A DNA stretch of 64,000 bases from Humidesulfovibrio sp. (lineage in GTDB: Bacteria > Desulfobacterota > Desulfovibrionia > Desulfovibrionales > Desulfovibrionaceae). The notes under the pieces are model-generated. The model was not told the origin of the DNA. It worked only from the letters and a program-made list of their open reading frames with translations, and made no database searches. The position numbers and the translations under genes were made by a program. Positions 1 through 64,000 of this stretch are shown here, piece after piece (position 1 is the first letter of the stretch; every line of letters starts with the position of its first letter). The stretch covers positions 1-64,000 of the forward strand of contig NZ_JAVHLD010000008.1 in assembly GCF_031082295.1 (NCBI RefSeq). Reading direction: 5' to 3'.

Positions 1-110
1 GAAATCATTCAGAGCACTCCCACAACATGCTGTAATAATTGATACAAAATAGAGACTTAAAATCCCTCAACCTTCGGGTTATGTCGGTTCGATTCCGACC
101 CTGGGCACCA
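1..110 (+). repeat. tRNA-Leu(UAA) 3'-half direct repeat, copy 1 (cut by window start)
   Basis: From about position 55 the sequence reads as the second half of a tRNA-Leu(UAA): anticodon loop CTTAAAA, TCCCT stem strand, long variable arm, T-arm GTCGG-TTCGATT-CCGAC, acceptor strand CCTGGGC, discriminator A and CCA ending at 110. No 5' half precedes it, so it is not a working tRNA. Positions 1-54 match the flank found before copies 2 to 4. Such fragments are typical attachment-site scars of tyrosine-recombinase elements. Confidence 0.85.
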
Positions 111-121
111 AGGAAATACAA

Positions 122-161
122 GGCCCCGCTGCGAACGTTGGTTTTCGCGGCGGGGCTTTTG
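122..161 (+). terminator. Rho-independent terminator behind repeat copy 1
   Basis: GCCCCGCtGCGAA pairs with TTCGCgGCGGGGC, followed by TTTT. Nearly the same hairpin follows repeat copy 2, so it was probably copied together with the tRNA end and may be the original tRNA-Leu terminator. Confidence 0.8.
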
Positions 162-287
162 GTCGCAGTCCCTGTTATATGCCCCCGGTCTGCAACCTTT
201 GCCCACAAACGTCCTTACCTGCCGGGACTCTTCCGCCCACTCTATCCATGGGGGCGGCCCAACCAACGGCGTTGGTGCCCCCCAGGG

Positions 288-1661
288 TCAACAGTTCGGC
301 ACGCTGACCGCAAGACCTCCCAAGGCCGTCTCCTTGTATTTGCAGTTCATGTCCTGGCCAGTGGCCATCATGGCTGCAATGGCCTGGTCCAGGCCGACTT
401 TGTGTTGCCCCGGCAATTCGTCCGTTGCGATGACAAAGGCCGTGAAGGCCTTGACCACGCTCATGGCGTTGCGCTCGATGCACGGGATCTGGACATATCC
501 GGCGACAGGATCGCAGGTCATCCCCAAATGGTGTTCCAGGGCTGTCTCAGCCGCATTCTCGGTGACATGCACCCCGTAGCCTGTGGCGTGCGCCAGCATG
601 GCTGCCGCCATGGCCGAGGCTACCCCTATCTCGGCCTGACAGCCGCCCTCGGCGCCGGCAATGGTGGCGTTGTGCTTGGCCAGAAAGCCTACAGCCGCCG
701 CGGCAAGAAGCCCCTCTCGGATGGATTGCTCGGAAAGAGCCAAACGGGTGCGCATGATCCTGGCCATGGCCGGAATGATCCCGGCTGAACCGCAGGTCGG
801 GGCGGTTACGATGATGTGCCCGGCGGCGTTCTCCTCCGAAGCGGCAAAGGCAAAGGCGCATAGCTGGCTGATGATGGTCTCCTGCGGATACCGTCTGCCT
901 TGGGATCTCTTCAAAATTTGCTTGGCCTTGCGTGCCAGTCCAATGGAGCCGGGCAAAACGCCTTCTACTGAAAGCCCCGCGCTCACGGCCGTGTCCATGA
1001 CCTGCAGAATGGTATCGAGCCCAGCGACTATTTCCGTCTCGGCGGCTCCGGTCACGGCCATCTCATTTTCCAGGATGAGCCGGTGCAGGCTTAGGTCGCT
1101 TTCTGCGAGCTGCTTTTTGAGCTCTTCCATAGTTCCATATGGATAGGCAGGTGCCCCGCGCGGTTTCTCCGGCTTGCCCTTGATCTGAATGAAGCCGCCA
1201 CCAACCGAGGCGTACTCGCGCTCAAAGAGCGGGGCTTCTTTGGCGTCCGGGCCTGTCAGCCGGATGATCATGGTGTTGTTGAACGGGAAATTGTGCTCGA
1301 TGGCGTCGAAGACGACATTGTTCGCGTTGATCATCAGGCTATGCGCGCCCAGGTCCATGGGACGTTGGGCGAGGGGCTCAGCGGCCAGTTCATCGAGGAA
1401 TTCCGGGAGACAAGACTCTGGCGCATGCCCCAGCAGGCCTGCCAGGACAGCCCTATCTGTGCCGTGCCCCTTTCCCGTAGCTGAGAGGCTTCCGAAGAGA
1501 TGGACCATAAGCCCAGAAGCCTTGGAAAGCGTTTCGACCGGAAGCATCCTGACGGTTTTGATAAAGTCGTAACCAGCCTTCATTGGCCCGATGGTGTGTG
1601 AACTGGACGGGCCTGGGCCGATTTTGAAGAGATCGAAAACGCTTAACTGGATGTCGGACAT
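288..1661 (-). CDS. sdaA: L-serine ammonia-lyase, iron-sulfur dependent, single chain
   Basis: Deaminates L-serine to pyruvate and ammonia in the cytoplasm using a [4Fe-4S] cluster. The 457-residue product spans the fused beta and alpha domains of the one-chain bacterial enzyme. The N-terminus has the family signature FKIGPGPSSSHTIGPM. The C-terminal half has TAPTCGSAGIIPA, EGGCQAEIG and MTCDPVAGYVQIPC, which carry the expected cluster cysteines. I chose the ATG at 1661 because GGAG lies 7-8 nt before it; upstream in-frame ATGs lack a site. It follows the amino-acid permease gene by 55 nt on the same strand, which suggests one serine uptake and breakdown operon feeding pyruvate metabolism. 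Confidence 0.93.
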   Translation of the reverse strand: MSDIQLSVFDLFKIGPGPSSSHTIGPMKAGYDFIKTVRMLPVETLSKASGLMVHLFGSLSATGKGHGTDRAVLAGLLGHAPESCLPEFLDELAAEPLAQRPMDLGAHSLMINANNVVFDAIEHNFPFNNTMIIRLTGPDAKEAPLFEREYASVGGGFIQIKGKPEKPRGAPAYPYGTMEELKKQLAESDLSLHRLILENEMAVTGAAETEIVAGLDTILQVMDTAVSAGLSVEGVLPGSIGLARKAKQILKRSQGRRYPQETIISQLCAFAFAASEENAAGHIIVTAPTCGSAGIIPAMARIMRTRLALSEQSIREGLLAAAAVGFLAKHNATIAGAEGGCQAEIGVASAMAAAMLAHATGYGVHVTENAAETALEHHLGMTCDPVAGYVQIPCIERNAMSVVKAFTAFVIATDELPGQHKVGLDQAIAAMMATGQDMNCKYKETALGGLAVSVPNC

Positions 1662-1716
1662 GGGCAACTCCATACGGCACATTGGAAACGTGTCGGGCAA
1701 ACGTGTGCCGGGCAGC

Positions 1717-2928
1717 CTACTTCCAATACTCCGTTTCAGGAGAAATCTTCAGCAGACCGAACTCCTGCCCGGCCTCAAGGCAAAAGAATACCCCAAACAG
1801 GAGCAGCATGACGATGCCGAGGCCTTTTTCCAGCGGCGTCCTTGCTTTGCGCAGGGCGATGATGCTGGGCAGGATTCCGAACAGGGTAACGATGCCAAAG
1901 CCCCCAGCGAAATCGATCGCCTTCAGGAACACGTCCGGGTACACAAGCGCGATCACAAGCGGCGGAACAAAGGCCAGAACCCTGCTCAAAACGGGATTGA
2001 CCTTGCCCAGATGCTGATTGGTCAGGTCATCCATGAAGCCGATCAAGCCCATGCCGTTGGACAGATATGCCGTGGTGATGGCCGCTATGGCAAAGCAACT
2101 GGCCAACACCAGGAATAACGGGGAGTGCATTGCCTCGGCCAGAGGAATGGTCGCAGGCAGATTCTTCTCAAAGGCGTTCACCAGTCCGATCGAACTGGTG
2201 TCGAGAGGCAGCACGCCGATGCCCACAAACAGCCATGTGGCGTTCATCAGAAAGCCCATGGCCATTCCCACAAGCATGGTGCGGCTAATGACCTTCTGGT
2301 CCCACCGCAGGCTCGTGCAGATTGCCGGGATGATGTTGTGGAAATGAAAGGCGGTCACAAGAATAGGGATGCCGTAGACAAACAGCGGCCAGTTCATGTG
2401 GCTCAGGTTCGCCGCCTGGATGTGGGTGCCAGACATGCCCGCGATGACTACGAACACCACGCACTTCGCCATGACCAGCACTGCCACGTACTTCATGATA
2501 TTCTCGATGCTGGCCAGCGATATGAGCGAAGTGATCACAAAGAAGCCCAGGATTAGCCACACGGTCGGTATGGCCAAATTCAAAAGACTGTTGATGATTG
2601 CTGTAATGCCGGTGAGATAGGCGGTTAAAAGGCCGTACAGGATGATCAGGTTGGCCACAACAGCGATCCATTTGCCAATGCTCCCAAGATGTTCCTGATA
2701 GAGGCTGGGATAGTTGAAGGCGTCCTCATGCTTTTGCACAGCTTCTCTGCTGAGGATGATGGCAGAGTAGTACATAGCTCCACTCGTCAGGAACAGGCCG
2801 AACATGGACGGAATGAAACCTGCCAGCCCGGTATTGATCGGCAACGCCAAAATACCCGCGCCGATAAGGTTGCCGACAATCAAGAAGCCGATGCTGATCA
2901 TCTGCACCCAGGACGTTTTTTGGGTCAT
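1717..2928 (-). CDS. HAAAP-family amino acid permease, probable serine transporter
   Basis: A 403-residue inner-membrane protein with about eleven hydrophobic segments. It begins with the family N-terminus (SIGFLIVGNLIGAGILALP) seen in hydroxy/aromatic amino acid permeases such as SdaC, TdcC and Mtr. The ATG at 2928 is preceded by GGAGCGGC; longer upstream reading adds about 59 residues of non-membrane sequence and is unlikely. The gene lies directly upstream of serine ammonia-lyase on the same strand, so serine (proton- or sodium-coupled) is the best substrate guess. Substrate cannot be told from sequence, and an aromatic amino acid remains possible. Confidence 0.85.
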   Translation of the reverse strand: MTQKTSWVQMISIGFLIVGNLIGAGILALPINTGLAGFIPSMFGLFLTSGAMYYSAIILSREAVQKHEDAFNYPSLYQEHLGSIGKWIAVVANLIILYGLLTAYLTGITAIINSLLNLAIPTVWLILGFFVITSLISLASIENIMKYVAVLVMAKCVVFVVIAGMSGTHIQAANLSHMNWPLFVYGIPILVTAFHFHNIIPAICTSLRWDQKVISRTMLVGMAMGFLMNATWLFVGIGVLPLDTSSIGLVNAFEKNLPATIPLAEAMHSPLFLVLASCFAIAAITTAYLSNGMGLIGFMDDLTNQHLGKVNPVLSRVLAFVPPLVIALVYPDVFLKAIDFAGGFGIVTLFGILPSIIALRKARTPLEKGLGIVMLLLFGVFFCLEAGQEFGLLKISPETEYWK

Positions 2929-3629
2929 GCGCCGCTCCGTTTTGGTCTTGAAGAGGATGATCTCAGGGACGGCATTCGCGGGTGCATGCCCTACTGCCCG
3001 GCAAAGACCTTCGCAGTGAGAGTATTGTAACAACACTCCTCGATTGGCGCTTATCGACGCTTCGGGCCGGGGCTGGGCCGAGACCTTTAGCGTTGTGAGA
3101 GGCAAGCGCTTTTTGCCATGTCCCAGCCTCCAACAGTCAGGAGCGCTGGCACATTAACTGAATTTGGCATGGAAGGGCAGGCCAAGCCTGTTTGCGCAAC
3201 AACGCAGGGGCTTTCAGTCTTCCCAATTCATGCCTGGAGCCTAACACGCGGGCCAAATTCGGTCAAACTTAATGACATCTTTATGGGGTGATGCCGCCTC
3301 AACACTCCAGATCACCATGTGTGGTCAAAAAGCATATAATGTTATCAAGGCTGTTGGATTCGGCATGAAGTTAGCTGTTGAGCAACCCTCTAGTCTCTTT
3401 GGCGAAGGCGATCCAAACGCATTTCCAGGGCAAGTCTTGCTCTGCCCGCTAGGTCGGGCTGAGTGAAAGGCGTTGGCTTACGTGCATGTCTCGGCTGGCT
3501 GCCTCCCGCCAGTCATTTTGAGTACCCTTGATAAGCACAGCCCCACACCCTTTAAAAGCAGGATTTGTATCCCTTATAGCGTAGAAGGCTATGACTCAAC
3601 TCTGACTCGCCTCTGATACTACAACGCGA
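2929..3629. other. Intergenic region, no gene recognised
   Basis: About 700 nt between the permease start and the SUMF1 gene end. It must hold the promoter of the permease/sdaA operon on the minus strand, but I see no convincing -35/-10 pair or sigma-54 box. Short open frames here (for example 3272-3466) lack a ribosome site and any recognisable motif. Confidence 0.5.
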
Positions 3630-4397
3630 TCAGGGCACGCGCACCAGCCGCAGGCCGGTGCTGGCGGCCTTGCAGCGGTCGGACATGTAGCAGCGGAACG
3701 AGCAGCGCGCGCAGGACACGCCGCCGCCCCAGTACCCACCCCGCGCGACCCGTCCCCAGCCAGCGGTGTGCAGGGGGTTGTTGCGGGCGTGATGCGCGTA
3801 GGCGGTCTTCTCGAACATGTCCTCGGTCCACTGGAACACGTTGCCGCTCATGTCATACAGACCCAGGCCGTTGGGAGCCTTCATGCCCACCGGGTGCGGC
3901 CCGCCTCCGCTGTTCTCCGCATACCAGCCCAGGGGGTCCAGCTTGTTGCCGCCCGCGAACATCTCGGCCTTGCCGCCACTGCGGCAGGCGTATTCCCATT
4001 CGGCCTCGGTGGGCAGGCGGAATCGCGCATCGCCCTTGGACTGGACGTTCAGCCGGGCCACAAACGCCTTGGATTCCTGCCAGGTCACGGAGTCCACGGG
4101 GTAGTCGTCGCCCTTGGGAGTCTTTGACGGGTTGGCGCCCATGACCTGGGTCCACTGCTTCTGCGTGACGGGGAACTTGCCCAGCCAGAAACCGTCCAGG
4201 CAGACCTCGTGCACCGGCTTCTCCTCGGACTCCCGGTCGCTGAAGGTGTCGCCCATCTGGTAGCAGCCCTTTTGCACCCACACGAACTCCATGCCGGTGA
4301 CAGGGTCCTTCCACTCCCTGCCCGGGATGTCGGCCAAAGCGGGGCTGCACAGGGCCAGAAACGCCACGACAAACATGGAAACTGCGATCGGCTTCAT
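3630..4397 (-). CDS. Exported SUMF1/formylglycine-generating-enzyme-fold protein
   Basis: A 255-residue protein with a Sec signal peptide (MKPIAVSMFVVAFLALCSPALA), so the mature protein should be periplasmic. The body is a SUMF1 (FGE-sulfatase) domain: PVTQKQWTQVMG, FRLPTEAEWEYACRSGG, GLGLYDMSGNVFQWTED and RVARGGYWGGGVSC are the classic stretches. The C-terminal part has a dense set of cysteines (CARCSFRCYMSDRCK) whose spacing differs from the C-x4-C pair of true formylglycine-generating enzymes, and no sulfatase gene is nearby. True FGE activity is therefore doubtful. The start at 4397 has AGGAGG ahead of it. It is the last gene of the leftward sigma-54 operon, 57 nt behind the flavoprotein gene. 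Confidence 0.85.
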   Translation of the reverse strand: MKPIAVSMFVVAFLALCSPALADIPGREWKDPVTGMEFVWVQKGCYQMGDTFSDRESEEKPVHEVCLDGFWLGKFPVTQKQWTQVMGANPSKTPKGDDYPVDSVTWQESKAFVARLNVQSKGDARFRLPTEAEWEYACRSGGKAEMFAGGNKLDPLGWYAENSGGGPHPVGMKAPNGLGLYDMSGNVFQWTEDMFEKTAYAHHARNNPLHTAGWGRVARGGYWGGGVSCARCSFRCYMSDRCKAASTGLRLVRVP

Positions 4398-4454
4398 GTG
4401 AACGCCCTCCTGTTGATGTGTTGCCTGACCACGTTGCTGCAAGCACGCCTGCCG

Positions 4455-6167
4455 TTAGACCCTCACGCCCGCAGCCAGGACGGCGGTCATGCCGCCCTCC
4501 ACGCTGACGACATCGCGGAAGCCCGCATGGGCCAACGTGACGAAAGCCTCGTAGGAACGCGCGCCGGTGTTGCAAATGAGCACGACGCCAGTGTCGCGGG
4601 GCACTTCGTCCAGCCGCCCACGCAGCTCGCCTTGCGGGATGTTGTGCCAGTGCTCCGGGTGCGCCTTGAGCAGGTCCTCAGCATTTGCGCGCTCCCGACA
4701 ATCCAGAACGTATGGGCCATGCCCGTTGCGCGCGCCCCAGCGGACCGCGAACTCGTCCACCTGGATGCCCTTGTTTCGACCCTCAAGGATATTCTCCGCC
4801 GCGTTGCCCAGCACGTTCAGGATGTCCAGGGCGGCTGCGAAAGGCGGCGAGTAGGCCATCTCCAGACCTCCCAGGTCCTCCACCGTGGGAGCCGAGGGCA
4901 AGAGCGACGCCAGCACGTCCACACGCCCCACCAGGGCGTCTCCGCCCACGCCCAGGCCCTGCATGCCGAGCACCCGGCCGGTGCCGAATTCAAATACCAG
5001 GTCCAGGCTCATGATCCCCTTGTCCGGGTGGAAGTGGGCACGATCCAGCTGACTTACGTGCACGCTCTGGGCGTCGAAGCCCGCTGCGCGGGCCGCAGTG
5101 AGGGTCAGCCCCGTGCCCGCTGCGGAGATGTCGAACAGCTTGACGCACCAGGAGCCGACAGCGCCGGAGAAGCGGGCCGCGCCACCCGCCAGATTGGTGC
5201 CGATGACCCGGCCCTGGCGATTGGCCAGGGAGCCCAGCGGCAGGTAGGCCGGACTGCCGGTGATAAGGTGCTTGAGCTCCACGCAGTCTCCCCCGGCGAA
5301 GATGTTCGGGTCGCTGGTGCGCAGGTGCTCGTCCACCTGGATGCCGCCGCGTTCGGAGACGGCGAGCCCGGCTGCTCTCGCCAGCCCGGAGTTGGGGCGC
5401 ACGCCCACGGCCACGATGACCAGATCGGCCTCCAGCACGGCGTCGTCCGTGACCACACGGGCCACCCGGCCACCGGCGCCTGCTTCAAAGGCGCGCACCT
5501 GTTCGCCCAGGCGAAAGGCCACGCCCTTGTCCTCCATATGCCGTTGCGCCATGCGCGCCAGATTGCCGCTGATGACGCCGGGCAGTATCTGGTCGCGAAA
5601 TTCGATGACTGTGGTCTCCACGCCCCACATGTCGGCCAGGGCCACGGTCATTTCCAGGCCGATGAAGCCCGCGCCCACCACCACTGCGCGCGAAACGCCG
5701 CCGCCGGAGACCAACGCGCGGATGTGTTGGGCGGCCTCCAGTCCGTTCACGGTGTGGATGCCCCCAAGCGTTGAGCCCGGCACGGACAGCGCGCTTGGCG
5801 TGCTGCCTGTCGCCAGCACCAGCTTGTCGTAGGCCAGCACCTCCTCGCGACCCGTGGGCAGGTGGCGTACGGTCACGGTCCTGGCCTCGCGGTCTATGCC
5901 GACGGCCTCGGTCTCGGTGCGCACGTCCACGTCCTTGGTGTCGCGGAAGAAGGCCTCGTCGCGCAGCATGTGGAAAGCCGTGGTCTGGAGCTCGGAGGCG
6001 TCGCTGACATCTCCGGACACGAAGTAGGGGATGCCGCAGCCGCCGTAGGAGATGAGCTTGCCGCGGTCGATCATGGTGACGCGGCTGTCCGGCTCCAGGC
6101 GCTTGAAACGGGCTGCGGCCTTGGGGCCGAGGGCCACTGCTCCGATGATGACGACATGCTGTGGCAT
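4455..6167 (-). CDS. CoA-disulfide/persulfide reductase-type flavoprotein with C-terminal rhodanese domain
   Basis: A 570-residue FAD/NAD(P)H enzyme of the CoA-disulfide reductase family fused to a rhodanese domain. The FAD-binding fold is at residues 3-35, the single active-site cysteine lies in SYGGCGIPYFVSGD (around residue 44), the NAD-binding fold is in AVVVGAGFIGLEMT, and the FAD site is in NIFAGGDCVELKH. The last ~100 residues form the rhodanese domain with active-site loop VLICNTGARSYEA. Characterised relatives of this two-domain type reduce CoA persulfides and disulfides with NADH and handle sulfane sulfur. It is 6 nt from the upstream Usp gene in a sigma-54 operon facing the ORP-like cluster, which suggests a sulfur-supply or redox role there. 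That link is inference. Confidence 0.9.
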   Translation of the reverse strand: MPQHVVIIGAVALGPKAAARFKRLEPDSRVTMIDRGKLISYGGCGIPYFVSGDVSDASELQTTAFHMLRDEAFFRDTKDVDVRTETEAVGIDREARTVTVRHLPTGREEVLAYDKLVLATGSTPSALSVPGSTLGGIHTVNGLEAAQHIRALVSGGGVSRAVVVGAGFIGLEMTVALADMWGVETTVIEFRDQILPGVISGNLARMAQRHMEDKGVAFRLGEQVRAFEAGAGGRVARVVTDDAVLEADLVIVAVGVRPNSGLARAAGLAVSERGGIQVDEHLRTSDPNIFAGGDCVELKHLITGSPAYLPLGSLANRQGRVIGTNLAGGAARFSGAVGSWCVKLFDISAAGTGLTLTAARAAGFDAQSVHVSQLDRAHFHPDKGIMSLDLVFEFGTGRVLGMQGLGVGGDALVGRVDVLASLLPSAPTVEDLGGLEMAYSPPFAAALDILNVLGNAAENILEGRNKGIQVDEFAVRWGARNGHGPYVLDCRERANAEDLLKAHPEHWHNIPQGELRGRLDEVPRDTGVVLICNTGARSYEAFVTLAHAGFRDVVSVEGGMTAVLAAGVRV

Positions 6168-6173
6168 CGCGGA

Positions 6174-7073
6174 TTATCCTCTTGCTTCGGCGGCAACCGC
6201 AGATTCAGGTTGGGCGGCGAGAAAGGCCGGTGCCTGCGGGCCGACAAGCAACACCGCGCAACGAGCCCCGTCCAACACCCTGCCGGGGATCAAGGAGTCC
6301 TGTCCGTAGCGGTCCGCAGCCAGCACGATCAGGTCGGCCTGGCTCTCCCGGGCGTCCTTCAGGATCTCCACCGAGGGGTCGCCCTCGCGCGCGGCCACGT
6401 CCATGTGGCTGACCAGCGGCAGGCTGCGGGCCAGGAAGGCCAGGCGGTCCCGCGACCGATCAAGTTCACGTTCGAGTCCATGTCCAGGCTGGTTCGAGGG
6501 CTGCGGGAGGGCGTGGAAGGCCCTGAGCGAAGCCCTTTCGCAAGCAGCCAGACGCGCTGCCACGCCAAGCACGGCTTCGGCGCTGAAGGAAAGGTCCGTG
6601 GCGGCAAGCACCCGCTGGAACGGGACAGAGGGCATGGGCGCGTTGGAGGGCACCACCAGCACCGGGCATGGCGCCGCGGCGGCGATGACCAGGGCGGCCT
6701 TGGTCGCCGATCCAGTGAGCTCGCGCCGGCAGCGCTCGACCTCGTCCAGCCCGCCCAGCACCAGAAGGTCCGGCCCCAGCAGGCGCGCGGTCTTGAGCAC
6801 CTCCACATGCACAAAGCCTGCGGCCAGCATCACGTCCGAGGTGAGTCCGACGGGCATGGCCACGCGGCACAAGGCCTCGACCTCGGCGCGGCGTGCGGCC
6901 AGGTCGGCCTCTCCGGGCAGGCGCAGCACGCAGCCGCCTTCCTGGCTCAACGGACCGCTGACGTGTTGCACGGCAAAACCCGCGCCGTGCCGGGCGGCCA
7001 GCGAAGCCGCCAGACGCATCGCCACAACGCCCACTGTCGTATCGGCCAAGGCCAGAAGCACAAGCGTGAACAT
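6174..7073 (-). CDS. Tandem universal stress protein (UspA family)
   Basis: A 299-residue cytoplasmic protein made of two Usp domains (about 1-140 and 150-280). The second ends in a stretch like LIVLAADRYGQDSLIPGRVLDGARCAVLLV, related to the G-x2-G-x9-G-S/T nucleotide-binding end of Usp proteins but with altered glycines, so ATP binding is uncertain. The ATG at 7073 follows GGAGGTGCCG. It lies 28 nt behind the DUF5320 gene and 6 nt before the flavoprotein gene. Usp proteins usually respond to redox or energy stress; the specific role is unknown. Confidence 0.87.
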   Translation of the reverse strand: MFTLVLLALADTTVGVVAMRLAASLAARHGAGFAVQHVSGPLSQEGGCVLRLPGEADLAARRAEVEALCRVAMPVGLTSDVMLAAGFVHVEVLKTARLLGPDLLVLGGLDEVERCRRELTGSATKAALVIAAAAPCPVLVVPSNAPMPSVPFQRVLAATDLSFSAEAVLGVAARLAACERASLRAFHALPQPSNQPGHGLERELDRSRDRLAFLARSLPLVSHMDVAAREGDPSVEILKDARESQADLIVLAADRYGQDSLIPGRVLDGARCAVLLVGPQAPAFLAAQPESAVAAEARG

Positions 7074-7101
7074 CGGCACCTCCATTCGTTGCGCGTGATG
7101 G

Positions 7102-7302
7102 CTACATGGCGTCGCCGGGTTTGCCCGGCTGCGCATCCTTGGGCTGCGTGCTTGAGGCTTGGCCCCGGCCCTGCCTGTTGCGGTTGCGCTGGCCTCCCTG
7201 GCCTGAGCCCTTGCCCGCGCCCTGGCCGCAAGGGCCTTGCCCGCGCCCCGATCCTTGCCCCTTGCCCTGGCCCCTAGGGCCGGTTCCGTCCTGATTCGGC
7301 AT
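7102..7302 (-). CDS. Small glycine-rich DUF5320-type protein
   Basis: A 66-residue protein starting MPNQDGTGPRGQGKGQG and rich in G, Q, R and N, with one cysteine. This matches the short DUF5320-like proteins (MPxGDGTGPxGxGP) that accompany NifX/ORP and MinD-ferredoxin genes in anaerobes; biochemical function is unknown. The ATG at 7302 is preceded by GGAGGCAACTCTC. It is the first gene of the leftward operon, 45 nt downstream of a clear sigma-54 promoter. Longer upstream reading would run through that promoter and is rejected. Confidence 0.8.
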   Translation of the reverse strand: MPNQDGTGPRGQGKGQGSGRGQGPCGQGAGKGSGQGGQRNRNRQGRGQASSTQPKDAQPGKPGDAM

Positions 7303-7346
7303 GAGAGTTGCCTCCTTCGCCGCGAGTGCGGCTCTCACCAAGTCAA

Positions 7347-7362
7347 AGCATCTTGCGTGCCG
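7347..7362 (-). promoter_or_regulatory. Sigma-54 promoter of the leftward operon
   Basis: On the minus strand the sequence is CGGCACGCAAGATGCT: GG at -24 and GC at -12 separated by exactly 10 nt, close to the TGGCACG-N4-TTGCW consensus. It lies 45 nt before the DUF5320 start and about 65 nt from the nearest palindromic activator site. Confidence 0.82.
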
Positions 7363-7426
7363 GGAGAAATTGTCCAGCATATCCAGAGGAGTTGACTTCC
7401 CAGGCAGTTGGCGTACATGGAAAGGA

Positions 7427-7443
7427 GGGCGCAAAATACGCCC
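7427..7443. promoter_or_regulatory. Palindromic upstream activator site 1
   Basis: GGGCGCAAAATACGCCC, an inverted repeat with GGGCG/CGCCC arms. The same palindrome recurs at 7457 and at 8851, each 60-110 nt upstream of a sigma-54 promoter. It is the likely binding site of the activator encoded at 7500. Confidence 0.78.
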
Positions 7444-7456
7444 ACGATAATAAGAC

Positions 7457-7473
7457 GGGCGCGTTTTGTGCCC
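7457..7473. promoter_or_regulatory. Palindromic upstream activator site 2
   Basis: GGGCGCGTTTTGTGCCC; its reverse complement GGGCACAAAACGCGCCC matches sites 1 and 3 with one or two changes. It is 30 nt from site 1 (about three helix turns) and just 26 nt upstream of the activator's own start codon, so self-regulation is possible. Confidence 0.75.
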
Positions 7474-7499
7474 TGTTGGCGCATGACCAGGGGGCGGGC

Positions 7500-8834
7500 A
7501 TGAGCTTTCTGCGCGACATTTCCTGTGAACACATCATGGATAGCCTGGCCGACGGCGTCTTCACCGTTGACCTGGACTGGAACATCACCTTCTTCAACCG
7601 CTCCGCCAGCTCCATCACCGGGGTGCCGCGCGTGGAGGCTCTGGGTCGCAAGTGCTGGGAGGTGTTCCGCTCCAGCATCTGCGACGGGGCTTGCGCGCTC
7701 AAGGCCGCGCTTGAGGCGGGCGAGAGCCGCAGCAACCGTTCGCTTTTCTTCCTCAAGCCGGACGGCTCAAAGGTGCCCATCAGCATCAGCGCCGCGCCCC
7801 TGCGCGACCGGCGCGACAAAACCGTGGGCGGCGTGGAGACCTTCCGCGACCTCTCGGCCTTGCGGCTCATGCAGAAGAAGCTCGACGGCCTGTATCGTGT
7901 CGAGGACATCCTGAGCAAAAGCCCAGCGTTTCAACGCACTTTGGGCATCCTGCCGCAGATCGCGGCCAGCGGGTCCGCCGTGCTCATCACGGGCGAAAGC
8001 GGCACCGGCAAGGAGCTGGTGGCCCGGGCCATCCACAACCTGAGTCCGCGCAGCGGCAAGCCTTTCGTGGCCGTGAACTGCGGGGCGCTGCCGGAGAACC
8101 TGCTGGAGAGCGAGTTGTTCGGCCATAAGGCCGGTGCCTTCACCGACGCCAAGAAGGACAAGCCGGGCCGCTTCCAGACCGCCAACGGCGGCACGCTGTT
8201 CCTCGATGAGATCGGCGACATGCCGCTTTCGTTGCAGGTGAAGATCCTGCGCGCCGTGCAGGAGCGGATCATCGAACCACTGGGCGCGGTGGCCGGAGTG
8301 CCCGTGGACGTGCGGATCATCGCCGCCACCAACCGCGAACTGGAAGAGATGGTGGCCCGGCAGAGTTTCCGTAGCGACCTCTATTACCGGCTCAACGTTG
8401 TACGGCTGAAGCTGCCCTCCCTGCGTGAGCGGCCCGAGGACATTCCGCTGTTGGCCAAGCATTTCGTGGCCCGGCAGAACGCGCAGCACGGCAAGGACAT
8501 TCAGGGCTGCTCGCGCGAGGTGCTGCAACGGCTCATGCGCCACAGCTTTCCCGGCAACGTTCGCGAGCTTGAGAACATCATCGAATACGCTTTCATCCTC
8601 TGCCCCGGCGGGTTGATCCAGCCGGAACACCTGCCTGAGAACCTGGCCCCGCGGACGGACGGCACGCAGGCCGCGCCCCTCTTCGGCACTCTGGACGAGA
8701 TCAAGTGCCGGGCCGCTGCGGAGGCCCTGTCCCGCAACGACGGACGCGTCATGGCGGCCTGCCGCGATCTTGGCGTTTCCAAGGATACCCTGCGCCGCAT
8801 CCTGAACAAGGGCGGAGCTGGATCGCGCGACTAA
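7500..8834 (+). CDS. PAS-containing sigma-54 activator of the ORP-like locus
   Basis: A 444-residue enhancer-binding protein. The N-terminal PAS domain (about 5-125) has a small cysteine cluster (C-WEVFRSSIC-GAC) that could bind a redox or metal cofactor. The AAA+ domain has Walker A GESGTGKE, the sigma-54 contact loop as GAFTDA rather than GAFTGA, Walker B GTLFLDEIGD, and the RPEDIPLLA and FPGNVRELEN motifs. A Fis-type helix-turn-helix closes the protein (DLGVSKDTLRRILNK). ATG 7500 is used because the open frame upstream covers the operator sites; the ribosome site is weak (GGGGGC). By position and type it corresponds to the sigma-54 regulator of the two divergent orp operons described in Desulfovibrio vulgaris. 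Confidence 0.9.
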   Translation: MSFLRDISCEHIMDSLADGVFTVDLDWNITFFNRSASSITGVPRVEALGRKCWEVFRSSICDGACALKAALEAGESRSNRSLFFLKPDGSKVPISISAAPLRDRRDKTVGGVETFRDLSALRLMQKKLDGLYRVEDILSKSPAFQRTLGILPQIAASGSAVLITGESGTGKELVARAIHNLSPRSGKPFVAVNCGALPENLLESELFGHKAGAFTDAKKDKPGRFQTANGGTLFLDEIGDMPLSLQVKILRAVQERIIEPLGAVAGVPVDVRIIAATNRELEEMVARQSFRSDLYYRLNVVRLKLPSLRERPEDIPLLAKHFVARQNAQHGKDIQGCSREVLQRLMRHSFPGNVRELENIIEYAFILCPGGLIQPEHLPENLAPRTDGTQAAPLFGTLDEIKCRAAAEALSRNDGRVMAACRDLGVSKDTLRRILNKGGAGSRD

Positions 8835-8850
8835 CCACTCCCCTGTGACC

Positions 8851-8867
8851 GGGCGCAAAACGCGCCC
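8851..8867. promoter_or_regulatory. Palindromic upstream activator site 3
   Basis: GGGCGCAAAACGCGCCC, the same palindrome as at 7427 and 7457. It sits 63 nt upstream of the sigma-54 box at 8930 and 17 nt after the activator stop codon. Confidence 0.8.
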
Positions 8868-8929
8868 ATCCGCTCTCGGTGCATGCGCTGCACCAACGCA
8901 ACACGCTGATATAATTGTACGTCAAGTCA

Positions 8930-8944
8930 TGGCACGCTTCCTGC
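8930..8944 (+). promoter_or_regulatory. Sigma-54 promoter of the ORP-like operon
   Basis: TGGCACGCTTCCTGC: full TGGCACG -24 element and CTGC -12 element with GG-N10-GC spacing. It is 63 nt upstream of the first gene of the rightward operon. Confidence 0.85.
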
Positions 8945-9006
8945 GAATTGCGGCGCAGGGGGCGTGCTGTTGCGTGTCCCTTGGCAACCGTCGGAGGACT
9001 GTACCC

Positions 9007-9840
9007 ATGCTCGTCTGTGTTGCCTGCTTTGGCGACCGCGTGGCGGCCCTATTGGAAACCGCCACCGAACTGCGCTTCTACTCGCAGTCGTCGCTTGAGC
9101 CGGTTCGTGGCCAAGGCTACGCCGCCCTGCCCGTCGCAGTCCAATGCGGGTCTGTCGCGTTGCCCGCTCCGGTGCAGCGGCTGGGCATGACCGGGCTCAT
9201 CGGCTTGCTGGAGGCCTCCGGGGCGGCGGTGCTCTTATGCGGCGGGCTGACCTGCTGCGCGCTGGAGGCCCTGCGAAATTCCGGGGTGCATGTGGTGCCG
9301 TGGATCGGCGGTACCCCTGGCAAGGTGGCCCATGCATGGTGGACGGACAACATCATCGCCATGAAGATGCCCGGCTGTGTAGGCTGTGGGCAGGCCCGAC
9401 GTTGGCGCAAGCGCGGCGGGCGTCATAACCTGAAGGAGAAGAATACTATGAATGCAGGCGTCATCGCGGTTACCAGCGAGGGACCGGGCCTTGAGAACAT
9501 GGTGGACCCGCGTTTTGGCCGGGCCGCAGGGTTCGTGGTGGTGGACCTGGCCAGCATGGCCGTCAGCTACGTCGACAACGGGGGCTCCCAGGTCATGGCC
9601 CAGGGCGCGGGCATCCAGGCGGCGGAGAACGTCGCCCGCGCTGGCGCCGGCGTGGTTCTGAGCGGCTTTGTCGGACCGAAGGCTTTTCTGGCGCTCCAGT
9701 CCGGGGGCATCCGGGTCGTTCAGAACGTGGAGGGCATGACCGTGGGCCAGGCCGTGGACAAATTCCGGCAGGGCCTGCTCAAAGCTGCCAAGGCTCCCAA
9801 CGCGCCTGCGGGCGGACACAAGAGCAAGGGGCAGGCGTGA
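9007..9840 (+). CDS. In-frame double protein: Cys-rich NifB/NifX-associated domain plus NifX/ORP-like domain
   Basis: A 277-codon frame with no stop. Residues 1-147 form a small cysteine-rich protein (VCVACFGD, LLCGGLTCCALEAL, MPGCVGCGQ). Residues 148-277 form a complete dinitrogenase Fe-Mo-cofactor-type (NifX/NifY/ORP) domain: MNAGVIAVTSEG, MVDPRFGRAAGF and GAGVVLSGFVGPKAF. A second ATG at 9448 has a perfect AAGGAG 7-8 nt before it, so the C-terminal part is probably also made alone. Either the two genes have lost the stop between them, or they form a true fusion with an internal start. Start 9007 has GGAGG. The last base overlaps the next gene's GTG. Family members bind Mo-S or Fe-S clusters. 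Confidence 0.8.
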   Translation: MLVCVACFGDRVAALLETATELRFYSQSSLEPVRGQGYAALPVAVQCGSVALPAPVQRLGMTGLIGLLEASGAAVLLCGGLTCCALEALRNSGVHVVPWIGGTPGKVAHAWWTDNIIAMKMPGCVGCGQARRWRKRGGRHNLKEKNTMNAGVIAVTSEGPGLENMVDPRFGRAAGFVVVDLASMAVSYVDNGGSQVMAQGAGIQAAENVARAGAGVVLSGFVGPKAFLALQSGGIRVVQNVEGMTVGQAVDKFRQGLLKAAKAPNAPAGGHKSKGQA

Positions 9841-10721
9841 TCTACGCCATCGCCAGCGGCAAGGGCGGTACGGGTAAGACCACCGTGACGGCCTCCCTGG
9901 CCGCGCTGTGGGACCGGCCTGTCACCGCAGTCGATCTCGACGTGGAGGAGCCGAACCTGCACCTGTTCCTGAACCCGGAGCTGACGGGCGAGGTTCAGGC
10001 GCTCATGGAAGTTCCGGTTGTGGACCCCGCGCGCTGCCTCCTTTGTGGCCAGTGCGCGGCCTTTTGCCAGTTCAAGGCGCTCTCGGTCATGGGCAAGACA
10101 TTGCTCATCTTTCCGGAGATGTGCCACGGCTGCGGCGGTTGCCTCCTCCTGTGCCCGGAAAAGGCCCTCAACCCTGGCGGGCGCGAACTTGGGCAGATCG
10201 TCTCCGGCAGTTTCCGAGCGGGACGTGCAGAAACCTCGCCGTTTCTCATGGGACGCCTGCGCGTGGGCGAGGCCATGAGCCCGCCGCTCATGCGCCAAGT
10301 CAAGGCCCGGCTGCCCGAGTTCGGCGCGGCCGACATCCTCATCGACTCCCCGCCGGGGGTGAGCTGCCCGGCGGTGAACGCGGTCATGGACGCCGATTGT
10401 ATCGTGCTCGTCACGGAGCCCACGCCCTTCGGCCTGCACGATTTCAGGCTTGCGGTGGAGGCATTCCGGCCCCTGGGGAAACCTCTCGGGGCAGTGATCA
10501 ACCGGGCGGGCATGGGGGATGGATGCGTGCAGGACTTCTGCCGCGCCGAGGCCATCCCGGTCTGGGCGGAAATTCCCTTCAGCCGCGCCGCAGCCGAGGC
10601 CTATTCGCATGGCGAAGTGGTGGCCCGCGCCGTGCCGCAGGTGCGCGATACGATCCTGGCGCTCATGGAACGCATGCAGGCCGCTGCCGCAGCCGATTCC
10701 CGCGAGGCATGTCATGCATGA
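9837..10721 (+). CDS. MinD/Mrp-type ATPase with inserted 2[4Fe-4S] ferredoxin domain, copy 1
   Basis: A 294-residue P-loop ATPase with a deviant Walker A (SGKGGTGKTT, residues 8-17). A ferredoxin-like insert around residues 65-110 carries two clusters (CLLCGQCAAFCQF and CHGCGGCLLLCPE). ILIDSPPG is the switch/Walker B region. This architecture matches the ferredoxin-MinD ATPases of the ORP complex. Translation starts at GTG 9837, overlapping the upstream TGA (GTGA), a sign of coupling. Probable role: ATP-dependent assembly or delivery of the metal-sulfur cluster of the ORP-type partner in the cytoplasm. Its stop overlaps the next gene's start by 8 nt. Confidence 0.9.
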   Translation: MIYAIASGKGGTGKTTVTASLAALWDRPVTAVDLDVEEPNLHLFLNPELTGEVQALMEVPVVDPARCLLCGQCAAFCQFKALSVMGKTLLIFPEMCHGCGGCLLLCPEKALNPGGRELGQIVSGSFRAGRAETSPFLMGRLRVGEAMSPPLMRQVKARLPEFGAADILIDSPPGVSCPAVNAVMDADCIVLVTEPTPFGLHDFRLAVEAFRPLGKPLGAVINRAGMGDGCVQDFCRAEAIPVWAEIPFSRAAAEAYSHGEVVARAVPQVRDTILALMERMQAAAAADSREACHA

Positions 10722-11649
10722 GGTCGTCGTCATCAGCGGCAAGGGCGGCACCGGAAAGACCAGCATAACCGCCGCGTTCGCGCATCTCGCCAGCATGCGG
10801 GGCGGGGCCATGCTCTGCGACCTGGACGTGGACGCCCCGGACCTGCACCTGCTGCTCGGTCCTGATCGTCAGGAGGAGCACGACTTCCACTCCGGTTTCG
10901 AGGCCGTCATCGACCGGGAAAAATGCGTGGCCTGCGGAACCTGCGTCGATCTTTGCCGCTTCGGCGCCGTGCGCAAGCCCTCCGGAGAGGACTTTGCGGG
11001 CTACTGCATCGATCCCCTGCGCTGCGAGGGCTGCAAGGTTTGCGCGCAGTTCTGCCCGGCGGAAGCCATAGACTTCAAGGAGAAGCACTGCGGGGAATGG
11101 TACGCCTCCGGCACGCGCTTCGGCCCCATGATCCACGCCCAGCTCTATCCCGGCCAGGAGAACTCCGGGCGGCTGGTGGCCCTGCTCAAAAAGGAGGCGC
11201 GCAACCGGGCCGAGAGACTCGGCCTGTCGCTCATGCTTTGCGACGGCGCGCCGGGCATCGGTTGTCCGGTCATCAGCTCGCTTTCCGGGGCAAGCCAGGC
11301 TGTCATCGTCACCGAGCCCACGCCCTCCGGCCTGCACGACCTCTTGCGCGTGGCAGAGTTGTGCGGCCACTTCCGCATCCCCGCCGGCGTCGTCATCAAC
11401 AAGTTCGACCTGAACCTCCAAAACAGCATGGACATTGAAAACTTCTGCCGCGAGCGGGAACTCGCCGTGCTGGGGCTTCTGCCCCACGACGAGGTTGTGG
11501 TGCGGGCCATGGTCCAGGCCAAGTGCGTCACCGAACTGCCTGCCACTCCATTTTCCGAAGCCCTGCGCACCATATGGGGCCAGATCGTCGACTTTGAGCC
11601 CAGGGCCGCTGCGCGGCCTGCGCTCTTCCAACCAACACCCAACATTTAG
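10714..11649 (+). CDS. MinD/Mrp-type ATPase with inserted 2[4Fe-4S] ferredoxin domain, copy 2
   Basis: A 311-residue paralogue of the preceding protein: Walker A SGKGGTGKTS, ferredoxin insert with CVACGTCVDLCRF and CEGCKVCAQFCPAE, and LCDGAPGIGCPV as the switch region. The start ATG 10714 lies inside the end of the previous gene with GAGG ahead of it. Two such ATPases side by side is the arrangement reported for the Desulfovibrio ORP operon, where they are thought to act as a heteromeric complex. Target cofactor here is inferred from that comparison. Confidence 0.9.
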   Translation: MHEVVVISGKGGTGKTSITAAFAHLASMRGGAMLCDLDVDAPDLHLLLGPDRQEEHDFHSGFEAVIDREKCVACGTCVDLCRFGAVRKPSGEDFAGYCIDPLRCEGCKVCAQFCPAEAIDFKEKHCGEWYASGTRFGPMIHAQLYPGQENSGRLVALLKKEARNRAERLGLSLMLCDGAPGIGCPVISSLSGASQAVIVTEPTPSGLHDLLRVAELCGHFRIPAGVVINKFDLNLQNSMDIENFCRERELAVLGLLPHDEVVVRAMVQAKCVTELPATPFSEALRTIWGQIVDFEPRAAARPALFQPTPNI

Positions 11650-11659
11650 GAGACAGAGA

Positions 11660-12037
11660 ATGGAAAGCCTCATCATCGCCATCCCTTCCGAGAATCCCGG
11701 CGGCCTTGACGCGGCCTTGGGCCAGCACTTTGGCCACTGCGACATATACACCATCGTGGAGGCCAGAGACGGCAAGATCCTGGACGTGCGCACCCTGCCC
11801 AACGTGCCGCACCAGCAGGGCGGCTGCATGGCGCCGGTGAACCATCTGGCGGGCAACGGCGTCAAGGTGCTCATCGCCGGAGGCATGGGCATGCGCCCGC
11901 TCATGGGTTTCCAGCAGGTGGGCGTGCAGGTTTATCATGGCTCGAACGCGCCCAGCGTTGGTCATGCGGTGCGGGCCTTCCTCATGGGCTCGCTACCGGC
12001 CTTCAGCACCGAGTTCACCTGTGGCGGCGGGCATTAG
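11660..12037 (+). CDS. NifX/orange-protein-like cofactor-binding protein
   Basis: A 125-residue protein of the dinitrogenase iron-molybdenum cofactor family (NifX/NifB C-terminal/ORP): IIAIPSENPGGLDAALGQHFGHCDIYTIV at the N-terminus, VKVLIAGGMGMRPLMGF in the middle, and FTCGGGH at the C-terminus. Histidines and cysteines at H24/H27/C28 and the terminal CGGGH are candidate cluster ligands. The family founder in Desulfovibrio holds a Mo-Cu sulfide cluster. TAGGAG precedes the ATG. It is 10 nt behind the second ATPase, inside the sigma-54 operon. Confidence 0.87.
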   Translation: MESLIIAIPSENPGGLDAALGQHFGHCDIYTIVEARDGKILDVRTLPNVPHQQGGCMAPVNHLAGNGVKVLIAGGMGMRPLMGFQQVGVQVYHGSNAPSVGHAVRAFLMGSLPAFSTEFTCGGGH

Positions 12038-12060
12038 CCCCAGTCGGTACGGAGGGCTCG

Positions 12061-12423
12061 ATGCACATTCTCATCGTCACTCGGCGCGCACTTGAGCTTG
12101 CACCTTTTGCCGATGCCCTGGCGCAGGACACCGGCTTGGCGCTGCGCTTCACCGACGGCTGGGTCAACGCCCAGGCCACGCTGAAGACGCTGCCCCCGGC
12201 CTTCATGGTCCTGGACGAAGGACTTCGGGGCGGTCCACCGCTCAAGCTGGTCAAGGAGCTCATCCAGGTCAATGCCATGGTCAACATCGTCGTGGTTAGC
12301 GACCAGACCCCTGAGGCCTTTCACGATGCCAGCGAAGGCCTGGGCATCCTGGCCCAGGTGCCCGTGCAGCCGACGGTGGAAGACGGCGCGGCCCTGGCGG
12401 AGTTGTTCAGGCGGTTCATGTAG
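12061..12423 (+). CDS. Degenerate response-regulator receiver-like protein
   Basis: A 120-residue single-domain protein with the alternating pattern of a CheY receiver (MHILIVTRRA, FMVLDEGLRGGPPLKLV, MVNIVVVSDQT). The usual acidic pair after the first strand is replaced by TRR and the conserved lysine near the end is not evident. The aspartate in VLDEGL sits where the phosphoacceptor would be. Without the acidic pocket, Mg2+-dependent phosphorylation is unlikely. It ends the ORP-like operon, 23 nt after the NifX-like gene. Function unknown; a protein-interaction role is possible. Confidence 0.7.
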   Translation: MHILIVTRRALELAPFADALAQDTGLALRFTDGWVNAQATLKTLPPAFMVLDEGLRGGPPLKLVKELIQVNAMVNIVVVSDQTPEAFHDASEGLGILAQVPVQPTVEDGAALAELFRRFM

Positions 12424-12563
12424 TTTCTGATCCAACAGCCCGGCCAGATCCCACACTTACGTTTGGTGTACTCAGCGGAGCAGGGTTAGTATGGCAGATC
12501 CGCTCAAGATTCCATGAGGGCGGGTTGGGCAGGAATTGAGACATGGATGAACTGGACCGAAGA

Positions 12564-12747
12564 CTTGCTCCAATTTTGCTCCACCGCGAGTGCAAACGAG
12601 TGATCATTCGTGAATGCGCATGCGTACGCAACCACCAGAAATCATTCAAGGCATTCCCACAAAATGCTGTAATAATTAGCACAAAATAGAGACCCAAATA
12701 TCCTCGACCTTCGGGTTATGTCGGTTCGATTCCGACCCTGGGCACCA
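12564..12747 (+). repeat. tRNA-Leu(UAA) 3'-half direct repeat with conserved flank, copy 2
   Basis: Starts with TTGCTCCAATTTTGCTCCAC, continues with a conserved ~110-nt flank (TGATCATTCGTGAATGCGCA and so on), and ends with the tRNA 3' half: variable arm, T-arm GTCGG-TTCGATT-CCGAC and CCTGGGC-A-CCA. The anticodon-loop bases are already changed (CCCAAATA), which marks the left limit of the shared core. It separates cargo blocks I and II. Confidence 0.88.
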
Positions 12748-12758
12748 AGCAAACACAA

Positions 12759-12798
12759 GGCCCCGCTACGAACGTGGATGTTCGCGGCGGGGCTTTTT
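12759..12798 (+). terminator. Terminator behind repeat copy 2
   Basis: GGCCCCGCtaCGAA pairs with TTCGcgGCGGGGC, followed by TTTTT. Nearly identical to the hairpin at 122-161 behind copy 1. Confidence 0.82.
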
Positions 12799-12973
12799 CG
12801 TTCTGATGTGTATTGTGCAATCCCTGAACAGCCTTTGCCCATGACAGGCCATGAGGCAACGAGAGTGCGCATCATTTCCGCCTCGTTACTCCCAGGAGGG
12901 ACGCATCGAAATGCAATCGAGTATACCGGCGGGGAAGGAGACGACGTCGAATGACACGTTCCTCCCCACACGC

Positions 12974-13008
12974 AAAAAGCGGGCGGAAGCATGTGCCTCC
13001 GCCCGCGC
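12974..13008 (-). terminator. Terminator of the molybdoenzyme operon
   Basis: Read on the minus strand, GCGGGCGGA / TCCGCCCGC arms with a 10-nt loop are followed by TTTTT, 20-50 nt after the end of the 13026 gene. Confidence 0.8.
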
Positions 13009-13025
13009 TGTGAGTGGCTATAGGA

Positions 13026-16000
13026 CTAGACCTTCACCAGCTTGACCTGGCTCTGGTAGAACACGGCGCTGCCGCCCACGGGGTCAACCAGGCCTGTGTT
13101 CTTCAGCACCGGGTCCACGCGCATGGCCGCGTTGGCGTGCACACCGCCCGCGCGGCGCTTGTCGCCGGGGATGGTGACGCCGTCGATGGTCTGCGCCCCG
13201 GAGCCGTTGGCCCAGTGGCCGAAGCCCAGGGCAAAGGCGATGTGGCCGGGCCGGATGCCCTCCATGACCTTGACCTTGCCCACCATGGGCTTCTTCGAGT
13301 TCGGCCCAAGATTCCAGACCCCGTCTGGGTTGCTGGGCGAGGTGACCCTCACCAGGTCGCCGGTCTTGAGGCCCAGGCGCTGGGCGTCCATGGTGTTGAT
13401 CTCGATGGCGTTCTCCGGCAGCGGTCCCAGGGTCCAATAATTGCCGCTGGTGCGGCTCTTGGTCTGGGTCACGGCCTTGTAAGTCAGCAGGGTCAGGTCA
13501 TAGCCCTGCTTCTCGTCGTCAAGAGGCTTGCCGGTGCAGTCAAACGGCCCGGGCACGTAGTCCGCGTAATGCAGGTACGGCTTGCCGGTCATGGAGTTCT
13601 TGGTCTTGAGCTGGTTTTCCAGGTAGATGCCCAGCAGCTTGCCGTACTTGTTGGCCAGCAGGCCGTCCTTGTAGGCCTTCTCGAAGTCCTGGAAGCGGCC
13701 GCCCCGGCCCAGCACCGTGACCACGTGGGGCCACAGCTCCTCGCCCACCACTGCCTTCCAGCGCGCCAGGTCGAAAACCGTGGCGGGCAGGTGGCGGCGG
13801 CTTTTGGCAAAGAGTTCCAGTTCCTCCTTGGAGGCCGCAGGCACCTTGTCCGCGCCCTCCTCCTTCTCACCGTAGGCAACGTTGGCCACCATGCGCAGGT
13901 ACAGGTCCTCCTCGCGCTTCAGGTGAAGGCCTGGGCCGAAGGCGTTCTCGCCAAAGCCCGGCAGTTTCATTTTCTCGGCCAGACCCAGGAACATGCTCTC
14001 CATGCTGATGGGCATTTTCTCGCCAAAGACCGTGACAATCTCGGGCAGCGGCTCCACCACGGGTTGGCGGATGGGGAAGACCTTGAACGGCACCGAGGGG
14101 TGCGAACCGGAGAACTCCCAGCGCTCCAGGTAGGTCAGGTCCGGGAAGATGTAGTCCGAGTACATGCTTGTTTCGCCAACGGTGATATCCGAGGTGATGA
14201 ACAGCGGCAGCTTCTTGGTGTCCGAGAGGATGCTGATGAGCTCATGCCCTGCGGGCAGCGAGTAAACCGGGGTGCCCATGTACAGCATGAGCGCCTTGAC
14301 CGGGTAGGGGTAGGCATCGCCGATGCTGGGGATGACCTCTTGGTAGACGTCGGAGCAGAAGGGATACCAGACGCGCTTGGCGGGGAACTTGTCGAACAGG
14401 GTCGTCTTGTCAAAGGCATTGCCGCCCCGGATGATGTTGATGCCGTATGACTTGGTCGCCTTGACCTTGCCCACCTCAAACGGCTGGCCCGGTTTCTTGC
14501 CCGAGGCATCGTAGGTGGTGGCCTTGCACAGGCCGCCCATGTGGTCGTGGTTGCCGATGAGAATATTCACCATGAACCAGGCCAGAACGTTGTAGAAGCC
14601 TGAGGTGTGTTGCGATACGCCCCGGTGGATGTCGGCCACGGCCTTCTTGCCATGGCTGGTGAACTCGCGCGCCAGGTCCGCAATGTCCGAAGCGTTGAGT
14701 CCAGCGATCTCGGCCCACTGGTCCATGGTCTTGACCAAGGCTACTTCCTTGTAGACCTGGAGCACGGTCTTGACCTTCATCCCGTTGACCTCGGTGTCCA
14801 CCAGCAGGTCGCCCACGGCGGCGGCATCCTCATGATTGGGATCGAAGGCCAGGGGCTTGCCATCGGAGAGGACCACGAAGGAATCATACTCGTATTCCTT
14901 GTCCTCCTTGTTCTTTCGGACCTCCTTCTTCATCCCCAGGTCCGACCCGCGCAGGTATGCGCCGGGCTTGCCGTCCTCGCCCACCTTCACCAGCCAGGCG
15001 GCCTGGGTCCAGGTTGGTTCGCCCGCGGCCTTGGCAGCGGCCTTGTTGGCGCAAGACAGGTAGCGGGCGTCGAAGCGGTTGTGCTCGATGATCCACTGGA
15101 TCATGGCCATGGCCACGGCACCCACTCCGCTCGACTTCACCGGCAACCATTTCCAGGCACGCGAGGCGGTCTTGGAGCAGCGGGGGTCGATGACTGCGAA
15201 GCGGAAACTGCCATCGGCAATGCCGTCCGTCATCTTGGGGATGCGCCAGGGCGGGCCGTAGTTGGCCTCGTAGGGGTTGGCCCCCACGAAGATGGCGAAC
15301 TCGGAGTTGGCTAGGTCGGCCTGCCAGTAGAACTTGCTGCCGGCCGTCCACTTGCCGTCCTGGTACTGGTCGCTCATGGCCTTGCAGGTGAAGTACAGCG
15401 ACCCCTGGCACACGGTGGTGTGCCCGTGGCGGTTGTTGGTGCCGAGCGCTCCGCAGAAGCGCTGCACGAAGTCGCTGCGTCCGCCCTTGAGCCGTCCCCA
15501 GTTGAACACGAACTGGTTGTTCTTCGGCCCCAGGTCCGGGTGGTCGGGGTCAATGAGGTACTTGAGGTTGTCCGCGTGCTTGGCCTTGAACTCGTCCAGG
15601 GTCATTTTGCCCTTGACCACCGCGTCGGTGTCCTCTGCCAGGGCCTTGGAGACGTCCACGTCCTTGAGCACGCAGATATCCTTGAGACCTTCCACCTTGC
15701 CCTCGCCGAACAGGTCGCCGCCGTCCACGATCTCGGCAACGGCCTGCTCGAAGGGGATGGACTTCCACTTGCCCTCGCCACGCTTGCCCGCGCGCTTGAG
15801 CACCTTGACGATGCGGTAGGGATCGTACTGAGTCTGGATGCCTGCCTGGCCCTTGGGGCACAGCGCTCCCTCAACAGTTGCGGCCTGGGCCAACGGGGTC
15901 TTGTAGGGCAGCTGCGGGGCCATGGTCCAGGGGCTGAAGGGGTTGCCGTCGATCTTGGCGGCCTTGCCATCCACGATCTTGACCTTGATGCCGCAGTTGG

Positions 16001-16220
16001 TGTTGCACTGCTGGCACACGGAGTAGACTTGGTTTTCCGGGTCCGCGTGGGTGTAAGCCCCGCCCTCGGCGGCCAGGGCGTCTCCGCTGAAGGCCTGGTG
16101 CAGGGCCAGGGCGCCGGAGGCGGCCAGCCCCCCCGCCAGGGCCGTGCACTTGATGAACTCGCGACGGTCCATTTCATGGGAGTGAGGGCCGGCGTCGTTG
16201 AATTTGGTGCGCTTAGGCAT
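13026..16220 (-). CDS. Tat-exported molybdopterin oxidoreductase, tetrathionate-reductase (TtrA)-like catalytic subunit
   Basis: A 1064-residue molybdopterin guanine dinucleotide enzyme. A twin-arginine leader (MDRREFIKCTALAGG, about residues 17-50) sends it to the periplasm folded. The N-terminal [4Fe-4S] motif is C-x2-C-x3-C (SVCQQCNTNCGIK) with the fourth cysteine in GALCPKGQAG. A cysteine in HTTVCQGSLYFTCKA is the best molybdenum-ligand candidate. Great length, no heme, and the FeS-NrfD-Mo gene order match ttrBCA and related sulfur- or arsenic-oxyanion reductases. Substrate (tetrathionate, thiosulfate, polysulfide or another) is not provable here. Start 16220 has GGAGG and overlaps the NrfD gene by 8 nt. 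Confidence 0.85.
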   Translation of the reverse strand: MPKRTKFNDAGPHSHEMDRREFIKCTALAGGLAASGALALHQAFSGDALAAEGGAYTHADPENQVYSVCQQCNTNCGIKVKIVDGKAAKIDGNPFSPWTMAPQLPYKTPLAQAATVEGALCPKGQAGIQTQYDPYRIVKVLKRAGKRGEGKWKSIPFEQAVAEIVDGGDLFGEGKVEGLKDICVLKDVDVSKALAEDTDAVVKGKMTLDEFKAKHADNLKYLIDPDHPDLGPKNNQFVFNWGRLKGGRSDFVQRFCGALGTNNRHGHTTVCQGSLYFTCKAMSDQYQDGKWTAGSKFYWQADLANSEFAIFVGANPYEANYGPPWRIPKMTDGIADGSFRFAVIDPRCSKTASRAWKWLPVKSSGVGAVAMAMIQWIIEHNRFDARYLSCANKAAAKAAGEPTWTQAAWLVKVGEDGKPGAYLRGSDLGMKKEVRKNKEDKEYEYDSFVVLSDGKPLAFDPNHEDAAAVGDLLVDTEVNGMKVKTVLQVYKEVALVKTMDQWAEIAGLNASDIADLAREFTSHGKKAVADIHRGVSQHTSGFYNVLAWFMVNILIGNHDHMGGLCKATTYDASGKKPGQPFEVGKVKATKSYGINIIRGGNAFDKTTLFDKFPAKRVWYPFCSDVYQEVIPSIGDAYPYPVKALMLYMGTPVYSLPAGHELISILSDTKKLPLFITSDITVGETSMYSDYIFPDLTYLERWEFSGSHPSVPFKVFPIRQPVVEPLPEIVTVFGEKMPISMESMFLGLAEKMKLPGFGENAFGPGLHLKREEDLYLRMVANVAYGEKEEGADKVPAASKEELELFAKSRRHLPATVFDLARWKAVVGEELWPHVVTVLGRGGRFQDFEKAYKDGLLANKYGKLLGIYLENQLKTKNSMTGKPYLHYADYVPGPFDCTGKPLDDEKQGYDLTLLTYKAVTQTKSRTSGNYWTLGPLPENAIEINTMDAQRLGLKTGDLVRVTSPSNPDGVWNLGPNSKKPMVGKVKVMEGIRPGHIAFALGFGHWANGSGAQTIDGVTIPGDKRRAGGVHANAAMRVDPVLKNTGLVDPVGGSAVFYQSQVKLVKV

Positions 16221-17454
16221 GGAATTCACCTCCGTTGAGCGGTCCGACCACGGGCAGGAAGCGAGTCCCCAGGACAAAGGCCAGCAGGCCGGTGGACACA
16301 ACCCAGAGGCTCACCAGCCATTCATTGAGGTTGGGAACGTAGTCCGCAGACAGCCGGAAGTGGACGTAGGACGCCTCAAGCCCTTCCAGTCTCGTCACGG
16401 CCAGGTCGGCAACGACAAAGTTGAAGCGGAAGGCGACAAAGGTCACCACGATGAGGGCGCAGGCCCAGATCACGGCTTTTGGGCTGGAAGCGCCGCCCCG
16501 CAGCAGGACCAGGGGGAGCAGGCTGCCAATGCACAGATGCACGACCCCGAAGAGAAGACCACCCCCGGAGGTGATGATGCGCTCCAGGGCAAAGGCCGCA
16601 TCGGGCCGGTTAGAAGTCGATGCGATGAATAGCTGGGTTAGTTCCAGAAGCAGAAACGCCAGCAGCAGATAATATACTGCCCTGCCGAGGCCAAGGCCGA
16701 CCTCGCGGCCTTCGGCGTCGTCGCCGCGCAAGGTCAACATGAGGAAGGCAATGAGCGCCCCGCCAGAGAGCAGGGCCGCCACCACAAACATAACAGGGGT
16801 CAAGGCGCTGTTCCACAAAGGTCGCCCCGGCACCACGGCGAAGAATGCGCCGTTGACCCAATAGAAGAGCAAGCCCACGGGCAGGCTCACCCAGGAGAGT
16901 TTACGCACAAGGCGTTGGTCCGCCACGCGGATTGACTCGTCGTATGCAGTCTGGCCAAAAGCGAGGAATCGATAGAGGCCCCGGTAGCAGCATGTCCTGT
17001 CAGCGGCCAAGGCCACGACGGCACCACGTATGAGGACGCAGGTTTTCGTCAGGTAGAGGCCCAGCATGGCGATGAAAAGAACCATCATCCAGAACATGAG
17101 CGAGGAGAAGTTGGGGGACAGGAAGAACTGGTAGAAGGCGCGGTGCATGGTTCCCAAGTCGAGGAGGATGAACTGGACCTCGCAGAGCAGGGCCACCAGC
17201 ACAGTGAAAGCCGCCAGGGGTGCTGCCGCCTCAAATTTTTTGAGGCCGAAGACATAGGCCAGAATGGTCACCAAAAAAGCACCCGCCGAGAGACCCAGGA
17301 AAAACAGGTAAAAGGCCACCCACAGGCCCCAGGGGATGACCGAGCCAAAGGCAACAGGATTGAGACCGTGCAGGAGACGGTCCACAAGGCCCCAGCCTCC
17401 CACCACCAGACCCGCCACAGCCAGCACTATGAGCTTATTGGATTTATTGTCCAT
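16213..17454 (-). CDS. NrfD/PsrC-type quinone-interacting membrane subunit
   Basis: A 413-residue inner-membrane protein with about nine to ten hydrophobic helices and the NrfD family opening (PWGLWVAFYLFFLGLSAGAFLV). Such subunits exchange electrons between menaquinol and an attached periplasmic Fe-S protein. GGGGG precedes the ATG. It sits 9 nt behind the ferredoxin subunit gene and overlaps the catalytic subunit, so the three should form one membrane complex. Compared with Salmonella TtrC it is longer. Confidence 0.88.
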   Translation of the reverse strand: MDNKSNKLIVLAVAGLVVGGWGLVDRLLHGLNPVAFGSVIPWGLWVAFYLFFLGLSAGAFLVTILAYVFGLKKFEAAAPLAAFTVLVALLCEVQFILLDLGTMHRAFYQFFLSPNFSSLMFWMMVLFIAMLGLYLTKTCVLIRGAVVALAADRTCCYRGLYRFLAFGQTAYDESIRVADQRLVRKLSWVSLPVGLLFYWVNGAFFAVVPGRPLWNSALTPVMFVVAALLSGGALIAFLMLTLRGDDAEGREVGLGLGRAVYYLLLAFLLLELTQLFIASTSNRPDAAFALERIITSGGGLLFGVVHLCIGSLLPLVLLRGGASSPKAVIWACALIVVTFVAFRFNFVVADLAVTRLEGLEASYVHFRLSADYVPNLNEWLVSLWVVSTGLLAFVLGTRFLPVVGPLNGGEFHA

Positions 17455-17463
17455 TGCTTCCCC

Positions 17464-18219
17464 CTAGACCAGATAGTAGACAGCCGGCTTGGTTCCCATC
17501 TCTTCCTTGAGCCGCATGACTCGGGGCGAGCCGATCAACTCCCGCACCAGGGCCTTGGGATCGTTGCGGTCGCCGAAGTAGGTTGCCCTGCCGACACAGG
17601 TGGTCACACAGGCGGGCAGCATGCCCACGGCCAGACGGTGCAGGCAGAAATGGCATTTGCGGGCGTTGCCCACGGGCGAGTTGCGGTCGCTGCGCGGGTC
17701 CCAGGTCTTGCTGTATTCCGCTGCGGGCTTCTCCTCATATCCGGCAGCGGCCCAGTCGCCGCCAGCGGTGACGCTCCTGAGCGTAGGGACCCCTTTGGCG
17801 TGCCACTCGGCAAAGTCCGAGGTGCGCGCCCCGTAGGGACAGGCTGCCAGGCAGTAGCGGCAGCCGATGCAGCGGGCATAGTCGATGACCGTGACGCCCT
17901 GGGCGTTCTTATAGGTGGCCGTCACAGGGCAGACAGTGACGCAGGGCGGGTTGTCGCACTGCATGCAGGGCCGTGGCTGGAAGCTGCGCCGGACGTTGGG
18001 GAACTGTCCGAACTCATGTTCGGTAACAGGGCGGTAGATGACGCCTGGCGGCAGCTTGTTCTCGGCGGCGCAGGCCACTGTGCAGGCATGGCAGCCTGCG
18101 CATTTGGCCTGGTCGATGACCATGATCCAGCGGACCGTCTTCTGGTCTTTCTCCTTGGCCCGTTTCAACTCCTTCTGCATTCGGAGCAGGGAGTCTTCTT
18201 TCGCCGGTTGTCTCGCCAT
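17464..18219 (-). CDS. Four-cluster ferredoxin subunit (TtrB/PsrB/DmsB type)
   Basis: A 251-residue electron-transfer subunit with four cysteine groups: CAGCHACTVAC, CMQCDNPPCVTVCP, CIGCRYCLAACPYG, and CHFC paired with CVTTC. The C-terminus (GTKPAVYYLV) resembles that of TtrB. It has no signal peptide, so it is presumably carried out with the Tat-exported partner. AGGAGG precedes the ATG. First gene of the operon; a sigma-70-like promoter and a slippery homopolymer tract lie about 90-135 nt upstream. Confidence 0.9.
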   Translation of the reverse strand: MARQPAKEDSLLRMQKELKRAKEKDQKTVRWIMVIDQAKCAGCHACTVACAAENKLPPGVIYRPVTEHEFGQFPNVRRSFQPRPCMQCDNPPCVTVCPVTATYKNAQGVTVIDYARCIGCRYCLAACPYGARTSDFAEWHAKGVPTLRSVTAGGDWAAAGYEEKPAAEYSKTWDPRSDRNSPVGNARKCHFCLHRLAVGMLPACVTTCVGRATYFGDRNDPKALVRELIGSPRVMRLKEEMGTKPAVYYLV

Positions 18220-18306
18220 GCTGCCCTCCTGAGGTTACGCGACGCGGATGGGGATCGGTCAGGACCATTTTGGACTTGAAAGGTATGAGAATGAACTATT
18301 ATGATT

Positions 18307-18335
18307 TGCATATCCGATTGATGTGATTGGGTCAA
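18307..18335 (-). promoter_or_regulatory. Possible sigma-70 promoter of the TtrBCA-like operon
   Basis: On the minus strand, TTGACC (18330-18335) and TATGCA (18307-18312) are 17 nt apart, about 90 nt before the ferredoxin gene. The -10 match is fair only. A C10 tract abuts the -35 side. Confidence 0.4.
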
Positions 18336-18336
18336 T

Positions 18337-18356
18337 GGGGGGGGGGAATTTTTTTT
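18337..18356. repeat. Homopolymer tract G10-AA-T8
   Basis: Ten consecutive G followed by AA and eight T (C10 and A8 on the transcribed minus strand), one base upstream of the putative -35. Such tracts change length by slippage and can tune promoters. Confidence 0.75.
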
Positions 18357-18460
18357 GAAGTCGTTATGCGTGCAGACAGCAAGCGCCCAAGAAGGAATCC
18401 GCTTGAGGCAGGATCCGGAGAAATCCCAAACTTCAAAGCATAGGGCTATTCGCCGGAAAA

Positions 18461-18643
18461 GCTGCTCCAATTTTGCTCCACTGCGACGGCAAACCAGTGA
18501 TCATTTGTGAATGCGCATGCGTACGCAACCACCAGAAACCATTCGAGACATTGCTGCAACATACTGTAATAATGAGAACAAAACAGAGACTAAAATCCCT
18601 CGACCTTCGGGTTATGTCGGTTCGATTCCGACCCTGGGCACCA
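18461..18643 (+). repeat. tRNA-Leu(UAA) 3'-half direct repeat with conserved flank, copy 3
   Basis: Same layout as copy 2: GCTCCAATTTTGCTCCACTG, the TGATCATTTGTGAATGCGCA flank, then the tRNA half ending CCTGGGC-A-CCA at 18643. The anticodon loop has lost one T (CTAAAA). No terminator follows. It separates cargo blocks II and III. Confidence 0.88.
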
Positions 18644-18701
18644 ACTGCATCAATTAGCTATGTTTAAAGAGTATGTTACGCTGTTATAGTCATATAGCGT
18701 T

Positions 18702-18722
18702 CGCTCCAATTCTACTCCACTC
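18702..18722 (+). repeat. Partial extra copy of the repeat's left end
   Basis: GCTCCAATTCTACTCCACTC differs only slightly from the start of copies 2-4, but no tRNA segment follows. Probably a truncated further repeat just inside block III. Confidence 0.5.
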
Positions 18723-18967
18723 GCCTCACCAAATGGGACAGGAGAGTGCCAGGCCCATTCTGCGCACCATTGGAATAGCAATCTCCACACGTAAATCAGT
18801 TGTTAACAGCAGATCATCTTCGACTCCAGTGGCAGCAGCGCATACGCATGTGAACAGAATCACAATGTGAGATTTTGCGTTGCCAATTCCTCCTCTGTGG
18901 TGCATAGGGCAATAAATTCTGCCCGATGATCCACGCCATCGGGAAACGCAAACAACCATCGAGTGCC

Positions 18968-19402
18968 ATGAAACTTTCCGCCAAGGCGCGCTACGCCGTG
19001 CGCATCCTACTTGATCTTGCCACCTACCAGGGCCAAGGCCCAGTGCGCACGTCCGACATATCCGAGCATACCGGCGTGTCGGTGCGCTTTATTGAGCAGA
19101 TCCTTAAACCTCTCAAAAAGGCCAAGCTGGTGGAGAGCACCCGCGGCGCCTCCGGCGGTTACGTGCTTTCGGCCAAGCCAGAGGACATCACCCTGGCGGC
19201 CATTATCCGCATCATCGAGGGCAGCCTCTGCCTGACCCACTGTTGTGAGGATCCGAATACCTGCCACCGCTCGCCAACCTGCCGCAGCCACCGGGCTTGG
19301 GTGCGCGTCACCCAGGTCATGGAGGCCGAACTTGAGGACATCAGCATCAGGGACCTGCAGGATGACGTGATCCTGGGCACCCCCCACGGCTGCGACTGCT
19401 GA
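18968..19402 (+). CDS. Rrf2-family transcriptional regulator with cysteine cluster
   Basis: A 144-residue winged-helix regulator: MKLSAKARYAVRILLDLA opening, recognition region VSVRFIEQILKPLKKAKLVES, and wing GASGGYVLS. The C-terminal half has CLTHCCEDPNTCHRSPTC, more cysteines than the three of IscR/NsrR, and ends CDC; an Fe-S cluster is likely. Start 18968 is chosen because it aligns with the family N-terminus; no clear ribosome site is visible. It precedes a second Rrf2-like gene and a sulfide:quinone oxidoreductase-like gene, which it may control in response to sulfur or redox signals. Confidence 0.88.
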   Translation: MKLSAKARYAVRILLDLATYQGQGPVRTSDISEHTGVSVRFIEQILKPLKKAKLVESTRGASGGYVLSAKPEDITLAAIIRIIEGSLCLTHCCEDPNTCHRSPTCRSHRAWVRVTQVMEAELEDISIRDLQDDVILGTPHGCDC

Positions 19403-19557
19403 CCAATTCCCTCCGCACCACGCCCATTCCATAGTCCCTTCGCCTATTCCCCAGTGTCACGGGAGTATCTGCCCATCCCCGCGATTCCGTGGGGGTAAGG
19501 TAATGCATTGGTTTAAAAGGCAATAAAATTTAATTGCTCTTTTATTCACAAATCCCC

Positions 19558-19583
19558 TTGACGCCGTAGGTTTTTTTTATAAA
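19558..19583 (+). promoter_or_regulatory. Possible promoter upstream of the second Rrf2-like gene
   Basis: TTGACG is followed about 16 nt later by TATAAA in an AT-rich stretch, just ahead of the large inverted repeat at 19593-19642. Weak evidence. Confidence 0.35.
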
Positions 19584-19592
19584 AACACGACT

Positions 19593-19642
19593 CATTCAAT
19601 CGAGATTAAGTTTATCGCACTTAGGCTTATCGCGATTGAATG
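19593..19642. promoter_or_regulatory. Long inverted repeat, probable operator
   Basis: CATTCAATCG (19593-19602) and CGATTGAATG (19633-19642) are perfect arms. The pairing continues inward, GATTAAG against CTTATCG, with mismatches. It lies between a possible promoter and the second Rrf2-like gene, a fitting place for autoregulation by one of the two Rrf2 proteins. Confidence 0.6.
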
Positions 19643-19696
19643 AATACCGTTTGTCTTGATCGAACTCAAGCTGCACCGACAAACAACGGGACAGGC

Positions 19697-20293
19697 ATGA
19701 AACCAACCGCAAGAACCTGCCACGCGACCAGAATCCTGCTTGAACTCGCGCATCACGGGGACAGTCCCCCCATGCGCGCCTCGGAACTCTCCGTCATCAT
19801 CGGCATTTCCGGGAAGCTCCTAGAGAAGATCGTCCGTCCGCTCAAGACCGCAGGCATGCTCAAGAGCCTGCGCGGAGCCACTGGCGGCTACATTCTTGGC
19901 CGCACCCCGCAGACAATCACCCTGGCCGATATTCTGACCACCATGGAGGGTGCGGTCTTCAAGCCCCAGTGCTGCGAGGCCGACATCGACTGCCTGCTCA
20001 TCGATGGCTGCCCCACCGGCAACATCTGGAGCGGTATCGCGCGACAGATGGAGCAGCGCTTCCAGGCCATCACCCTGGCCGACCTCATGGTCGACTCACG
20101 CGAAGCCTGCCCGTCCCGGGCGGCCCGTATGGCCCGGGCGGCCCACGCCTCCAGAGCCGCGTGCGAAGCACACAGCCCAAAGCCCTGGCGCGACGTGAGC
20201 GTCGCCACGGGCAGAAGCAGACTCTCCCGCAGGAGGAAACCGGGGAGCGGGCAGACAGCCCCGCGCCAGCCAGGGCGCCCCCGCCTTATTTGA
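19697..20293 (+). CDS. Second Rrf2-like regulator with extended basic tail
   Basis: A 198-residue protein. Residues 1-130 match the Rrf2 winged helix (TCHATRILLELAHHGD, ISGKLLEKIVRPLKTAGMLKSL, GATGGYILGRTP) and a cysteine group (CCEADIDCLLIDGC) suggests an Fe-S cluster. Residues ~135-198 are a low-complexity Arg/Ala/Ser-rich tail absent from normal Rrf2 proteins. ATG 19697 (GGGACAGG upstream) is preferred because the ATG at 19640 lies inside the operator-like inverted repeat. It is 43 nt upstream of the flavoprotein gene and may be its direct regulator. Confidence 0.8.
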   Translation: MKPTARTCHATRILLELAHHGDSPPMRASELSVIIGISGKLLEKIVRPLKTAGMLKSLRGATGGYILGRTPQTITLADILTTMEGAVFKPQCCEADIDCLLIDGCPTGNIWSGIARQMEQRFQAITLADLMVDSREACPSRAARMARAAHASRAACEAHSPKPWRDVSVATGRSRLSRRRKPGSGQTAPRQPGRPRLI

Positions 20294-20336
20294 TGAAGGC
20301 CGGCTCAGATTTCATGCACCATTAAAGGAGAAGATC

Positions 20337-21575
20337 ATGAAAAAATTGCTCATTCTCGGTTCTGGAGCAGGCGGCACCATCGTCGCCGCAAAAATGGCCA
20401 AATCTCTTGGCGACGACTGGAAGATCACGGTCATCGACCGCGACTGGAAACATCACTATCAGGCCGGCTGGCTCTTTGTCCCCTTCGGCGTCTACTCCCT
20501 GGCCGATTGCATGAAGCCCAAGAGTGACTTCATCCCCGAAGGCGTGACCTTTGTTCAGGACACCATCGTCAACATCAATCCTGAAAAGAAACAGGTCAAG
20601 ACCGAGAAAGGCGAGTATGATTACGACTGGCTGGTCATCGGCACCGGATGCCGCATCATGCCCGACGAGATCGAAGGAATGATGGACGACTGGCACGGCA
20701 ATATCCACGACTTCTACACTCCCACCGGCGCTCAGGCCCTCTACAAGAAACTCAAGTACTACAAGAAAGGCAAGGTGGTGCTGAACATCGCCGAAATGCC
20801 CATCAAATGCCCGGTTGCCCCGCTGGAGTTCGTCTATCTGGCCGACTGGTTCTTCACCATCAACGGAGTTCGCAAGGACATCGAGATCGAGCTCGTGACT
20901 CCGCTCACCGGCGCCTTCACCAAGCCCGTGGCCGCTGGCGTTCTGGGCAAGGTCTGCGAAGAGAAGAACATCAAGATCGTCCCCAACTTCGAGATCGCCG
21001 GCGTCAACGTGGGCGAGAAGACCATCGAGAGCGTCAAGGGCGAAAAGGTCGACTACGACCTGCTCGTGTCCATTCCGCCCAACTTCGGTTCCCAGATCAT
21101 CATGGACTCCGGACTGGGCGACGCCATGGGCTACGTGGACACCGACAAGCACACTCTCAAGGCCAAGAACATCCCCAACTGCTACGTCATCGGCGACGCC
21201 ACCAACTGCCCCACCTCCAAGGCCGGCAGCGTGGCTCACTACCAGGCCGACATCGTCTGCGACAACCTGCTGCGCGAGATCGACGGCGAGGAGCCCCGGC
21301 CCGAGTTCGACGGCCACTCCACCTGCTTCATCGTCTCCGGCTACGAGCAGGCCTACCTCATCGACTTCAACTACAAAGTCGAACCCCTGCAGGGCAAATA
21401 CCCCTTCCCCGGCGTTGGCCCCTTCGCGCTTCTTGGCGAAAGCCACTTCAACTACTGGGGCAAGATGATGTTCAAGTGGGTCTATTTCAACCTGATGCTC
21501 AAGGGCCACGAACTGCCGCTGGAATCCCAGATGTTCATGGCCGGCAAGATGCGCCACCACTTGGTCGGCGCCTAG
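20337..21575 (+). CDS. Sulfide:quinone oxidoreductase-like FAD protein
   Basis: A 412-residue flavoprotein. FAD-binding GSGAGGTIVAAKMAK is at residues 8-22, the GTGCRIMP loop around 102, and the second FAD motif is IPNCYVIGDATNCPTSKAG. Cysteines in IKCPVAPLEF (about 161) and HSTCFIV (about 331) are placed like the redox pair of sulfide:quinone oxidoreductases, so sulfide oxidation to sulfane sulfur with quinone reduction is likely. AAGGAG precedes the ATG. No signal peptide; the C-terminal hydrophobic/amphipathic part fits peripheral membrane binding. It is paired with a DUF1641 gene, a combination seen in other genomes. Confidence 0.85.
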   Translation: MKKLLILGSGAGGTIVAAKMAKSLGDDWKITVIDRDWKHHYQAGWLFVPFGVYSLADCMKPKSDFIPEGVTFVQDTIVNINPEKKQVKTEKGEYDYDWLVIGTGCRIMPDEIEGMMDDWHGNIHDFYTPTGAQALYKKLKYYKKGKVVLNIAEMPIKCPVAPLEFVYLADWFFTINGVRKDIEIELVTPLTGAFTKPVAAGVLGKVCEEKNIKIVPNFEIAGVNVGEKTIESVKGEKVDYDLLVSIPPNFGSQIIMDSGLGDAMGYVDTDKHTLKAKNIPNCYVIGDATNCPTSKAGSVAHYQADIVCDNLLREIDGEEPRPEFDGHSTCFIVSGYEQAYLIDFNYKVEPLQGKYPFPGVGPFALLGESHFNYWGKMMFKWVYFNLMLKGHELPLESQMFMAGKMRHHLVGA

Positions 21576-21590
21576 CGCAGGGGGAACGTA

Positions 21591-22235
21591 ATGGAAGAAC
21601 AGGTTCTCAAACGCATTGAGGGGATGGAGCAGCAGCTCAAGTACCTGGTCGACGCCTCCAAGGGCTGGCAGGAACTGAAGCATGACCTGACTCCCATCAT
21701 GCACGACGCTTTCAAGACCCTGATGAAGGAGTTCGGCGAGGTAGAGGCGGGCTTCCAGCTCGAGGACATCTTCGCCCTGCTCAAGCGCCTGCTGCGCAGC
21801 ATCAAGAACCTCACCTACCTGCTGGAGCAGATGGAAAACATCATCGACCTCTGGCAGACCATCGAGCCGCTCCTGCACTCCGCCGTGCCCAAGGGCATCG
21901 AGTTCCTCGACGAGATGGACCAGAAGGGCGTGTTCCGCATGTACAAGGCCATGGTCGAGGTCCGCGGCAAGATGGCCCGTGCTTACTCGCCCGAGGACAT
22001 CGAGGTCATGGGCGATGGCTTTGTCTCCATGCTCGGCCTGATCAAGAAGATCAGCACCCCGCAGGCACGCGAGATGCTGGAGAAGATGGCCGACCTCATG
22101 ACCACCATGGACCTCAAGGAATGCAAGGAATGCGGTCCGCTGGGCCTGGTGACCGGCATGAGCAGCAAGGAAGCCCGCAAGGGTCTTGGCGTCATGCTTG
22201 AACTGACCAAGAATCTGGGCAAGCTGTCCGGCTAA
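21591..22235 (+). CDS. DUF1641 family protein
   Basis: A 214-residue, mostly helical soluble protein with the DUF1641 layout; the C-terminal part has ECKECGPLGLVTGMSSKEARKGLG. DUF1641 genes commonly neighbour sulfide:quinone oxidoreductase or formate dehydrogenase genes; the biochemical role is unknown. GGGGG lies near the ATG. It starts 15 nt after the flavoprotein gene, so the two are surely co-transcribed. The CKEC pair could bind a metal or act as a thiol switch. Confidence 0.85.
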   Translation: MEEQVLKRIEGMEQQLKYLVDASKGWQELKHDLTPIMHDAFKTLMKEFGEVEAGFQLEDIFALLKRLLRSIKNLTYLLEQMENIIDLWQTIEPLLHSAVPKGIEFLDEMDQKGVFRMYKAMVEVRGKMARAYSPEDIEVMGDGFVSMLGLIKKISTPQAREMLEKMADLMTTMDLKECKECGPLGLVTGMSSKEARKGLGVMLELTKNLGKLSG

Positions 22236-22281
22236 AAGCTAACGACGGGGCGACCGACACCGCCCCGCAGAAAGCGCCCAC

Positions 22282-22322
22282 GCGCGGCCCGGCGGTTAGA
22301 GCCAACGCCGACCGGGCCGCGC
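22282..22322 (+). other. Strong intercistronic hairpin
   Basis: GCGCGGCCCGG pairs with CCGGGCCGCGC; inner bases CGGCGgTT/AACGCCG extend the stem around a short loop. No T-run follows (CACAAAAAA), so it is not a normal terminator. It may stabilise the flavoprotein/DUF1641 mRNA or reduce read-through into the signalling genes. Confidence 0.65.
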
Positions 22323-22363
22323 CACAAAAAATACCCGCCGCAGGCAGCGGCAGGAGGACTCAC

Positions 22364-22717
22364 ATGAGCAAGAAAATCCTGATCGTGGACGACGACCCCG
22401 CAGTGGTTGACTTTCTGGAAGAGGTCCTGACCGACAACGGCTACCTCACCGCCAGGGCCTATAACGGTATCGAAGGGCTGGAGCAGGTGAAGGCCTTTTC
22501 CCCTGACCTCATCACCCTGGACATGGACATGCCCGAGAAGGGCGGCACAATGTTCTACATCGGCCTGCGCAAGGACGAGGCACTGAAGGGGACGCCGATC
22601 ATCGTCATCAGCGGTGTTGGCCCCCGCCCCGCTGTATTGACCAAGGACATTCCCACGCTGACCAAGCCGGTAGAACCGGCTGTGCTGCTGGACCTGATCG
22701 CCAAGACCCTGGCCTAA
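22364..22717 (+). CDS. Stand-alone CheY-type response regulator
   Basis: A 117-residue receiver domain with full chemistry: acidic pocket D9-D10-D11, phosphoacceptor D53 (TLDMDMP), S/T in VISGVGP and lysine in LTKPVEP. No output domain. AGGAGG precedes the ATG. It lies just before a hybrid histidine kinase and a heme-binding kinase, and may act as shuttle or phosphate sink for them. Target unknown. Confidence 0.9.
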   Translation: MSKKILIVDDDPAVVDFLEEVLTDNGYLTARAYNGIEGLEQVKAFSPDLITLDMDMPEKGGTMFYIGLRKDEALKGTPIIVISGVGPRPAVLTKDIPTLTKPVEPAVLLDLIAKTLA

Positions 22718-22801
22718 TCGCACAGCGCGCTGGCGCGGCGGGAAATGTGCGCCCGCCCGCCGCGCCGGGGGCGCGCTACCCGAGACCACAGAGGCATTCT
22801 G

Positions 22802-24781
22802 ATGCACCCAGCCCACCCAGAGCCAGACCCTACGCCGAGCGCCAGGACCACCGTCCTGCTTGTGGACGACGAGCAGGACATCCGCGAGCTTTTGGCCATG
22901 CTTCTCACCGACCTCGGTTTCTCCGTGCTCACCGCGGCGGACGGCGACCACGGTTTGGCCCTGTTCAAGACGGCGCGCCCACCCATCGTGCTCACCGACA
23001 TCAAGATGCCAGGCCTGGACGGCATCGGCCTGCTCAAAGCCATCAAGGCATTGAGCCCGGACACCGAGGTCATCATGATCTCAGGTCACGGGGACATGGA
23101 ATTGGCCATAGCAAGCCTCAAGTTCGGCGCGGCCGACTTCATCACCAAGCCCATCGACGACAACCTGTTGGAGCACGGCCTGAAAAAGGCCCAAGAGCGC
23201 ATCGCCATGCGCGAGCTAGTGCGCGACTACACCGAAAATCTGGAACGCATGGTGGCGGAGAAGAGCGCCCGGCTGGTGGAACTGGAGCGCAGGCTCGCGG
23301 CCAAGCAGATCGTAGAGGGCCTGTCCTCGGCCATGCGCTTCGTCAAAAGCGGCGAAGGCGAGGCAGGCACTCTGGGCGAGCTGCCCTGCTTCGTGTCCAT
23401 CCACAACCGTGAGCAGCGCATCATCTCGGCGAACACCCTGTACTGCGAGCGCCTGGGCGAGCCCGATGGCCGTGAGTCCTGGGCGGTTTACGGCTCGGCC
23501 TACCCCGGGGGCCGGGGCTGCCCGGTGGACGAGGCCCTGAAGAGCGGCCTCGCCGGCTCAAGCCACGAGACACTGCAAGGCGTGGACGGCACCTGTTTCC
23601 ACGCACTGGTTTCGACCACGCCCATTACCGGCGACGGCGGCGATGTCAGCATGGTTCTTGAGATCGCCGTGGACCTGACAGAGGTGGAGCGCCTGCACAG
23701 CGAGCTGGTGTCCAGCCAGCGCCGCTTCCGCGACCTCTTCGATGCTGTGCCTTGCGCCATCACCGTGCAGGACCGCTCGCTCCATGTGGTGGAGGCCAAC
23801 AAGACTTTCCTGCGCGATTTCGGAGCCACCCTCGGCACGGCCTGCTATGCGGCCTACAAGCACCGGGCTGAGCCTTGTCCGGAGTGCCCCATCCTCACAA
23901 CCTTTGAAGACGGAACCCGCCACCAAGCGGAAACAGTGGTCACTGACCGCTTCGGCGAGCCCCGAAACATCCTCATCTGGACCGCTCCGCTTTTCGATGC
24001 AGCGGGCCGCGTGGAAAAAGTCATGGAGGTGTCCACGGACATCACACAGATCCGCCAGTTGCAAGACCACCTCAGCTCTCTCGGCATGATGCTCGGCAGC
24101 ATGTCCCACGGGGTCAAGGGCCTACTCATGGGCCTGGACGGCGGCATGTACCGGGTTGAATCCGGCCTTAGGAAATGTGACCTGGAAAAGATCCAGAGCG
24201 GCTGGGACACTGTGCGCCACCGCATCCAGCACATCCGCAAGATGGTGCTCGACATCCTATACTACGCCAAGAGCCGCGACCTGGAGTATGCAGAACTCGA
24301 CCTGCAGGCCTTTGCCAAGGACTTGGCCAACCTCGTGGAGAGTAAAGCCGCCCACGCGGGCATCGCCCTCACCTGCGACTTCGACGGCTCACAGGGACAT
24401 TTCGAGGCCGACTACACGGCACTGTCCTCGGCCATGGTGAACTTTTTGGAAAACGCCATCGACGCTTGCCTCTCCGAAACCACGGGCAGGCCTCGCAAGA
24501 TGGGTTTTCGCGTGGCTGCAGAGGGCGACAAGGCCGTGTTTACCATCACCGACACCGGTGTTGGAATGGACCGCGAAGCCCGCGAAAAGATGTTCACGCT
24601 GTTCTTCTCCTCCAAGGGCAGCAAGGGCACGGGCATCGGCTTGTTCATCTCAAATCGCATCATCGAACAGCACCACGGCGGTATCGAGGTAGACTCCAGC
24701 CTGGGCGAGGGAACGCGCATCACCGTCTGGCTACCGCTCACCCAGCCTGAAAGGGGCAAGGGACACACGGAAGGCCAGTGA
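22802..24781 (+). CDS. Hybrid histidine kinase: receiver-PAS-PAS-kinase
   Basis: A 659-residue cytoplasmic kinase. Receiver domain at residues ~16-130 (phosphoacceptor D66 in VLTDIKMPG), a coiled linker at ~140-190, two PAS-like domains at ~195-310 and ~315-430 (the second with CYAAYKHRAEPCPECP, a cysteine pattern shared with the next kinase), the phosphate-accepting histidine in GSMSHGVKGLLMGLDGG, and an ATPase domain with NFLENAIDA, DTGVGMD and GTGIGLF. Start 22802 has GAGG nearby. The receiver at the N-terminus points to control by another kinase. It overlaps the following gene by 1 nt. Confidence 0.88.
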   Translation: MHPAHPEPDPTPSARTTVLLVDDEQDIRELLAMLLTDLGFSVLTAADGDHGLALFKTARPPIVLTDIKMPGLDGIGLLKAIKALSPDTEVIMISGHGDMELAIASLKFGAADFITKPIDDNLLEHGLKKAQERIAMRELVRDYTENLERMVAEKSARLVELERRLAAKQIVEGLSSAMRFVKSGEGEAGTLGELPCFVSIHNREQRIISANTLYCERLGEPDGRESWAVYGSAYPGGRGCPVDEALKSGLAGSSHETLQGVDGTCFHALVSTTPITGDGGDVSMVLEIAVDLTEVERLHSELVSSQRRFRDLFDAVPCAITVQDRSLHVVEANKTFLRDFGATLGTACYAAYKHRAEPCPECPILTTFEDGTRHQAETVVTDRFGEPRNILIWTAPLFDAAGRVEKVMEVSTDITQIRQLQDHLSSLGMMLGSMSHGVKGLLMGLDGGMYRVESGLRKCDLEKIQSGWDTVRHRIQHIRKMVLDILYYAKSRDLEYAELDLQAFAKDLANLVESKAAHAGIALTCDFDGSQGHFEADYTALSSAMVNFLENAIDACLSETTGRPRKMGFRVAAEGDKAVFTITDTGVGMDREAREKMFTLFFSSKGSKGTGIGLFISNRIIEQHHGGIEVDSSLGEGTRITVWLPLTQPERGKGHTEGQ

Positions 24782-27081
24782 TGATCACACGGCTGTACCG
24801 CCTGCGCCCCAGCCTGCCCCTGGCCGCCAAGATCATGGGCTGTCTTGTTGTCCTCGTTCTGGGGTTGGCTGTCTTCCTGTACAAGTTCAACACGCGCAGC
24901 TTCAGCGAACTGGCGGAAAAGAACGCCTACCTCATAGCCGACCGCATTTGTGAGACCATCAAGTCCGGCGCCTCCAGCTCCATGATGCGCAACGAACGTG
25001 GCGAACTGCAGAAGATTGTGGCCCGCACCGGGCGCATGGAAGGCATTTCCGGGGTGCGCATCCTAAACAAGGAAGGGCTGGTCATGTTTGCCAGCCGAGA
25101 GGAGGAGGTTGGCCAGCGCTGGCCAGCGGGTGGCTTTCAGTGCGCCTCCTGCCATGAGCGCAAGCCCGTCCCTGCTTCCCTGGACATGGAGGAGCGCACC
25201 CGCATCAAGGATGGCCCGGACGGCGAGCGCCATCTAACCATTTTCAGCCCCATCACCAATGACGAGGGCTGCGCCACGGCCTCCTGCCACTTCCACCGTC
25301 TGGAGGAGAAGGTACTGGGGGTGCTTGTCCTCGACATGACCCTGCGCAAGCAACAGGAGACCCTCCAGGCCCTGTTGGAATCCAACACCCTTTCCCTTTG
25401 CATCTTCCTCTCCGGGGTCTTTGCCGTTCTCTACGCTGTCATCTACCTCCTCATCCAGCGGCCAATCCGGGCCATGATCAGCGTCACCCGCCGAATCGCC
25501 GACGGGGAGATGGACTGTGCGCTCAACATCCCCCAGCGTGACGAATTGGGGGAGTTGGCCGACGCCATCGGGCTGATGTGTCGGGAGATCAGCAGCAAGC
25601 ATGGGGAAATTATCAAGCAGCGCCAGCTCTATCAGAAACTCTTCGAGGGTGTGCCCTGCATCATCACGGTGCAGGACCGTAATTTTCGTCTGCTGCGCTA
25701 CAACCAGACCTTTTCCGACCTGTTCCAAGTGAACAAGGGCGGATACTGCTATGAGGCCTACAAAGGCCGCACTGAAAAGTGCCCACAATGCCCCGTTGAA
25801 AAGACCTTTCAGGACGGCCAACCGCATTTCACCGAGGAAACGGGCGTCTATAAGGACGGCACCTCCGCCCACTGGATCGTCAAGACCTCACCTCTGTACG
25901 ACGAGGAGGGGAACATCACCGCAGCCATGGAAATGTGTCTGGACATCACCCCTCGCAAGCGCCTGGAGGAGGAACTGCGCAAAAGCGATCGAAAATACCA
26001 GGACATCTTCAACAACATACCCAACGCCTTGTTTGTCCTCGACGCCAACGACATGACCATCCTTGACGTGAACCGCAGCACCGCCATGCTCTATGGGTAT
26101 CGCCGAGGAGAACTCATTGGGCAGAATGTCCGGCTTATCTTCCATCCTGAGGAGGCCGAGACCGGCGCCACCAACCTAGGGCTAGGGCAGGCCATGTACC
26201 GTGTGCGAAATCAAGCCAAGGATGGCAGGTTGTTTTATGTGAATATCATCACCGCCATCTCCGAGTCCGATGACCGCAAGGTCGTATTGGCCACTGCCAC
26301 GGATGTCACCGAGCGCATCCGTGCCGAGCGCCAGATGGTGCAAGCCTCCAAGATGGCTACGTTAGGCGAGATGGCCACAGGCGTTGCCCACGAGCTGAAC
26401 CAACCCTTGGCCGTCATGCAAATGGTTGCCAACCTGTTCGTGCGCAAGCTTGAGCTCGGCCAGGCGCCTGACGAGGCCACCCTGCGCGAGATGGCCGACA
26501 AGCTCCGCAACAACGTGGAGCGCAGCACGCGCATCATCAACCACATGCGCGAGTTCGGCCGCAAGCCAGCAACGCAGGACGCACAACCCGTGGACCTGAA
26601 CCATGTGGTGCAGCGTGCGTTCGACTTTTTCAGTCAGCAGCTCAAGGTGCGCGGCATTGAGGTGGTCTTCGACTTGGCCGAGGGGCTACCCCTCATCATG
26701 GCAGACCCGAACCGCCTGGAACAGGTGTTCATGAACCTCTTACTCAATGCCCGCGATGCCATTGAGGACAAGTGCGCAGGCGTCACTTGCGGTCCGCGCG
26801 ACCGGCGCATCACTCTTCGCACACGCGCCCGCAGACGCACGGTCATGGCCGAGGTGGCCGACACCGGCGTGGGCATACCGCGCGACTTAGGCAGCCGTAT
26901 CTTCGAGCCCTTTTTCACTACCAAGCAGGTGGGCAAAGGGACGGGGCTCGGCCTGTCCATCAGCTACGGCATCGTACAGGATTATGGTGGCACCATTCAC
27001 GCCCGGCCGCGCTCCGGCCAGGGAGCACGCTTCATCCTGATGTTCCCGCGCATTAGCAACAACAGCAAGAACAACACTTGA
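24781..27081 (+). CDS. Membrane histidine kinase with periplasmic c-heme motifs
   Basis: A 766-residue sensor kinase. Transmembrane helices at ~14-35 and ~204-228 enclose a periplasmic sensor with a canonical heme c motif CASCH (~121) and a C-x4-CH motif CATASCH (~163), so it probably carries one or two hemes and senses redox state or a gas. Then HAMP (~229-280), a PAS domain with CYEAYKGRTEKCPQCP, a second PAS, HisKA (GVAHELNQPLAVM) and ATPase (NLLLNARDA, GTGLGLSIS). ATG 24781 overlaps the previous stop; a GTG 3 nt upstream is also possible. Last gene of block III. Confidence 0.88.
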   Translation: MITRLYRLRPSLPLAAKIMGCLVVLVLGLAVFLYKFNTRSFSELAEKNAYLIADRICETIKSGASSSMMRNERGELQKIVARTGRMEGISGVRILNKEGLVMFASREEEVGQRWPAGGFQCASCHERKPVPASLDMEERTRIKDGPDGERHLTIFSPITNDEGCATASCHFHRLEEKVLGVLVLDMTLRKQQETLQALLESNTLSLCIFLSGVFAVLYAVIYLLIQRPIRAMISVTRRIADGEMDCALNIPQRDELGELADAIGLMCREISSKHGEIIKQRQLYQKLFEGVPCIITVQDRNFRLLRYNQTFSDLFQVNKGGYCYEAYKGRTEKCPQCPVEKTFQDGQPHFTEETGVYKDGTSAHWIVKTSPLYDEEGNITAAMEMCLDITPRKRLEEELRKSDRKYQDIFNNIPNALFVLDANDMTILDVNRSTAMLYGYRRGELIGQNVRLIFHPEEAETGATNLGLGQAMYRVRNQAKDGRLFYVNIITAISESDDRKVVLATATDVTERIRAERQMVQASKMATLGEMATGVAHELNQPLAVMQMVANLFVRKLELGQAPDEATLREMADKLRNNVERSTRIINHMREFGRKPATQDAQPVDLNHVVQRAFDFFSQQLKVRGIEVVFDLAEGLPLIMADPNRLEQVFMNLLLNARDAIEDKCAGVTCGPRDRRITLRTRARRRTVMAEVADTGVGIPRDLGSRIFEPFFTTKQVGKGTGLGLSISYGIVQDYGGTIHARPRSGQGARFILMFPRISNNSKNNT

Positions 27082-27140
27082 GGACGACATTCAGGATCGA
27101 AACAGCCACGCCATAACCAATGCACACAGGGGGCACTACC

Positions 27141-27321
27141 TTGCTCCAATTTTGCTCCACTGCGAGTGCAAACCAGTGATCATTCGTGAATGCGCAAGCG
27201 TACGCAAACACCAGAAACTATTCGTGGTCTGCATGCAACACTGTAATAATCAACGCAAAGTAGAGACTTAAAATTCCTCAACATTCGGGTTATGCCGGTT
27301 CTGATCCGACCCTGGGCACCA
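27141..27321 (+). repeat. tRNA-Leu(UAA) 3'-half direct repeat with conserved flank, copy 4 (most decayed)
   Basis: Same order as copies 2 and 3, from TTGCTCCAATTTTGCTCCAC to CCTGGGC-A-CCA. The T-arm is mutated (GCCGG-TTCTGAT-CCGAC) and the arm before it reads ACATTCGGGTTAT. The anticodon loop CTTAAAA is intact. As the most diverged copy, it may be the oldest insertion scar and the right edge of the region. Confidence 0.85.
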
Positions 27322-27339
27322 AGCATATCAGCACTGTAT

Positions 27340-27363
27340 AAGGACGCGACCTCTCGCGTCCTT
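27340..27363 (+). terminator. Hairpin terminator after repeat copy 4
   Basis: AAGGACGCG / CGCGTCCTT with a six-base loop, followed by a weak T-rich stretch (GCTATTTGGC). Sequence unrelated to the hairpins behind copies 1 and 2. Confidence 0.55.
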
Positions 27364-27504
27364 GCTATTTGGCTTTACAACAGTGAGAGGGTCTCGGCTG
27401 GGCGCCCTGGCGCAGTCTGGAAACGCATCAAGACACCGCCTGGCGTGGAGGACATAGCTCCCGCATCCGGGCCTCAGGCTTGGCCCCGGGCACCGGACGG
27501 ACGG

Positions 27505-28905
<1,401 letters not shown>

Positions 28906-31317
28906 CTATTTTTCCTCCCCTCTGTCCTGGGCCTCCGACCCGTCCGCAGGCAGGCGCACGGTGAAAACGGCGCCGCCTTCAGGTGTGTTCTCAACTGCCA
29001 GGGTTCCGCCAAGCTCGCGCACCAGCCCATAGACCACGGCCAGGCCCAGCCCCGTGCCCTTGCCCACCTCCTTGGTGGTGAAGAAGGGGTCGAACACGCG
29101 GTCCAAGTGCTCCTCCGCAATGCCCGGCCCGTTATCGGCCACGTTCAACTGCACGAAACGGCCATCCGGCTCGGCGGCCAGGTCTACGCGCACCCGGCCC
29201 GAGCCTTCTGGCACAACATCCAGGGCGTTCAACAGCAGGTTCGACAGAATGTGCTCCAGGGCGTCGGCCCCGGCGCGCACCCGCGGCAGATCAGGCGCCG
29301 CGGCCAGCACCACCTCGATCTTGGCGGCCTTGGCTCTTGGCCGCAGCACCTCGATGATGGAGGCGGCCACGTCGGCGGCCGAGCTGGGGCCTGTGGAGGC
29401 AGGCCGGGGCCGCGCGAAGTCGAGCAGGTCGCGCACCACCCGCTGGGCCTGGCCCGTGTGGCGCAGGATGACGTCCAGGTCGGCCTGCGGTCCTGGCTCG
29501 GACATGGCCGGGCGCAACAACTCGGCATAGCAGAGGATGACGCCGAGGGGGTTGTTGATCTCGTGCGCCAACCCCGCGGCAAGCTGGCCAACGGCCACCA
29601 GGCGCTCGTTCTGGCGCATGCGGCCCTCCATGCGGCGCTGGGCCGTGACCTCGCGCAGGTAGGCCACGCTGCGCCTGCCGCCAGGGCTTTCAAGCTGGTA
29701 CAGGCTGGCCTCGAAGATGCGCCCGTCCGGAAGCTCGAACTCGCCGGAGCCTCCCTCGGCCGTGGCCGTGGCGATGAGCGCGGGAAGCGTCGACGCCCCC
29801 CCGGCGTCGACCTCCGCGGCCAGGCGCTTTGCCGTTGTGTTGGCCAGCAGCACCGAGGCGCTGGCGTCGAGAAGCAGGAGCGGGTCGGCGATGCCCTCGA
29901 AGATGGAGGACAGGGTCTCGTTCTGGCGCAGCAGGCCGTCCAGGGCGTCCAGGTTCTCCATGGCGATGCCGAGTTGTTGGCCTATGGCCAGGGCCAGGTC
30001 GGCCTGGCGACCGCTCGACTCCTGTTCGGCGTCCCAAAACAGGCAAAGGATGCCCCGGCTGGTGCCCGTGGTCTGCACGGGAATGTACCAGGCCAGAGGT
30101 GTGAAGCGCGGTCTCTCGGCAGAAACCAGTTCGTGCCAGTCCGCGGGCAGCTCTGGCCTGGCTTTGGGGTCCGGCCAGGCGGCGAAGTCCGTTGCCGAGA
30201 GAACGCAGACGTAGGCTGCCCTGGCGGCCTTGAAGCGACCGGCCACAAGGGCCAGGGCGGCGGCCAAGAGCTGAGGCTTGGCCTGGCTCTCGTTCAGGCT
30301 GTTGAGGAGCGAGACGAACAGGGCTACGTCGGCGCGGCGCTCCTCGGCCTGCCTGGTCAGCTCCACGGTGCGGTCGGCCACCTTGTCTTCCAAGGTCGCG
30401 GCATAGTCCTTGAGATCCTGCCTGGCCTGACGCAGATGTTCCGCAAACGCTTCGAAACCGTGCAGGATGTCCTCGATCTCGTCCTCACGCGCATGAAGGC
30501 TGGCAGGTGGCGCGCCGACGGGAGGCCCCTCCATCGGAGCCTCCTCAGGGAAGATGCGGTGCATCACGCCCGTAACGCGCCGCAGGCTCTGCACCACCAG
30601 GCGGTGGAAAAAGCCCTGAATGACCAGGAACAACACCAGAATGCCCACGGCGAAGAACGTTGCGAAGGAAAGGGTGGCGTCGCGGATGCCGCCCACGTCG
30701 CGCTCCACCTTGAGGCGCACCAGGTCGATGCCCGCCAACTCGCCCACCTTGCGGCCAAAGCCTCGCACGGCCCCATAGCGTTCGATGAGTTCCTTCGGGG
30801 CCAGCTTCGGGTCGCCGTGGCAATGCAGACAGGAGGCCTCAAAACGCTGGGGCCGGGCAGTGACGAAATGCCGTTCGCCATCGAGCTTGACGAACTCCTC
30901 CACACGCACAAGGGAGCGGTCCGCCTCGAAACGATGGATGATCCCCTGCTCCAGGGGGTTGGCCTCATAGTCCGGGTTGCGCGCGCCTATGCCCACCCGC
31001 CTGTAGGTGAAGGAATCCTTGGCCAGATTCAGATCGCTCATCACCGAACGGGTGACGTAGGAAGTGCTCATGGCCTCCAGGACGAACTGGCTCTCGGGCA
31101 GCACACGGTACATGGCGGGCCTGAGCTGGGTGCGCACGAAACGCTGAACGGCCTCCACCTGCGAGAGGATGAGCGCGGCCTTCTCGCGCGCCTCGCTCTC
31201 CATGAGCCGCCCCAGGTGCATGTTCAAGGTGAGGGCGAAGAAGGCCACCATGGCGGCCATGACCAAGCCAAGCCCGGCCAGGAACTTGCTCTGCAGGGAA
31301 TGTGGTTTCAGGCGCAT
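28906..31317 (-). CDS. Sensor histidine kinase with Tll0287-like heme domain
   Basis: An 803-residue membrane kinase. TM1 (~12-35), a periplasmic DUF3365/Tll0287-like domain with heme c motif CLHCHGDPKLAP (~163), TM2 (~215-240), a HAMP-like and coiled region, a GAF-like segment (~350-480), PAS (~490-600), HisKA with LAAGLAHEINNPLGVI, and ATPase (NLLLNALDV, DNGPGIAEE, GTGLGLAVV). Heme binding suggests redox, NO or sulfur-species sensing. I chose the ATG at 31317 (AGGGG about 8 nt upstream); 31323 is an alternative. It pairs with the NtrC-type regulator that follows with no gap. Confidence 0.9.
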   Translation of the reverse strand: MRLKPHSLQSKFLAGLGLVMAAMVAFFALTLNMHLGRLMESEAREKAALILSQVEAVQRFVRTQLRPAMYRVLPESQFVLEAMSTSYVTRSVMSDLNLAKDSFTYRRVGIGARNPDYEANPLEQGIIHRFEADRSLVRVEEFVKLDGERHFVTARPQRFEASCLHCHGDPKLAPKELIERYGAVRGFGRKVGELAGIDLVRLKVERDVGGIRDATLSFATFFAVGILVLFLVIQGFFHRLVVQSLRRVTGVMHRIFPEEAPMEGPPVGAPPASLHAREDEIEDILHGFEAFAEHLRQARQDLKDYAATLEDKVADRTVELTRQAEERRADVALFVSLLNSLNESQAKPQLLAAALALVAGRFKAARAAYVCVLSATDFAAWPDPKARPELPADWHELVSAERPRFTPLAWYIPVQTTGTSRGILCLFWDAEQESSGRQADLALAIGQQLGIAMENLDALDGLLRQNETLSSIFEGIADPLLLLDASASVLLANTTAKRLAAEVDAGGASTLPALIATATAEGGSGEFELPDGRIFEASLYQLESPGGRRSVAYLREVTAQRRMEGRMRQNERLVAVGQLAAGLAHEINNPLGVILCYAELLRPAMSEPGPQADLDVILRHTGQAQRVVRDLLDFARPRPASTGPSSAADVAASIIEVLRPRAKAAKIEVVLAAAPDLPRVRAGADALEHILSNLLLNALDVVPEGSGRVRVDLAAEPDGRFVQLNVADNGPGIAEEHLDRVFDPFFTTKEVGKGTGLGLAVVYGLVRELGGTLAVENTPEGGAVFTVRLPADGSEAQDRGEEK

Positions 31318-31396
31318 CGGCATAGCCCCTTTTGCGGTCACCATAAGCACAGTCGCCACACCTGGCAACTTTCGTTTGCAGCGATGCTTCCTTCCA

Positions 31397-31411
31397 TTTG
31401 CAAGGTGCAAA
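31397..31411. promoter_or_regulatory. Palindromic upstream site for the YeiH operon
   Basis: TTTGCAAGGTGCAAA: perfect 6-bp arms around AGG, 76 nt upstream of the sigma-54 box at 31488. Probable binding site of the NtrC-type regulator at 27505. An imperfect second copy starts around 31372. Confidence 0.65.
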
Positions 31412-31487
31412 CTCAAGTTAGCACTAGAGTCCACTCACGCCCAATAATTGGCACATGATTTCAGACTATTACAAACGATCCGAGCCC

Positions 31488-31503
31488 TGGCACCGTCCTT
31501 GCT
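31488..31503 (+). promoter_or_regulatory. Sigma-54 promoter of the YeiH operon
   Basis: TGGCACCGTCCTTGCT: perfect TGGCAC and TTGCT with GG-N10-GC spacing, 75 nt before the exporter start codon. Confidence 0.88.
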
Positions 31504-31578
31504 CAAGGCCGGCAACATCGTAACGCGAGCCGCCATGGGTGGTGGTTCCAGCAAGACCGAGATACCTGGAGGAGTCAC

Positions 31579-32706
31579 ATGGAAGAAAGAAAAGGCATGG
31601 CGCACATCCTGGCCATCATCCCCGGCCTGGCCGTCATGATCGGCACGCTGTACCTGCTGCGCACCTTTGTCGAGCCCTGGATGAAGGAGGCCGTTGTCTT
31701 TGGGCAGAAGGGCTGGCTCGTTCAGGTTCTAAGCCTGAACTACATCCTGTTGTCCATCATCGCGGGCATCATCTACCGCAACGTCTTTTTCGGAGGCAAA
31801 ATCCCTGACTGGGCCGAGGCGGGCTTCCGCACCACACGCCTGTTCATCAAGTCAGGCGTCATCATGCTGGGCAGCCTCTACACCCTGCAGAAGCTGGCCA
31901 AGGTGGGCAGCATCGCCATCCTGCTGATCTCAAGCTTCGTGTTCGGCACGGTGTTCTTCGTCCTCTGGTACGGCAAGCGCGTCGGCATGGACCGTTCCAT
32001 GATCGGCGTCATGGGCGCCTCCTGCGGCGTGTGCGGCGTCTCGGCGGCGGTGGCCACCTCCCCCGGCGTCAACGCCAAGCCCTCTGAAGTGGCCCTTGCC
32101 ATCGCCACCATCCTCGGCTTCGGCATCATGACCATGTTCATCAGCCCCTTCATCGGCAAGGCGCTGGCCCTGAGCGACTACCAGTTCGGCGCCTGGGTGG
32201 GCACGGGCATCCTCAACTCCGGCCAGGTGCTGGCCACCTGCCTGGCCTTCAATCCCACCTTCGCCCCCGGCACCGCCGTTGCCTATGGCGAGATATGGAA
32301 CGTGGTCCGCGTCATCTCAATTCCCTTCGTGGTCTTCATCATTACCACCTGGGCCTGCAAGGCCGAGGCTGCCGAGTCCTGCTCCACCGCCGGTGCGCAG
32401 ATGAAGCTGAGCAAGGTGTTCATGGACCGCTTCCCCATTTTCGTGCTGGGCTTCTTCGGCATGACCGCCATGTCCTCCCTGGGCTGGCTGGGCGCAGAGG
32501 GCTCCAACACCCTGCACCTGCTGCGCGATGTCATGAGCTGGATCTTCGGCATCGGCCTGGTGGGACAAGGCGCTTACATCGACATTCGCGAGCTGAAGAG
32601 GGCGGGCGGCAAGCCGTTGCGCGTCGGCCTGGTGGCAGGCACCCTCAAGTACGTCGTGGCTCTCGTCGTCATCATGCTCTTCGTGTCCAAGGACGCGAGC
32701 TTCTAA
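31579..32706 (+). CDS. YeiH/UPF0324-family putative exporter
   Basis: A 375-residue membrane protein with about ten helices; the conserved core is GVMGASCGVCGVSAAVATSPGV and later GTGILNSGQVLA. The family is often annotated as putative sulfate exporter, though substrates are poorly tested. The CGVC pair in the core is noteworthy. First gene of a sigma-54-controlled operon with a lipoyl-like membrane protein and a Usp protein, opposite a heme-sensing two-component system. Export of a sulfur or other oxyanion under redox control is a fair guess, not a demonstration. Confidence 0.83.
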   Translation: MEERKGMAHILAIIPGLAVMIGTLYLLRTFVEPWMKEAVVFGQKGWLVQVLSLNYILLSIIAGIIYRNVFFGGKIPDWAEAGFRTTRLFIKSGVIMLGSLYTLQKLAKVGSIAILLISSFVFGTVFFVLWYGKRVGMDRSMIGVMGASCGVCGVSAAVATSPGVNAKPSEVALAIATILGFGIMTMFISPFIGKALALSDYQFGAWVGTGILNSGQVLATCLAFNPTFAPGTAVAYGEIWNVVRVISIPFVVFIITTWACKAEAAESCSTAGAQMKLSKVFMDRFPIFVLGFFGMTAMSSLGWLGAEGSNTLHLLRDVMSWIFGIGLVGQGAYIDIRELKRAGGKPLRVGLVAGTLKYVVALVVIMLFVSKDASF

Positions 32707-32717
32707 CGGAGGAACAT

Positions 32718-33116
32718 ATGTCTGAGAAAGCCAAAGGGAAAATGACCGTATTCAAGACCGACCGCCATGAAGATGCCGCGGCCATGGTCTTCGTCAGCCT
32801 CGTGGTGGCCGCCGTCCTGGTCTACATGGCCTATGTGGTGCCCACGGTCACCATCAAGCCCAACCAGGACGGCAAGGTCGTGGCCATCAAGGTCCAGCAG
32901 GACCAGGAGATCAAGAAGGGCGACCTGATCTACACCTTCGAATACAAGGACAAGAAGTTCGTCAACGGCGAGCTTCAGGAAAAGCTGGCAACAAAGGATG
33001 TGCTCGCCTCCACCAACGGCAAGGTGCTCACCGTGGGCGTGAAGGAAGGCGATATGCTGAAAAAAGGCAAGACGAGCATCATCGTCATGGACCACGAAAA
33101 GGGAACCCTGCCCTAA
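32718..33116 (+). CDS. Single-helix membrane protein with barrel-sandwich (HlyD/lipoyl-like) domain
   Basis: A 132-residue protein: cytoplasmic N-tail, one helix (AAAMVFVSLVVAAVLVYMAYVV, ~21-42), then two half-motifs typical of biotinyl/lipoyl or HlyD hybrids (DGKVVAIKVQQDQEIKKGDLIY and NGKVLTVGVKEGDMLKKGKTSIIVM). The EAMKM biotin motif is absent, so cofactor attachment is unlikely. No coiled-coil hairpin is present, unlike true adaptor proteins. GGAGG precedes the ATG; its stop overlaps the next ATG (TAATG). Probably an accessory subunit of the YeiH-type transporter; no function is known to me. Confidence 0.72.
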   Translation: MSEKAKGKMTVFKTDRHEDAAAMVFVSLVVAAVLVYMAYVVPTVTIKPNQDGKVVAIKVQQDQEIKKGDLIYTFEYKDKKFVNGELQEKLATKDVLASTNGKVLTVGVKEGDMLKKGKTSIIVMDHEKGTLP

Positions 33117-33556
33117 TGAAGATTCTCCTGGCTCTGGATGATACGGCCCGGGCCGTGGACGAGGCCCTCAGGCTTGCCTCCGAAAAGGGGGCGAGCCTGA
33201 CAGCCCTGTTCGTCTTGGACACCGGGTGGAGCGTGTACATCGGGTCGGATTTCTTGCTGGGAAGCACAGCCCGCAGCAAGTTTCTGGAATACACGCGCGA
33301 CGACGAACTGAGCCAGGAGCAGGCGTCATTGGCGGCTTTCCGTCGACAAGCAGAGGCCGCCGGCGTGGCCTTTGACATCAAAACCGCCAGCGGCGGCCGC
33401 ATCGCAAAGGAAATAATAATGGAAGCGGCCCAGGGCTATGACCTCCTCGTCATGGCCGCACCCTTCCGCCGCGGCCTTGAGGTCATGCGCGACGCCCCCT
33501 CCGCCATCCTCAAGGCCGCGACTTGCGATGTGCTCTTCGTGCGTGGCGGTGAGTAG
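33116..33556 (+). CDS. Universal stress protein, single domain
   Basis: A 146-residue UspA-fold protein: MKILLALDDTARAVDEAL at the start and YDLLVMAAPFRRGLEVMRDAPSAILKAATCDVLFV at the end. The nucleotide-binding glycine pattern (G-x2-G-x9-G-S/T) is altered, so ATP binding is doubtful. Translationally coupled to the preceding gene (TAATG). Likely regulates the exporter, as Usp domains do for several transporters. Confidence 0.87.
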   Translation: MKILLALDDTARAVDEALRLASEKGASLTALFVLDTGWSVYIGSDFLLGSTARSKFLEYTRDDELSQEQASLAAFRRQAEAAGVAFDIKTASGGRIAKEIIMEAAQGYDLLVMAAPFRRGLEVMRDAPSAILKAATCDVLFVRGGE

Positions 33557-33683
33557 AAACCGAGCGCCCTCTTGGCCAAGGCGGTCAATGGCGTTTCAAG
33601 AACGCGCCAGCATGTGCTTGGCCAGGGTGGGACCTCGCAGGGGGCAAGGCGCTCCGCTGCCGGAGGCGTTTGTGGTTGGAGTT

Positions 33684-33716
33684 CCGGGTGGCCAGGTCCC
33701 GGCCTTGGCCACCCGG
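33684..33716. terminator. Hairpin between convergent genes
   Basis: CCGGGTGGCCA and TGGCCACCCGG form a perfect 11-bp stem with an 11-nt loop, between the Usp gene and the zinc-ribbon gene read toward it. There is no strong T-run on either strand; termination is inferred from position. Confidence 0.5.
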
Positions 33717-33727
33717 ATGGCCCCGGG

Positions 33728-34054
33728 CTAAAAATCGAACAGTTCTCCGAGGATGGATTTCTTTTTATGGTAGCTGTGCCCCTGCTTGTGCTTGTAGTGG
33801 CTGTCGTGCTGGCCGCCATGCCCGCCGAACTGGGGCGGCACTGGCTGCTGCTGGTAGTGGGAGGGCTGATACTGTGGCGGCACTGGCGCAGCATGCTGGA
33901 CAGGGGCAGAGGGCTGCGAAGCCGCAGACCTCTCGATGATCTTGTCGAGTTCGCCGCGGTCAAGCCACACGCCCCGGCACTGGGGACAATAGTCAATCTC
34001 GATGCCGCTGCGTTCCGTCATGACCAGGGATATGTTGCATTGCGGGCAATTCAT
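33728..34054 (-). CDS. TFIIB-type zinc-ribbon protein
   Basis: A 108-residue protein with a zf-TFIIB domain at the N-terminus (MNCPQCNISLVM and IDYCPQCRGVWLDRGELDKI, two CPxC knuckles). A Pro/Gln/His-rich low-complexity tail and a short basic end follow. This family is widespread and uncharacterised. GGAGG precedes the ATG at 34054; a longer upstream frame lacks a ribosome site. Confidence 0.85.
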   Translation of the reverse strand: MNCPQCNISLVMTERSGIEIDYCPQCRGVWLDRGELDKIIERSAASQPSAPVQHAAPVPPQYQPSHYQQQPVPPQFGGHGGQHDSHYKHKQGHSYHKKKSILGELFDF

Positions 34055-34147
34055 GAATACCTCCGTGTCTTTCGCGTGTTTCGGTAAAGCCTGTTTGACT
34101 GGGTACTGACCCTTTAGTCTTTTCAATCCAGGCTGGCTGCGCCGTTT

Positions 34148-35143
34148 CTAGTCCTCTTCCCCCTTCTCCTTCGCCGGGCTGCCAGGCACCCAGCCTCGGA
34201 AGGCGTCCTCCGCCACGGCTTGTGGCGGGAGTGTGCGCGTACGGTGCAGCGAGAGCGCCACAGACCCGCCAAGGATGCCCAGAGTCAACAGCAGCGCCCA
34301 CTCCGTGGGGATGACCGGCCCGAAGTAGCCGTTGACGACCATCTTGAGCCCCACCACCACAAGCACGATGGACAGGCCGTACTTTAGGTAGTGGAATCTG
34401 TGGATGATGCCCGTGAGGGCGAAGAACAACGCGCGCAGGCCCAGGATGGCGAAGACATTGGACGTGTAAACCAGGAACGGGTCCTTGGTTATGGCGAAGA
34501 TGGCTGGGATGGAATCCAGCGCGAAGACCAAGTCCGAGAACTCCACCAGCACCAGCACGATGAGGAGCGGAGTGATGAAGCGCACGCTGTTCTGGCGCAC
34601 CATGAAGCGCTCGCCCACATAGTCCGCCGTGACGCGGAAGTGCTTGCGCATGAATTTGGTCACGCGGTTGCCGGAAAGGTCGGGCTCGTCGTTGATGGTC
34701 ATGAGCATCTTGACGCCGGTGACGATGAGAAAGGCGCCGAAGACGTAGATGACCCAGTGGAAGGCGGTGAGAATGGCCGAGCCCGCCAGGATGAGCGCCG
34801 CACGCATGGCAAGGGCGCCCAGCACACCCCAAAACAGCACCGTGTGCTGCGACTGTTTCGGTACCTGGAAATGCGTGAAAATGAGCACGAACACGAAGAT
34901 ATTGTCGATGCTCAGGCTTTTTTCGATGAGGTAGCCGGTGAGGAACTCAAATCCCGCTTGGCGACCCTCGAAATGGAAGATGACGCCGGAGAAGCACAGG
35001 GCCAGCACGAAATAGCCCAGGCTAAGCCACAGGGATTCCTTGACGCTGATCTCGCGGTGCCTGCGGTGCAGCACGCCAAGGTCGAAGGCCAGGAAGACAA
35101 GAACCAGGAGATTGAAGCCCACCCAGTGCCACCATGTCGTCAT
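34148..35143 (-). CDS. TerC/Alx-family membrane protein
   Basis: A 331-residue integral membrane protein with about nine helices and the TerC signatures LSIDNIFVFVLIFTHFQVP and VEFSDLVFALDSIPAIFAIT, whose acidic residues are the proposed metal site. Characterised relatives export manganese and help metalate exported enzymes. Length fits the Alx-type subfamily. AAGGAG precedes ATG 35143. Confidence 0.9.
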   Translation of the reverse strand: MTTWWHWVGFNLLVLVFLAFDLGVLHRRHREISVKESLWLSLGYFVLALCFSGVIFHFEGRQAGFEFLTGYLIEKSLSIDNIFVFVLIFTHFQVPKQSQHTVLFWGVLGALAMRAALILAGSAILTAFHWVIYVFGAFLIVTGVKMLMTINDEPDLSGNRVTKFMRKHFRVTADYVGERFMVRQNSVRFITPLLIVLVLVEFSDLVFALDSIPAIFAITKDPFLVYTSNVFAILGLRALFFALTGIIHRFHYLKYGLSIVLVVVGLKMVVNGYFGPVIPTEWALLLTLGILGGSVALSLHRTRTLPPQAVAEDAFRGWVPGSPAKEKGEED

Positions 35144-35261
35144 GCGCTGCTCCTTGCACAAGAAAGGATTTCTGCGGCTGTGGCCATGTGCCAGGCGTGC
35201 TGGGGGCGCTCCAGTCTTTCGGCGTCAAACGCAGGCACCGTTCTGGGCTGGCGAGGGGAGT

Positions 35262-36332
35262 TCACAACCCGGCTCCCTCTGCGTCCGCTTCATCCAGATG
35301 CTCCACCCATTCGCACCAAACCGCCCAGGCGATGGCCAGGACGATGGGCCCGGTGAGCAGCCCCACCAGGCCAAAGGCGATGGTGCCACCCAACACGCCG
35401 AACAGCACCAGCAAAAAGGGAATCGTTCCGGCGCTGCTGATGAACAAGGGGCGCAGGAAATTGTCCAGCTGGCTCACCACCGCCGCACCCCAGATCCAGA
35501 TGCCGATGGCCGCCCCAAGTTCGCCCTGGAACAACAGCCAAGCCCCGGCGCCGCCCCAGGCCAGGGGGGTGGCAAAGGGGATTAGGGCCACCAGTGCGGT
35601 GAGCGCGCCAAGCGTCACCGGTGAGCCGAGCCCGGCAACCCAGTACCCCAGCCCGGCAACTATGCCCTGTGCCAGCGCGGTGAGCAGGATGCCGTAGACC
35701 ACGGCGCGCGTGGTGCCGCCTGCGGCGGAAAGATATCCGTTTGCCCGGGGTCCGATGAAGCGGACCAGGACGTGGCGCAGTTCGTCGACAATGCGCGGGC
35801 CGTTGCGGTAGAAAAAGAACACAATAACCAGCGTAAGCACCAGCTTGACAACATTTCGCCCCACTCCTCCGGCCAGCCCCGCCATGGCCCCGGCATGGGC
35901 GCCGAGCCAGGCTTGAAAGGTCTCCGTCATCCCTTGGGGATCGGACAAGAGCAGCGCCCGCTGCTCGTTCAGCCATTCGCCGAGCCAGGGGGCGCTGCGC
36001 ACAGATTCCGGCAGCTCCGGTGGGGCGTGCAGGAAGGCGAGCACCGCAGGGTAGAGGCGGCCCAGCTCCTGCTGCCCGAGCCAGAGCAGCCACAGCAGGG
36101 GCGCGCAAAGGATAAAAGTCACCATAGCTGTGGCCAGGCTGGCGGCCAGGGTTTCGCGTCCGCCGCAGCGCTTCCGCAGCCAGGGCATCATGGGCCAGGA
36201 GACGTAGGCCAGCACCCCGGCCCAGGCCAGCGGAGCCAGAAAGGGCGCCAGGATCAGTGCGACCAGCAAGACCAGGCTGGCCAAAGCCAGGAACGGTGCC
36301 AGACGGCGACTGAAGGAAGAATCGTATGTCAT
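35262..36332 (-). CDS. AI-2E/PerM-family transporter
   Basis: A 356-residue membrane protein with about eight helices in the AI-2E family pattern (VILAPFLAPLAWAGVLAYVSWPMMPWL near the start; FLLVLFGVLGGTIAFGLVGLLTGPIVLAIAW near the end). Members include TqsA and PerM and proton/sodium antiporters; substrate here is unknown. ATG 36332 has only a weak ribosome site. A second long frame shifted by one base over the same stretch is a shadow. Confidence 0.85.
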   Translation of the reverse strand: MTYDSSFSRRLAPFLALASLVLLVALILAPFLAPLAWAGVLAYVSWPMMPWLRKRCGGRETLAASLATAMVTFILCAPLLWLLWLGQQELGRLYPAVLAFLHAPPELPESVRSAPWLGEWLNEQRALLLSDPQGMTETFQAWLGAHAGAMAGLAGGVGRNVVKLVLTLVIVFFFYRNGPRIVDELRHVLVRFIGPRANGYLSAAGGTTRAVVYGILLTALAQGIVAGLGYWVAGLGSPVTLGALTALVALIPFATPLAWGGAGAWLLFQGELGAAIGIWIWGAAVVSQLDNFLRPLFISSAGTIPFLLVLFGVLGGTIAFGLVGLLTGPIVLAIAWAVWCEWVEHLDEADAEGAGL

Positions 36333-36391
36333 ATGAGCCACCCCATGAGATGTTCTCTGTGAACTCGGCCTCACGGGGCGGCCCACAGACG

Positions 36392-37276
36392 CTAATCCTG
36401 CTGAATACCGGCAATGCGCCAGGTCTGGCCAGCGCCCAGCCCGCTGGTCATGTGCCAGACCTCTCTGAACGCCTCGGCGGGGGCGCCCGCCTCCTCGCGG
36501 ATCTGGCCCGAGAAGCGCACGCTGGCGAGCATCCGGCCCGCCTCCGTGCTGACGTCAAGCAACTCGGCGTTTAACTGCACAACGTCTGTCTGCTGGGTCT
36601 GCCGGTTTCTTTCCTGATACTGCATTTGGACCTCGGCCGCCAGTTCCGGGCTGCAGAAAAGACGGATGTCCTCCATGTCGCCGCGGTCGTTGGCGGCCTG
36701 CAAGCGGATGAAGTTAAGCTTGGACTGGCGCAGGAAGCCCTCCACGTCGAAATCGGGCGGAACATTGGCCGCAGAGGCGGTTCCAGGCGCTGCCGCGCCC
36801 ATGCCGCCAAAGGTGTTCGGCGGGAAGTTCCCCTGCTGCGGCTGATGCGGCATGCCGCCCATAGACCCGGCATATTGCATGGCCGGCTGCATTCCCCTGG
36901 CTGGCTGACGCCTGCGCATCAGCCAGCGCACCGCGAACACCACGCCCGCCACCACCGCCAGGATGAGCAGCATGTTGCCCATGCCCGCGCCCATGCCGAA
37001 GTGCGAGAACAGCGCGGCGATGCCGAGGCCTGCGGCGATGCCTGCCAGCGGCCCCATCCAGCGGCTCATGCCTGACTGCGGCGCGGCTGCCCCCGGTGCG
37101 GCAGTTTGCGCTGGCCCGGCGGCGGGCTTGGAAGTGATGCCCTGGCGGTTCATGACGCCGGAGTCCCGGCTGAAGCCCGTGGATCTGCCCCCGCCCAAGC
37201 GTTTGGCCTCGGCGTCCTGAACCAGCGCGCCAAAGCCCATCATCACGGCGAGCAAGGCGATTGCAATGAGTTTCAT
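36392..37276 (-). CDS. Tim44-like domain membrane protein
   Basis: A 294-residue protein: signal-like helix (MKLIAIALLAVMMGFGALVQDAEA), a Gly/Arg-rich stretch, a two-part hydrophobic region (~72-118), a Met/Gln/Pro-rich linker, and a C-terminal Tim44-like domain (~175-294: FDVEGFLRQSKLNFIRLQAANDRGDMEDIRLFCSPELAAEV). This layout is common in proteobacteria; the function is not established. AGGAG precedes the ATG. It is 59 nt upstream of the AI-2E gene on the same strand. Confidence 0.86.
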   Translation of the reverse strand: MKLIAIALLAVMMGFGALVQDAEAKRLGGGRSTGFSRDSGVMNRQGITSKPAAGPAQTAAPGAAAPQSGMSRWMGPLAGIAAGLGIAALFSHFGMGAGMGNMLLILAVVAGVVFAVRWLMRRRQPARGMQPAMQYAGSMGGMPHQPQQGNFPPNTFGGMGAAAPGTASAANVPPDFDVEGFLRQSKLNFIRLQAANDRGDMEDIRLFCSPELAAEVQMQYQERNRQTQQTDVVQLNAELLDVSTEAGRMLASVRFSGQIREEAGAPAEAFREVWHMTSGLGAGQTWRIAGIQQD

Positions 37277-37321
37277 GGCTCTCTCCTGTATTGTTATTCT
37301 ACGTTGAATGGCCCATGGCCG

Positions 37322-37909
37322 TCATGCGTCCAGCGCCCGCAAGATCGCGACGCCCAGGAGGACAAGGGCCACGATGGCCCAGCCCAGGCGGTCGATATGG
37401 CGATGGAGCTTCTCCTCCATGCGCTTCCCGCCCCAGGCCATCAGGCCCGCCACGAGAAAAAAGCGCGCACCCCGACCGATGAACGAGGCCAGGATAAACG
37501 GCAGAAAGGCCATGGAAAGCGCGCCCGCCGCAATGGTGAAAACCTTGTACGGTATGGGCGAGAACCCGGCGATGAACACCGCCCAGAAGCCCCAGCGGCC
37601 GAAAAGCTCCACCGCCAGCAGGTAGGACGGCCAGTACCGGCTCGCCAAAAGCCAGGGCTGCAGGGCGTCCATGGCGAACAGCCCGATGGCGTAGCCGAAA
37701 GCGCCGCCCGCCACGGAGGTCAACGTCGTCAACAGGGCCAACCGCCACGCCTTCTCCGGTGCGGCAAGGCTCATGGGCGCGAGCATGACGTCGGGCGGGA
37801 TCGGAAAGAACGAGGACTCGGTGAAGCTGAGCGCGCCCAGAAACCAGGGCGCTCGCGGATGCCGCGACCAGGCCAGCGCCCTGCGGTAAAGCGGAGAGAA
37901 AATCTTCAT
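37322..37909 (-). CDS. VTT-domain (YqaA/DedA-like) membrane protein
   Basis: A 195-residue membrane protein with the VTT/DedA fold: FTESSFFPIPPDVMLAPM near the start and FSPIPYKVFTIAAGALSM later, the two re-entrant conserved stretches. Family members are linked to lipid scrambling or membrane potential. ATG 37909 has GGAGG 9 nt ahead. It lies 37 nt after HtpX; both concern membrane quality. Confidence 0.87.
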   Translation of the reverse strand: MKIFSPLYRRALAWSRHPRAPWFLGALSFTESSFFPIPPDVMLAPMSLAAPEKAWRLALLTTLTSVAGGAFGYAIGLFAMDALQPWLLASRYWPSYLLAVELFGRWGFWAVFIAGFSPIPYKVFTIAAGALSMAFLPFILASFIGRGARFFLVAGLMAWGGKRMEEKLHRHIDRLGWAIVALVLLGVAILRALDA

Positions 37910-37946
37910 GCCTTCTGGCCTCCGTTCCGCATGTTTGCCGAGCCCA

Positions 37947-38825
37947 TCATCCCCGGTCCGCCTGAAGCGCGGCGATGCGCTCATCCAGCGGCGGGTGGGT
38001 CATGAACAGGCGCTTCCAGCCCTGGCCGCCTCCGCCTGAAATGCCGAAGGCGGCCATGTTGTCCGGCAGGGCCTCGCCCCGGCCCGCCTTGAGGCGTTCA
38101 AGGGCGCGTATCATGGCCTGTCGCCCCGCCAGCGAAGCCCCGCCCGCATCGGCGCGAAACTCGCGCCTGCGCGAGAACCACATCACCACCATGGAGGCCA
38201 CCACCCCGAGCACCAGCTCGGCCACGATCATGGTGACGTAGAAGGCCGGGCCGTGGCCACGCTCGGTCTTGAACACCATCTTGTCCACCAGCGAGCCCAC
38301 GACCCGCGACAGGAACATGACGAAGGTGTTCACCACGCCCTGGATCAGGGCCAGGGTCACCATGTCGCCGTTGGCTATGTGGGCCACCTCGTGCCCGAGC
38401 ACGGCCTCGGCCTCTTCGCGGGTCATCTGCTGCAAGAGGCCGGTGGACACGGCCACCAGGGAATTGTTCCGGCTCATGCCGGTGGCGAAGGCGTTGGCGT
38501 CCGGGGCGTGAAACACGCCAACCTCGGGCATGCCGATGCCCGCCTGGGCCGCCTGCCTGCGGACGGTGTCCACCAGCCAGAACTCCGCCGAGTTCGAGGG
38601 GGTCTCAATGACCACCACGCCCATGCTGCGCTTGGCCATCCACTTGGACAGGGCCAGGGACAGGAAGGAACCGCCAAAGCCCATCACCGCCGCAAAGATG
38701 AGCAGCGACGAGAGATTGAGGCCGTTGGCGTTCAGGTATGGCTCCACCCCGAGCAGGCGCAGGCTCACCGACAACACCAGCATGATGCCCAGGTTGGTCA
38801 GAAGAAAGAGCAGTACGCGTTTCAT
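37947..38825 (-). CDS. htpX: Membrane zinc metalloprotease HtpX
   Basis: A 292-residue M48 protease, close to the usual ~290. Two N-terminal helices ([42 protein letters not shown]), zinc motif HEVAH in [14 protein letters not shown], a further helix pair, and the third ligand region [12 protein letters not shown]. It degrades damaged membrane proteins from the cytoplasmic side. ATG 38825 has GGGAG upstream; the longer open frame adds sequence without homology. Confidence 0.95.
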
Positions 38826-39057
38826 CCCTTGGTCTCCCTTGCTAGTTCTCGCCTTGTGGCTGCCAGGCGCATGCGGGCAAGGCCCTTGTGGACAAGTTCC
38901 GCGCCGACGCCTTCGCATCAGGCTCTTCGTCCATGATGGGGGCATGCTACTGCCACCCCAAACCATAGACAAGTCGGATGTTACGATATAAATAATCGGA
39001 AAACACGATGTGTCCACCGGGCTGCGGACCCCGGCGGCGTGGGACAGGAGAAATGCC

Positions 39058-40002
39058 GTGCAGACTTTGAACTACCATCATTTAAGGTATTTCTGGGCGG
39101 TGGCCAAGGCCGGTGGCATCGCCCGCGCGGCCCAGCAGCTGCACGTCACGCCGCATACCATCAGCGGCCAGCTCGGCGAGTTCCAGGAGGCCCTGGGCGT
39201 CGAACTGTTCCGTCGCGCCGGGCGCGGCCTGGAGCTGACGGACGCCGGGCGGCGCATTCTGGGCTACGCCGAAGACATCTTCGCCATGGGCGACGAGTTG
39301 CTGGAGGCCCTGGGGGACGACACGGCCAAGAGGATCCTGCCTTTCCGGGTCGGCATCGCCGACAGTGTGTCCAAGTCCGTGGCCTACCAGCTGGTGGAGC
39401 CCGCGTTGCGGCTCCAGGCGCCGCTGCGGCTGGTGTGCAGGGAAGGCAGGCTGACGAGCCTGTTGGCCGAACTGGCAATACACCGCCTCGACATGATCAT
39501 TGCCGACAGGCCCATGCCTGCGAACCTGAATGTGCGCGGCTACAGCCACCTGCTGGGCGAGAGCGGGCTGACGGTGTTCGGCGCTGGCGCTCTGGTCCAG
39601 GGCTTGGCAGGAGCATTCCCGGCCAGCATCGACAACACCCCGTTCCTTCTTCCAGGGGAGGACGTGGCCATCCGCCACAAGCTCATCCAGTGGATGGAGG
39701 CAAAGGGGCTGCGCCTGCGCATCGTGGGGGAGTTCGACGACAGCGCCCTGGTGAAGTCCTTCGGCCAGGCCGGGGCCGGGCTGTTCGTGGCGCCCACGGC
39801 CATCGCCGGGCACGTGTGCGAGCAATACAAGGTCGTGGAGGTCGGCCGTATCGACGCGGTGGTGGAGCAGGTATACGCCATCACCACCGAGCGGCGCATC
39901 ACGCACCCCGCTGTGGTGGCCATCAGCAAGGCCGCCCGGCAGAACGTGTTCAAGGTTGCTGGCGCTCCGTCCCGGCGGAGGGGAGCGGAAAAGGATTTCT
40001 GA
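39058..40002 (+). CDS. LysR-family regulator, NhaR-like
   Basis: A 314-residue LysR regulator with the NhaR-type opening [44 protein letters not shown], and an effector domain from ~90. GTG 39058 is chosen because AGGAG lies 7 nt ahead and the family starts here; a GTG at 39010 lacks a site. NhaR proteins respond to sodium/pH in enterobacteria. The target is unclear; HtpX is divergent and a CNNM-type membrane protein follows. Confidence 0.85.
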
Positions 40003-40156
40003 CACTTTCAGCAGACCTGCCAAGATGGGCGGCAGCGGGGCTGACGGCCCTGGCGCCCCTGCTGGCGGCATCGCGACGGTTGTCTTTCCCCTGTCCCCCC
40101 GGTATCATCTAAGTGCCCCGATCCGGGAAGCGCCCTCACAACATACTGGAAACGCC

Positions 40157-41473
40157 ATGTCTGCCAATGTGTACTGGGAAGTCGTCGTCATCCTGCTGCT
40201 GATTCTGCTGAACGGTTTCTTTTCCCTTGCCGAAATGTCCCTGGTGGCCGCCAAGAAGGTGCGGCTTTCCGCCGCCGCCAAGCAGGGCGACAAGCGCTCC
40301 GCCCTGGCCCTGTCGCTTCTGGAGGAGCCGGACCGGCTCTTTTCCACGGTCCAGATCGGCATCACCCTCATCGGCATCCTCACAGGCGCCTTCGGCGGGG
40401 CCACCCTTGGGGAGCAGCTCGGGCGCTGGCTGTCCGGACACGACGCCTTCAAGCCCTTCGCCGACGCTCTGGGTTTTGGCCTCGTCATCCTGGCTACAAC
40501 CTACCTGACCCTGGTTTTTGGCGAGCTTATCCCCAAGAAGATGGCCTTTTCCGACCCGGAGCGCTTCGCCCGCCTGGCCTCGCCCTTCATGCTCCTGCTG
40601 CGCAAGGTGGCCCATCCCGCTGTTGCGGTCCTGAGTTCCTCCTCCCGTCTGGCGTCCAGGCTGATGGGTATGAACCAGGAGGCGCAGCAGATCACCGAGG
40701 AAGACATCAAGGGCTTCATCAACGAGGGCGTGCGCGCGGGATTTGTCCAGAGTTCGGAAAAAGACATGCTGGAGCGGGTCTTCCGCCTGGGCGACCGCCG
40801 GGTGTCGAGCCTCATGCGGCACCGCTCCAAGGTGGTCTGGCTTGACGTCAACGACTCCGACAAGGATATCCTGGCCCAAATGGCCGAGAGCCCCTATTCG
40901 CGCTACCCCGTGTGCGATGGCGACCTCCATGCCGTTCTTGGGGTGGTGAAGGCGCGCGAGTTCCTGGCGGCGCGGGTGGCTGACCCCGCAGCCAGGCTCG
41001 ACAAGCATCTGCACGCGCCGGTGTTCATCCAGGACACGGCCCGAGCCACCGCTCTGCTGGAGGCGTTTCAGGGGCGCAGCCGGATGCGCTTCGCCATGGT
41101 GGTGGACGAGTACGGCGACATCATGGGCATCGCTACCTTGTACGACATCCTGGAGGCCCTTGTGGGCGACCTGCCGGACCACAAGGCCGGGGAGGAGCCG
41201 GAGGCAGTGAAGCGGGCCGACGGCTCCTGGCTTCTCGACGGACTCATCCCCATGGAGGACGCCTGCCAGGTCGCGGGCATCTGCAGGGACCAAGACACCT
41301 TGGAGCCTTATGAAACCCTGGCGGGCTTCATCCTGCACCACCTTCAGAGGATACCAGATGTTGGCGATGTCGTCGAAGGGGAAGGGTTCCGCTTCGAGAT
41401 CGTGGACATGGACGGTCGGCGCATTGATCGCGTGCTGGTGACGAAGCAACCCGTAGGCCAGAGCCAAGGCTGA
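40157..41473 (+). CDS. CNNM/CorC-type (hemolysin-like) membrane protein
   Basis: A 438-residue protein with an N-terminal DUF21 membrane domain (NGFFSLAEMSLVAAKKVRL; LVFGELIPKKMAFSDPERFA), a CBS pair (~215-335) and a C-terminal CorC/HlyC domain. Relatives export Mg2+ or Co2+. ATG 40157 starts the first helix, with only a weak ribosome site (TGGA). A P-type ATPase gene follows 57 nt later. Confidence 0.9.
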   Translation: MSANVYWEVVVILLLILLNGFFSLAEMSLVAAKKVRLSAAAKQGDKRSALALSLLEEPDRLFSTVQIGITLIGILTGAFGGATLGEQLGRWLSGHDAFKPFADALGFGLVILATTYLTLVFGELIPKKMAFSDPERFARLASPFMLLLRKVAHPAVAVLSSSSRLASRLMGMNQEAQQITEEDIKGFINEGVRAGFVQSSEKDMLERVFRLGDRRVSSLMRHRSKVVWLDVNDSDKDILAQMAESPYSRYPVCDGDLHAVLGVVKAREFLAARVADPAARLDKHLHAPVFIQDTARATALLEAFQGRSRMRFAMVVDEYGDIMGIATLYDILEALVGDLPDHKAGEEPEAVKRADGSWLLDGLIPMEDACQVAGICRDQDTLEPYETLAGFILHHLQRIPDVGDVVEGEGFRFEIVDMDGRRIDRVLVTKQPVGQSQG

Positions 41474-41530
41474 AAACGCCAAGAGCTGGCGAGCCGGGCC
41501 TGACGCGCAAACCTGAAAGGAGGCGTACGC

Positions 41531-44236
41531 ATGGCCATCCTGCACGAAAGACCTTGGCACCAGATGTCCCCGGAGGACGTGGCGGTCCTGCTTGAGACCT
41601 CGTCCGATAAGGGGCTGGAACACGCCGAGGCAGAGGCCCGCCTGCGCCGCCTGGGGCCCAACAGCCTGCCCGCCCGGCGCCAGAAATCGGCCCTTAAGCG
41701 CTTTCTGCTCCAGTTCCACCAACCTCTGATCTACATCCTGCTGGCCTCAGGGGTGGTCACGGCCCTCTTGGGCGAGGCCGTGGACTCCAGCGTCATCTTC
41801 GGCGTGGTGCTGGTCAACGCCGTGCTCGGTTATTTGCAGGAGAGCAAGGCCGTATCGGCCCTGTCGGCCCTGTCCGCGACCATGACCAACGAGGCCACCC
41901 TGGTGCGCGGGGGCCTTTCGTCGCGCCAGGACGCCGCCGTGCTGGTTCCCGGCGACCTGGTCCTGCTCAACTCCGGCGACAAGGTGCCTGCCGACCTGCG
42001 CATTCTGCTGAGCCGGGAGCTGCGTATTGACGAGTCCATGCTCACAGGGGAGTCCTTGCCCGTCGAGAAATCTCCGGTTGCCGTGGCTCTGGAGACCTCC
42101 CTGGCCGAGCGCACGGGCATGGCCTACGCAGGCACCTTGGCGGCCTATGGACAGGCGCGCTGTATCGTCGTGGCCACAGGCCTGGACACGGAGTTGGGCC
42201 GCATCTCCGCGCTCATGGACTCAGCCGACGAGCTGCAAACGCCACTCACGCGCAAGATCAGCCGCTTCAGCCACATAATCCTGGCCGCAATCCTGGGCCT
42301 GGCGGCGCTGAACTTTGGACTGGGGTACTGGCGCGGCGCGCGCGCGGCGGACATGTTCATGGCCTCGGTGGCGCTGGCCGTGGGCGCCATTCCAGAGGGC
42401 CTGCCCGCGGCCGTCACCATCATCCTGGCCATCGGCGTGTCGCGCATGGCGAAGCGCCGGGCGGTCATCCGCCGCCTGCCTGCGGTGGAGACCCTGGGCA
42501 GCGTCACGGTGATCTGCACTGACAAGACCGGAACCCTGACCGAAAACCAGATGACCGTGCGTCGCCTGTGGGCCGGGGGGGCAGGGGCGGAAATCACTGG
42601 CACCGGCTACGCGCCCGCCGGAACGGTGGTGCCGGACGGGGGCCAGGGCCTGAACGCGGTCCAGCGCGAGTGCCTGCGGTCGGGCCTTTTGTGCAACGAC
42701 GCCATCTTGCGCGCTCCGGAGCCGGGCGGGGTTTGGCGCGTGGAAGGCGACCCCTCGGAGGCTGCCCTTCTGGTCAGCGCGGAAAAGGCCGGGCTGGACC
42801 GCGCGGCGGAGCAGGCCGAGCGCCCGCGCCTGGACGGGCTGGCCTTCGAGTCCGAGCGGCAGTACATGGCCACCCTGCACCGCCAGGGCCAGGGAGCCGT
42901 GGCCTACGTCAAGGGCTCTGCGGAGCGCGTTCTGGAGCGCTGCGCGAGCACCCTTGGCCCGGACGGAAATCCTGCGGCCCTTGACGCCGGGGCCGTGCAC
43001 CGCGAAATGGAGACCATGGCCGCCCAGGGCCTGCGCGTGCTTGCCTTCGCGCGGGGGGAGCACCCCCCAGGCAAAAACGGCCTGGACCATGCTGACATCG
43101 GAGGAGGGCTCGTCTTCCTGGGGCTCCAAGGCATGATCGACCCGCCCAGGGCCGAGGCGGTCAGCGCCGTGGCTGCCTGCCGCAAGGCGGGCATCATGGT
43201 CAAGATGATTACTGGCGACCATCTAGGGACAGCCGTGGCCATTGGCCGAATGATCGGCCTGGGCAGCGCCGAGTGCGTGCCCCAGGGCGTGTGCCTGGGC
43301 CTCACGGGCCGCCAGCTGGAGGCCCTGACGGACGCCGAGCTGGCCCAGACGGTGCGCGAGACTGCGGTGTTCGCGCGCGTTTCGCCGGAGCAAAAGCTCC
43401 GGCTGGTGCGGGCTCTGCAAGCATCGGGCGACATCGTGGCCATGACCGGGGACGGTGTCAACGACGCGCCTGCCCTCAAACAGGCCAACATCGGGGTGGC
43501 CATGGGCCTGGCCGGCAGCGACGCCGCCAAGGAGGCGGCAGACATGGTGCTGACGGACGACAACTTCGCCAGCATCGCAGACGCAGTGGAGGAGGGCCGC
43601 GGCGTGTTCGACAACCTCATTAATTTCATCGCCTGGACCCTGCCCACCAACATCGGCGAGGGCATGGTCATCCTCACGGCCTTCCTCTTCGGCATCACCC
43701 TGCCCATCCTTCCCGTGCAGATACTCTGGATCAACATGACCACCGCTGGCTGCCTGGGCCTCATGCTGGCCTTTGAGCCGCGCGAGCCCGACCTGATGGA
43801 GCGCCCCCCGCGCGACCCGGACCGGCCAATCCTCGACAGGGCCATCACCCGCCGAATCGTTCTGGTGGGCCTCTTGCTGCTCGTCTGCGCCTTCGGGCTC
43901 TTCGAACTGGAGCTCACACGCGGCGCCAGCGTCGAGCAGGCGCGCACCGTGGCCGTCAACGTCTTCGTGCTGGTGGAGATGGCCTATCTGTTCAACTCCC
44001 GCTCCTTGACCCGCTCGCCCTTCACCATGGGCCTGTTCTCCAACCCCTGGGTGAACAGCGGCGTGGCCTTCATGCTCGCCCTTCAGATGCTCTTGACCTA
44101 TGCGCCCTTCATGAACACCCTCTTCTCCACAGCGCCTATCGGGCTGCGGGAGTGGGGCCTGATCCTGGCCTCGGCCCTGCTTGTGTTCTTGCTGGTGGAA
44201 ACGGAGAAGAGGCTGCGACGCAAGGCCAATGCTTAA
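41531..44236 (+). CDS. P-type cation ATPase (P2A calcium/sodium-like)
   Basis: A 901-residue P-type ATPase with a cation ATPase N-domain (~8-75), TGES actuator loop (MLTGESLPVEK), M4 motif AIPEGLPA, phosphorylation site DKTGTLT, N-domain, and hinge TGDGVNDAPALK, plus a six-helix C-terminal domain. The PEGLP motif and length match bacterial Ca2+-ATPases (PacL/LMCA1-like). The ion is inferred. AAAGGAGG precedes the ATG. Likely co-transcribed with the CNNM gene, which would make an ion-homeostasis pair. Confidence 0.92.
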   Translation: MAILHERPWHQMSPEDVAVLLETSSDKGLEHAEAEARLRRLGPNSLPARRQKSALKRFLLQFHQPLIYILLASGVVTALLGEAVDSSVIFGVVLVNAVLGYLQESKAVSALSALSATMTNEATLVRGGLSSRQDAAVLVPGDLVLLNSGDKVPADLRILLSRELRIDESMLTGESLPVEKSPVAVALETSLAERTGMAYAGTLAAYGQARCIVVATGLDTELGRISALMDSADELQTPLTRKISRFSHIILAAILGLAALNFGLGYWRGARAADMFMASVALAVGAIPEGLPAAVTIILAIGVSRMAKRRAVIRRLPAVETLGSVTVICTDKTGTLTENQMTVRRLWAGGAGAEITGTGYAPAGTVVPDGGQGLNAVQRECLRSGLLCNDAILRAPEPGGVWRVEGDPSEAALLVSAEKAGLDRAAEQAERPRLDGLAFESERQYMATLHRQGQGAVAYVKGSAERVLERCASTLGPDGNPAALDAGAVHREMETMAAQGLRVLAFARGEHPPGKNGLDHADIGGGLVFLGLQGMIDPPRAEAVSAVAACRKAGIMVKMITGDHLGTAVAIGRMIGLGSAECVPQGVCLGLTGRQLEALTDAELAQTVRETAVFARVSPEQKLRLVRALQASGDIVAMTGDGVNDAPALKQANIGVAMGLAGSDAAKEAADMVLTDDNFASIADAVEEGRGVFDNLINFIAWTLPTNIGEGMVILTAFLFGITLPILPVQILWINMTTAGCLGLMLAFEPREPDLMERPPRDPDRPILDRAITRRIVLVGLLLLVCAFGLFELELTRGASVEQARTVAVNVFVLVEMAYLFNSRSLTRSPFTMGLFSNPWVNSGVAFMLALQMLLTYAPFMNTLFSTAPIGLREWGLILASALLVFLLVETEKRLRRKANA

Positions 44237-44311
44237 GGAACTTGGCAGCGCCCAGCGGCCCATACGGACCAGAGATTCGCTCCTGGCGTAACCTGAACAG
44301 GGGAAGTGTGC

Positions 44312-45793
44312 ATGCCCTCCCAAAGCAGCGCGGAAGGTTCCGGAGCGGGCTGGAACTTTGATAACAGCTATGCCAGCTTGCCCGACGCCTTGTATGTTCG
44401 GATGGATCCCGTTCCGGTGCGAGCGCCGCGCCTGGTCTTGTTCAACAGAGAGCTCTGTGAGTCACTTGGCCTGGACGCCAGGACACTGGACACAGACGTC
44501 GGAGCCTCCATCTTTTCCGGCAACCTGCTCCCCAAAGGGGCCCAGCCCATGGCCCAGGCCTACGCCGGGCACCAGTTCGGGTCTTTCACCATGCTCGGCG
44601 ACGGGCGGGCCATCCTGCTGGGCGAGCAGATAACACCCCAGGGCGAACGCTTTGACATCCAGCTCAAAGGCTCGGGCCAGACCCCTTTCTCTCGCCGTGG
44701 GGACGGGCGCGCGGCCTTGGGTCCCATGCTGCGTGAATACCTCATCAGCGAGGCCATGCACGGGCTTGGCATCCCCACGACCCGCAGCCTCGCAGTTGTG
44801 GCCACTGGGGAGATGGTGCAGCGCGAGACCACCCTGCCTGGGGCAATTCTGACTCGCGTGGCTGCCAGCCACATCCGCGTCGGCACCTTTGAATACCTCT
44901 CGGCCCGGGGTGACCACGAGGGGCTGCTGGCCCTGGCCGACCACGTCCTGGCCCGACATTTCCCCGCACTCAAGGACTACGCCCACCCGTACCTCGGACT
45001 CCTCCAAGCGGTCATGCAGCGGCAGGCCTCACTGGTTGCCAAGTGGCTGCAGGTGGGCTTCATTCACGGGGTCATGAACACCGACAACATGTCGCTGTGC
45101 GGGGAAACCATCGATTATGGCCCCTGCGCCTTCATGGACGCCTATGATCCGGACACGGTATTCAGCTCCATCGACCAGGGCGGGCGCTACGCCTATGGCA
45201 ACCAGCCGCAGATGGCCCAGTGGAACTTGGCGCGCTTTGGCGAAGCGCTTCTGCCGCTGCTGCACGAGGACCCGCGCAAGGCCATTGAGCTGGCGCAGGA
45301 GGCCATCCAGGCCTTTCCGGTGTTGTTCCGCAGTGCCTGGCTCGACGGGATGCGGGCCAAGCTGGGGCTGTTCACGCGGGAGCCTGAGGACCTCTCTCTG
45401 GTCAAGGAACTGCTGGCGGCCATGCAGGAGGGCCAGGCGGACTACACCAACACCTTGCGCGCCCTTGCCTCGCCCGCAGTGGCGCAGGCCCCAGAGTTTC
45501 AGGCCCAGGGCTTGGCGGAATGGCTAAACCGCTGGCAGGTTCGTCTGACGCGTCAGCCGGAATCTCTGGACATGGGCCGCAGCCTGATACGCGCGCAGAG
45601 CCCTGCGCTCATTCCACGCAACCACCTCGTGGAGGAGGTGCTGGAAGCGGCCACAAGGCACGGCGACTATGCTCCGCTGGAGCGTCTGCTTACTGTCTTG
45701 TCCAGGCCATATGAGGAACGGCCGGAAGACGCCCCCTACCGCCAGCCCCCCGGCCCGTCAGTGCAGCCCTACCAGACCTTCTGTGGCACCTGA
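44312..45793 (+). CDS. selO: Protein adenylyltransferase SelO (YdiU family)
   Basis: A 493-residue pseudokinase-fold enzyme that AMPylates Ser/Thr/Tyr on target proteins. The glycine-rich [33 protein letters not shown], catalytic [10 protein letters not shown] and metal-binding [13 protein letters not shown] are all present, and the length fits E. coli YdiU (478). In the characterised enzymes it responds to oxidative stress. GGGGA precedes ATG 44312; a GTG 6 nt upstream is less likely. The C-terminus (YQTFCGT) keeps the cysteine that lies where SelO selenocysteine occurs in eukaryotes. Confidence 0.95.
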
Positions 45794-46205
45794 GGGGCCG
45801 CTTGCGACGTGCGATGCGTAGGGCTCGGGCTTGGACGATTTGAGCAGCGGCCAGGACCTTGGGATGATCCGCAAGGCAAATGCTCCTGGGGCTCATATCC
45901 GCCACAGGGGGGGAGGCATTACAGGTGGACCTGTCGCCTGAGGAGCGCCAGCGTCAGCGTTCCCTGGTGGTAGCCCTGGTCGGCGTCAACTGACACTTTG
46001 GCCGAGGAACCCTGTGCTCCGCCATCGCCTATTTGGCAGGTACGGCCCCAGGATGATCATCAAGAACTGCTACGAGCCGCACTCCGAGGAGACGGCGAAG
46101 GCGGCCGAGCTGCTGCCGAAGCTCGGGATGGTGAGAGAAGCATCATTGCGGTTGGTATAACCGGTGCAGGTGGCGTGAAATGTAGTGCAATGATTTTTGC
46201 GGCAA
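45794..46205. other. Region without a clear gene; small possible ORF
   Basis: About 410 nt. A 37-codon frame at 45880-45993 (MLLGLISATGGEALQVDLSP and on) and a short frame around 46053 (MIIKNCYEPHSEETAKAAEL) look more coding-like than average but are isolated, with no ribosome site and no recognisable family. They may be gene debris. Confidence 0.4.
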
Positions 46206-46240
46206 CGAAAAAGGGCTTGCGAAGCGATTCGCAAGCCCTT
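46206..46240 (-). terminator. Terminator of tRNA-Ala
   Basis: AAGGGCTTGCGAA / TTCGCAAGCCCTT, a perfect 13-bp stem with a 4-nt loop; reading leftward it is followed by TTTTCG. It lies 9 nt after the tRNA 3' end. Confidence 0.88.
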
Positions 46241-46248
46241 GATCTTTC

Positions 46249-46324
<76 letters not shown>

Positions 46325-46516
46325 ACGGCGTTGGGAAGGCATTACTATCCGCTGGTGACAGGCTGTGTCAAGAAATATGCTGGCAAGAATTACGATAGTG
46401 AAACCCTGAGCTTGCAGCCTGGGCCATGAGCGGGTAATCTTTGGCAGTGGCGCCCTGGCGCCTGGAAGCCCCCCTCCGCTTAGACTGAAGCGTTCTGAAG
46501 GATTTGGAGCATTCAC

Positions 46517-49141
46517 ATGACCATGATCATCAAGTCGCACGTGAGCGAAGGGCTCTTCTATGTGGAGATTCCGGAGGCCAAGCTGTTCATCCTGTGCGGA
46601 TGTCCGGCGGACAGCGTCAAGCACCTGCTCAAGCGCGGTTTCATCCGCACGGTGGAGGAGAACGGCGCCACCTTCGAAATCGGCCCCAACGCCATCCTGC
46701 TCTCGGATGTTCCCATCCAGAACGGCCGTTTCTCCAACCTCTCCGAATTCCCGGTGCTCCAGATGTTCTACCGCCAGGGCATGCTGATCCCCGGGCACCC
46801 GAAGAACACCGGCGAACGGTCCCTGCTCATCGGCTCAAGCAAGCAGGTCGCGGCGCAGCTGGAGTACATCTACCGGGGCAACTATGGCCTGATCTCCGAA
46901 GAGGAACTGCGCGAGGCAGGCCTCGGCGACGAGCAGGCCCGTGAACTGATGCGCCTCAAGCTCAAGTTCGCCTTCGGCAACATCCGGGGCATGGATGATC
47001 TCCTGGGCCAGGTGCTCGTGGAGACCGAGCCGGTGGAGATCAAGAACGGGGCCTTGATCCGCAGGCTCCGGCTCAACGTGTTCGAAATCAGCTACGCCGG
47101 GGAGAGCGTGCAGGTGGACCTGAACCTCGCGCCCGGAGCAGAGTACCAGCCCACCTACCCCCTGGGCCATCACCTCATCAAGCGCGAATACTTCAGCGTC
47201 GTCTACTCCGGGGAGGGAGACGGCTGGGACATCAACCGCCCGTCCATGGGGGGCATGGTCATCTTCCAAGGCAAGGTCTTCCTGGTGGACGCAGGCCCGA
47301 ACATCTTCCACAGCCTCAAGGCACTGGGCATCGGCGTCAACGAGATCGAGGGGATCTTCCACACCCACGCCCACGACGACCACTTCTGCGGCCTCACGGT
47401 CCTGATGCGGGCCGACCATCGCATCAAGTACTACGCCACGCCCGAAGTCCGCGCGTCCGTGCTCAAGAAGCTTGCGGCCCTGCTCATCCGCGACGAGGAG
47501 GAGATCGCGCACTACTTCGAGTACAACGACCTGAAGCTCGGCCAGTGGAACGACATCGAGTCCCTGGAGGTCATGCCGGTGTTCTCGCCGCATCCGGTGG
47601 AGTGCACGGTGATGGTGTTCCGCACCCAGGACAGCGGCGGCTACAAGACCTACGCCCACTTCGCGGACATCGTGAGCCTTTCCGTGCTGGAGCGCATGGT
47701 CACGGAGGAACCCTCCAAGCCGGGCCTCACTCGGGAGCTTTTCGACACCGTGCGCGCCAGCTACCTCGCGCCCGCGGACATCAAGAAGCTCGACATCGGG
47801 GGCGGCATGATTCACGGCGACGCCGAAGACTTCGTGGCGGACCGCTCCGGCAAGATCGTGCTCGCGCATACGGCGAACCCGCTCACCAACCGCCAGAAGG
47901 CCATCGGTTCGAGCGCGTCCTTCGGCCTCACCGACGTGCTCATCGCCGCGCACCAGGACTACGTGCGCGCCCAGGCCTTCCAACTCCTCAAGGCCTATTT
48001 CCCCGGCGTGCCCGAGCACCGGCTGCACCTGCTGCTGAACACCCCCCTTGTCTGTTTCAACCCGGAGTCCATCATCCTGAAGGCCGGGAGCCTCGCCGAG
48101 GACGTGCATCTCGTCCTGACGGGCCAGGTGGAGCGACTCAACGCCCACAGCGAGATCTCGAGCACGATCTCCGCGGGCGGCATGATCGGCGAGGGCACGG
48201 CGCTGGGCGGACAGCCTTCCCGGGCGACCTGCCGCGCGGCCAACCATGTGCAGGCCCTGCGCATCCCCCTCGGCGTCTACAGGCGGTTCATCAGGGACAA
48301 CGGGCTGTCCGAAGAGCGCACCGCCCTCCAGGACGTTCACGAGTTCCTCTTCTCCACATCGCTGCTTGGCGGCGTGACCACCTACCCCATCCAGGCCCGC
48401 GTGGCCGCGGCCGCGACCCTGACCACGCTGGAGGCCGGGCGGCTCCTCGGCCCGGACTGCGGCCTCGCCGTGCATCTCGTCAAGTCCGGCCGGGTGGCCC
48501 TTGAAATGGACGGCGCAGTGGTGGAGGAAATCACAGTTGGCCAGTGCTTTGGCGAAAGTTCCGTCCTGGTGGGCATGCCGTGCTTCATCAGCGCCCATGC
48601 CCTGACCGACGTGGAACTCTATCAAATCCCGAGCGATGTCCTGGCGGATATCCCCATCGTGCGCTGGATGCTTCTTGAGTTGTTCGAACGTCGCCTGGAG
48701 CGCTGCCTGGCGCTGGAGACAAGCGAAGGACAACGGTTCGGCTGGCGCGAGGCGTATGCCATCCAGGTGCCGGAGATGGATATCCAGCACCAGAAGTTCT
48801 TCCAACTCGCCCAGGATTTCCACAAGGCCTCGAGAGCGGACCGAGACCGGGACACCTTGATTGGCATCCTGGCCGACTTCGCGCAACACGCGGCCAGACA
48901 TTTCGAGGATGAGGAGAAGCTCATGGAGGCTGCAGGGTATCCCGGGCTGGCGGGCCAGCGCGCGAAGCACCGGAAGCTCCTGTCAGGCGTGGCGGAATTC
49001 CAGGCTGCCTTCGCCAGCGGAGACCCGCGCAGACGCGGTGATTTCGGGGCCTTTCTCGTGAACTGGATAACGGACCACATCCTGACGGAAGACAGGCGCT
49101 ACGGCCCCTTCCTGAACAAGTCCGGGTTATCCGGCCGATAG
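46517..49141 (+). CDS. Multidomain metallo-beta-lactamase / cNMP / cNMP / hemerythrin fusion protein
   Basis: An 874-residue soluble protein. Residues 1-~215 are a segment I do not recognise. Residues ~220-490 are a metallo-beta-lactamase fold with metal motif HTHAHDDH (282-289) and further H381/D384 (HFADIVS) and H433. Two cyclic-nucleotide-binding-like beta-rolls follow (~515-600 and ~630-715). Residues ~742-870 are a bacteriohemerythrin domain with H758, H795, E799, H818 and a C-terminal DH-x5-R stretch; the position expected for one more histidine is Q814. GGAG lies before ATG 46517. Likely an oxygen- or NO-linked, nucleotide-controlled hydrolase or oxidoreductase. It stands alone, so context gives no further clue. 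Confidence 0.85.
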   Translation: MTMIIKSHVSEGLFYVEIPEAKLFILCGCPADSVKHLLKRGFIRTVEENGATFEIGPNAILLSDVPIQNGRFSNLSEFPVLQMFYRQGMLIPGHPKNTGERSLLIGSSKQVAAQLEYIYRGNYGLISEEELREAGLGDEQARELMRLKLKFAFGNIRGMDDLLGQVLVETEPVEIKNGALIRRLRLNVFEISYAGESVQVDLNLAPGAEYQPTYPLGHHLIKREYFSVVYSGEGDGWDINRPSMGGMVIFQGKVFLVDAGPNIFHSLKALGIGVNEIEGIFHTHAHDDHFCGLTVLMRADHRIKYYATPEVRASVLKKLAALLIRDEEEIAHYFEYNDLKLGQWNDIESLEVMPVFSPHPVECTVMVFRTQDSGGYKTYAHFADIVSLSVLERMVTEEPSKPGLTRELFDTVRASYLAPADIKKLDIGGGMIHGDAEDFVADRSGKIVLAHTANPLTNRQKAIGSSASFGLTDVLIAAHQDYVRAQAFQLLKAYFPGVPEHRLHLLLNTPLVCFNPESIILKAGSLAEDVHLVLTGQVERLNAHSEISSTISAGGMIGEGTALGGQPSRATCRAANHVQALRIPLGVYRRFIRDNGLSEERTALQDVHEFLFSTSLLGGVTTYPIQARVAAAATLTTLEAGRLLGPDCGLAVHLVKSGRVALEMDGAVVEEITVGQCFGESSVLVGMPCFISAHALTDVELYQIPSDVLADIPIVRWMLLELFERRLERCLALETSEGQRFGWREAYAIQVPEMDIQHQKFFQLAQDFHKASRADRDRDTLIGILADFAQHAARHFEDEEKLMEAAGYPGLAGQRAKHRKLLSGVAEFQAAFASGDPRRRGDFGAFLVNWITDHILTEDRRYGPFLNKSGLSGR

Positions 49142-49264
49142 CCTCCGCCGACGCTGTCCCGCCCCTATCGCCGGGGTGGATATGAAACACCTAGGTCACC
49201 GTTGGAAGTCATCGCGCCCGTGGTGTGCAAGACGCCGATGCAGGTGGCCGCATCGCCTCTCCGG

Positions 49265-49470
49265 CTATTGTCCCTCGGGAACTGGCAGGAGCACCGCCAC
49301 TACCGTCTCGTTGTCCTCGTCCGAGGTGCTCATACGGATGTCCCCGCCCTGAGCCTTGACCATGAGCCTGGCTGAGTAGGTGCCAAGGCCTGTGCCGCGC
49401 TCCTCGCCACACACACTTCAAGCAATTGCGCCAGATCCACTCCATTGTGCGCCGCAAGAAGTCTTTCTCA
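49265..49470 (-). pseudogene. Remnant of a histidine kinase C-terminus
   Basis: The last ~50 codons read CGEERGTGLGTYSARLMVKAQGGDIRMS and end at 49265, a clear ATP-lid/G-box end of a sensor kinase. A stop (49418-49420) blocks the frame at an ACACACAC run. The next frame continues backward with a plausible kinase-like stretch (SEKDFLRRTMEW), so a slip in the AC repeat probably broke it. The rest of the gene is gone. Confidence 0.65.
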
Positions 49471-49674
49471 GACACGCCCCGGTTTGGGACCGTACCCCAA
49501 TCAACATCATGACGGACAGACACTCCTGGCCCTACCTTCACAAGGCCCTGGCTCTTGCGCCAACCAGGCAAATTGCCTAATATAATAGTCGTACAAACCC
49601 TGGCGTAGGTCTTTAGCCATCGACGGGACCTGCGGGCACTTCCAACCATGCCGATGGATCTGCGAGGACGCGCC

Positions 49675-50796
49675 ATGACGGACACCTCCACACAGCCCAC
49701 CAGCCCTCTCCACCTGCGCGGCGTCAATCTCGGCGGCTGGCTGGTGCTCGAAAAGTGGATGGCCCCGAGCCTGTTTGAAGGCTTGGCCGCAACAGACGAA
49801 ACCACTTGGTGCGCGGAGCTTGGTCCGCTGGCATCCGAGAGGTTGCGCGCCCACTGGGACACCTTCATCACGCGGGAGGACTTCGCCTGGCTGGCCGGGG
49901 TCGGCATCAATGCCGTGCGCATTCCTGTCGGGCACTGGATCTTCGGCCCGCCCTACCCTTACCACCCCAAGTACGGCGCCAATCCGCACCTCTTTGTCGA
50001 GGGCGGCCTGGACGTGCTGGACCGAGCGTTCGCATGGGCCTCGGAGTTCGGCCTGCGCGTGCTGCTTGACCTGCACGCCGCGCCCGGCTGCCAGAACGGC
50101 TTCGACAACGGCGGCATCATGGACGTGGTGGAATGGCACACCAAGGAAGAATATCTCGCCCATTCCGTGCTGGTGCTGGGGCGCCTTGCCGAGCGCTACG
50201 GGCCGCAGCCCGCGCTCTACGGCATCGAGGTGCTGAACGAGCCGCGCTGGGACGTGCCCACCGACCTGCTTCAAGGCTACTACCTGCGGGCCTACGATGC
50301 CATCCGCGCCCATTGCCCGCAGGAGCGCGTTGCCGTCGTGTTCCACGACGGGTTCCGCTCGCACCGCGAGTACCTGGGCTTCATGCAGCCGCCGCAACAC
50401 CAGAACGTGCTGTTCGACATCCACCGCTACCAGTGCTTCAGCCGGGAGGACCTGGACATGGACATCCACGGCCACCTGCGCAAGGCAGGGGTCGAGTGGG
50501 GGCAGGAGGCCCAAGATATCGGGCGCGAGCTCAAGCTGCCCACCATCGTGGGCGAGTGGAGCCTGGGACTGAACCTGGAGGTTGTGTCGCTCTGGGCCGA
50601 GGGGCCGTACGACTACGCGCTGACCAACATGGGCGAATTTCAGCGCAACGCCGCATACCGCGCCTACGGAGCCGCGCAGCTGCTGACCTATGAACAGTAT
50701 CGGGGCTGGTTCTTCTGGAGCTACCGCACAGAAACCACGCCGGAATGGTGCTTCCGCGAATGTGTCGAGAGGGGCTGGCTGCCGTCCCGGTTTTAG
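49675..50796 (+). CDS. GH5-family glycoside hydrolase, exo-beta-1,3-glucanase-like
   Basis: A 373-residue (beta/alpha)8 hydrolase: RGVNLGGWLVLEKWMAPSLF opening typical of exo-1,3-beta-glucanases, INAVRIPVGHWI, LDLHAAPGCQN, acid/base Glu in IEVLNEPRW, and nucleophile Glu in IVGEWSLG. No signal peptide, so it would act in the cytoplasm, unusual for a glucan hydrolase. GAGGAC precedes ATG 49675. Its stop overlaps the end of the convergent ABC gene by 4 nt. A sulfate reducer would have little use for polymer digestion; handling of internal or imported glucosides is possible. Confidence 0.87.
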   Translation: MTDTSTQPTSPLHLRGVNLGGWLVLEKWMAPSLFEGLAATDETTWCAELGPLASERLRAHWDTFITREDFAWLAGVGINAVRIPVGHWIFGPPYPYHPKYGANPHLFVEGGLDVLDRAFAWASEFGLRVLLDLHAAPGCQNGFDNGGIMDVVEWHTKEEYLAHSVLVLGRLAERYGPQPALYGIEVLNEPRWDVPTDLLQGYYLRAYDAIRAHCPQERVAVVFHDGFRSHREYLGFMQPPQHQNVLFDIHRYQCFSREDLDMDIHGHLRKAGVEWGQEAQDIGRELKLPTIVGEWSLGLNLEVVSLWAEGPYDYALTNMGEFQRNAAYRAYGAAQLLTYEQYRGWFFWSYRTETTPEWCFRECVERGWLPSRF

Positions 50797-52589
50797 TGGA
50801 AACCGTTTGACTCGCGCCGCACGCCGAACAGGATCTTTGTTTCGGCGATGCGGTTCAGGGTCAGGGTGCGGGTGTGCAGTTCCTTCAGGCCGGGATGAAA
50901 GCTGATGTTCAGCAGGGAGGTGTTCGGCAGCTCGCGGCAGAGCATCTCGAAGATGTGCTGCTCGCCTTCAGGATCAAAGGCGTCGGTGGCTTCCTCCATG
51001 AAGACCCAGGCCGGCTGCTGGAGCACGACGCGCGCAAAGCCGAGCTGCTGCTGGGCGCGCGGCGGCAATGCCTGCTCCCAGTTGTCCTCTTCGTCCAGGC
51101 GCTGGGCCAGCCGCTCCAGGCCCACGCATTCCAGCGCGTGCAGGAGGGCCGCGTCGTCAAAGGTGTCGGGAGGGAGCGGATATGATACCGCCGCGCGCAG
51201 GGTGCCCTCCGGCAGGAAACAGTGCTGGGCGATGAAGAGCATCTCCCCGTCGCCCGGCAGCCTGACACGCCCGCTGCCCCAGGGCCAAAGGCCGCCAATC
51301 ACCTTGAACAGGCTCCCTGTCACCGCCGGATCGCCCGCGATGAGCACCTTTTCCCCGCGGGGAATGTCGACGCTCAAATTCTCGATCAGAATGCGCCCCG
51401 AAGGCTCGGCGATGCAAAGGTCCTCGATGACCAGCCGGGGCAGTTCCGATTGCTCCAAAATGATCTTCTTGCGATCCGCCACCTGCCCGTTTGCATCCAG
51501 TTGCTGCATGTCCTCGTAGAGTGAAAGGACGCGATCAGCCGAAGCGCGGCAGCGGGCGATCTCGCCTATGCTGTCCACTGGCCAGGACAGCGAGGAGGTC
51601 AACTGTTGGAACGCCTGCGCGGATTGCATGAGCGCGCCGAGCGACATGGCGCCGAGAATGTACTGCGGCGCGGCGATCAGGATCGGCAGCACCGGCAAGA
51701 GTCCGCCGTACACAGTGCCGAAGGAGATCAGGCCCATGTAGGCCAGCGACTGCCTGTTCCAGTCGTGGATGACCTGGCGGAACCGCAGCGTCGACCCGGC
51801 GCGTTCCCGGGGTTCGCCGCGCAAGAGCGCGATGGACTCGGTGTGCTCACGCGCGCGTGACAGGCCGAAGCGGAAGGTGGCCTCGGCGGTCTGCAAGGCG
51901 TTTGTGGTCTTCACCAGCGGTCGGCCGAACACCCAGCCAAACGCGCTGCCCAGGGTCGCGTACAGGAAGGCCAGCGGGACCATGTAGCCGGGAATGTGGA
52001 GCGAGGTGCCGGGCACGTCGATGGAGCCCGAGATGGACCAGAGGATGTCGATGAACAGGCCCAAGGTCAGCAGGCTGAAGGTCAGCGAGTGCCCCAGGCC
52101 GATGGCGCTTTCCGTGGCGATGCGGATGTCTTCGGCGATGCGCTGGTCGGGGTTGTCGTGCTCGCCCTCGGCAAAGAGAAGCCGGTAGTGGCGGGCCTCG
52201 CCCATCCAACTGCCGACCAACTGCTCGGTCAGCCAGGCGCGCCAGTCGATCTGCAGCCAGCGTTTGACCATCAGGTGCGCTGCGGTCACCACCAGCGAGG
52301 AGGCCAGGATCACGGCGAACACCGCGACCTGAATAAGCACTCCGCGCACGGAGTGCTGCTCGAGGGCGTCGTACAGCGCCCTGTTCCAGTAGTTTCCCCA
52401 AACGCTTAAAGCCACCTGGGCCATGGTAAGCAGCAAAAGCAGCAGGGTTGCGCCGCGCACTTTCACGCGCCGTTCGCAATGCCAGTACGGCCCGGCAAGG
52501 CGAAGCACCTGCCCGACAAAACGTTTTTTCCGGCCGGGCTTGCTGACAGGCAGAGCCGCCATGGGCGCATCTGACGAGGAATCAGGCAT
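50793..52589 (-). CDS. ABC transporter fusion (SbmA/YddA/ABCD type) with degenerate ATPase site
   Basis: A 598-residue permease-ATPase fusion with an ABC_membrane_2 domain (~40-330; WGNYWNRALYDALEQH, LQIDWRAWLTEQLVGSWM and NPDQRIAEDI are family hallmarks) and a nucleotide-binding domain (~380-590). The Walker A reads AGDPAVTGSLFK, with the lysine replaced by glycine. The signature is LPPRAQQQLG instead of LSGGEQQR, and Walker B is VFMEEATDAFD with Glu for Asp. The Q-loop (IAQHCFLPEG) and H-loop histidine remain. The frame is fully open, so it is kept as a protein, but ATP hydrolysis is doubtful. Start 52589 has no strong ribosome site. Confidence 0.85.
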   Translation of the reverse strand: MPDSSSDAPMAALPVSKPGRKKRFVGQVLRLAGPYWHCERRVKVRGATLLLLLLTMAQVALSVWGNYWNRALYDALEQHSVRGVLIQVAVFAVILASSLVVTAAHLMVKRWLQIDWRAWLTEQLVGSWMGEARHYRLLFAEGEHDNPDQRIAEDIRIATESAIGLGHSLTFSLLTLGLFIDILWSISGSIDVPGTSLHIPGYMVPLAFLYATLGSAFGWVFGRPLVKTTNALQTAEATFRFGLSRAREHTESIALLRGEPRERAGSTLRFRQVIHDWNRQSLAYMGLISFGTVYGGLLPVLPILIAAPQYILGAMSLGALMQSAQAFQQLTSSLSWPVDSIGEIARCRASADRVLSLYEDMQQLDANGQVADRKKIILEQSELPRLVIEDLCIAEPSGRILIENLSVDIPRGEKVLIAGDPAVTGSLFKVIGGLWPWGSGRVRLPGDGEMLFIAQHCFLPEGTLRAAVSYPLPPDTFDDAALLHALECVGLERLAQRLDEEDNWEQALPPRAQQQLGFARVVLQQPAWVFMEEATDAFDPEGEQHIFEMLCRELPNTSLLNISFHPGLKELHTRTLTLNRIAETKILFGVRRESNGFH

Positions 52590-52869
52590 AGGAGTAAGGA
52601 CGAAGGGTGCTTCTGCGGAAGAATGCTGCGGAGAATCGGGCTTCCACGGAATGTTGGGGGGCTCTTTGCAACATGGTTCATTCTACTTCAACTGAGGCGG
52701 CAAGTAAAGAAGGCAACCCCATACGGTTGACGCGGAGCCAAGATGCGGTCCGACAGCTTCATGAGCCGCTGCAGGTTCTTGAGCAGCTTCTTGCACTGCT
52801 TCAGAAACTCCGCGTAGTGCTTGACGGCCTCAGGATCGGCAAAGGCTCCCTGTTCCAGCAGCGCCACTG

Positions 52870-53928
52870 CCCTGGGCGGCCTGGCCGATCACTTCGGCAG
52901 GAAGAGGATGTTCATTCGAGATGGTCCTGTTCGCGCTTTGCCTCGCAGCGCTGGCCCTGAGCCAGGGTGTGGCCTGGATGCTGCTGTCGCTCTTCGGCGT
53001 GGGCGTGGCCCTTGGCTGCGACTACCCGACGGCGCACATGATCATCTCCGAAAACATCCCGAGCAGGAACCGCGGAAGGATGGTGCTGTCCGCCTTCGGC
53101 TTCCTGGCGCTGGGGGCCTTGGCCGGCACGGCGGCGGGCTACCGCATCATGTTTGAAAACCCTGAGCTCTCGGCCTGGCGCGACATGTACGCGACGGCCA
53201 TCGTCCCGGCGGTGCTCGTGACCCTCGGCCGCTTCACCATACCCGACAGCGGCCTCTGGCTCGTCTCGCGCGGGCGCATCAGGGAGTCCGAACGCGAGAC
53301 CATGCGACTCTTGCAACGCACCCGCCCTACCCCAGCTGGATCACGCTGGCCGTCCCGGCCGCCGTGGCGGCCCAGGCCGAACCATGCCCGGCGCCGAGGC
53401 CAGGCGCCTACTCGAGCCTCTTTGCGCCGAAGCACCGCCGCGCCACCATCCTGGCCTCCGTCCCCTGGTTCACCCAGGACATGGGAACCTACGGCATCGG
53501 CATCTTCACCCCAACCATCCTGGCCGCCGTCATCGGGGCAAGCGCCGTGACGGACACGAACGCCGCGAGGAACGTCGCAGACCTCACCCACAACAACAGG
53601 CTGGCCACCAAGGGCGCGGCCTTCCTCGACCTGCTGCTCGTCTTCGGCATGGGCATGGCCATCCTCCTGGTCGACAAGATCGGGCGCATCCGCATGCAGG
53701 TGTTCGGATTTTTGGGGTGCGCCGCAGGGCTGGCCACGGTCGCAGCGTCTCTTGACGCCGTGGGCCAGAGCAAGACCCTGCTGCTCTTTTCCGGCTTCAT
53801 GATCTTCAACTTCATGAACAATCTCGGCCCATACTCCATGACCTACCTCCCAGCTCGGAGCGGTGGTCACCTGGGTGTTCCGCATCGAGACCAGGGGCGT
53901 CAACCTGGAGCGCCTTGGCGAGGAATAG
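52870..53928 (+). pseudogene. Decayed MFS sugar/phosphate-type transporter
   Basis: MFS segments appear in shifting frames: GGLADHFGRKRMFIRD (52872 on), then from ~52921 LFALCLAALALSQGVAW through IPDSGLWLVSRGR, then from ~53326 YPSWITLAV through GFMIFNFMNNLGPYSMTYLP, and finally VVTWVFRIETRGVNLERL ending with TAG at 53926. At least three frame changes are needed, and the usual stretch after NNLGPN (GEVFPT and the next helix) is deleted. Clearly non-functional. Confidence 0.8.
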
Positions 53929-53965
53929 CCCCGAGCCAGCTGCCGCAGACAATGCAGCGGACGGC

Positions 53966-54005
53966 AAAAGGCCCCTTCCGGCGATTTCGCACCGAAAGAG
54001 GCCCC
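53966..54005 (-). terminator. Terminator of the PhsA/PsrA-like gene
   Basis: On the minus strand GGCCTCTTTCGG pairs with CCGGAAGGGGCC (G-T pairs allowed), followed by TTTT, about 55-95 nt after the stop codon. Confidence 0.7.
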
Positions 54006-54060
54006 TGTTGTGTCGGTTCCCCCGAGGGCTGCCCCCGGGTTGCCGCGATGGTTCTTCCGT

Positions 54061-56151
54061 CTAGCCCTCGACGCGGCGCACGCTGACGAAGTGCTCCTGC
54101 ATGGAGATGCCGCCGCCGGCCTTGTCGTAGCAGTCCAAGCCGCCGGGCATGAGGTCGTTGTCAGAGACGCCACGGCCCTTGGCGCGGCTCTCCACCGGCA
54201 GGGTGTGGCCGAAACCGTGGACCATGAACACCGCTTCGGGGTGGATGAACTCCGTGACGAAGGCGCGCAGCTGGCCGCCCTCGCCCCTGCTCGAAGTCAC
54301 CTCCACCATGTCCATGTGCTCGATGCCGAGGTCCTTGGCGCGGGCCTTGTTCAGCCAGAGCACGTTCTCGGGCATGAGCTCGAACAGCAGCGGGTTGTTC
54401 ACCGTGTGGCCCTGGGTGTGCAGCCCGCAACGGCCGAAGGTGACGCGGAACTTGTCCTTGGGCGTCTTCTCGGGCGCGGTGTAAGGCGGCAGGGACGGCA
54501 GGTTGACCTTGTCGAGCTTTTCGGCCAGCAGCTCAATCTTTCCCGAGGCGGTCTTGAAGGACACGGGCTTGTAGGTGGGCTTGTCAGCCAGCTCCACAAA
54601 CCCCTTGGCCGCGAAATCCTCCACGCTGACGCCGGTGCCTTCCAACTGCTTGGCCCAAAGCTCCTCCGGCTTGTCCACCGCCAGGGGCTCCATGCCAAGG
54701 CGCTTGGCCAGCCCGGCGATGATCTCCCAGTCGGCCTTGGTGTCGAAACGGGGCTCCACGACGCGCTTGCGCAGGAAGAACTGGGGCTTCAGGCCGCCCT
54801 TGCTGGCCACAAGGCTTTCGCGCTCGAGGTAGGTGCTCATGGGCAGCACCACGTCCGCATTCCAGGCCGTGTCGGACCAGGTGAAGGTGATGGCCACGAA
54901 AAGCTCCAGCTTCTCCCACATCTTTTTCACGGCTTCCGGGTCGGGGAAGCCCATGAGCGGGTCGTGCCGGTGGGCGATGTAGGCGCGGATGGGATATGGC
55001 TTGTCCGTGACGATGGCATCATAGGAGAGGTTCACCAGGCCCGGACCGGCGTCGAAGTGGGTGCGGCCCTCGGCCCAGCCAGCGCCGTCGACGCGCTTCT
55101 TTTCCGGCTTGGGAAAGAGCTCCACCAGCTGCTTCAGGCCCTTGCGGCCCACGTCGCCGGCCTTGCAGGACAGCGGCAGGCCGCCCTTGGCCCCGATGGC
55201 GCCCATGAGGGAGTTGATGATGTAGGCCGTGCGGCAGACGTGGAAGCTGTCGCCGTAGCGCGCCACCATCCAACCCGGATGCCAGATGACAGACGGAGCG
55301 GCCTTGGCGAACTGGCGCACGAACTCGCGGATGGCGTCGGCCTTGGCCCCGGTTTCCTTCTCGGCGAACTCCGGGGTGTAGGGCTCGATGAATTCCTTCA
55401 GCAGGTCGAAGTCCTTGACCCATTCCTTCACGAACTTGCGGTTGTACAGCTTCTCTTTGATGATGACGTTGATCACCGCAAGGTTGAAGGCGTAGTCCGT
55501 GCCGGGGCGAATGAGGAAGAAGTTGTCGGCCTTGGCGCCGGGAATGTTGGCGCGGATGTCGATGACCGTGAGCTTGCACCCGGCGTCGCGCGCGTCGAGC
55601 AGGTCGTTGACCTCCTTGACGTTGATGCCTTCCAGGATGTTTCTGGTCTGGAGCACCACGTGCCGGGCGTTCTTCAGGTCGTAGACCAGCTCCTTGCGTC
55701 CGCAGCCGAAGATGGACAGGGCCGCGTGCTGCACGTTGCGGGCGCAGGAGGTGTCGTGGTTGCAGTAGTTGGGCGAGCCGAAGCCGCGCACAAAAGCCTT
55801 GGACAAGTCCATGTACGGGCCGCCACGGTCGGACCACAGAAGCGCTTCCGGCCCGTATTTGGCCTTGATGTCCTTCAGCTTGTCGGCCACGTAATCGAAG
55901 GCCTCGTCCCAGGTGGCGACGCGCCATTTGCCTTCGCCCCGCGCACCCGCGCGGATCAGCGGCGTCTGCGGACGCTCGTCGTCGTAAAGCAGCGCCGGGC
56001 CTGCCGCGCCGCGCGCGCACAGGGATCCCTTGACTCCGGGGGCGTGGGGGTTGCCAAAAACGCTGACCACGCGTCCATCTTCCACGTCGGCGGCGATGGG
56101 ACACCGGACGCTGCACATGCCGCACACGCTGAAGACTTGTTTCCTATCCAT
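54061..56151 (-). CDS. Molybdopterin oxidoreductase, thiosulfate/polysulfide reductase (PhsA/PsrA)-like
   Basis: A 696-residue Mo/W enzyme starting directly at the Fe-S motif (SVCGMCSVRCPIAADV, fourth Cys in GSLCARG), with no Tat or Sec leader, so it should stay in the cytoplasm. A cysteine in NHDTSCARN is the likely metal ligand. The cofactor-binding C-terminal domain runs from ~575 (FGRCGLHTQGHTVNNPLL). Sequence style matches the PhsA/PsrA group. AGGAGG precedes the ATG. Its presumed partner, a ferredoxin subunit, is encoded divergently at 56450. Substrate unknown; a sulfur compound is the best guess. Confidence 0.83.
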   Translation of the reverse strand: MDRKQVFSVCGMCSVRCPIAADVEDGRVVSVFGNPHAPGVKGSLCARGAAGPALLYDDERPQTPLIRAGARGEGKWRVATWDEAFDYVADKLKDIKAKYGPEALLWSDRGGPYMDLSKAFVRGFGSPNYCNHDTSCARNVQHAALSIFGCGRKELVYDLKNARHVVLQTRNILEGINVKEVNDLLDARDAGCKLTVIDIRANIPGAKADNFFLIRPGTDYAFNLAVINVIIKEKLYNRKFVKEWVKDFDLLKEFIEPYTPEFAEKETGAKADAIREFVRQFAKAAPSVIWHPGWMVARYGDSFHVCRTAYIINSLMGAIGAKGGLPLSCKAGDVGRKGLKQLVELFPKPEKKRVDGAGWAEGRTHFDAGPGLVNLSYDAIVTDKPYPIRAYIAHRHDPLMGFPDPEAVKKMWEKLELFVAITFTWSDTAWNADVVLPMSTYLERESLVASKGGLKPQFFLRKRVVEPRFDTKADWEIIAGLAKRLGMEPLAVDKPEELWAKQLEGTGVSVEDFAAKGFVELADKPTYKPVSFKTASGKIELLAEKLDKVNLPSLPPYTAPEKTPKDKFRVTFGRCGLHTQGHTVNNPLLFELMPENVLWLNKARAKDLGIEHMDMVEVTSSRGEGGQLRAFVTEFIHPEAVFMVHGFGHTLPVESRAKGRGVSDNDLMPGGLDCYDKAGGGISMQEHFVSVRRVEG

Positions 56152-56449
56152 AACGACCTCCTAGAGAAAATCGTAATACACAAAATTTGCACATACCCCC
56201 CTTTACAATAATTCATCGAAAATGGCTAGTGGCTGTGCGCTAAAGCAACAATATCTCAGAGCATACAGCAAAATTTTCATATCTAATTGTTTCGGTAGAC
56301 AATTCTGGTTCATGAGAAAAAAAGAACGAGCGATGCCGCCCTATTGACAGCAGGCCTTGCTTTGTGGTTTATACTTGACATAGGATTATACCGCCAAGGG
56401 GTATGTGCGGCCGGGCAATCCCGTGCCAGACTAAAGCCAGGAGACGAGC
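56152..56449. promoter_or_regulatory. Divergent promoter region between molybdoenzyme and ferredoxin subunit
   Basis: A 298-nt AT-rich spacer in a GC-rich genome. TTGACA occurs at 56345 and again near 56376, with TTATAC-like boxes close by, so sigma-70-type promoters are likely on the plus strand. I could not fix spacing or find a sigma-54 box. Confidence 0.45.
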
Positions 56450-56905
56450 ATGAGCCTTTACCGCATCGCGCTGAACCCCAACCGTTGCATCGGCTGCAAG
56501 GCCTGCTTGGTGCACTGCACTGTCAAAAACAAGCTGCCTGCTGGCATCTCGTTGAACCGCATCAAGGCCCTTGGGCCTTTCAGCGGACCTGAAGGCAGCC
56601 CGCGGATGGAGTTCGTCTACCAGAACTGCCTGCAGTGCGACGAACCGTTCTGCGTCAAGGTGTGCCCGTCCGGTGCTCTGGTGAAGCGCCCCGAGGACGG
56701 CTTGATAACCCTGGACATGGAAACCTGCATCGGCTGCCACCGTTGCGAAAAGGCCTGCCCCTGGGATGTTCCTGTATTTCTTGAAAGCACCGGCAAGACC
56801 ACCAAGTGCGATTTCTGCCTTGATCGCCTGGAGAGGGGACTTGATCCGGCCTGCGTCACCGGCTGCACGGCCAAGGCCCTGACCTTCGTGCGTCCGGCCA
56901 AATAG
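56450..56905 (+). CDS. Ferredoxin-like electron transfer subunit (HycB/DmsB type)
   Basis: A 151-residue cytoplasmic protein with four cysteine groups: CIGCKACLVHC, CLQCDEPFCVKVCP, CIGCHRCEKACPWD, and CDFC with CVTGC; four [4Fe-4S] clusters are expected. It should transfer electrons to or from the divergently encoded molybdoenzyme; no membrane anchor gene is adjacent. AGGAGACGAGC precedes the ATG. Confidence 0.9.
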   Translation: MSLYRIALNPNRCIGCKACLVHCTVKNKLPAGISLNRIKALGPFSGPEGSPRMEFVYQNCLQCDEPFCVKVCPSGALVKRPEDGLITLDMETCIGCHRCEKACPWDVPVFLESTGKTTKCDFCLDRLERGLDPACVTGCTAKALTFVRPAK

Positions 56906-56977
56906 CACAGCCTCCCGCATTGCACGTTCGGGAAGCACAATATCTAACCCCCCTAACCGTAAGGAGGAACACCGCAC

Positions 56978-58240
56978 ATGAACAGACGTTCCCTCATCGC
57001 CTGCGCCATCGCAGCACTTTCGCTCTGCCTGTGGCTTGGTGTGGCCGTGGCCCAGCAGGCCCCCGCGGCCCCCGCGGCGGATGCCGCCAAAGCCGTTGAA
57101 GCGGCAGCCGGAAACGCGGCCAAAGCCGTGGAAGGAGCCGCCAAGGCTGTGGAAGGCGAGCCCATGAGCAAACTCGCCGCCGCCCTTGAAAAAGCCCCGC
57201 GTGGCACCGAAAAGGGCATGATCGACGAGTCCAAGCCGGCCGGCTTCCTCGGCATTCCCGGCGCGCCCACCGTCAACCCGATCCTGGCGTTTGCCTGGGC
57301 CGTGTGGGTAGGCTGGATATTCTCCACAGTTGGCGCCTTCGGCGGCGTCATGGCAGGCGTCGGCCACATGAGCGTGTTCGGCTTCGGCTCCTACGCTGGC
57401 GGACTCAAGAAGACCGCCCCGGACCTGGGCAAGATCGTCACCGACTCCATCAAGGCGTCCAACCAGTTCCTGGTGGGTACCTCCGCCGCCATCAGCTCCT
57501 TCAACTACCTTAAGATGGGCCGCCTGGTGCTGCCCCTGGCCATCAGCCTTGGCCTGGGCTCGCTGATCGGCGCGTACGGCGCGGCCGCCCTGTCCGCTGG
57601 CAAGCTCGATTTCAAGTCCTACCAGGGCTACTTCGGCCTCTTCGTCCTGGTCCTGGGCTGCTACCTGCTTTACGAAACCACCCCGGGCGCCCAGACCAAG
57701 AAAAAGACCGCCAAGGAAGCCGCCAAGGCTTTCGAGGACGCCGTCAAGAAGCTGAAGAGCGGCGAAGCCGTTGACGAGTCCAAACTCGGTCTGCACATCC
57801 AGAAGTTCAACATGTCCACCTGCGAGTTCGTGTTCTACGGCGTCCCCTTCAAGTTCAACCCGCTGATCCCCTTCCTGGGCGGCATCTGCATTTCCGCCGT
57901 GGCGGCCTTCCTGGGCGTCGGCGGCGGCTTCCTGCTGGTTCCCTTCCTGACCAGCGTGACCCAGCTGCCCATGTACCTGGCAGCCGGCACCTCGGCCCTG
58001 GCCGTGCTCGTCAGCATGGTCACCAGCATCATCACCCTTATGACCAAGGGCACTCCCATCGAGTGGACCCTCATCGGCACCGAGTTGGTGGGCATCACCG
58101 TCGGCTCCATTGTCGGCCCCATGACCTCCAAGTACCTGTCGGACAAGCTGATGAAGCGCATCTTCATCGCGCTGTCCTTCTACATCGGCTTCGGCTACCT
58201 GCTGGCCGGCTTCGTCGGCTACAAGATTCCCGGCGTCTAA
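56978..58240 (+). CDS. TauE/SafE-family exporter with alanine-rich periplasmic N-terminus
   Basis: A 420-residue membrane protein. A signal-like first helix is followed by an Ala/Lys-rich helical stretch (~25-85, repeats of AAKAVEGA), then two TauE/SafE half-repeats with GAFGGVMAGVGHMSVFGFG and FLGVGGGFLLVPFLTSV. Members export sulfite, sulfoacetate or other organosulfonates. The Ala-rich insert and a ~75-residue charged loop between halves are unusual. AAGGAGG precedes the ATG. It follows the ferredoxin subunit gene by 72 nt, which supports a link to sulfur-compound reduction. Confidence 0.87.
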   Translation: MNRRSLIACAIAALSLCLWLGVAVAQQAPAAPAADAAKAVEAAAGNAAKAVEGAAKAVEGEPMSKLAAALEKAPRGTEKGMIDESKPAGFLGIPGAPTVNPILAFAWAVWVGWIFSTVGAFGGVMAGVGHMSVFGFGSYAGGLKKTAPDLGKIVTDSIKASNQFLVGTSAAISSFNYLKMGRLVLPLAISLGLGSLIGAYGAAALSAGKLDFKSYQGYFGLFVLVLGCYLLYETTPGAQTKKKTAKEAAKAFEDAVKKLKSGEAVDESKLGLHIQKFNMSTCEFVFYGVPFKFNPLIPFLGGICISAVAAFLGVGGGFLLVPFLTSVTQLPMYLAAGTSALAVLVSMVTSIITLMTKGTPIEWTLIGTELVGITVGSIVGPMTSKYLSDKLMKRIFIALSFYIGFGYLLAGFVGYKIPGV

Positions 58241-58259
58241 ACGCCCCGTGCGACATCCT

Positions 58260-58290
58260 GGCCGGGCTCCCGCAGGGGGCCCGGCCTTTC
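58260..58290 (+). terminator. Hairpin after the TauE/SafE gene
   Basis: GGCCGGGC / GCCCGGCC stem followed by TTTC. It may be a partial terminator before the small membrane protein gene. Confidence 0.65.
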
Positions 58291-58312
58291 ACAACAGAGC
58301 AGCACACCCAAA

Positions 58313-58807
58313 ATGACTCCATTCCAAGCCGTCGACGCCTTTCTCATCATTCCTTTCCGCATTCTGCCCAACCCCGCGGCCGGTTTCTACCTCGGCGTCT
58401 TCGTTCTGGCCGTGGGCAGCGCTGTTGTTGGCTGGTGGAGCAAGGCGCTGGTGAACTATGCGAACCGCTCGCGCCGCAGGGCCGAGGACGGAGAGGCGCA
58501 GCGCCGCAGCGAGCTGTCCTTCCAGGCGCTGCAGATGAACGACAAGGACGCCTACCTGGCCCAGAACCAGCTGGCCCAGGAACATTACGGCAACTCCCTT
58601 GCCCTGGCGGCCGGACGCGGCGCCGCCCTGCTCTGGCCAGGCATGATCGCTCTGGCCTGGCTGACCATCCGCTTCGAGGGCGTGCCTGCCCCCTTCCTGT
58701 GGGACAGCGCCGGCCCTGTCACCGTGTTCTTCCCGCCATACATCGCAGCGATGTGGGCGCTCTCGCGGCTGAGCCCCAAGAAGCCGCACAACCCTTTCGC
58801 GGCCTGA
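58313..58807 (+). CDS. Small three-helix membrane protein with cytoplasmic coiled-coil
   Basis: A 164-residue protein: TM1 (~22-45), a charged helical stretch (~48-90, NRSRRRAEDGEAQRRSELSF), then TM2 and TM3 (~100-150). This helix, coiled-coil, two-helix layout recalls DUF106/EMC3-like members of the YidC-Oxa1 superfamily, but I do not recognise a specific family. It follows a TauE/SafE exporter, as does a different small membrane protein at 62523, so an accessory role in export is plausible. No strong ribosome site is visible. Confidence 0.7.
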   Translation: MTPFQAVDAFLIIPFRILPNPAAGFYLGVFVLAVGSAVVGWWSKALVNYANRSRRRAEDGEAQRRSELSFQALQMNDKDAYLAQNQLAQEHYGNSLALAAGRGAALLWPGMIALAWLTIRFEGVPAPFLWDSAGPVTVFFPPYIAAMWALSRLSPKKPHNPFAA

Positions 58808-58852
58808 GGCCACCCTCTTTCCATCCGCCCTTCTCTACCGTAATGTTTGGGC

Positions 58853-60022
58853 ATGACCCCTGACCGCTACATCGCGCACATCGACATGGACGCGTTCTTC
58901 GCTTCCGTGGAGCATCTGGACCACCCCGAGTGGCGCGGCCAGCCGCTCGCCGTAGGCGATGGCCCGCGCTCGGTTGTTTCAGCCGCAAGCTATGAGATAC
59001 GCAAGTTCGGCGTGCGCTCGGCCATGCCCGTGGCCCAGGCCAGGAAACTCTGCCCGCACGGGCTGTTCGTGCCGGTGCGCATGTGGCGCTACAAGGAGAT
59101 GTCCAGGCGAATCATGGCCGTGCTGCAGCGCTTCTCGCCCCTGGTGGAGCAGGCGAGCGTCGACGAGGCCTACCTCGACGTCACGGGGCTGGAACGGCTC
59201 TTCGGCCCGCCCGAGGATCTCGCAGCAACCATCCGCGCCGAGGTGCGCCGGGAGACGGGGCTCTCGTGCTCTGTGGGCATCGCGCCCGTGCGCTTTCTGG
59301 CCAAGATCGCCTCGGACTTCCACAAGCCCGACGGCCAGACCATCATCCGCCAGCAGGAGGTGCGCGCCTTTCTGGATGCGCTGCCGGTGCAGAAAATTCC
59401 CGGCGTGGGCGGCCGCACCCTGGAGATATTGAACGGATTGGGCGTGCGCCTGGCCGGTGATGTCCTGAAACGTCCGGCGGAGTTCTGGAGACAGAAGCTG
59501 GGCGAACGCGGCCTGTGGTTGCTTGAGCTGGCCCAGGGGCGCGACGACAGGCCCGTGACGCCCTTCACCCCGCCCAAGTCCTCCAGCGCGGAGAACACCT
59601 TCGAGCGCGACACCCGCGACCCGGTGGTGCTGCGGCGCTGGCTGCTGCTGCAGAGCGAGCGCGTGGGCGCGGACCTGCGCGCCCAGGGAGTGCGCGGCCG
59701 CACCGTCACACTCAAGGCCACCTTCGCCGACTTCCGCAAGCTCACCCGCTCGCGAACCCTTGAGGAACCGGTCAACGACACGCAAAGCATCTTCGAGACG
59801 GCGCTGGCGTTGCTCAAGGAGCTGAACCCAAGACAGGACTTGCGGCTCATCGGCGTCGGCGTGTCGCAGTTCGGGGAGCGTTCAAGGCAGCTCTCGCTGC
59901 TGGAGCCGGAGCCCCAGGCAAAAAAGCCCAAGGGCGCGCTGGACCAGGCCCTCGACGCCGTGCGCGGCCGCTTCGGCAAGGGGGCCATCGTTCGTGGCGA
60001 CCTGCTGAACTTCGACGACTAG
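58853..60022 (+). CDS. dinB: DNA polymerase IV (Y-family translesion polymerase)
   Basis: A 389-residue DinB. Catalytic motifs are HIDMDAFFASVE (residues 8-19) and SVDEAYLDVTG (~102); SVGIAPVRFLAKIASDFHKPDG and the helix-hairpin-helix region IPGVGGRTLEILNGLGV are present, and the little-finger domain runs to ~345. The C-terminal tail lacks a full clamp-binding motif, though QLSLLEPE resembles one. ATG 58853 matches the family start; the ribosome site is weak. It copies past damaged template bases. No LexA box was recognised upstream. Confidence 0.94.
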   Translation: MTPDRYIAHIDMDAFFASVEHLDHPEWRGQPLAVGDGPRSVVSAASYEIRKFGVRSAMPVAQARKLCPHGLFVPVRMWRYKEMSRRIMAVLQRFSPLVEQASVDEAYLDVTGLERLFGPPEDLAATIRAEVRRETGLSCSVGIAPVRFLAKIASDFHKPDGQTIIRQQEVRAFLDALPVQKIPGVGGRTLEILNGLGVRLAGDVLKRPAEFWRQKLGERGLWLLELAQGRDDRPVTPFTPPKSSSAENTFERDTRDPVVLRRWLLLQSERVGADLRAQGVRGRTVTLKATFADFRKLTRSRTLEEPVNDTQSIFETALALLKELNPRQDLRLIGVGVSQFGERSRQLSLLEPEPQAKKPKGALDQALDAVRGRFGKGAIVRGDLLNFDD

Positions 60023-60094
60023 GCGGAGAAGGGGGAGGCAGGCGGCAAGAATTGGCCGCTCAGGTCATTTTGTCTTGCGTGGCGGGCTGCAAGC

Positions 60095-61141
60095 TCAGAG
60101 CTTCAATTTGTATTGGGCCAACTTGTGGCGCAGGGTGCGCGCGCTGATGCCGAGCAACTCCGCCGTGCGGTTCTTGCTGCCGCTCGCGGCCTTGAAGGCG
60201 CGCTGGATTGCCCTGATCTCGGCCTCGCGCACCACGGAGTCGAGGTTCAGCCCCTCGACGCTGTCGTCGCCCTGGGGGCACACGGTGTCCATGCCGATGC
60301 CGAGGCGCATCTCCAGCGGCAGGTCCTCCGGCTTCACCAACCCCTCACCCTTGTGCAGGAGCACCGCGCGCTCGACCAGGTTCTTCAGCTCGCGCACGTT
60401 GCCGGGCCAGGAATGGCGGAGCAGCAGCGCCATGGTGTCCGGCGCCAGGGAAAGGTTGGGCCGATGATACTGGCAGCCGAACAGCCAGAGGAAGTATTCG
60501 GCCAGGGGCGCGATGTCCTCGGGCCGCTCGCGCAGGGACGGCAAGGAGATGGGAATGACGTTCAGGCGGTAGAACAGGTCGGCGCGGAAACGCCCGGCCC
60601 GGACCATCTCCGGGAGCAGGCGGTTGGTGGCGGCCACGATGCGGGCGCGAAACCCCTGGTCCTTCTCTCCGCCAAGGCGCTTGAAGGTGCGCTCCTCAAG
60701 AACGCGCAGGAAGTCCACCTGGTTGGACAAGGGGATGTCGCCCACTTCGTCCAAAAAAAGGGTTCCGTCGGCCGCAAGCTCGAAGCTCCCCTTCTGCAGC
60801 CGCAGCGCGCCGGTAAAGGCCCCCGGTTCGTGGCCGAAGAACTTGTCCGCAAAGAGCTCTCCCGTGAGCACACCGCAGTTCACCGGCACGAAAGGCCGCC
60901 CGCTGCGGTTGGAGAGGGTGTGCAGCAGCCTGGCGAAGAGCTCTTTGCCCGTGCCGGACTCGCCGGTGAGCAGAACCGGAGCGTCGGACCCGGCGACCTG
61001 GATGGCCACGTGGTAGAGCGCGCGCATGGATTCGGAGCGAAAGAGCAGCCCGGCTTCGTGCATGGCGGAACGCGCCTCGGGATCGCCCACCACGCTTTGC
61101 GGCAAAAATTTGCCGTCGAACATTTCGGACTCAACGCCCAT
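60095..61141 (-). CDS. Sigma-54 activator without N-terminal sensor domain
   Basis: A 348-residue protein with almost only the AAA+ core (GESGTGKE, GAFTGA in EPGAFTGALRL, GTLFLDEVGDIP, WPGNVRELKN) and a Fis-type helix-turn-helix (NRTAELLGISARTLRHKLAQYKLKL). Just ~28 residues precede the core, so activity must be set by partner proteins or expression. ATG 61141 has GAGGGG upstream. It is divergent from a TauE/SafE operon with palindromic sites and a candidate sigma-54 promoter, its likely target. Confidence 0.9.
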   Translation of the reverse strand: MGVESEMFDGKFLPQSVVGDPEARSAMHEAGLLFRSESMRALYHVAIQVAGSDAPVLLTGESGTGKELFARLLHTLSNRSGRPFVPVNCGVLTGELFADKFFGHEPGAFTGALRLQKGSFELAADGTLFLDEVGDIPLSNQVDFLRVLEERTFKRLGGEKDQGFRARIVAATNRLLPEMVRAGRFRADLFYRLNVIPISLPSLRERPEDIAPLAEYFLWLFGCQYHRPNLSLAPDTMALLLRHSWPGNVRELKNLVERAVLLHKGEGLVKPEDLPLEMRLGIGMDTVCPQGDDSVEGLNLDSVVREAEIRAIQRAFKAASGSKNRTAELLGISARTLRHKLAQYKLKL

Positions 61142-61238
61142 CCCGTTTCCCCTCTTAGAACACAGACAGGAATCCGCCCTCACTGGCTCGGCGAATAGGC
61201 TTTCCTGTGCCGAAGACACCCACACGCCATCACTACTG

Positions 61239-61252
61239 GGCAATATTTTGCC
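61239..61252. promoter_or_regulatory. Inverted repeat GGCAA-N4-TTGCC
   Basis: GGCAATATTTTGCC, a perfect 5-bp-arm palindrome between the activator and TauE/SafE genes; candidate operator. Confidence 0.5.
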
Positions 61253-61296
61253 AGTCAAGAGCAATTGGGACGAAACATGCCGCACAGGGAAGTTTC

Positions 61297-61314
61297 TTGC
61301 CGCTTTTGCGGCAA
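61297..61314. promoter_or_regulatory. Palindrome TTGCCGC-TTTT-GCGGCAA, probable activator site
   Basis: Perfect 7-bp arms. The half-site TTGCCGC repeats at about 61319 and ATGCCGC at about 61278. It lies 65 nt upstream of the candidate sigma-54 promoter, typical for an enhancer. Confidence 0.65.
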
Positions 61315-61377
61315 TCTCTTGCCGCATGACCGCGCCAGCGTTTTCAATAAATCAAATTATTACAAGCTGTTATTGTT

Positions 61378-61393
61378 CGGCACAGATATTGAT
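61378..61393 (+). promoter_or_regulatory. Candidate sigma-54 promoter of the second TauE/SafE operon
   Basis: CGGCACAGATATTGAT: good -24 element (GGCAC), -12 element TTGA instead of TTGC. Spacing is correct, and the start codon is 83 nt downstream. Confidence 0.45.
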
Positions 61394-61476
61394 ACTAATG
61401 GGAAGTCCCTGCGCCGGGCCGGTTCCGGGGCAAGCAAGGGTGCAGTACAAATCCAACGACGATCAAGGGAGCGGGA

Positions 61477-62484
61477 ATGACGATGAATCGGAAACATGTG
61501 CTGGCGGGCTCCGCCTGTATTGCCTTGATGGGTGTGCTGCTTTTCGCGGCCATGGCCTGGGCCTCCAACGCGGGTACGGATGCCGTTGCCCAAGCGGGCT
61601 CTGAAATGGTCAAGGCTGGCGCGCAGCTTGGCGCGGACACGGGCGTTGCCTGGTGGGTTTGGCCCCTGGTGCTCCTGTTCTTCTGCTTTGTGCTCGGCAT
61701 CATCGCCGTGCTTGCGGGTGTTGGCGGCGGCGTGCTTTACGTGCCCCTCGTCAGCGGCTTCTTCCCCTTCCACCTAGACTTCGTGCGCGGCGCGGGCCTC
61801 ATGGTGGCCCTGGCCGGTGCGCTGGCCGCTGGCCCCGGCTTGCTTAAGCGAAACTTCGCCTCGTTGCGCCTGGCCCTGCCCGTGGCGCTCATCGCCTCCA
61901 GCTGCGCCATCGTCGGCGCGTTCCTGGGCATGGCCCTGCCCACCAATGTCGTCCAGCTTTTCCTGGGCATCACCATCATGGGCATCGCCATCCTGCTCCT
62001 GTGCTCCAAGAACTCGGCGCACCCCGTCGTCAACAAGCAGGACGCCCTCGGCTTGGCCCTGGGCATGAACGGCGCCTACAATGATCCCTCCACCGGCGAG
62101 CTGGTGCAGTGGAAGACCCACCGCACCCTGCCCGGCCTCCTGATGTTCATCATCATCGGCATCATGGCCGGCATGTTCGGCCTGGGCGCCGGCTGGGCCA
62201 ACGTGCCCGTGCTGAACCTCATGATGGGCGCGCCCCTCAAGGTGGCCGTGGGCACCAGCAAGTTCCTCCTGTCCATCACCGACACCTCCGCCGCCTGGGT
62301 TTACCTGAACAAGGGCTGCGTCATCCCGCTCATGGCCATTCCGAGCATCATCGGCCTCATGCTGGGTTCTTTCGTCGGCGTGCGGCTGCTGGCCAAGGCC
62401 AAGCCCACCTTCATCCGTTACATGGTCATCGGCGTGCTGCTCTTTGCGGGCGGCAAGGCTCTCCTCAAGGGCCTGGGCATTTAA
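61477..62484 (+). CDS. TauE/SafE-family exporter, second copy
   Basis: A 335-residue membrane protein: signal-like first helix, short Ala-rich periplasmic stretch, then half-repeats with GVGGGVLYVPLVSGFFP and GLGAGWANVPVLNLMMGAPLKVAVGTS. About eight further helices. Same family as the 56978 protein but without its long inserts. GGGAG lies 5 nt before ATG 61477; ATG 61483 is an alternative. Followed by a small membrane protein gene, and probably controlled by the divergent sigma-54 activator. Confidence 0.87.
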   Translation: MTMNRKHVLAGSACIALMGVLLFAAMAWASNAGTDAVAQAGSEMVKAGAQLGADTGVAWWVWPLVLLFFCFVLGIIAVLAGVGGGVLYVPLVSGFFPFHLDFVRGAGLMVALAGALAAGPGLLKRNFASLRLALPVALIASSCAIVGAFLGMALPTNVVQLFLGITIMGIAILLLCSKNSAHPVVNKQDALGLALGMNGAYNDPSTGELVQWKTHRTLPGLLMFIIIGIMAGMFGLGAGWANVPVLNLMMGAPLKVAVGTSKFLLSITDTSAAWVYLNKGCVIPLMAIPSIIGLMLGSFVGVRLLAKAKPTFIRYMVIGVLLFAGGKALLKGLGI

Positions 62485-62522
62485 TCCGCTGCGCAACGCA
62501 CGCATTCATTTCGGAGGATAAT

Positions 62523-62948
62523 ATGAGCGATACCATTCATACCGGCAAAGCGACTCCCGAGCAGGTCACCTACGCCAACATGCTGTTCTACGGCTGCTGG
62601 GGCGGCCTTGCCCTCATGGCCGTGACCTACCTGCTCTACGTGTTTGGCATCATCACCCCGCACGTGCCCCTGGAAAAGGTTCCCTTGCTCTGGTCCCAGC
62701 CCGTCGGCACCTACCTTGAGCTGGGCAATGTCCCCACCGGCTGGGGCTGGAGCGTGCTCATCGCCAAGGGCGATTTCCTCAACTTCCTGGGCATCGTCCT
62801 TCTGGCGGGCATGACAATTGTTTGTTATATTCCGCTCATCCCGGCCTTCTTGAAGCGCAAGGAGCTCGTCTTCGCCGCGCTCGCCCTGGCCGAGATCATC
62901 GTGCTTCTGTTCGCCGCTTCCGGCATTGTTGGCGGGGGCGCGCACTAG
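62523..62948 (+). CDS. Small membrane protein next to TauE/SafE (DUF1634-like position)
   Basis: A 141-residue protein with three hydrophobic helices (~25-45, ~85-107, ~115-137) and a periplasmic-looking loop with GNVPTGWGWS. Small membrane proteins (for example DUF1634) often sit beside TauE/SafE genes; I cannot assign this one firmly. GGAGG precedes the ATG. Confidence 0.75.
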   Translation: MSDTIHTGKATPEQVTYANMLFYGCWGGLALMAVTYLLYVFGIITPHVPLEKVPLLWSQPVGTYLELGNVPTGWGWSVLIAKGDFLNFLGIVLLAGMTIVCYIPLIPAFLKRKELVFAALALAEIIVLLFAASGIVGGGAH

Positions 62949-63008
62949 TACTGCCCACCCACCAGGGAGGCGGGCGCAGGCATAACGCTTCCCTGGGGAG
63001 GACACGAG

Positions 63009-64000
63009 TTGGATCAGAACACACTCATCAGCTTGAGCGGACTGGACAGGGCCGACCTGCCCCGCATCCTGCGCGAACTGCCCTTCGGGGTGGCCGTGCT
63101 GGATGCGGAGCGCCGGACCCTGTTCCTGAACCGCGCTCTGGAGAGCCTGACCGGCTACAACACCGCGGACGTGGCGGGGGTGTACTGCCGCCACGTGCTG
63201 CGGGGCAGCTTCTGCCTGCATGACTGCCCGCGCCAGCCGCAGTCCGGGTCCTGCGCACCCGAAGCCTGCAGCGAGGCCCGCGAGGGCACCCTGGTCAACC
63301 GCCACCGCCGCAAGATTCCCGTGCGGCTGACCAGCCTGCCGGTGCTTGATCGCGAGGGCAAGCTGCTGTGCACCTTGGACGTTCTGGAAGATCTTTCGGC
63401 CCTGAAGGACATGGAGACACGGCTCTCCGTTTCCGCCAGCCCGGGCCAGATGGTCGGCCGCTGCGCCGTCATGGAGCACCTGCTGCGCATCCTTCCCGCC
63501 GTGGCGCAAAGCGACTCCTCCGTGCTGCTCACGGGAGAATCCGGCACCGGCAAGGACCTTCTGGCCGAGTCCCTGCACCGCTTCAGCCCCAGGGCGCGCG
63601 AGAGCTTTGTGCGGGTGAACGCCACGCCCATGCCCGAGGCCCTGCTCGACGCCGAGCTTTTCGGCCAGGTGGAAGGCCCCGGCGGCGTGCCCAGGCCCGG
63701 CAAATTCCAGCTGGCGCAAAACGGCACCCTGTACCTCTCCGAGATCGCGGACATGCCCCTTGCGCAGCAGGGCCGCCTGCTTCGCCTGCTTGACGAGAAG
63801 GCAGTGGTGCCAGCCGGTGGCGAGCGCCCCATGCACCTGAACGTCCGCGTGGTGGCCGCCTCGGGTCGCGACCCGGAGGAAATGGTCAAGGCCGGACTGT
63901 TGCGGGAAGACCTGTTCCACCGCCTGAACGCCGTGCGCCTGCACCTGCCGCCCCTGCGCGAGCGTGGCGAGGACATCAACTTCCTGCTGGCGCACTACCT
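63009..64000 (+). CDS. PAS-containing sigma-54-activator-like protein with altered AAA+ motifs (cut by window end)
   Basis: Starts at TTG 63009, with GGAGG 7 nt ahead, and stays open to the window end (330 codons). An N-terminal PAS domain (LPRILRELPFGVAVLDAERRTLFLNRAL) has a cysteine-rich insert (CRHVLRGSFCLHDCP, CAPEAC). The AAA+ part has an intact Walker A (GESGTGKD), but the loop that should read GAFTGA reads EGPGGVPRPGKF, and Walker B is GTLYLSEIADMP with Ser for Asp. Arginine-finger region and PPLRERGEDINFLL remain. It probably cannot open sigma-54 complexes normally. It follows the small membrane protein gene in the same direction. Confidence 0.85.
   Translation, partial: MDQNTLISLSGLDRADLPRILRELPFGVAVLDAERRTLFLNRALESLTGYNTADVAGVYCRHVLRGSFCLHDCPRQPQSGSCAPEACSEAREGTLVNRHRRKIPVRLTSLPVLDREGKLLCTLDVLEDLSALKDMETRLSVSASPGQMVGRCAVMEHLLRILPAVAQSDSSVLLTGESGTGKDLLAESLHRFSPRARESFVRVNATPMPEALLDAELFGQVEGPGGVPRPGKFQLAQNGTLYLSEIADMPLAQQGRLLRLLDEKAVVPAGGERPMHLNVRVVAASGRDPEEMVKAGLLREDLFHRLNAVRLHLPPLRERGEDINFLLAHY

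Follow-up and report, generated by a model that had tools for sequence, protein, structure and literature searches.

A family of degenerate sigma-54 activator relatives beside a sensorless activator in Desulfovibrionales, and its possible role as an output-dead sensory subunit

Sigma-54 activators (bEBPs) usually carry sensor and output in one chain. The closest described counterpart of the locus analyzed here is the DVU2956/DVU2960 pair of D. vulgaris, which, like the pair reported below, consists of a divergent GAFTGA activator without an N-terminal domain and a one-component EBP encoded in the operon (PMC4641369). The element upstream of DVU2957, which like the putative site described below has three half-sites, was bound in EMSA by DVU2956 and not by DVU2960; the latter carries GAFPGA and is given no regulon or role in the published work (PMC4641369). 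A review of Zhu 2019 presents DVU2956 as a biofilm switch, with plasmid-made DVU2956 being enough for the biofilm effect.

Three further systems are relevant. FleT of Cereibacter/Rhodobacter sphaeroides is, like the protein described here, an EBP with no DNA-binding domain (HTH); its expression depends on FleQ, and it takes part in hetero-oligomers (PMC11999139). FleT has no signal domain and has been grouped with the sigma-54 EBPs (PMC3162934), whereas our protein has a PAS domain and no sigma-54 loop; because the sigma-54 EBP set of PMC3162934 was filtered for GAFTGA, FleT presumably has the loop. PspF of E. coli resembles the activator encoded at position 60095 of our window in being an EBP without a regulatory domain of its own; PspF is controlled in trans (PMC3791423). 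Finally, Caulobacter NtrC, TyrR, DhaR and HupR share with our protein a bEBP fold without a proper GAFTGA loop (PMC12421884, PMC3162934).

What is known already is a pair in one organism, with its second member unexplained. New are the clade-wide loss of the loop and of the HTH, the association of this loss with a sensorless activator, an intermediate, and an intact version in the same operon. Literature searches found no description of such a loop-less, HTH-less clade.

Architecture of the locus

The window, i.e., the whole 64,000-nucleotide stretch analyzed, covers bases 1–64000 of a contig that is 114052 bases long; the draft genome to which this contig belongs totals 3.45 Mb. We use dEBP (degenerate bEBP) for the module proteins orthologous to the product of the gene at 63009, and N60095 for homologues of the activator encoded at 60095. 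The features of the operon and of its dEBP are as follows.

61477–62484, plus strand: TauE/SafE (TSUP) permease, encoded by the gene that leads the operon (Pfam)
62523–62948, plus strand: TM141, a small hydrophobic, probably membrane protein (no Pfam or NCBIfam match)
63009–64000 in the window, continuing to contig position 64274, plus strand: dEBP gene, TTG start, 421 aa
63054–63374, plus strand: PAS domain, dEBP residues 16–122 (Pfam)
63534–63557, plus strand: Walker A, GESGTGKD, dEBP residues 176–183 (sequence, Pfam)
63666–63698, plus strand: QVEGPGGVPRP in place of the L1 (GAFTGA) loop (sequence, loop comparison)
63735–63752, plus strand: Walker B, LSEIAD, in which Ser replaces Asp and Glu is retained (sequence, residue counts)
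63903–63923, plus strand: presumed arginine-finger positions R299 and R305 of the dEBP (residue counts)

The TTG start of the dEBP gene at 63009 is preceded by GGGGAGGA at 62995–63002, in agreement with the initial annotation, which had pointed to a TTG start with a ribosome site. The frame stays open up to the window end at 64000, and its stop lies at contig position 64274. Retention of Walker A and of the PAS domain, also claimed initially, is borne out by the Pfam matches; within the PAS domain lies a cysteine motif, C60-x8-C69-x3-C73. Pfam further assigns an AAA+ domain (PF00158, 162 bits) to residues 149–311 and AAA_lid_14 to residues 317–397. Following the rest of the gene to contig position 64274 revealed no helix-turn-helix: a Pfam search of the whole 421-aa protein returned no HTH, and the C-terminus after the lid comprises only about 30 residues, the last four being RNKA (RKKA in many congeners). 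An NCBIfam search of the dEBP returned bEBP models only, all far under their cut-offs. In an AlphaFold model (38 sequences, mean pLDDT 85.6), the PAS and AAA+ parts are ordered and the tail is disordered; the modelled AAA+ part resembles the structures of NtrC1, PspF and FleQ, with a TM-score of about 0.9 by target length. Of the hallmarks of a bEBP, the dEBP thus has an AAA+ domain with Walker A and has none of the GAFTGA loop, the HTH and the Walker B Asp-Glu.

Downstream of the dEBP gene, the plus strand encodes a Nitro_FeMo-Co protein (PF02579; contig 64284–64634) and a dCache histidine kinase, followed by a receiver, a 208-aa protein, a 106-aa ORF, another receiver and a receiver-kinase. 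The gene for the 208-aa protein (contig 66774–67400) lies between two receiver genes; the protein has no Pfam or NCBIfam match and looks by eye like a kinase DHp region. A second TauE-like membrane gene is present a few genes upstream of the module, at window positions 56978–58240; among the stretches compared, only L042 and L043 have it in the same place. The gene order, with N60095 on the minus strand and the remaining genes on the plus strand, is broadly retained in 56 other module loci, within the reach of each stretch, and the Nitro_FeMo-Co protein was matched together with the dEBP in 56/56 of them. The window and these 56 loci have what we take to be the layout of the DVU2960 locus, with a position beside a DVU2956-type activator with a TSUP-type permease leading the operon. 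D. vulgaris Hildenborough belongs to Nitratidesulfovibrio, and we take N60095 to correspond to DVU2956 and the dEBP to DVU2960 on the grounds of locus layout, loop motif and genus.

The partner activator and the region between the divergent genes contain the following features.

60095–61327, minus strand: N60095, DVU2956-type partner activator with normal GAFTGA, Walker B DE and a Fis-type HTH
61297–61325, no strand assigned: putative enhancer site TTGCCGCTTTTGCGGCAATCTCTTGCCGC, three half-sites (TTGCCGC, GCGGCAA, TTGCCGC) separated by tttt and tctc (motif pattern)
61379–61392, plus strand: GGCACAGATATTGA, a putative sigma-54 -24/-12 element that precedes the operon and has GA, not GC, at -12

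The true start of N60095 is probably near 61141, because the part of the ORF upstream of this position is not conserved. A domain search recognised no N-terminal sensor domain in the window protein, and 0/10 whole open N60095 frames from other loci gave an N-terminal sensor match; most of the 57 N60095 rows start at the tblastn match, and the N-terminal check consists of these 10 frames and the window protein.

Both control elements fall between 61141 and 61477, and the enhancer-like palindrome pattern occurs once in the whole genome. In 57 loci, TTGCC-N5-9-GGCAA was found in 30 (shuffle mean 0.17), TGCC-N6-9-GGCA in 39 (2.3), three half-sites in 23 (0.05) and a sigma-54-like element in 45 (7.2); these counts are descriptive, the patterns having been chosen after viewing the alignment, and the shuffled controls were made by moving two-base blocks, which falls short of strict dinucleotide shuffling. 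In the window's congeners, the -12 part of the sigma-54-like element ends in GA, and strict promoter patterns therefore did not detect it; it emerged from a weighted scan and from the alignment. The UAS-like repeat is not universal, its loosest pattern being present in 39/57 loci and absent from the Nitratidesulfovibrio locus L125, so that the likeness to the published D. vulgaris site, which comes from that same genus, is putative. The operon lies behind both the UAS-like and the sigma-54-like element, and the 60095 protein may control it.

Loss of the loop and of the HTH across orthologues

A GA[FY]T motif in the loop is present in 0/56 dEBPs (window included), in 18/18 relatives without a partner and in 56/57 N60095 proteins, and HTH_8 in 4/56, 17/18 and 57/57, respectively. 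The 56 dEBPs exclude L138, which has one in-frame TGA and was read with X in trees and residue counts, as well as the congeners L017 and L026 on short contigs, both without GAFTGA (L026 from a partial match). The 18 relatives exclude L169–L171, taken as other bEBPs, and include L078 and L080 (GAFTDA, Walker B Asp), which lie outside the sister clade in trees. Only one N60095 row has no loop; it comes from L132 and covers just the C-terminal part of an interrupted frame. At L132 9325–10417, the partner activator frame is split in two pieces, through error or decay. In L138 (G065:C53, frame from 4549), the in-frame TGA coincides exactly with a conserved PAS cysteine (C69 in the window); at this single locus, it is possibly a sequencing error or selenocysteine.

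The replacement of the GAFTGA loop by a shorter Pro/Gly stretch, the central claim of the initial annotation, is confirmed: between FG and GKF, the window dEBP has 11 residues (QVEGPGGVPRP) versus 14 in relatives without a partner, be their motif GAFTGA or GAFTDA. Among dEBPs, loop length ranges from 8 to 20 residues. Ten dEBPs have a 14-residue loop, and each of these has Pro at the Thr position, where defective EBPs have been reported to prefer Pro (PMC3162934). The four HTH-bearing dEBPs form a group (g39, judged from the tails) that we take as Nitratidesulfovibrio because the N. oxamicus record L195 has the same combination of GAFPGA and HTH; this is the loop published for DVU2960. Thus, the four orthologues from DVU2960's genus keep the HTH and a loop of full length with GAFPGA, whereas the window dEBP has no HTH and a shorter loop; the 51 other orthologues likewise gave no HTH match, and their loop is mostly shorter. 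A normal GAFTGA in orthologues, which would have indicated a local mutation or error, occurs in none of the partner-bearing loci and was seen only in L220 and L248, whose available stretches contain no partner.

The absence of an HTH bears on the suggestion, made in the initial annotation, of a sigma-70-type regulator like TyrR. TyrR, DhaR, HupR and Caulobacter NtrC bind DNA and act at sigma-70 promoters, in contrast to the dEBP, which has no HTH. In favor of the suggestion, TyrR, DhaR and HupR are reported to work with sigma-70 while having no proper GAFTGA (PMC3162934). It is contradicted here by the absence of an HTH in 52/56 dEBPs and by the EMSA, in which DVU2960, though its genus keeps the HTH, gave no shift with the upstream region (PMC4641369). 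Since a DNA-binding domain of its own is what such a regulator needs, we rejected this explanation and consider it very improbable.

Variation of this extent in the loop and tail could also mark a decaying pseudogene, a local mutation or a sequencing error. The dEBP loop and tail are indeed free to vary; however, the matched frame is open in 55/56 loci and in the window, and the Walker A Lys is present in 32/32 sampled dEBPs. Within the dEBP, pairwise median dN/dS (Nei-Gojobori; 12/15 genomes of the genus) is lowest in the AAA+ domain (0.15), followed by the lid (0.22), PAS (0.42) and the tail (0.83); for comparison, TauE gives 0.16 and the AAA+ domain of N60095 gives 0.08. Purifying selection acts on the AAA+ domain of the dEBP. 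With the GAFTGA-type loop absent from 56/56 module orthologues, a sequence error or local mutation was rejected, and decay or error of any kind is hardly credible.

Residue counts were made on 32/57 dEBPs, 15/18 relatives without a partner and 12/57 N60095 proteins. In the window dEBP, the Walker B context is LYLSEIAD, with Asp replaced by Ser and Glu retained, as the initial annotation had correctly reported. The Asp place is occupied by Ser in 21 of the 32 dEBPs, by Ala in 6, Thr in 3 and Pro in 2, and the next place by Glu in 28 and Asp in 4. In the GAFTGA-bearing sister family, the Asp place holds Thr in 15/15 sampled rows; the more distant GAFTDA relatives L078 and L080 retain Asp. Judging by these rows, loss of the Walker B Asp predates loss of the loop. 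It is a weak sign of inactivity, because the GAFTGA-bearing sister family is also without the Asp, and its use as proof of an inactive ATPase was rejected for the same reason. The sensor II Arg is present in 32/32 sampled dEBPs, and Arg at R299 in 26/32 and at R305 in 30/32; we take R299 and R305 to be arginine fingers, and assign the other residue roles, by analogy with PspF. In dEBPs, sensor I and the positions around it are divergent, and 6/32 have lost R299. The complete PAS motif C-x8-C-x3-C was found in 15/15 sampled intact relatives and in 26/32 dEBPs. The motif suggests a metal or redox signal, and since it is incomplete in 6/32, the signal need not be uniform.

Co-occurrence with the partner and ancestry

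A search by dEBP similarity gave 39 loci. An N60095 homologue is present in 21, and in 21/21 of these the dEBP is without GAFTGA; the 18 loci without N60095 keep GAFTGA (16) or GAFTDA (2). As a choice of loci based on similarity could bias this comparison, we used TM141, rather than either regulator, as bait. TM141 is found in 131/348 genomes of the class and also in records titled Nitrospirae, and a TauE gene is in the stretch in 81/81 TM141 loci. In 60 further loci, hand-picked across genera from the 131 genomes, N60095 and dEBP were both present in 35, both missing in 25 and found singly in 0. Presence required >40% and >250 bits for dEBP and >48% and >200 bits for N60095; weaker matches (34–45%, e.g., L152–L154, L169–L171) were counted as other bEBPs.

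An additional 80 named loci, which mostly repeat the same species as the main set and were kept out of the counts, gave both genes in 36, neither in 37 and one in 7. Of the seven one-gene cases, L175, L176 and L195 are cut by contig ends, L211 and L225 are generic bEBP matches, and L220 and L248 have the intact version. At E up to 1e-110, a threshold that misses Nitratidesulfovibrio, N60095 was detected in 58/348 genomes of the class and in 14/15 of the genus. In congener G007, whose genome is 82% complete, the dEBP is present and N60095 gave no match at E 1e-110; the dEBP contig stops before the expected place of N60095. A loop-less dEBP without N60095 was seen only where the contig ends, and the sensorless partner is present wherever the flank is long enough to show it.

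Because both genes come and go together, and the partner's presence is associated with loss of the loop and HTH, a functional link between the dEBP and the 60095 activator is strongly suggested by these comparisons. The initial annotation is partly supported: the link to the 60095 protein stands, the mixed hexamers and the anti-activator role that it proposed are possible, and its TyrR-like alternative is contradicted. However, locus counts are not independent events, as all 32 sampled dEBPs fall into a single clade, and descent from one old operon could also account for the co-inheritance.

The same loci bear on the explanation that the dEBP acts separately from the 60095 protein, sensing with its PAS domain and the Nitro_FeMo-Co protein and signaling to the operon's histidine kinase and receivers. 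The kinase and receivers do follow in module loci. Moreover, a FeMoCo gene lies close behind the EBP gene in 12/18 loci without a partner (counted by eye with gene ends), and one is present in the window's locus and in 56/56 other module loci, so that the pairing of EBP and FeMoCo predates the association with 60095. However, in 7 of the 25 loci with neither regulator (L157–L162, L168) and in the short-contig L144, a kinase with a receiver lies directly behind TM141; here TauE, TM141, kinase and receivers stand alone, without dEBP, FeMoCo or N60095, and the relay therefore does not need the dEBP. The restriction of partnerless loop-less dEBPs to contig ends also argues against separate action, which we regard as quite unlikely.

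L220 and L248, both from named Deltaproteobacteria records, have the order TauE-TM141-EBP-FeMoCo-HK-RR, with an EBP that has intact GAFTGA and HTH. Their stretches, which extend beyond TauE on its upstream side by 7.1 and 6.9 kb, gave no separate N60095 match, and their bases 6201–7148 contain neither control-region motif pattern. Their arrangement likely represents the ancestral type. A PAS+AAA tree from which the columns of the loop and of Walker B were removed places the 32 sampled dEBPs in a single clade (100/99), next to an intact family (95/90) that contains L220 and L248; Nitratidesulfovibrio, with GAFPGA and HTH, is the first branch of the dEBPs, and the other 30, which have lost the HTH, group at 99/98. 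An AAA-only tree also recovers the dEBPs as a single clade, and likewise the N60095 proteins, and does not resolve the first split inside the dEBPs. On the PAS+AAA topology, Nitratidesulfovibrio is an intermediate, with GAFPGA and HTH. The simplest order compatible with these relationships would be an intact operon EBP, then arrival of N60095 and the Thr-to-Pro change, then HTH loss, and then erosion of the loop.

A possible sensory subunit of the activator ring

We favor, with moderate confidence, an explanation in which the dEBP is an output-dead subunit with a sensory function, which would exert control over the 60095 activator by entering its ring or capping it. The dEBP keeps the PAS domain and most ring-forming residues of the AAA+ domain, and the two outputs that a sigma-54 activator has, the sigma-54-contacting loop and the HTH, are gone. 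The 60095 protein would bind the upstream site and open the operon promoter, and dEBP made from the operon would co-assemble with it via the shared AAA+ interface. Rings containing or capped by dEBP would be impaired, because dEBP subunits are without the L1 loop. The PAS domain, perhaps together with the Nitro_FeMo-Co neighbor, would set the amount of active 60095 ring.

The dEBP would probably act as an anti-activator, since inhibition is more readily explained by a subunit without the L1 loop. The sign is thus most likely negative: the dEBP would restrain its activator in trans and with feedback, much as PspA does with PspF; a co-activator role is conceivable. PspA is encoded in the operon that its target PspF activates. 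PspA is a helical protein unrelated to the AAA+ family, whereas the dEBP is itself an AAA+ protein. A positive sign is also possible, because Caulobacter NtrC, which has no GAFTGA, is reported to promote sigma-54-dependent expression even with mutated DNA binding (PMC12421884), and FleT helps its partner (PMC11999139).

A rival explanation, which we consider unlikely, is an obligate co-activator: a mixed ring would be more active than a ring of the 60095 protein alone, with the dEBP giving the signal and arginine fingers and the 60095 protein the loops and DNA binding. Most dEBPs retain the residues of the arginine fingers and of Walker A, and there are precedents in FleQ/FleT, where FleT, without a DNA-binding domain and dependent on FleQ, forms hetero-oligomers (PMC11999139), and in the HrpR/HrpS and VnfA paralogues (PMC9542535). 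However, FleT presumably has a GAFTGA loop (PMC3162934) and the dEBP has none, and the sufficiency of plasmid-made DVU2956 in the review of Zhu 2019 speaks against an obligate partner, with the reservation that the hosts may carry a dEBP.

In several genera of sulfate reducers, the dEBP adjoins a complete activator without a recognised sensor, so that the two proteins look like one split switch. We propose, tentatively and at a little under even confidence, that a one-component regulator was split into an output-dead sensor and a sensorless activator, with the signal entering the ring only via dead neighbors, and that this division has been kept by selection in several Desulfovibrionales genera; the dEBP would then be a pseudo-enzyme regulator within the bEBP family. 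The states form an ordered series: first an intact protein that has GAFTGA and HTH and is encoded in the same operon, then one that combines GAFPGA with the HTH, and finally one with neither, the later states standing beside an activator that has no recognised sensor. For annotation, the family is a caution that proteins matching sigma-54 activator domains need not be activators. If confirmed, the dEBP would be a natural pseudo-AAA+ subunit controlling an activator ring, and would provide a role for DVU2960, so far unexplained beside DVU2956 in D. vulgaris.
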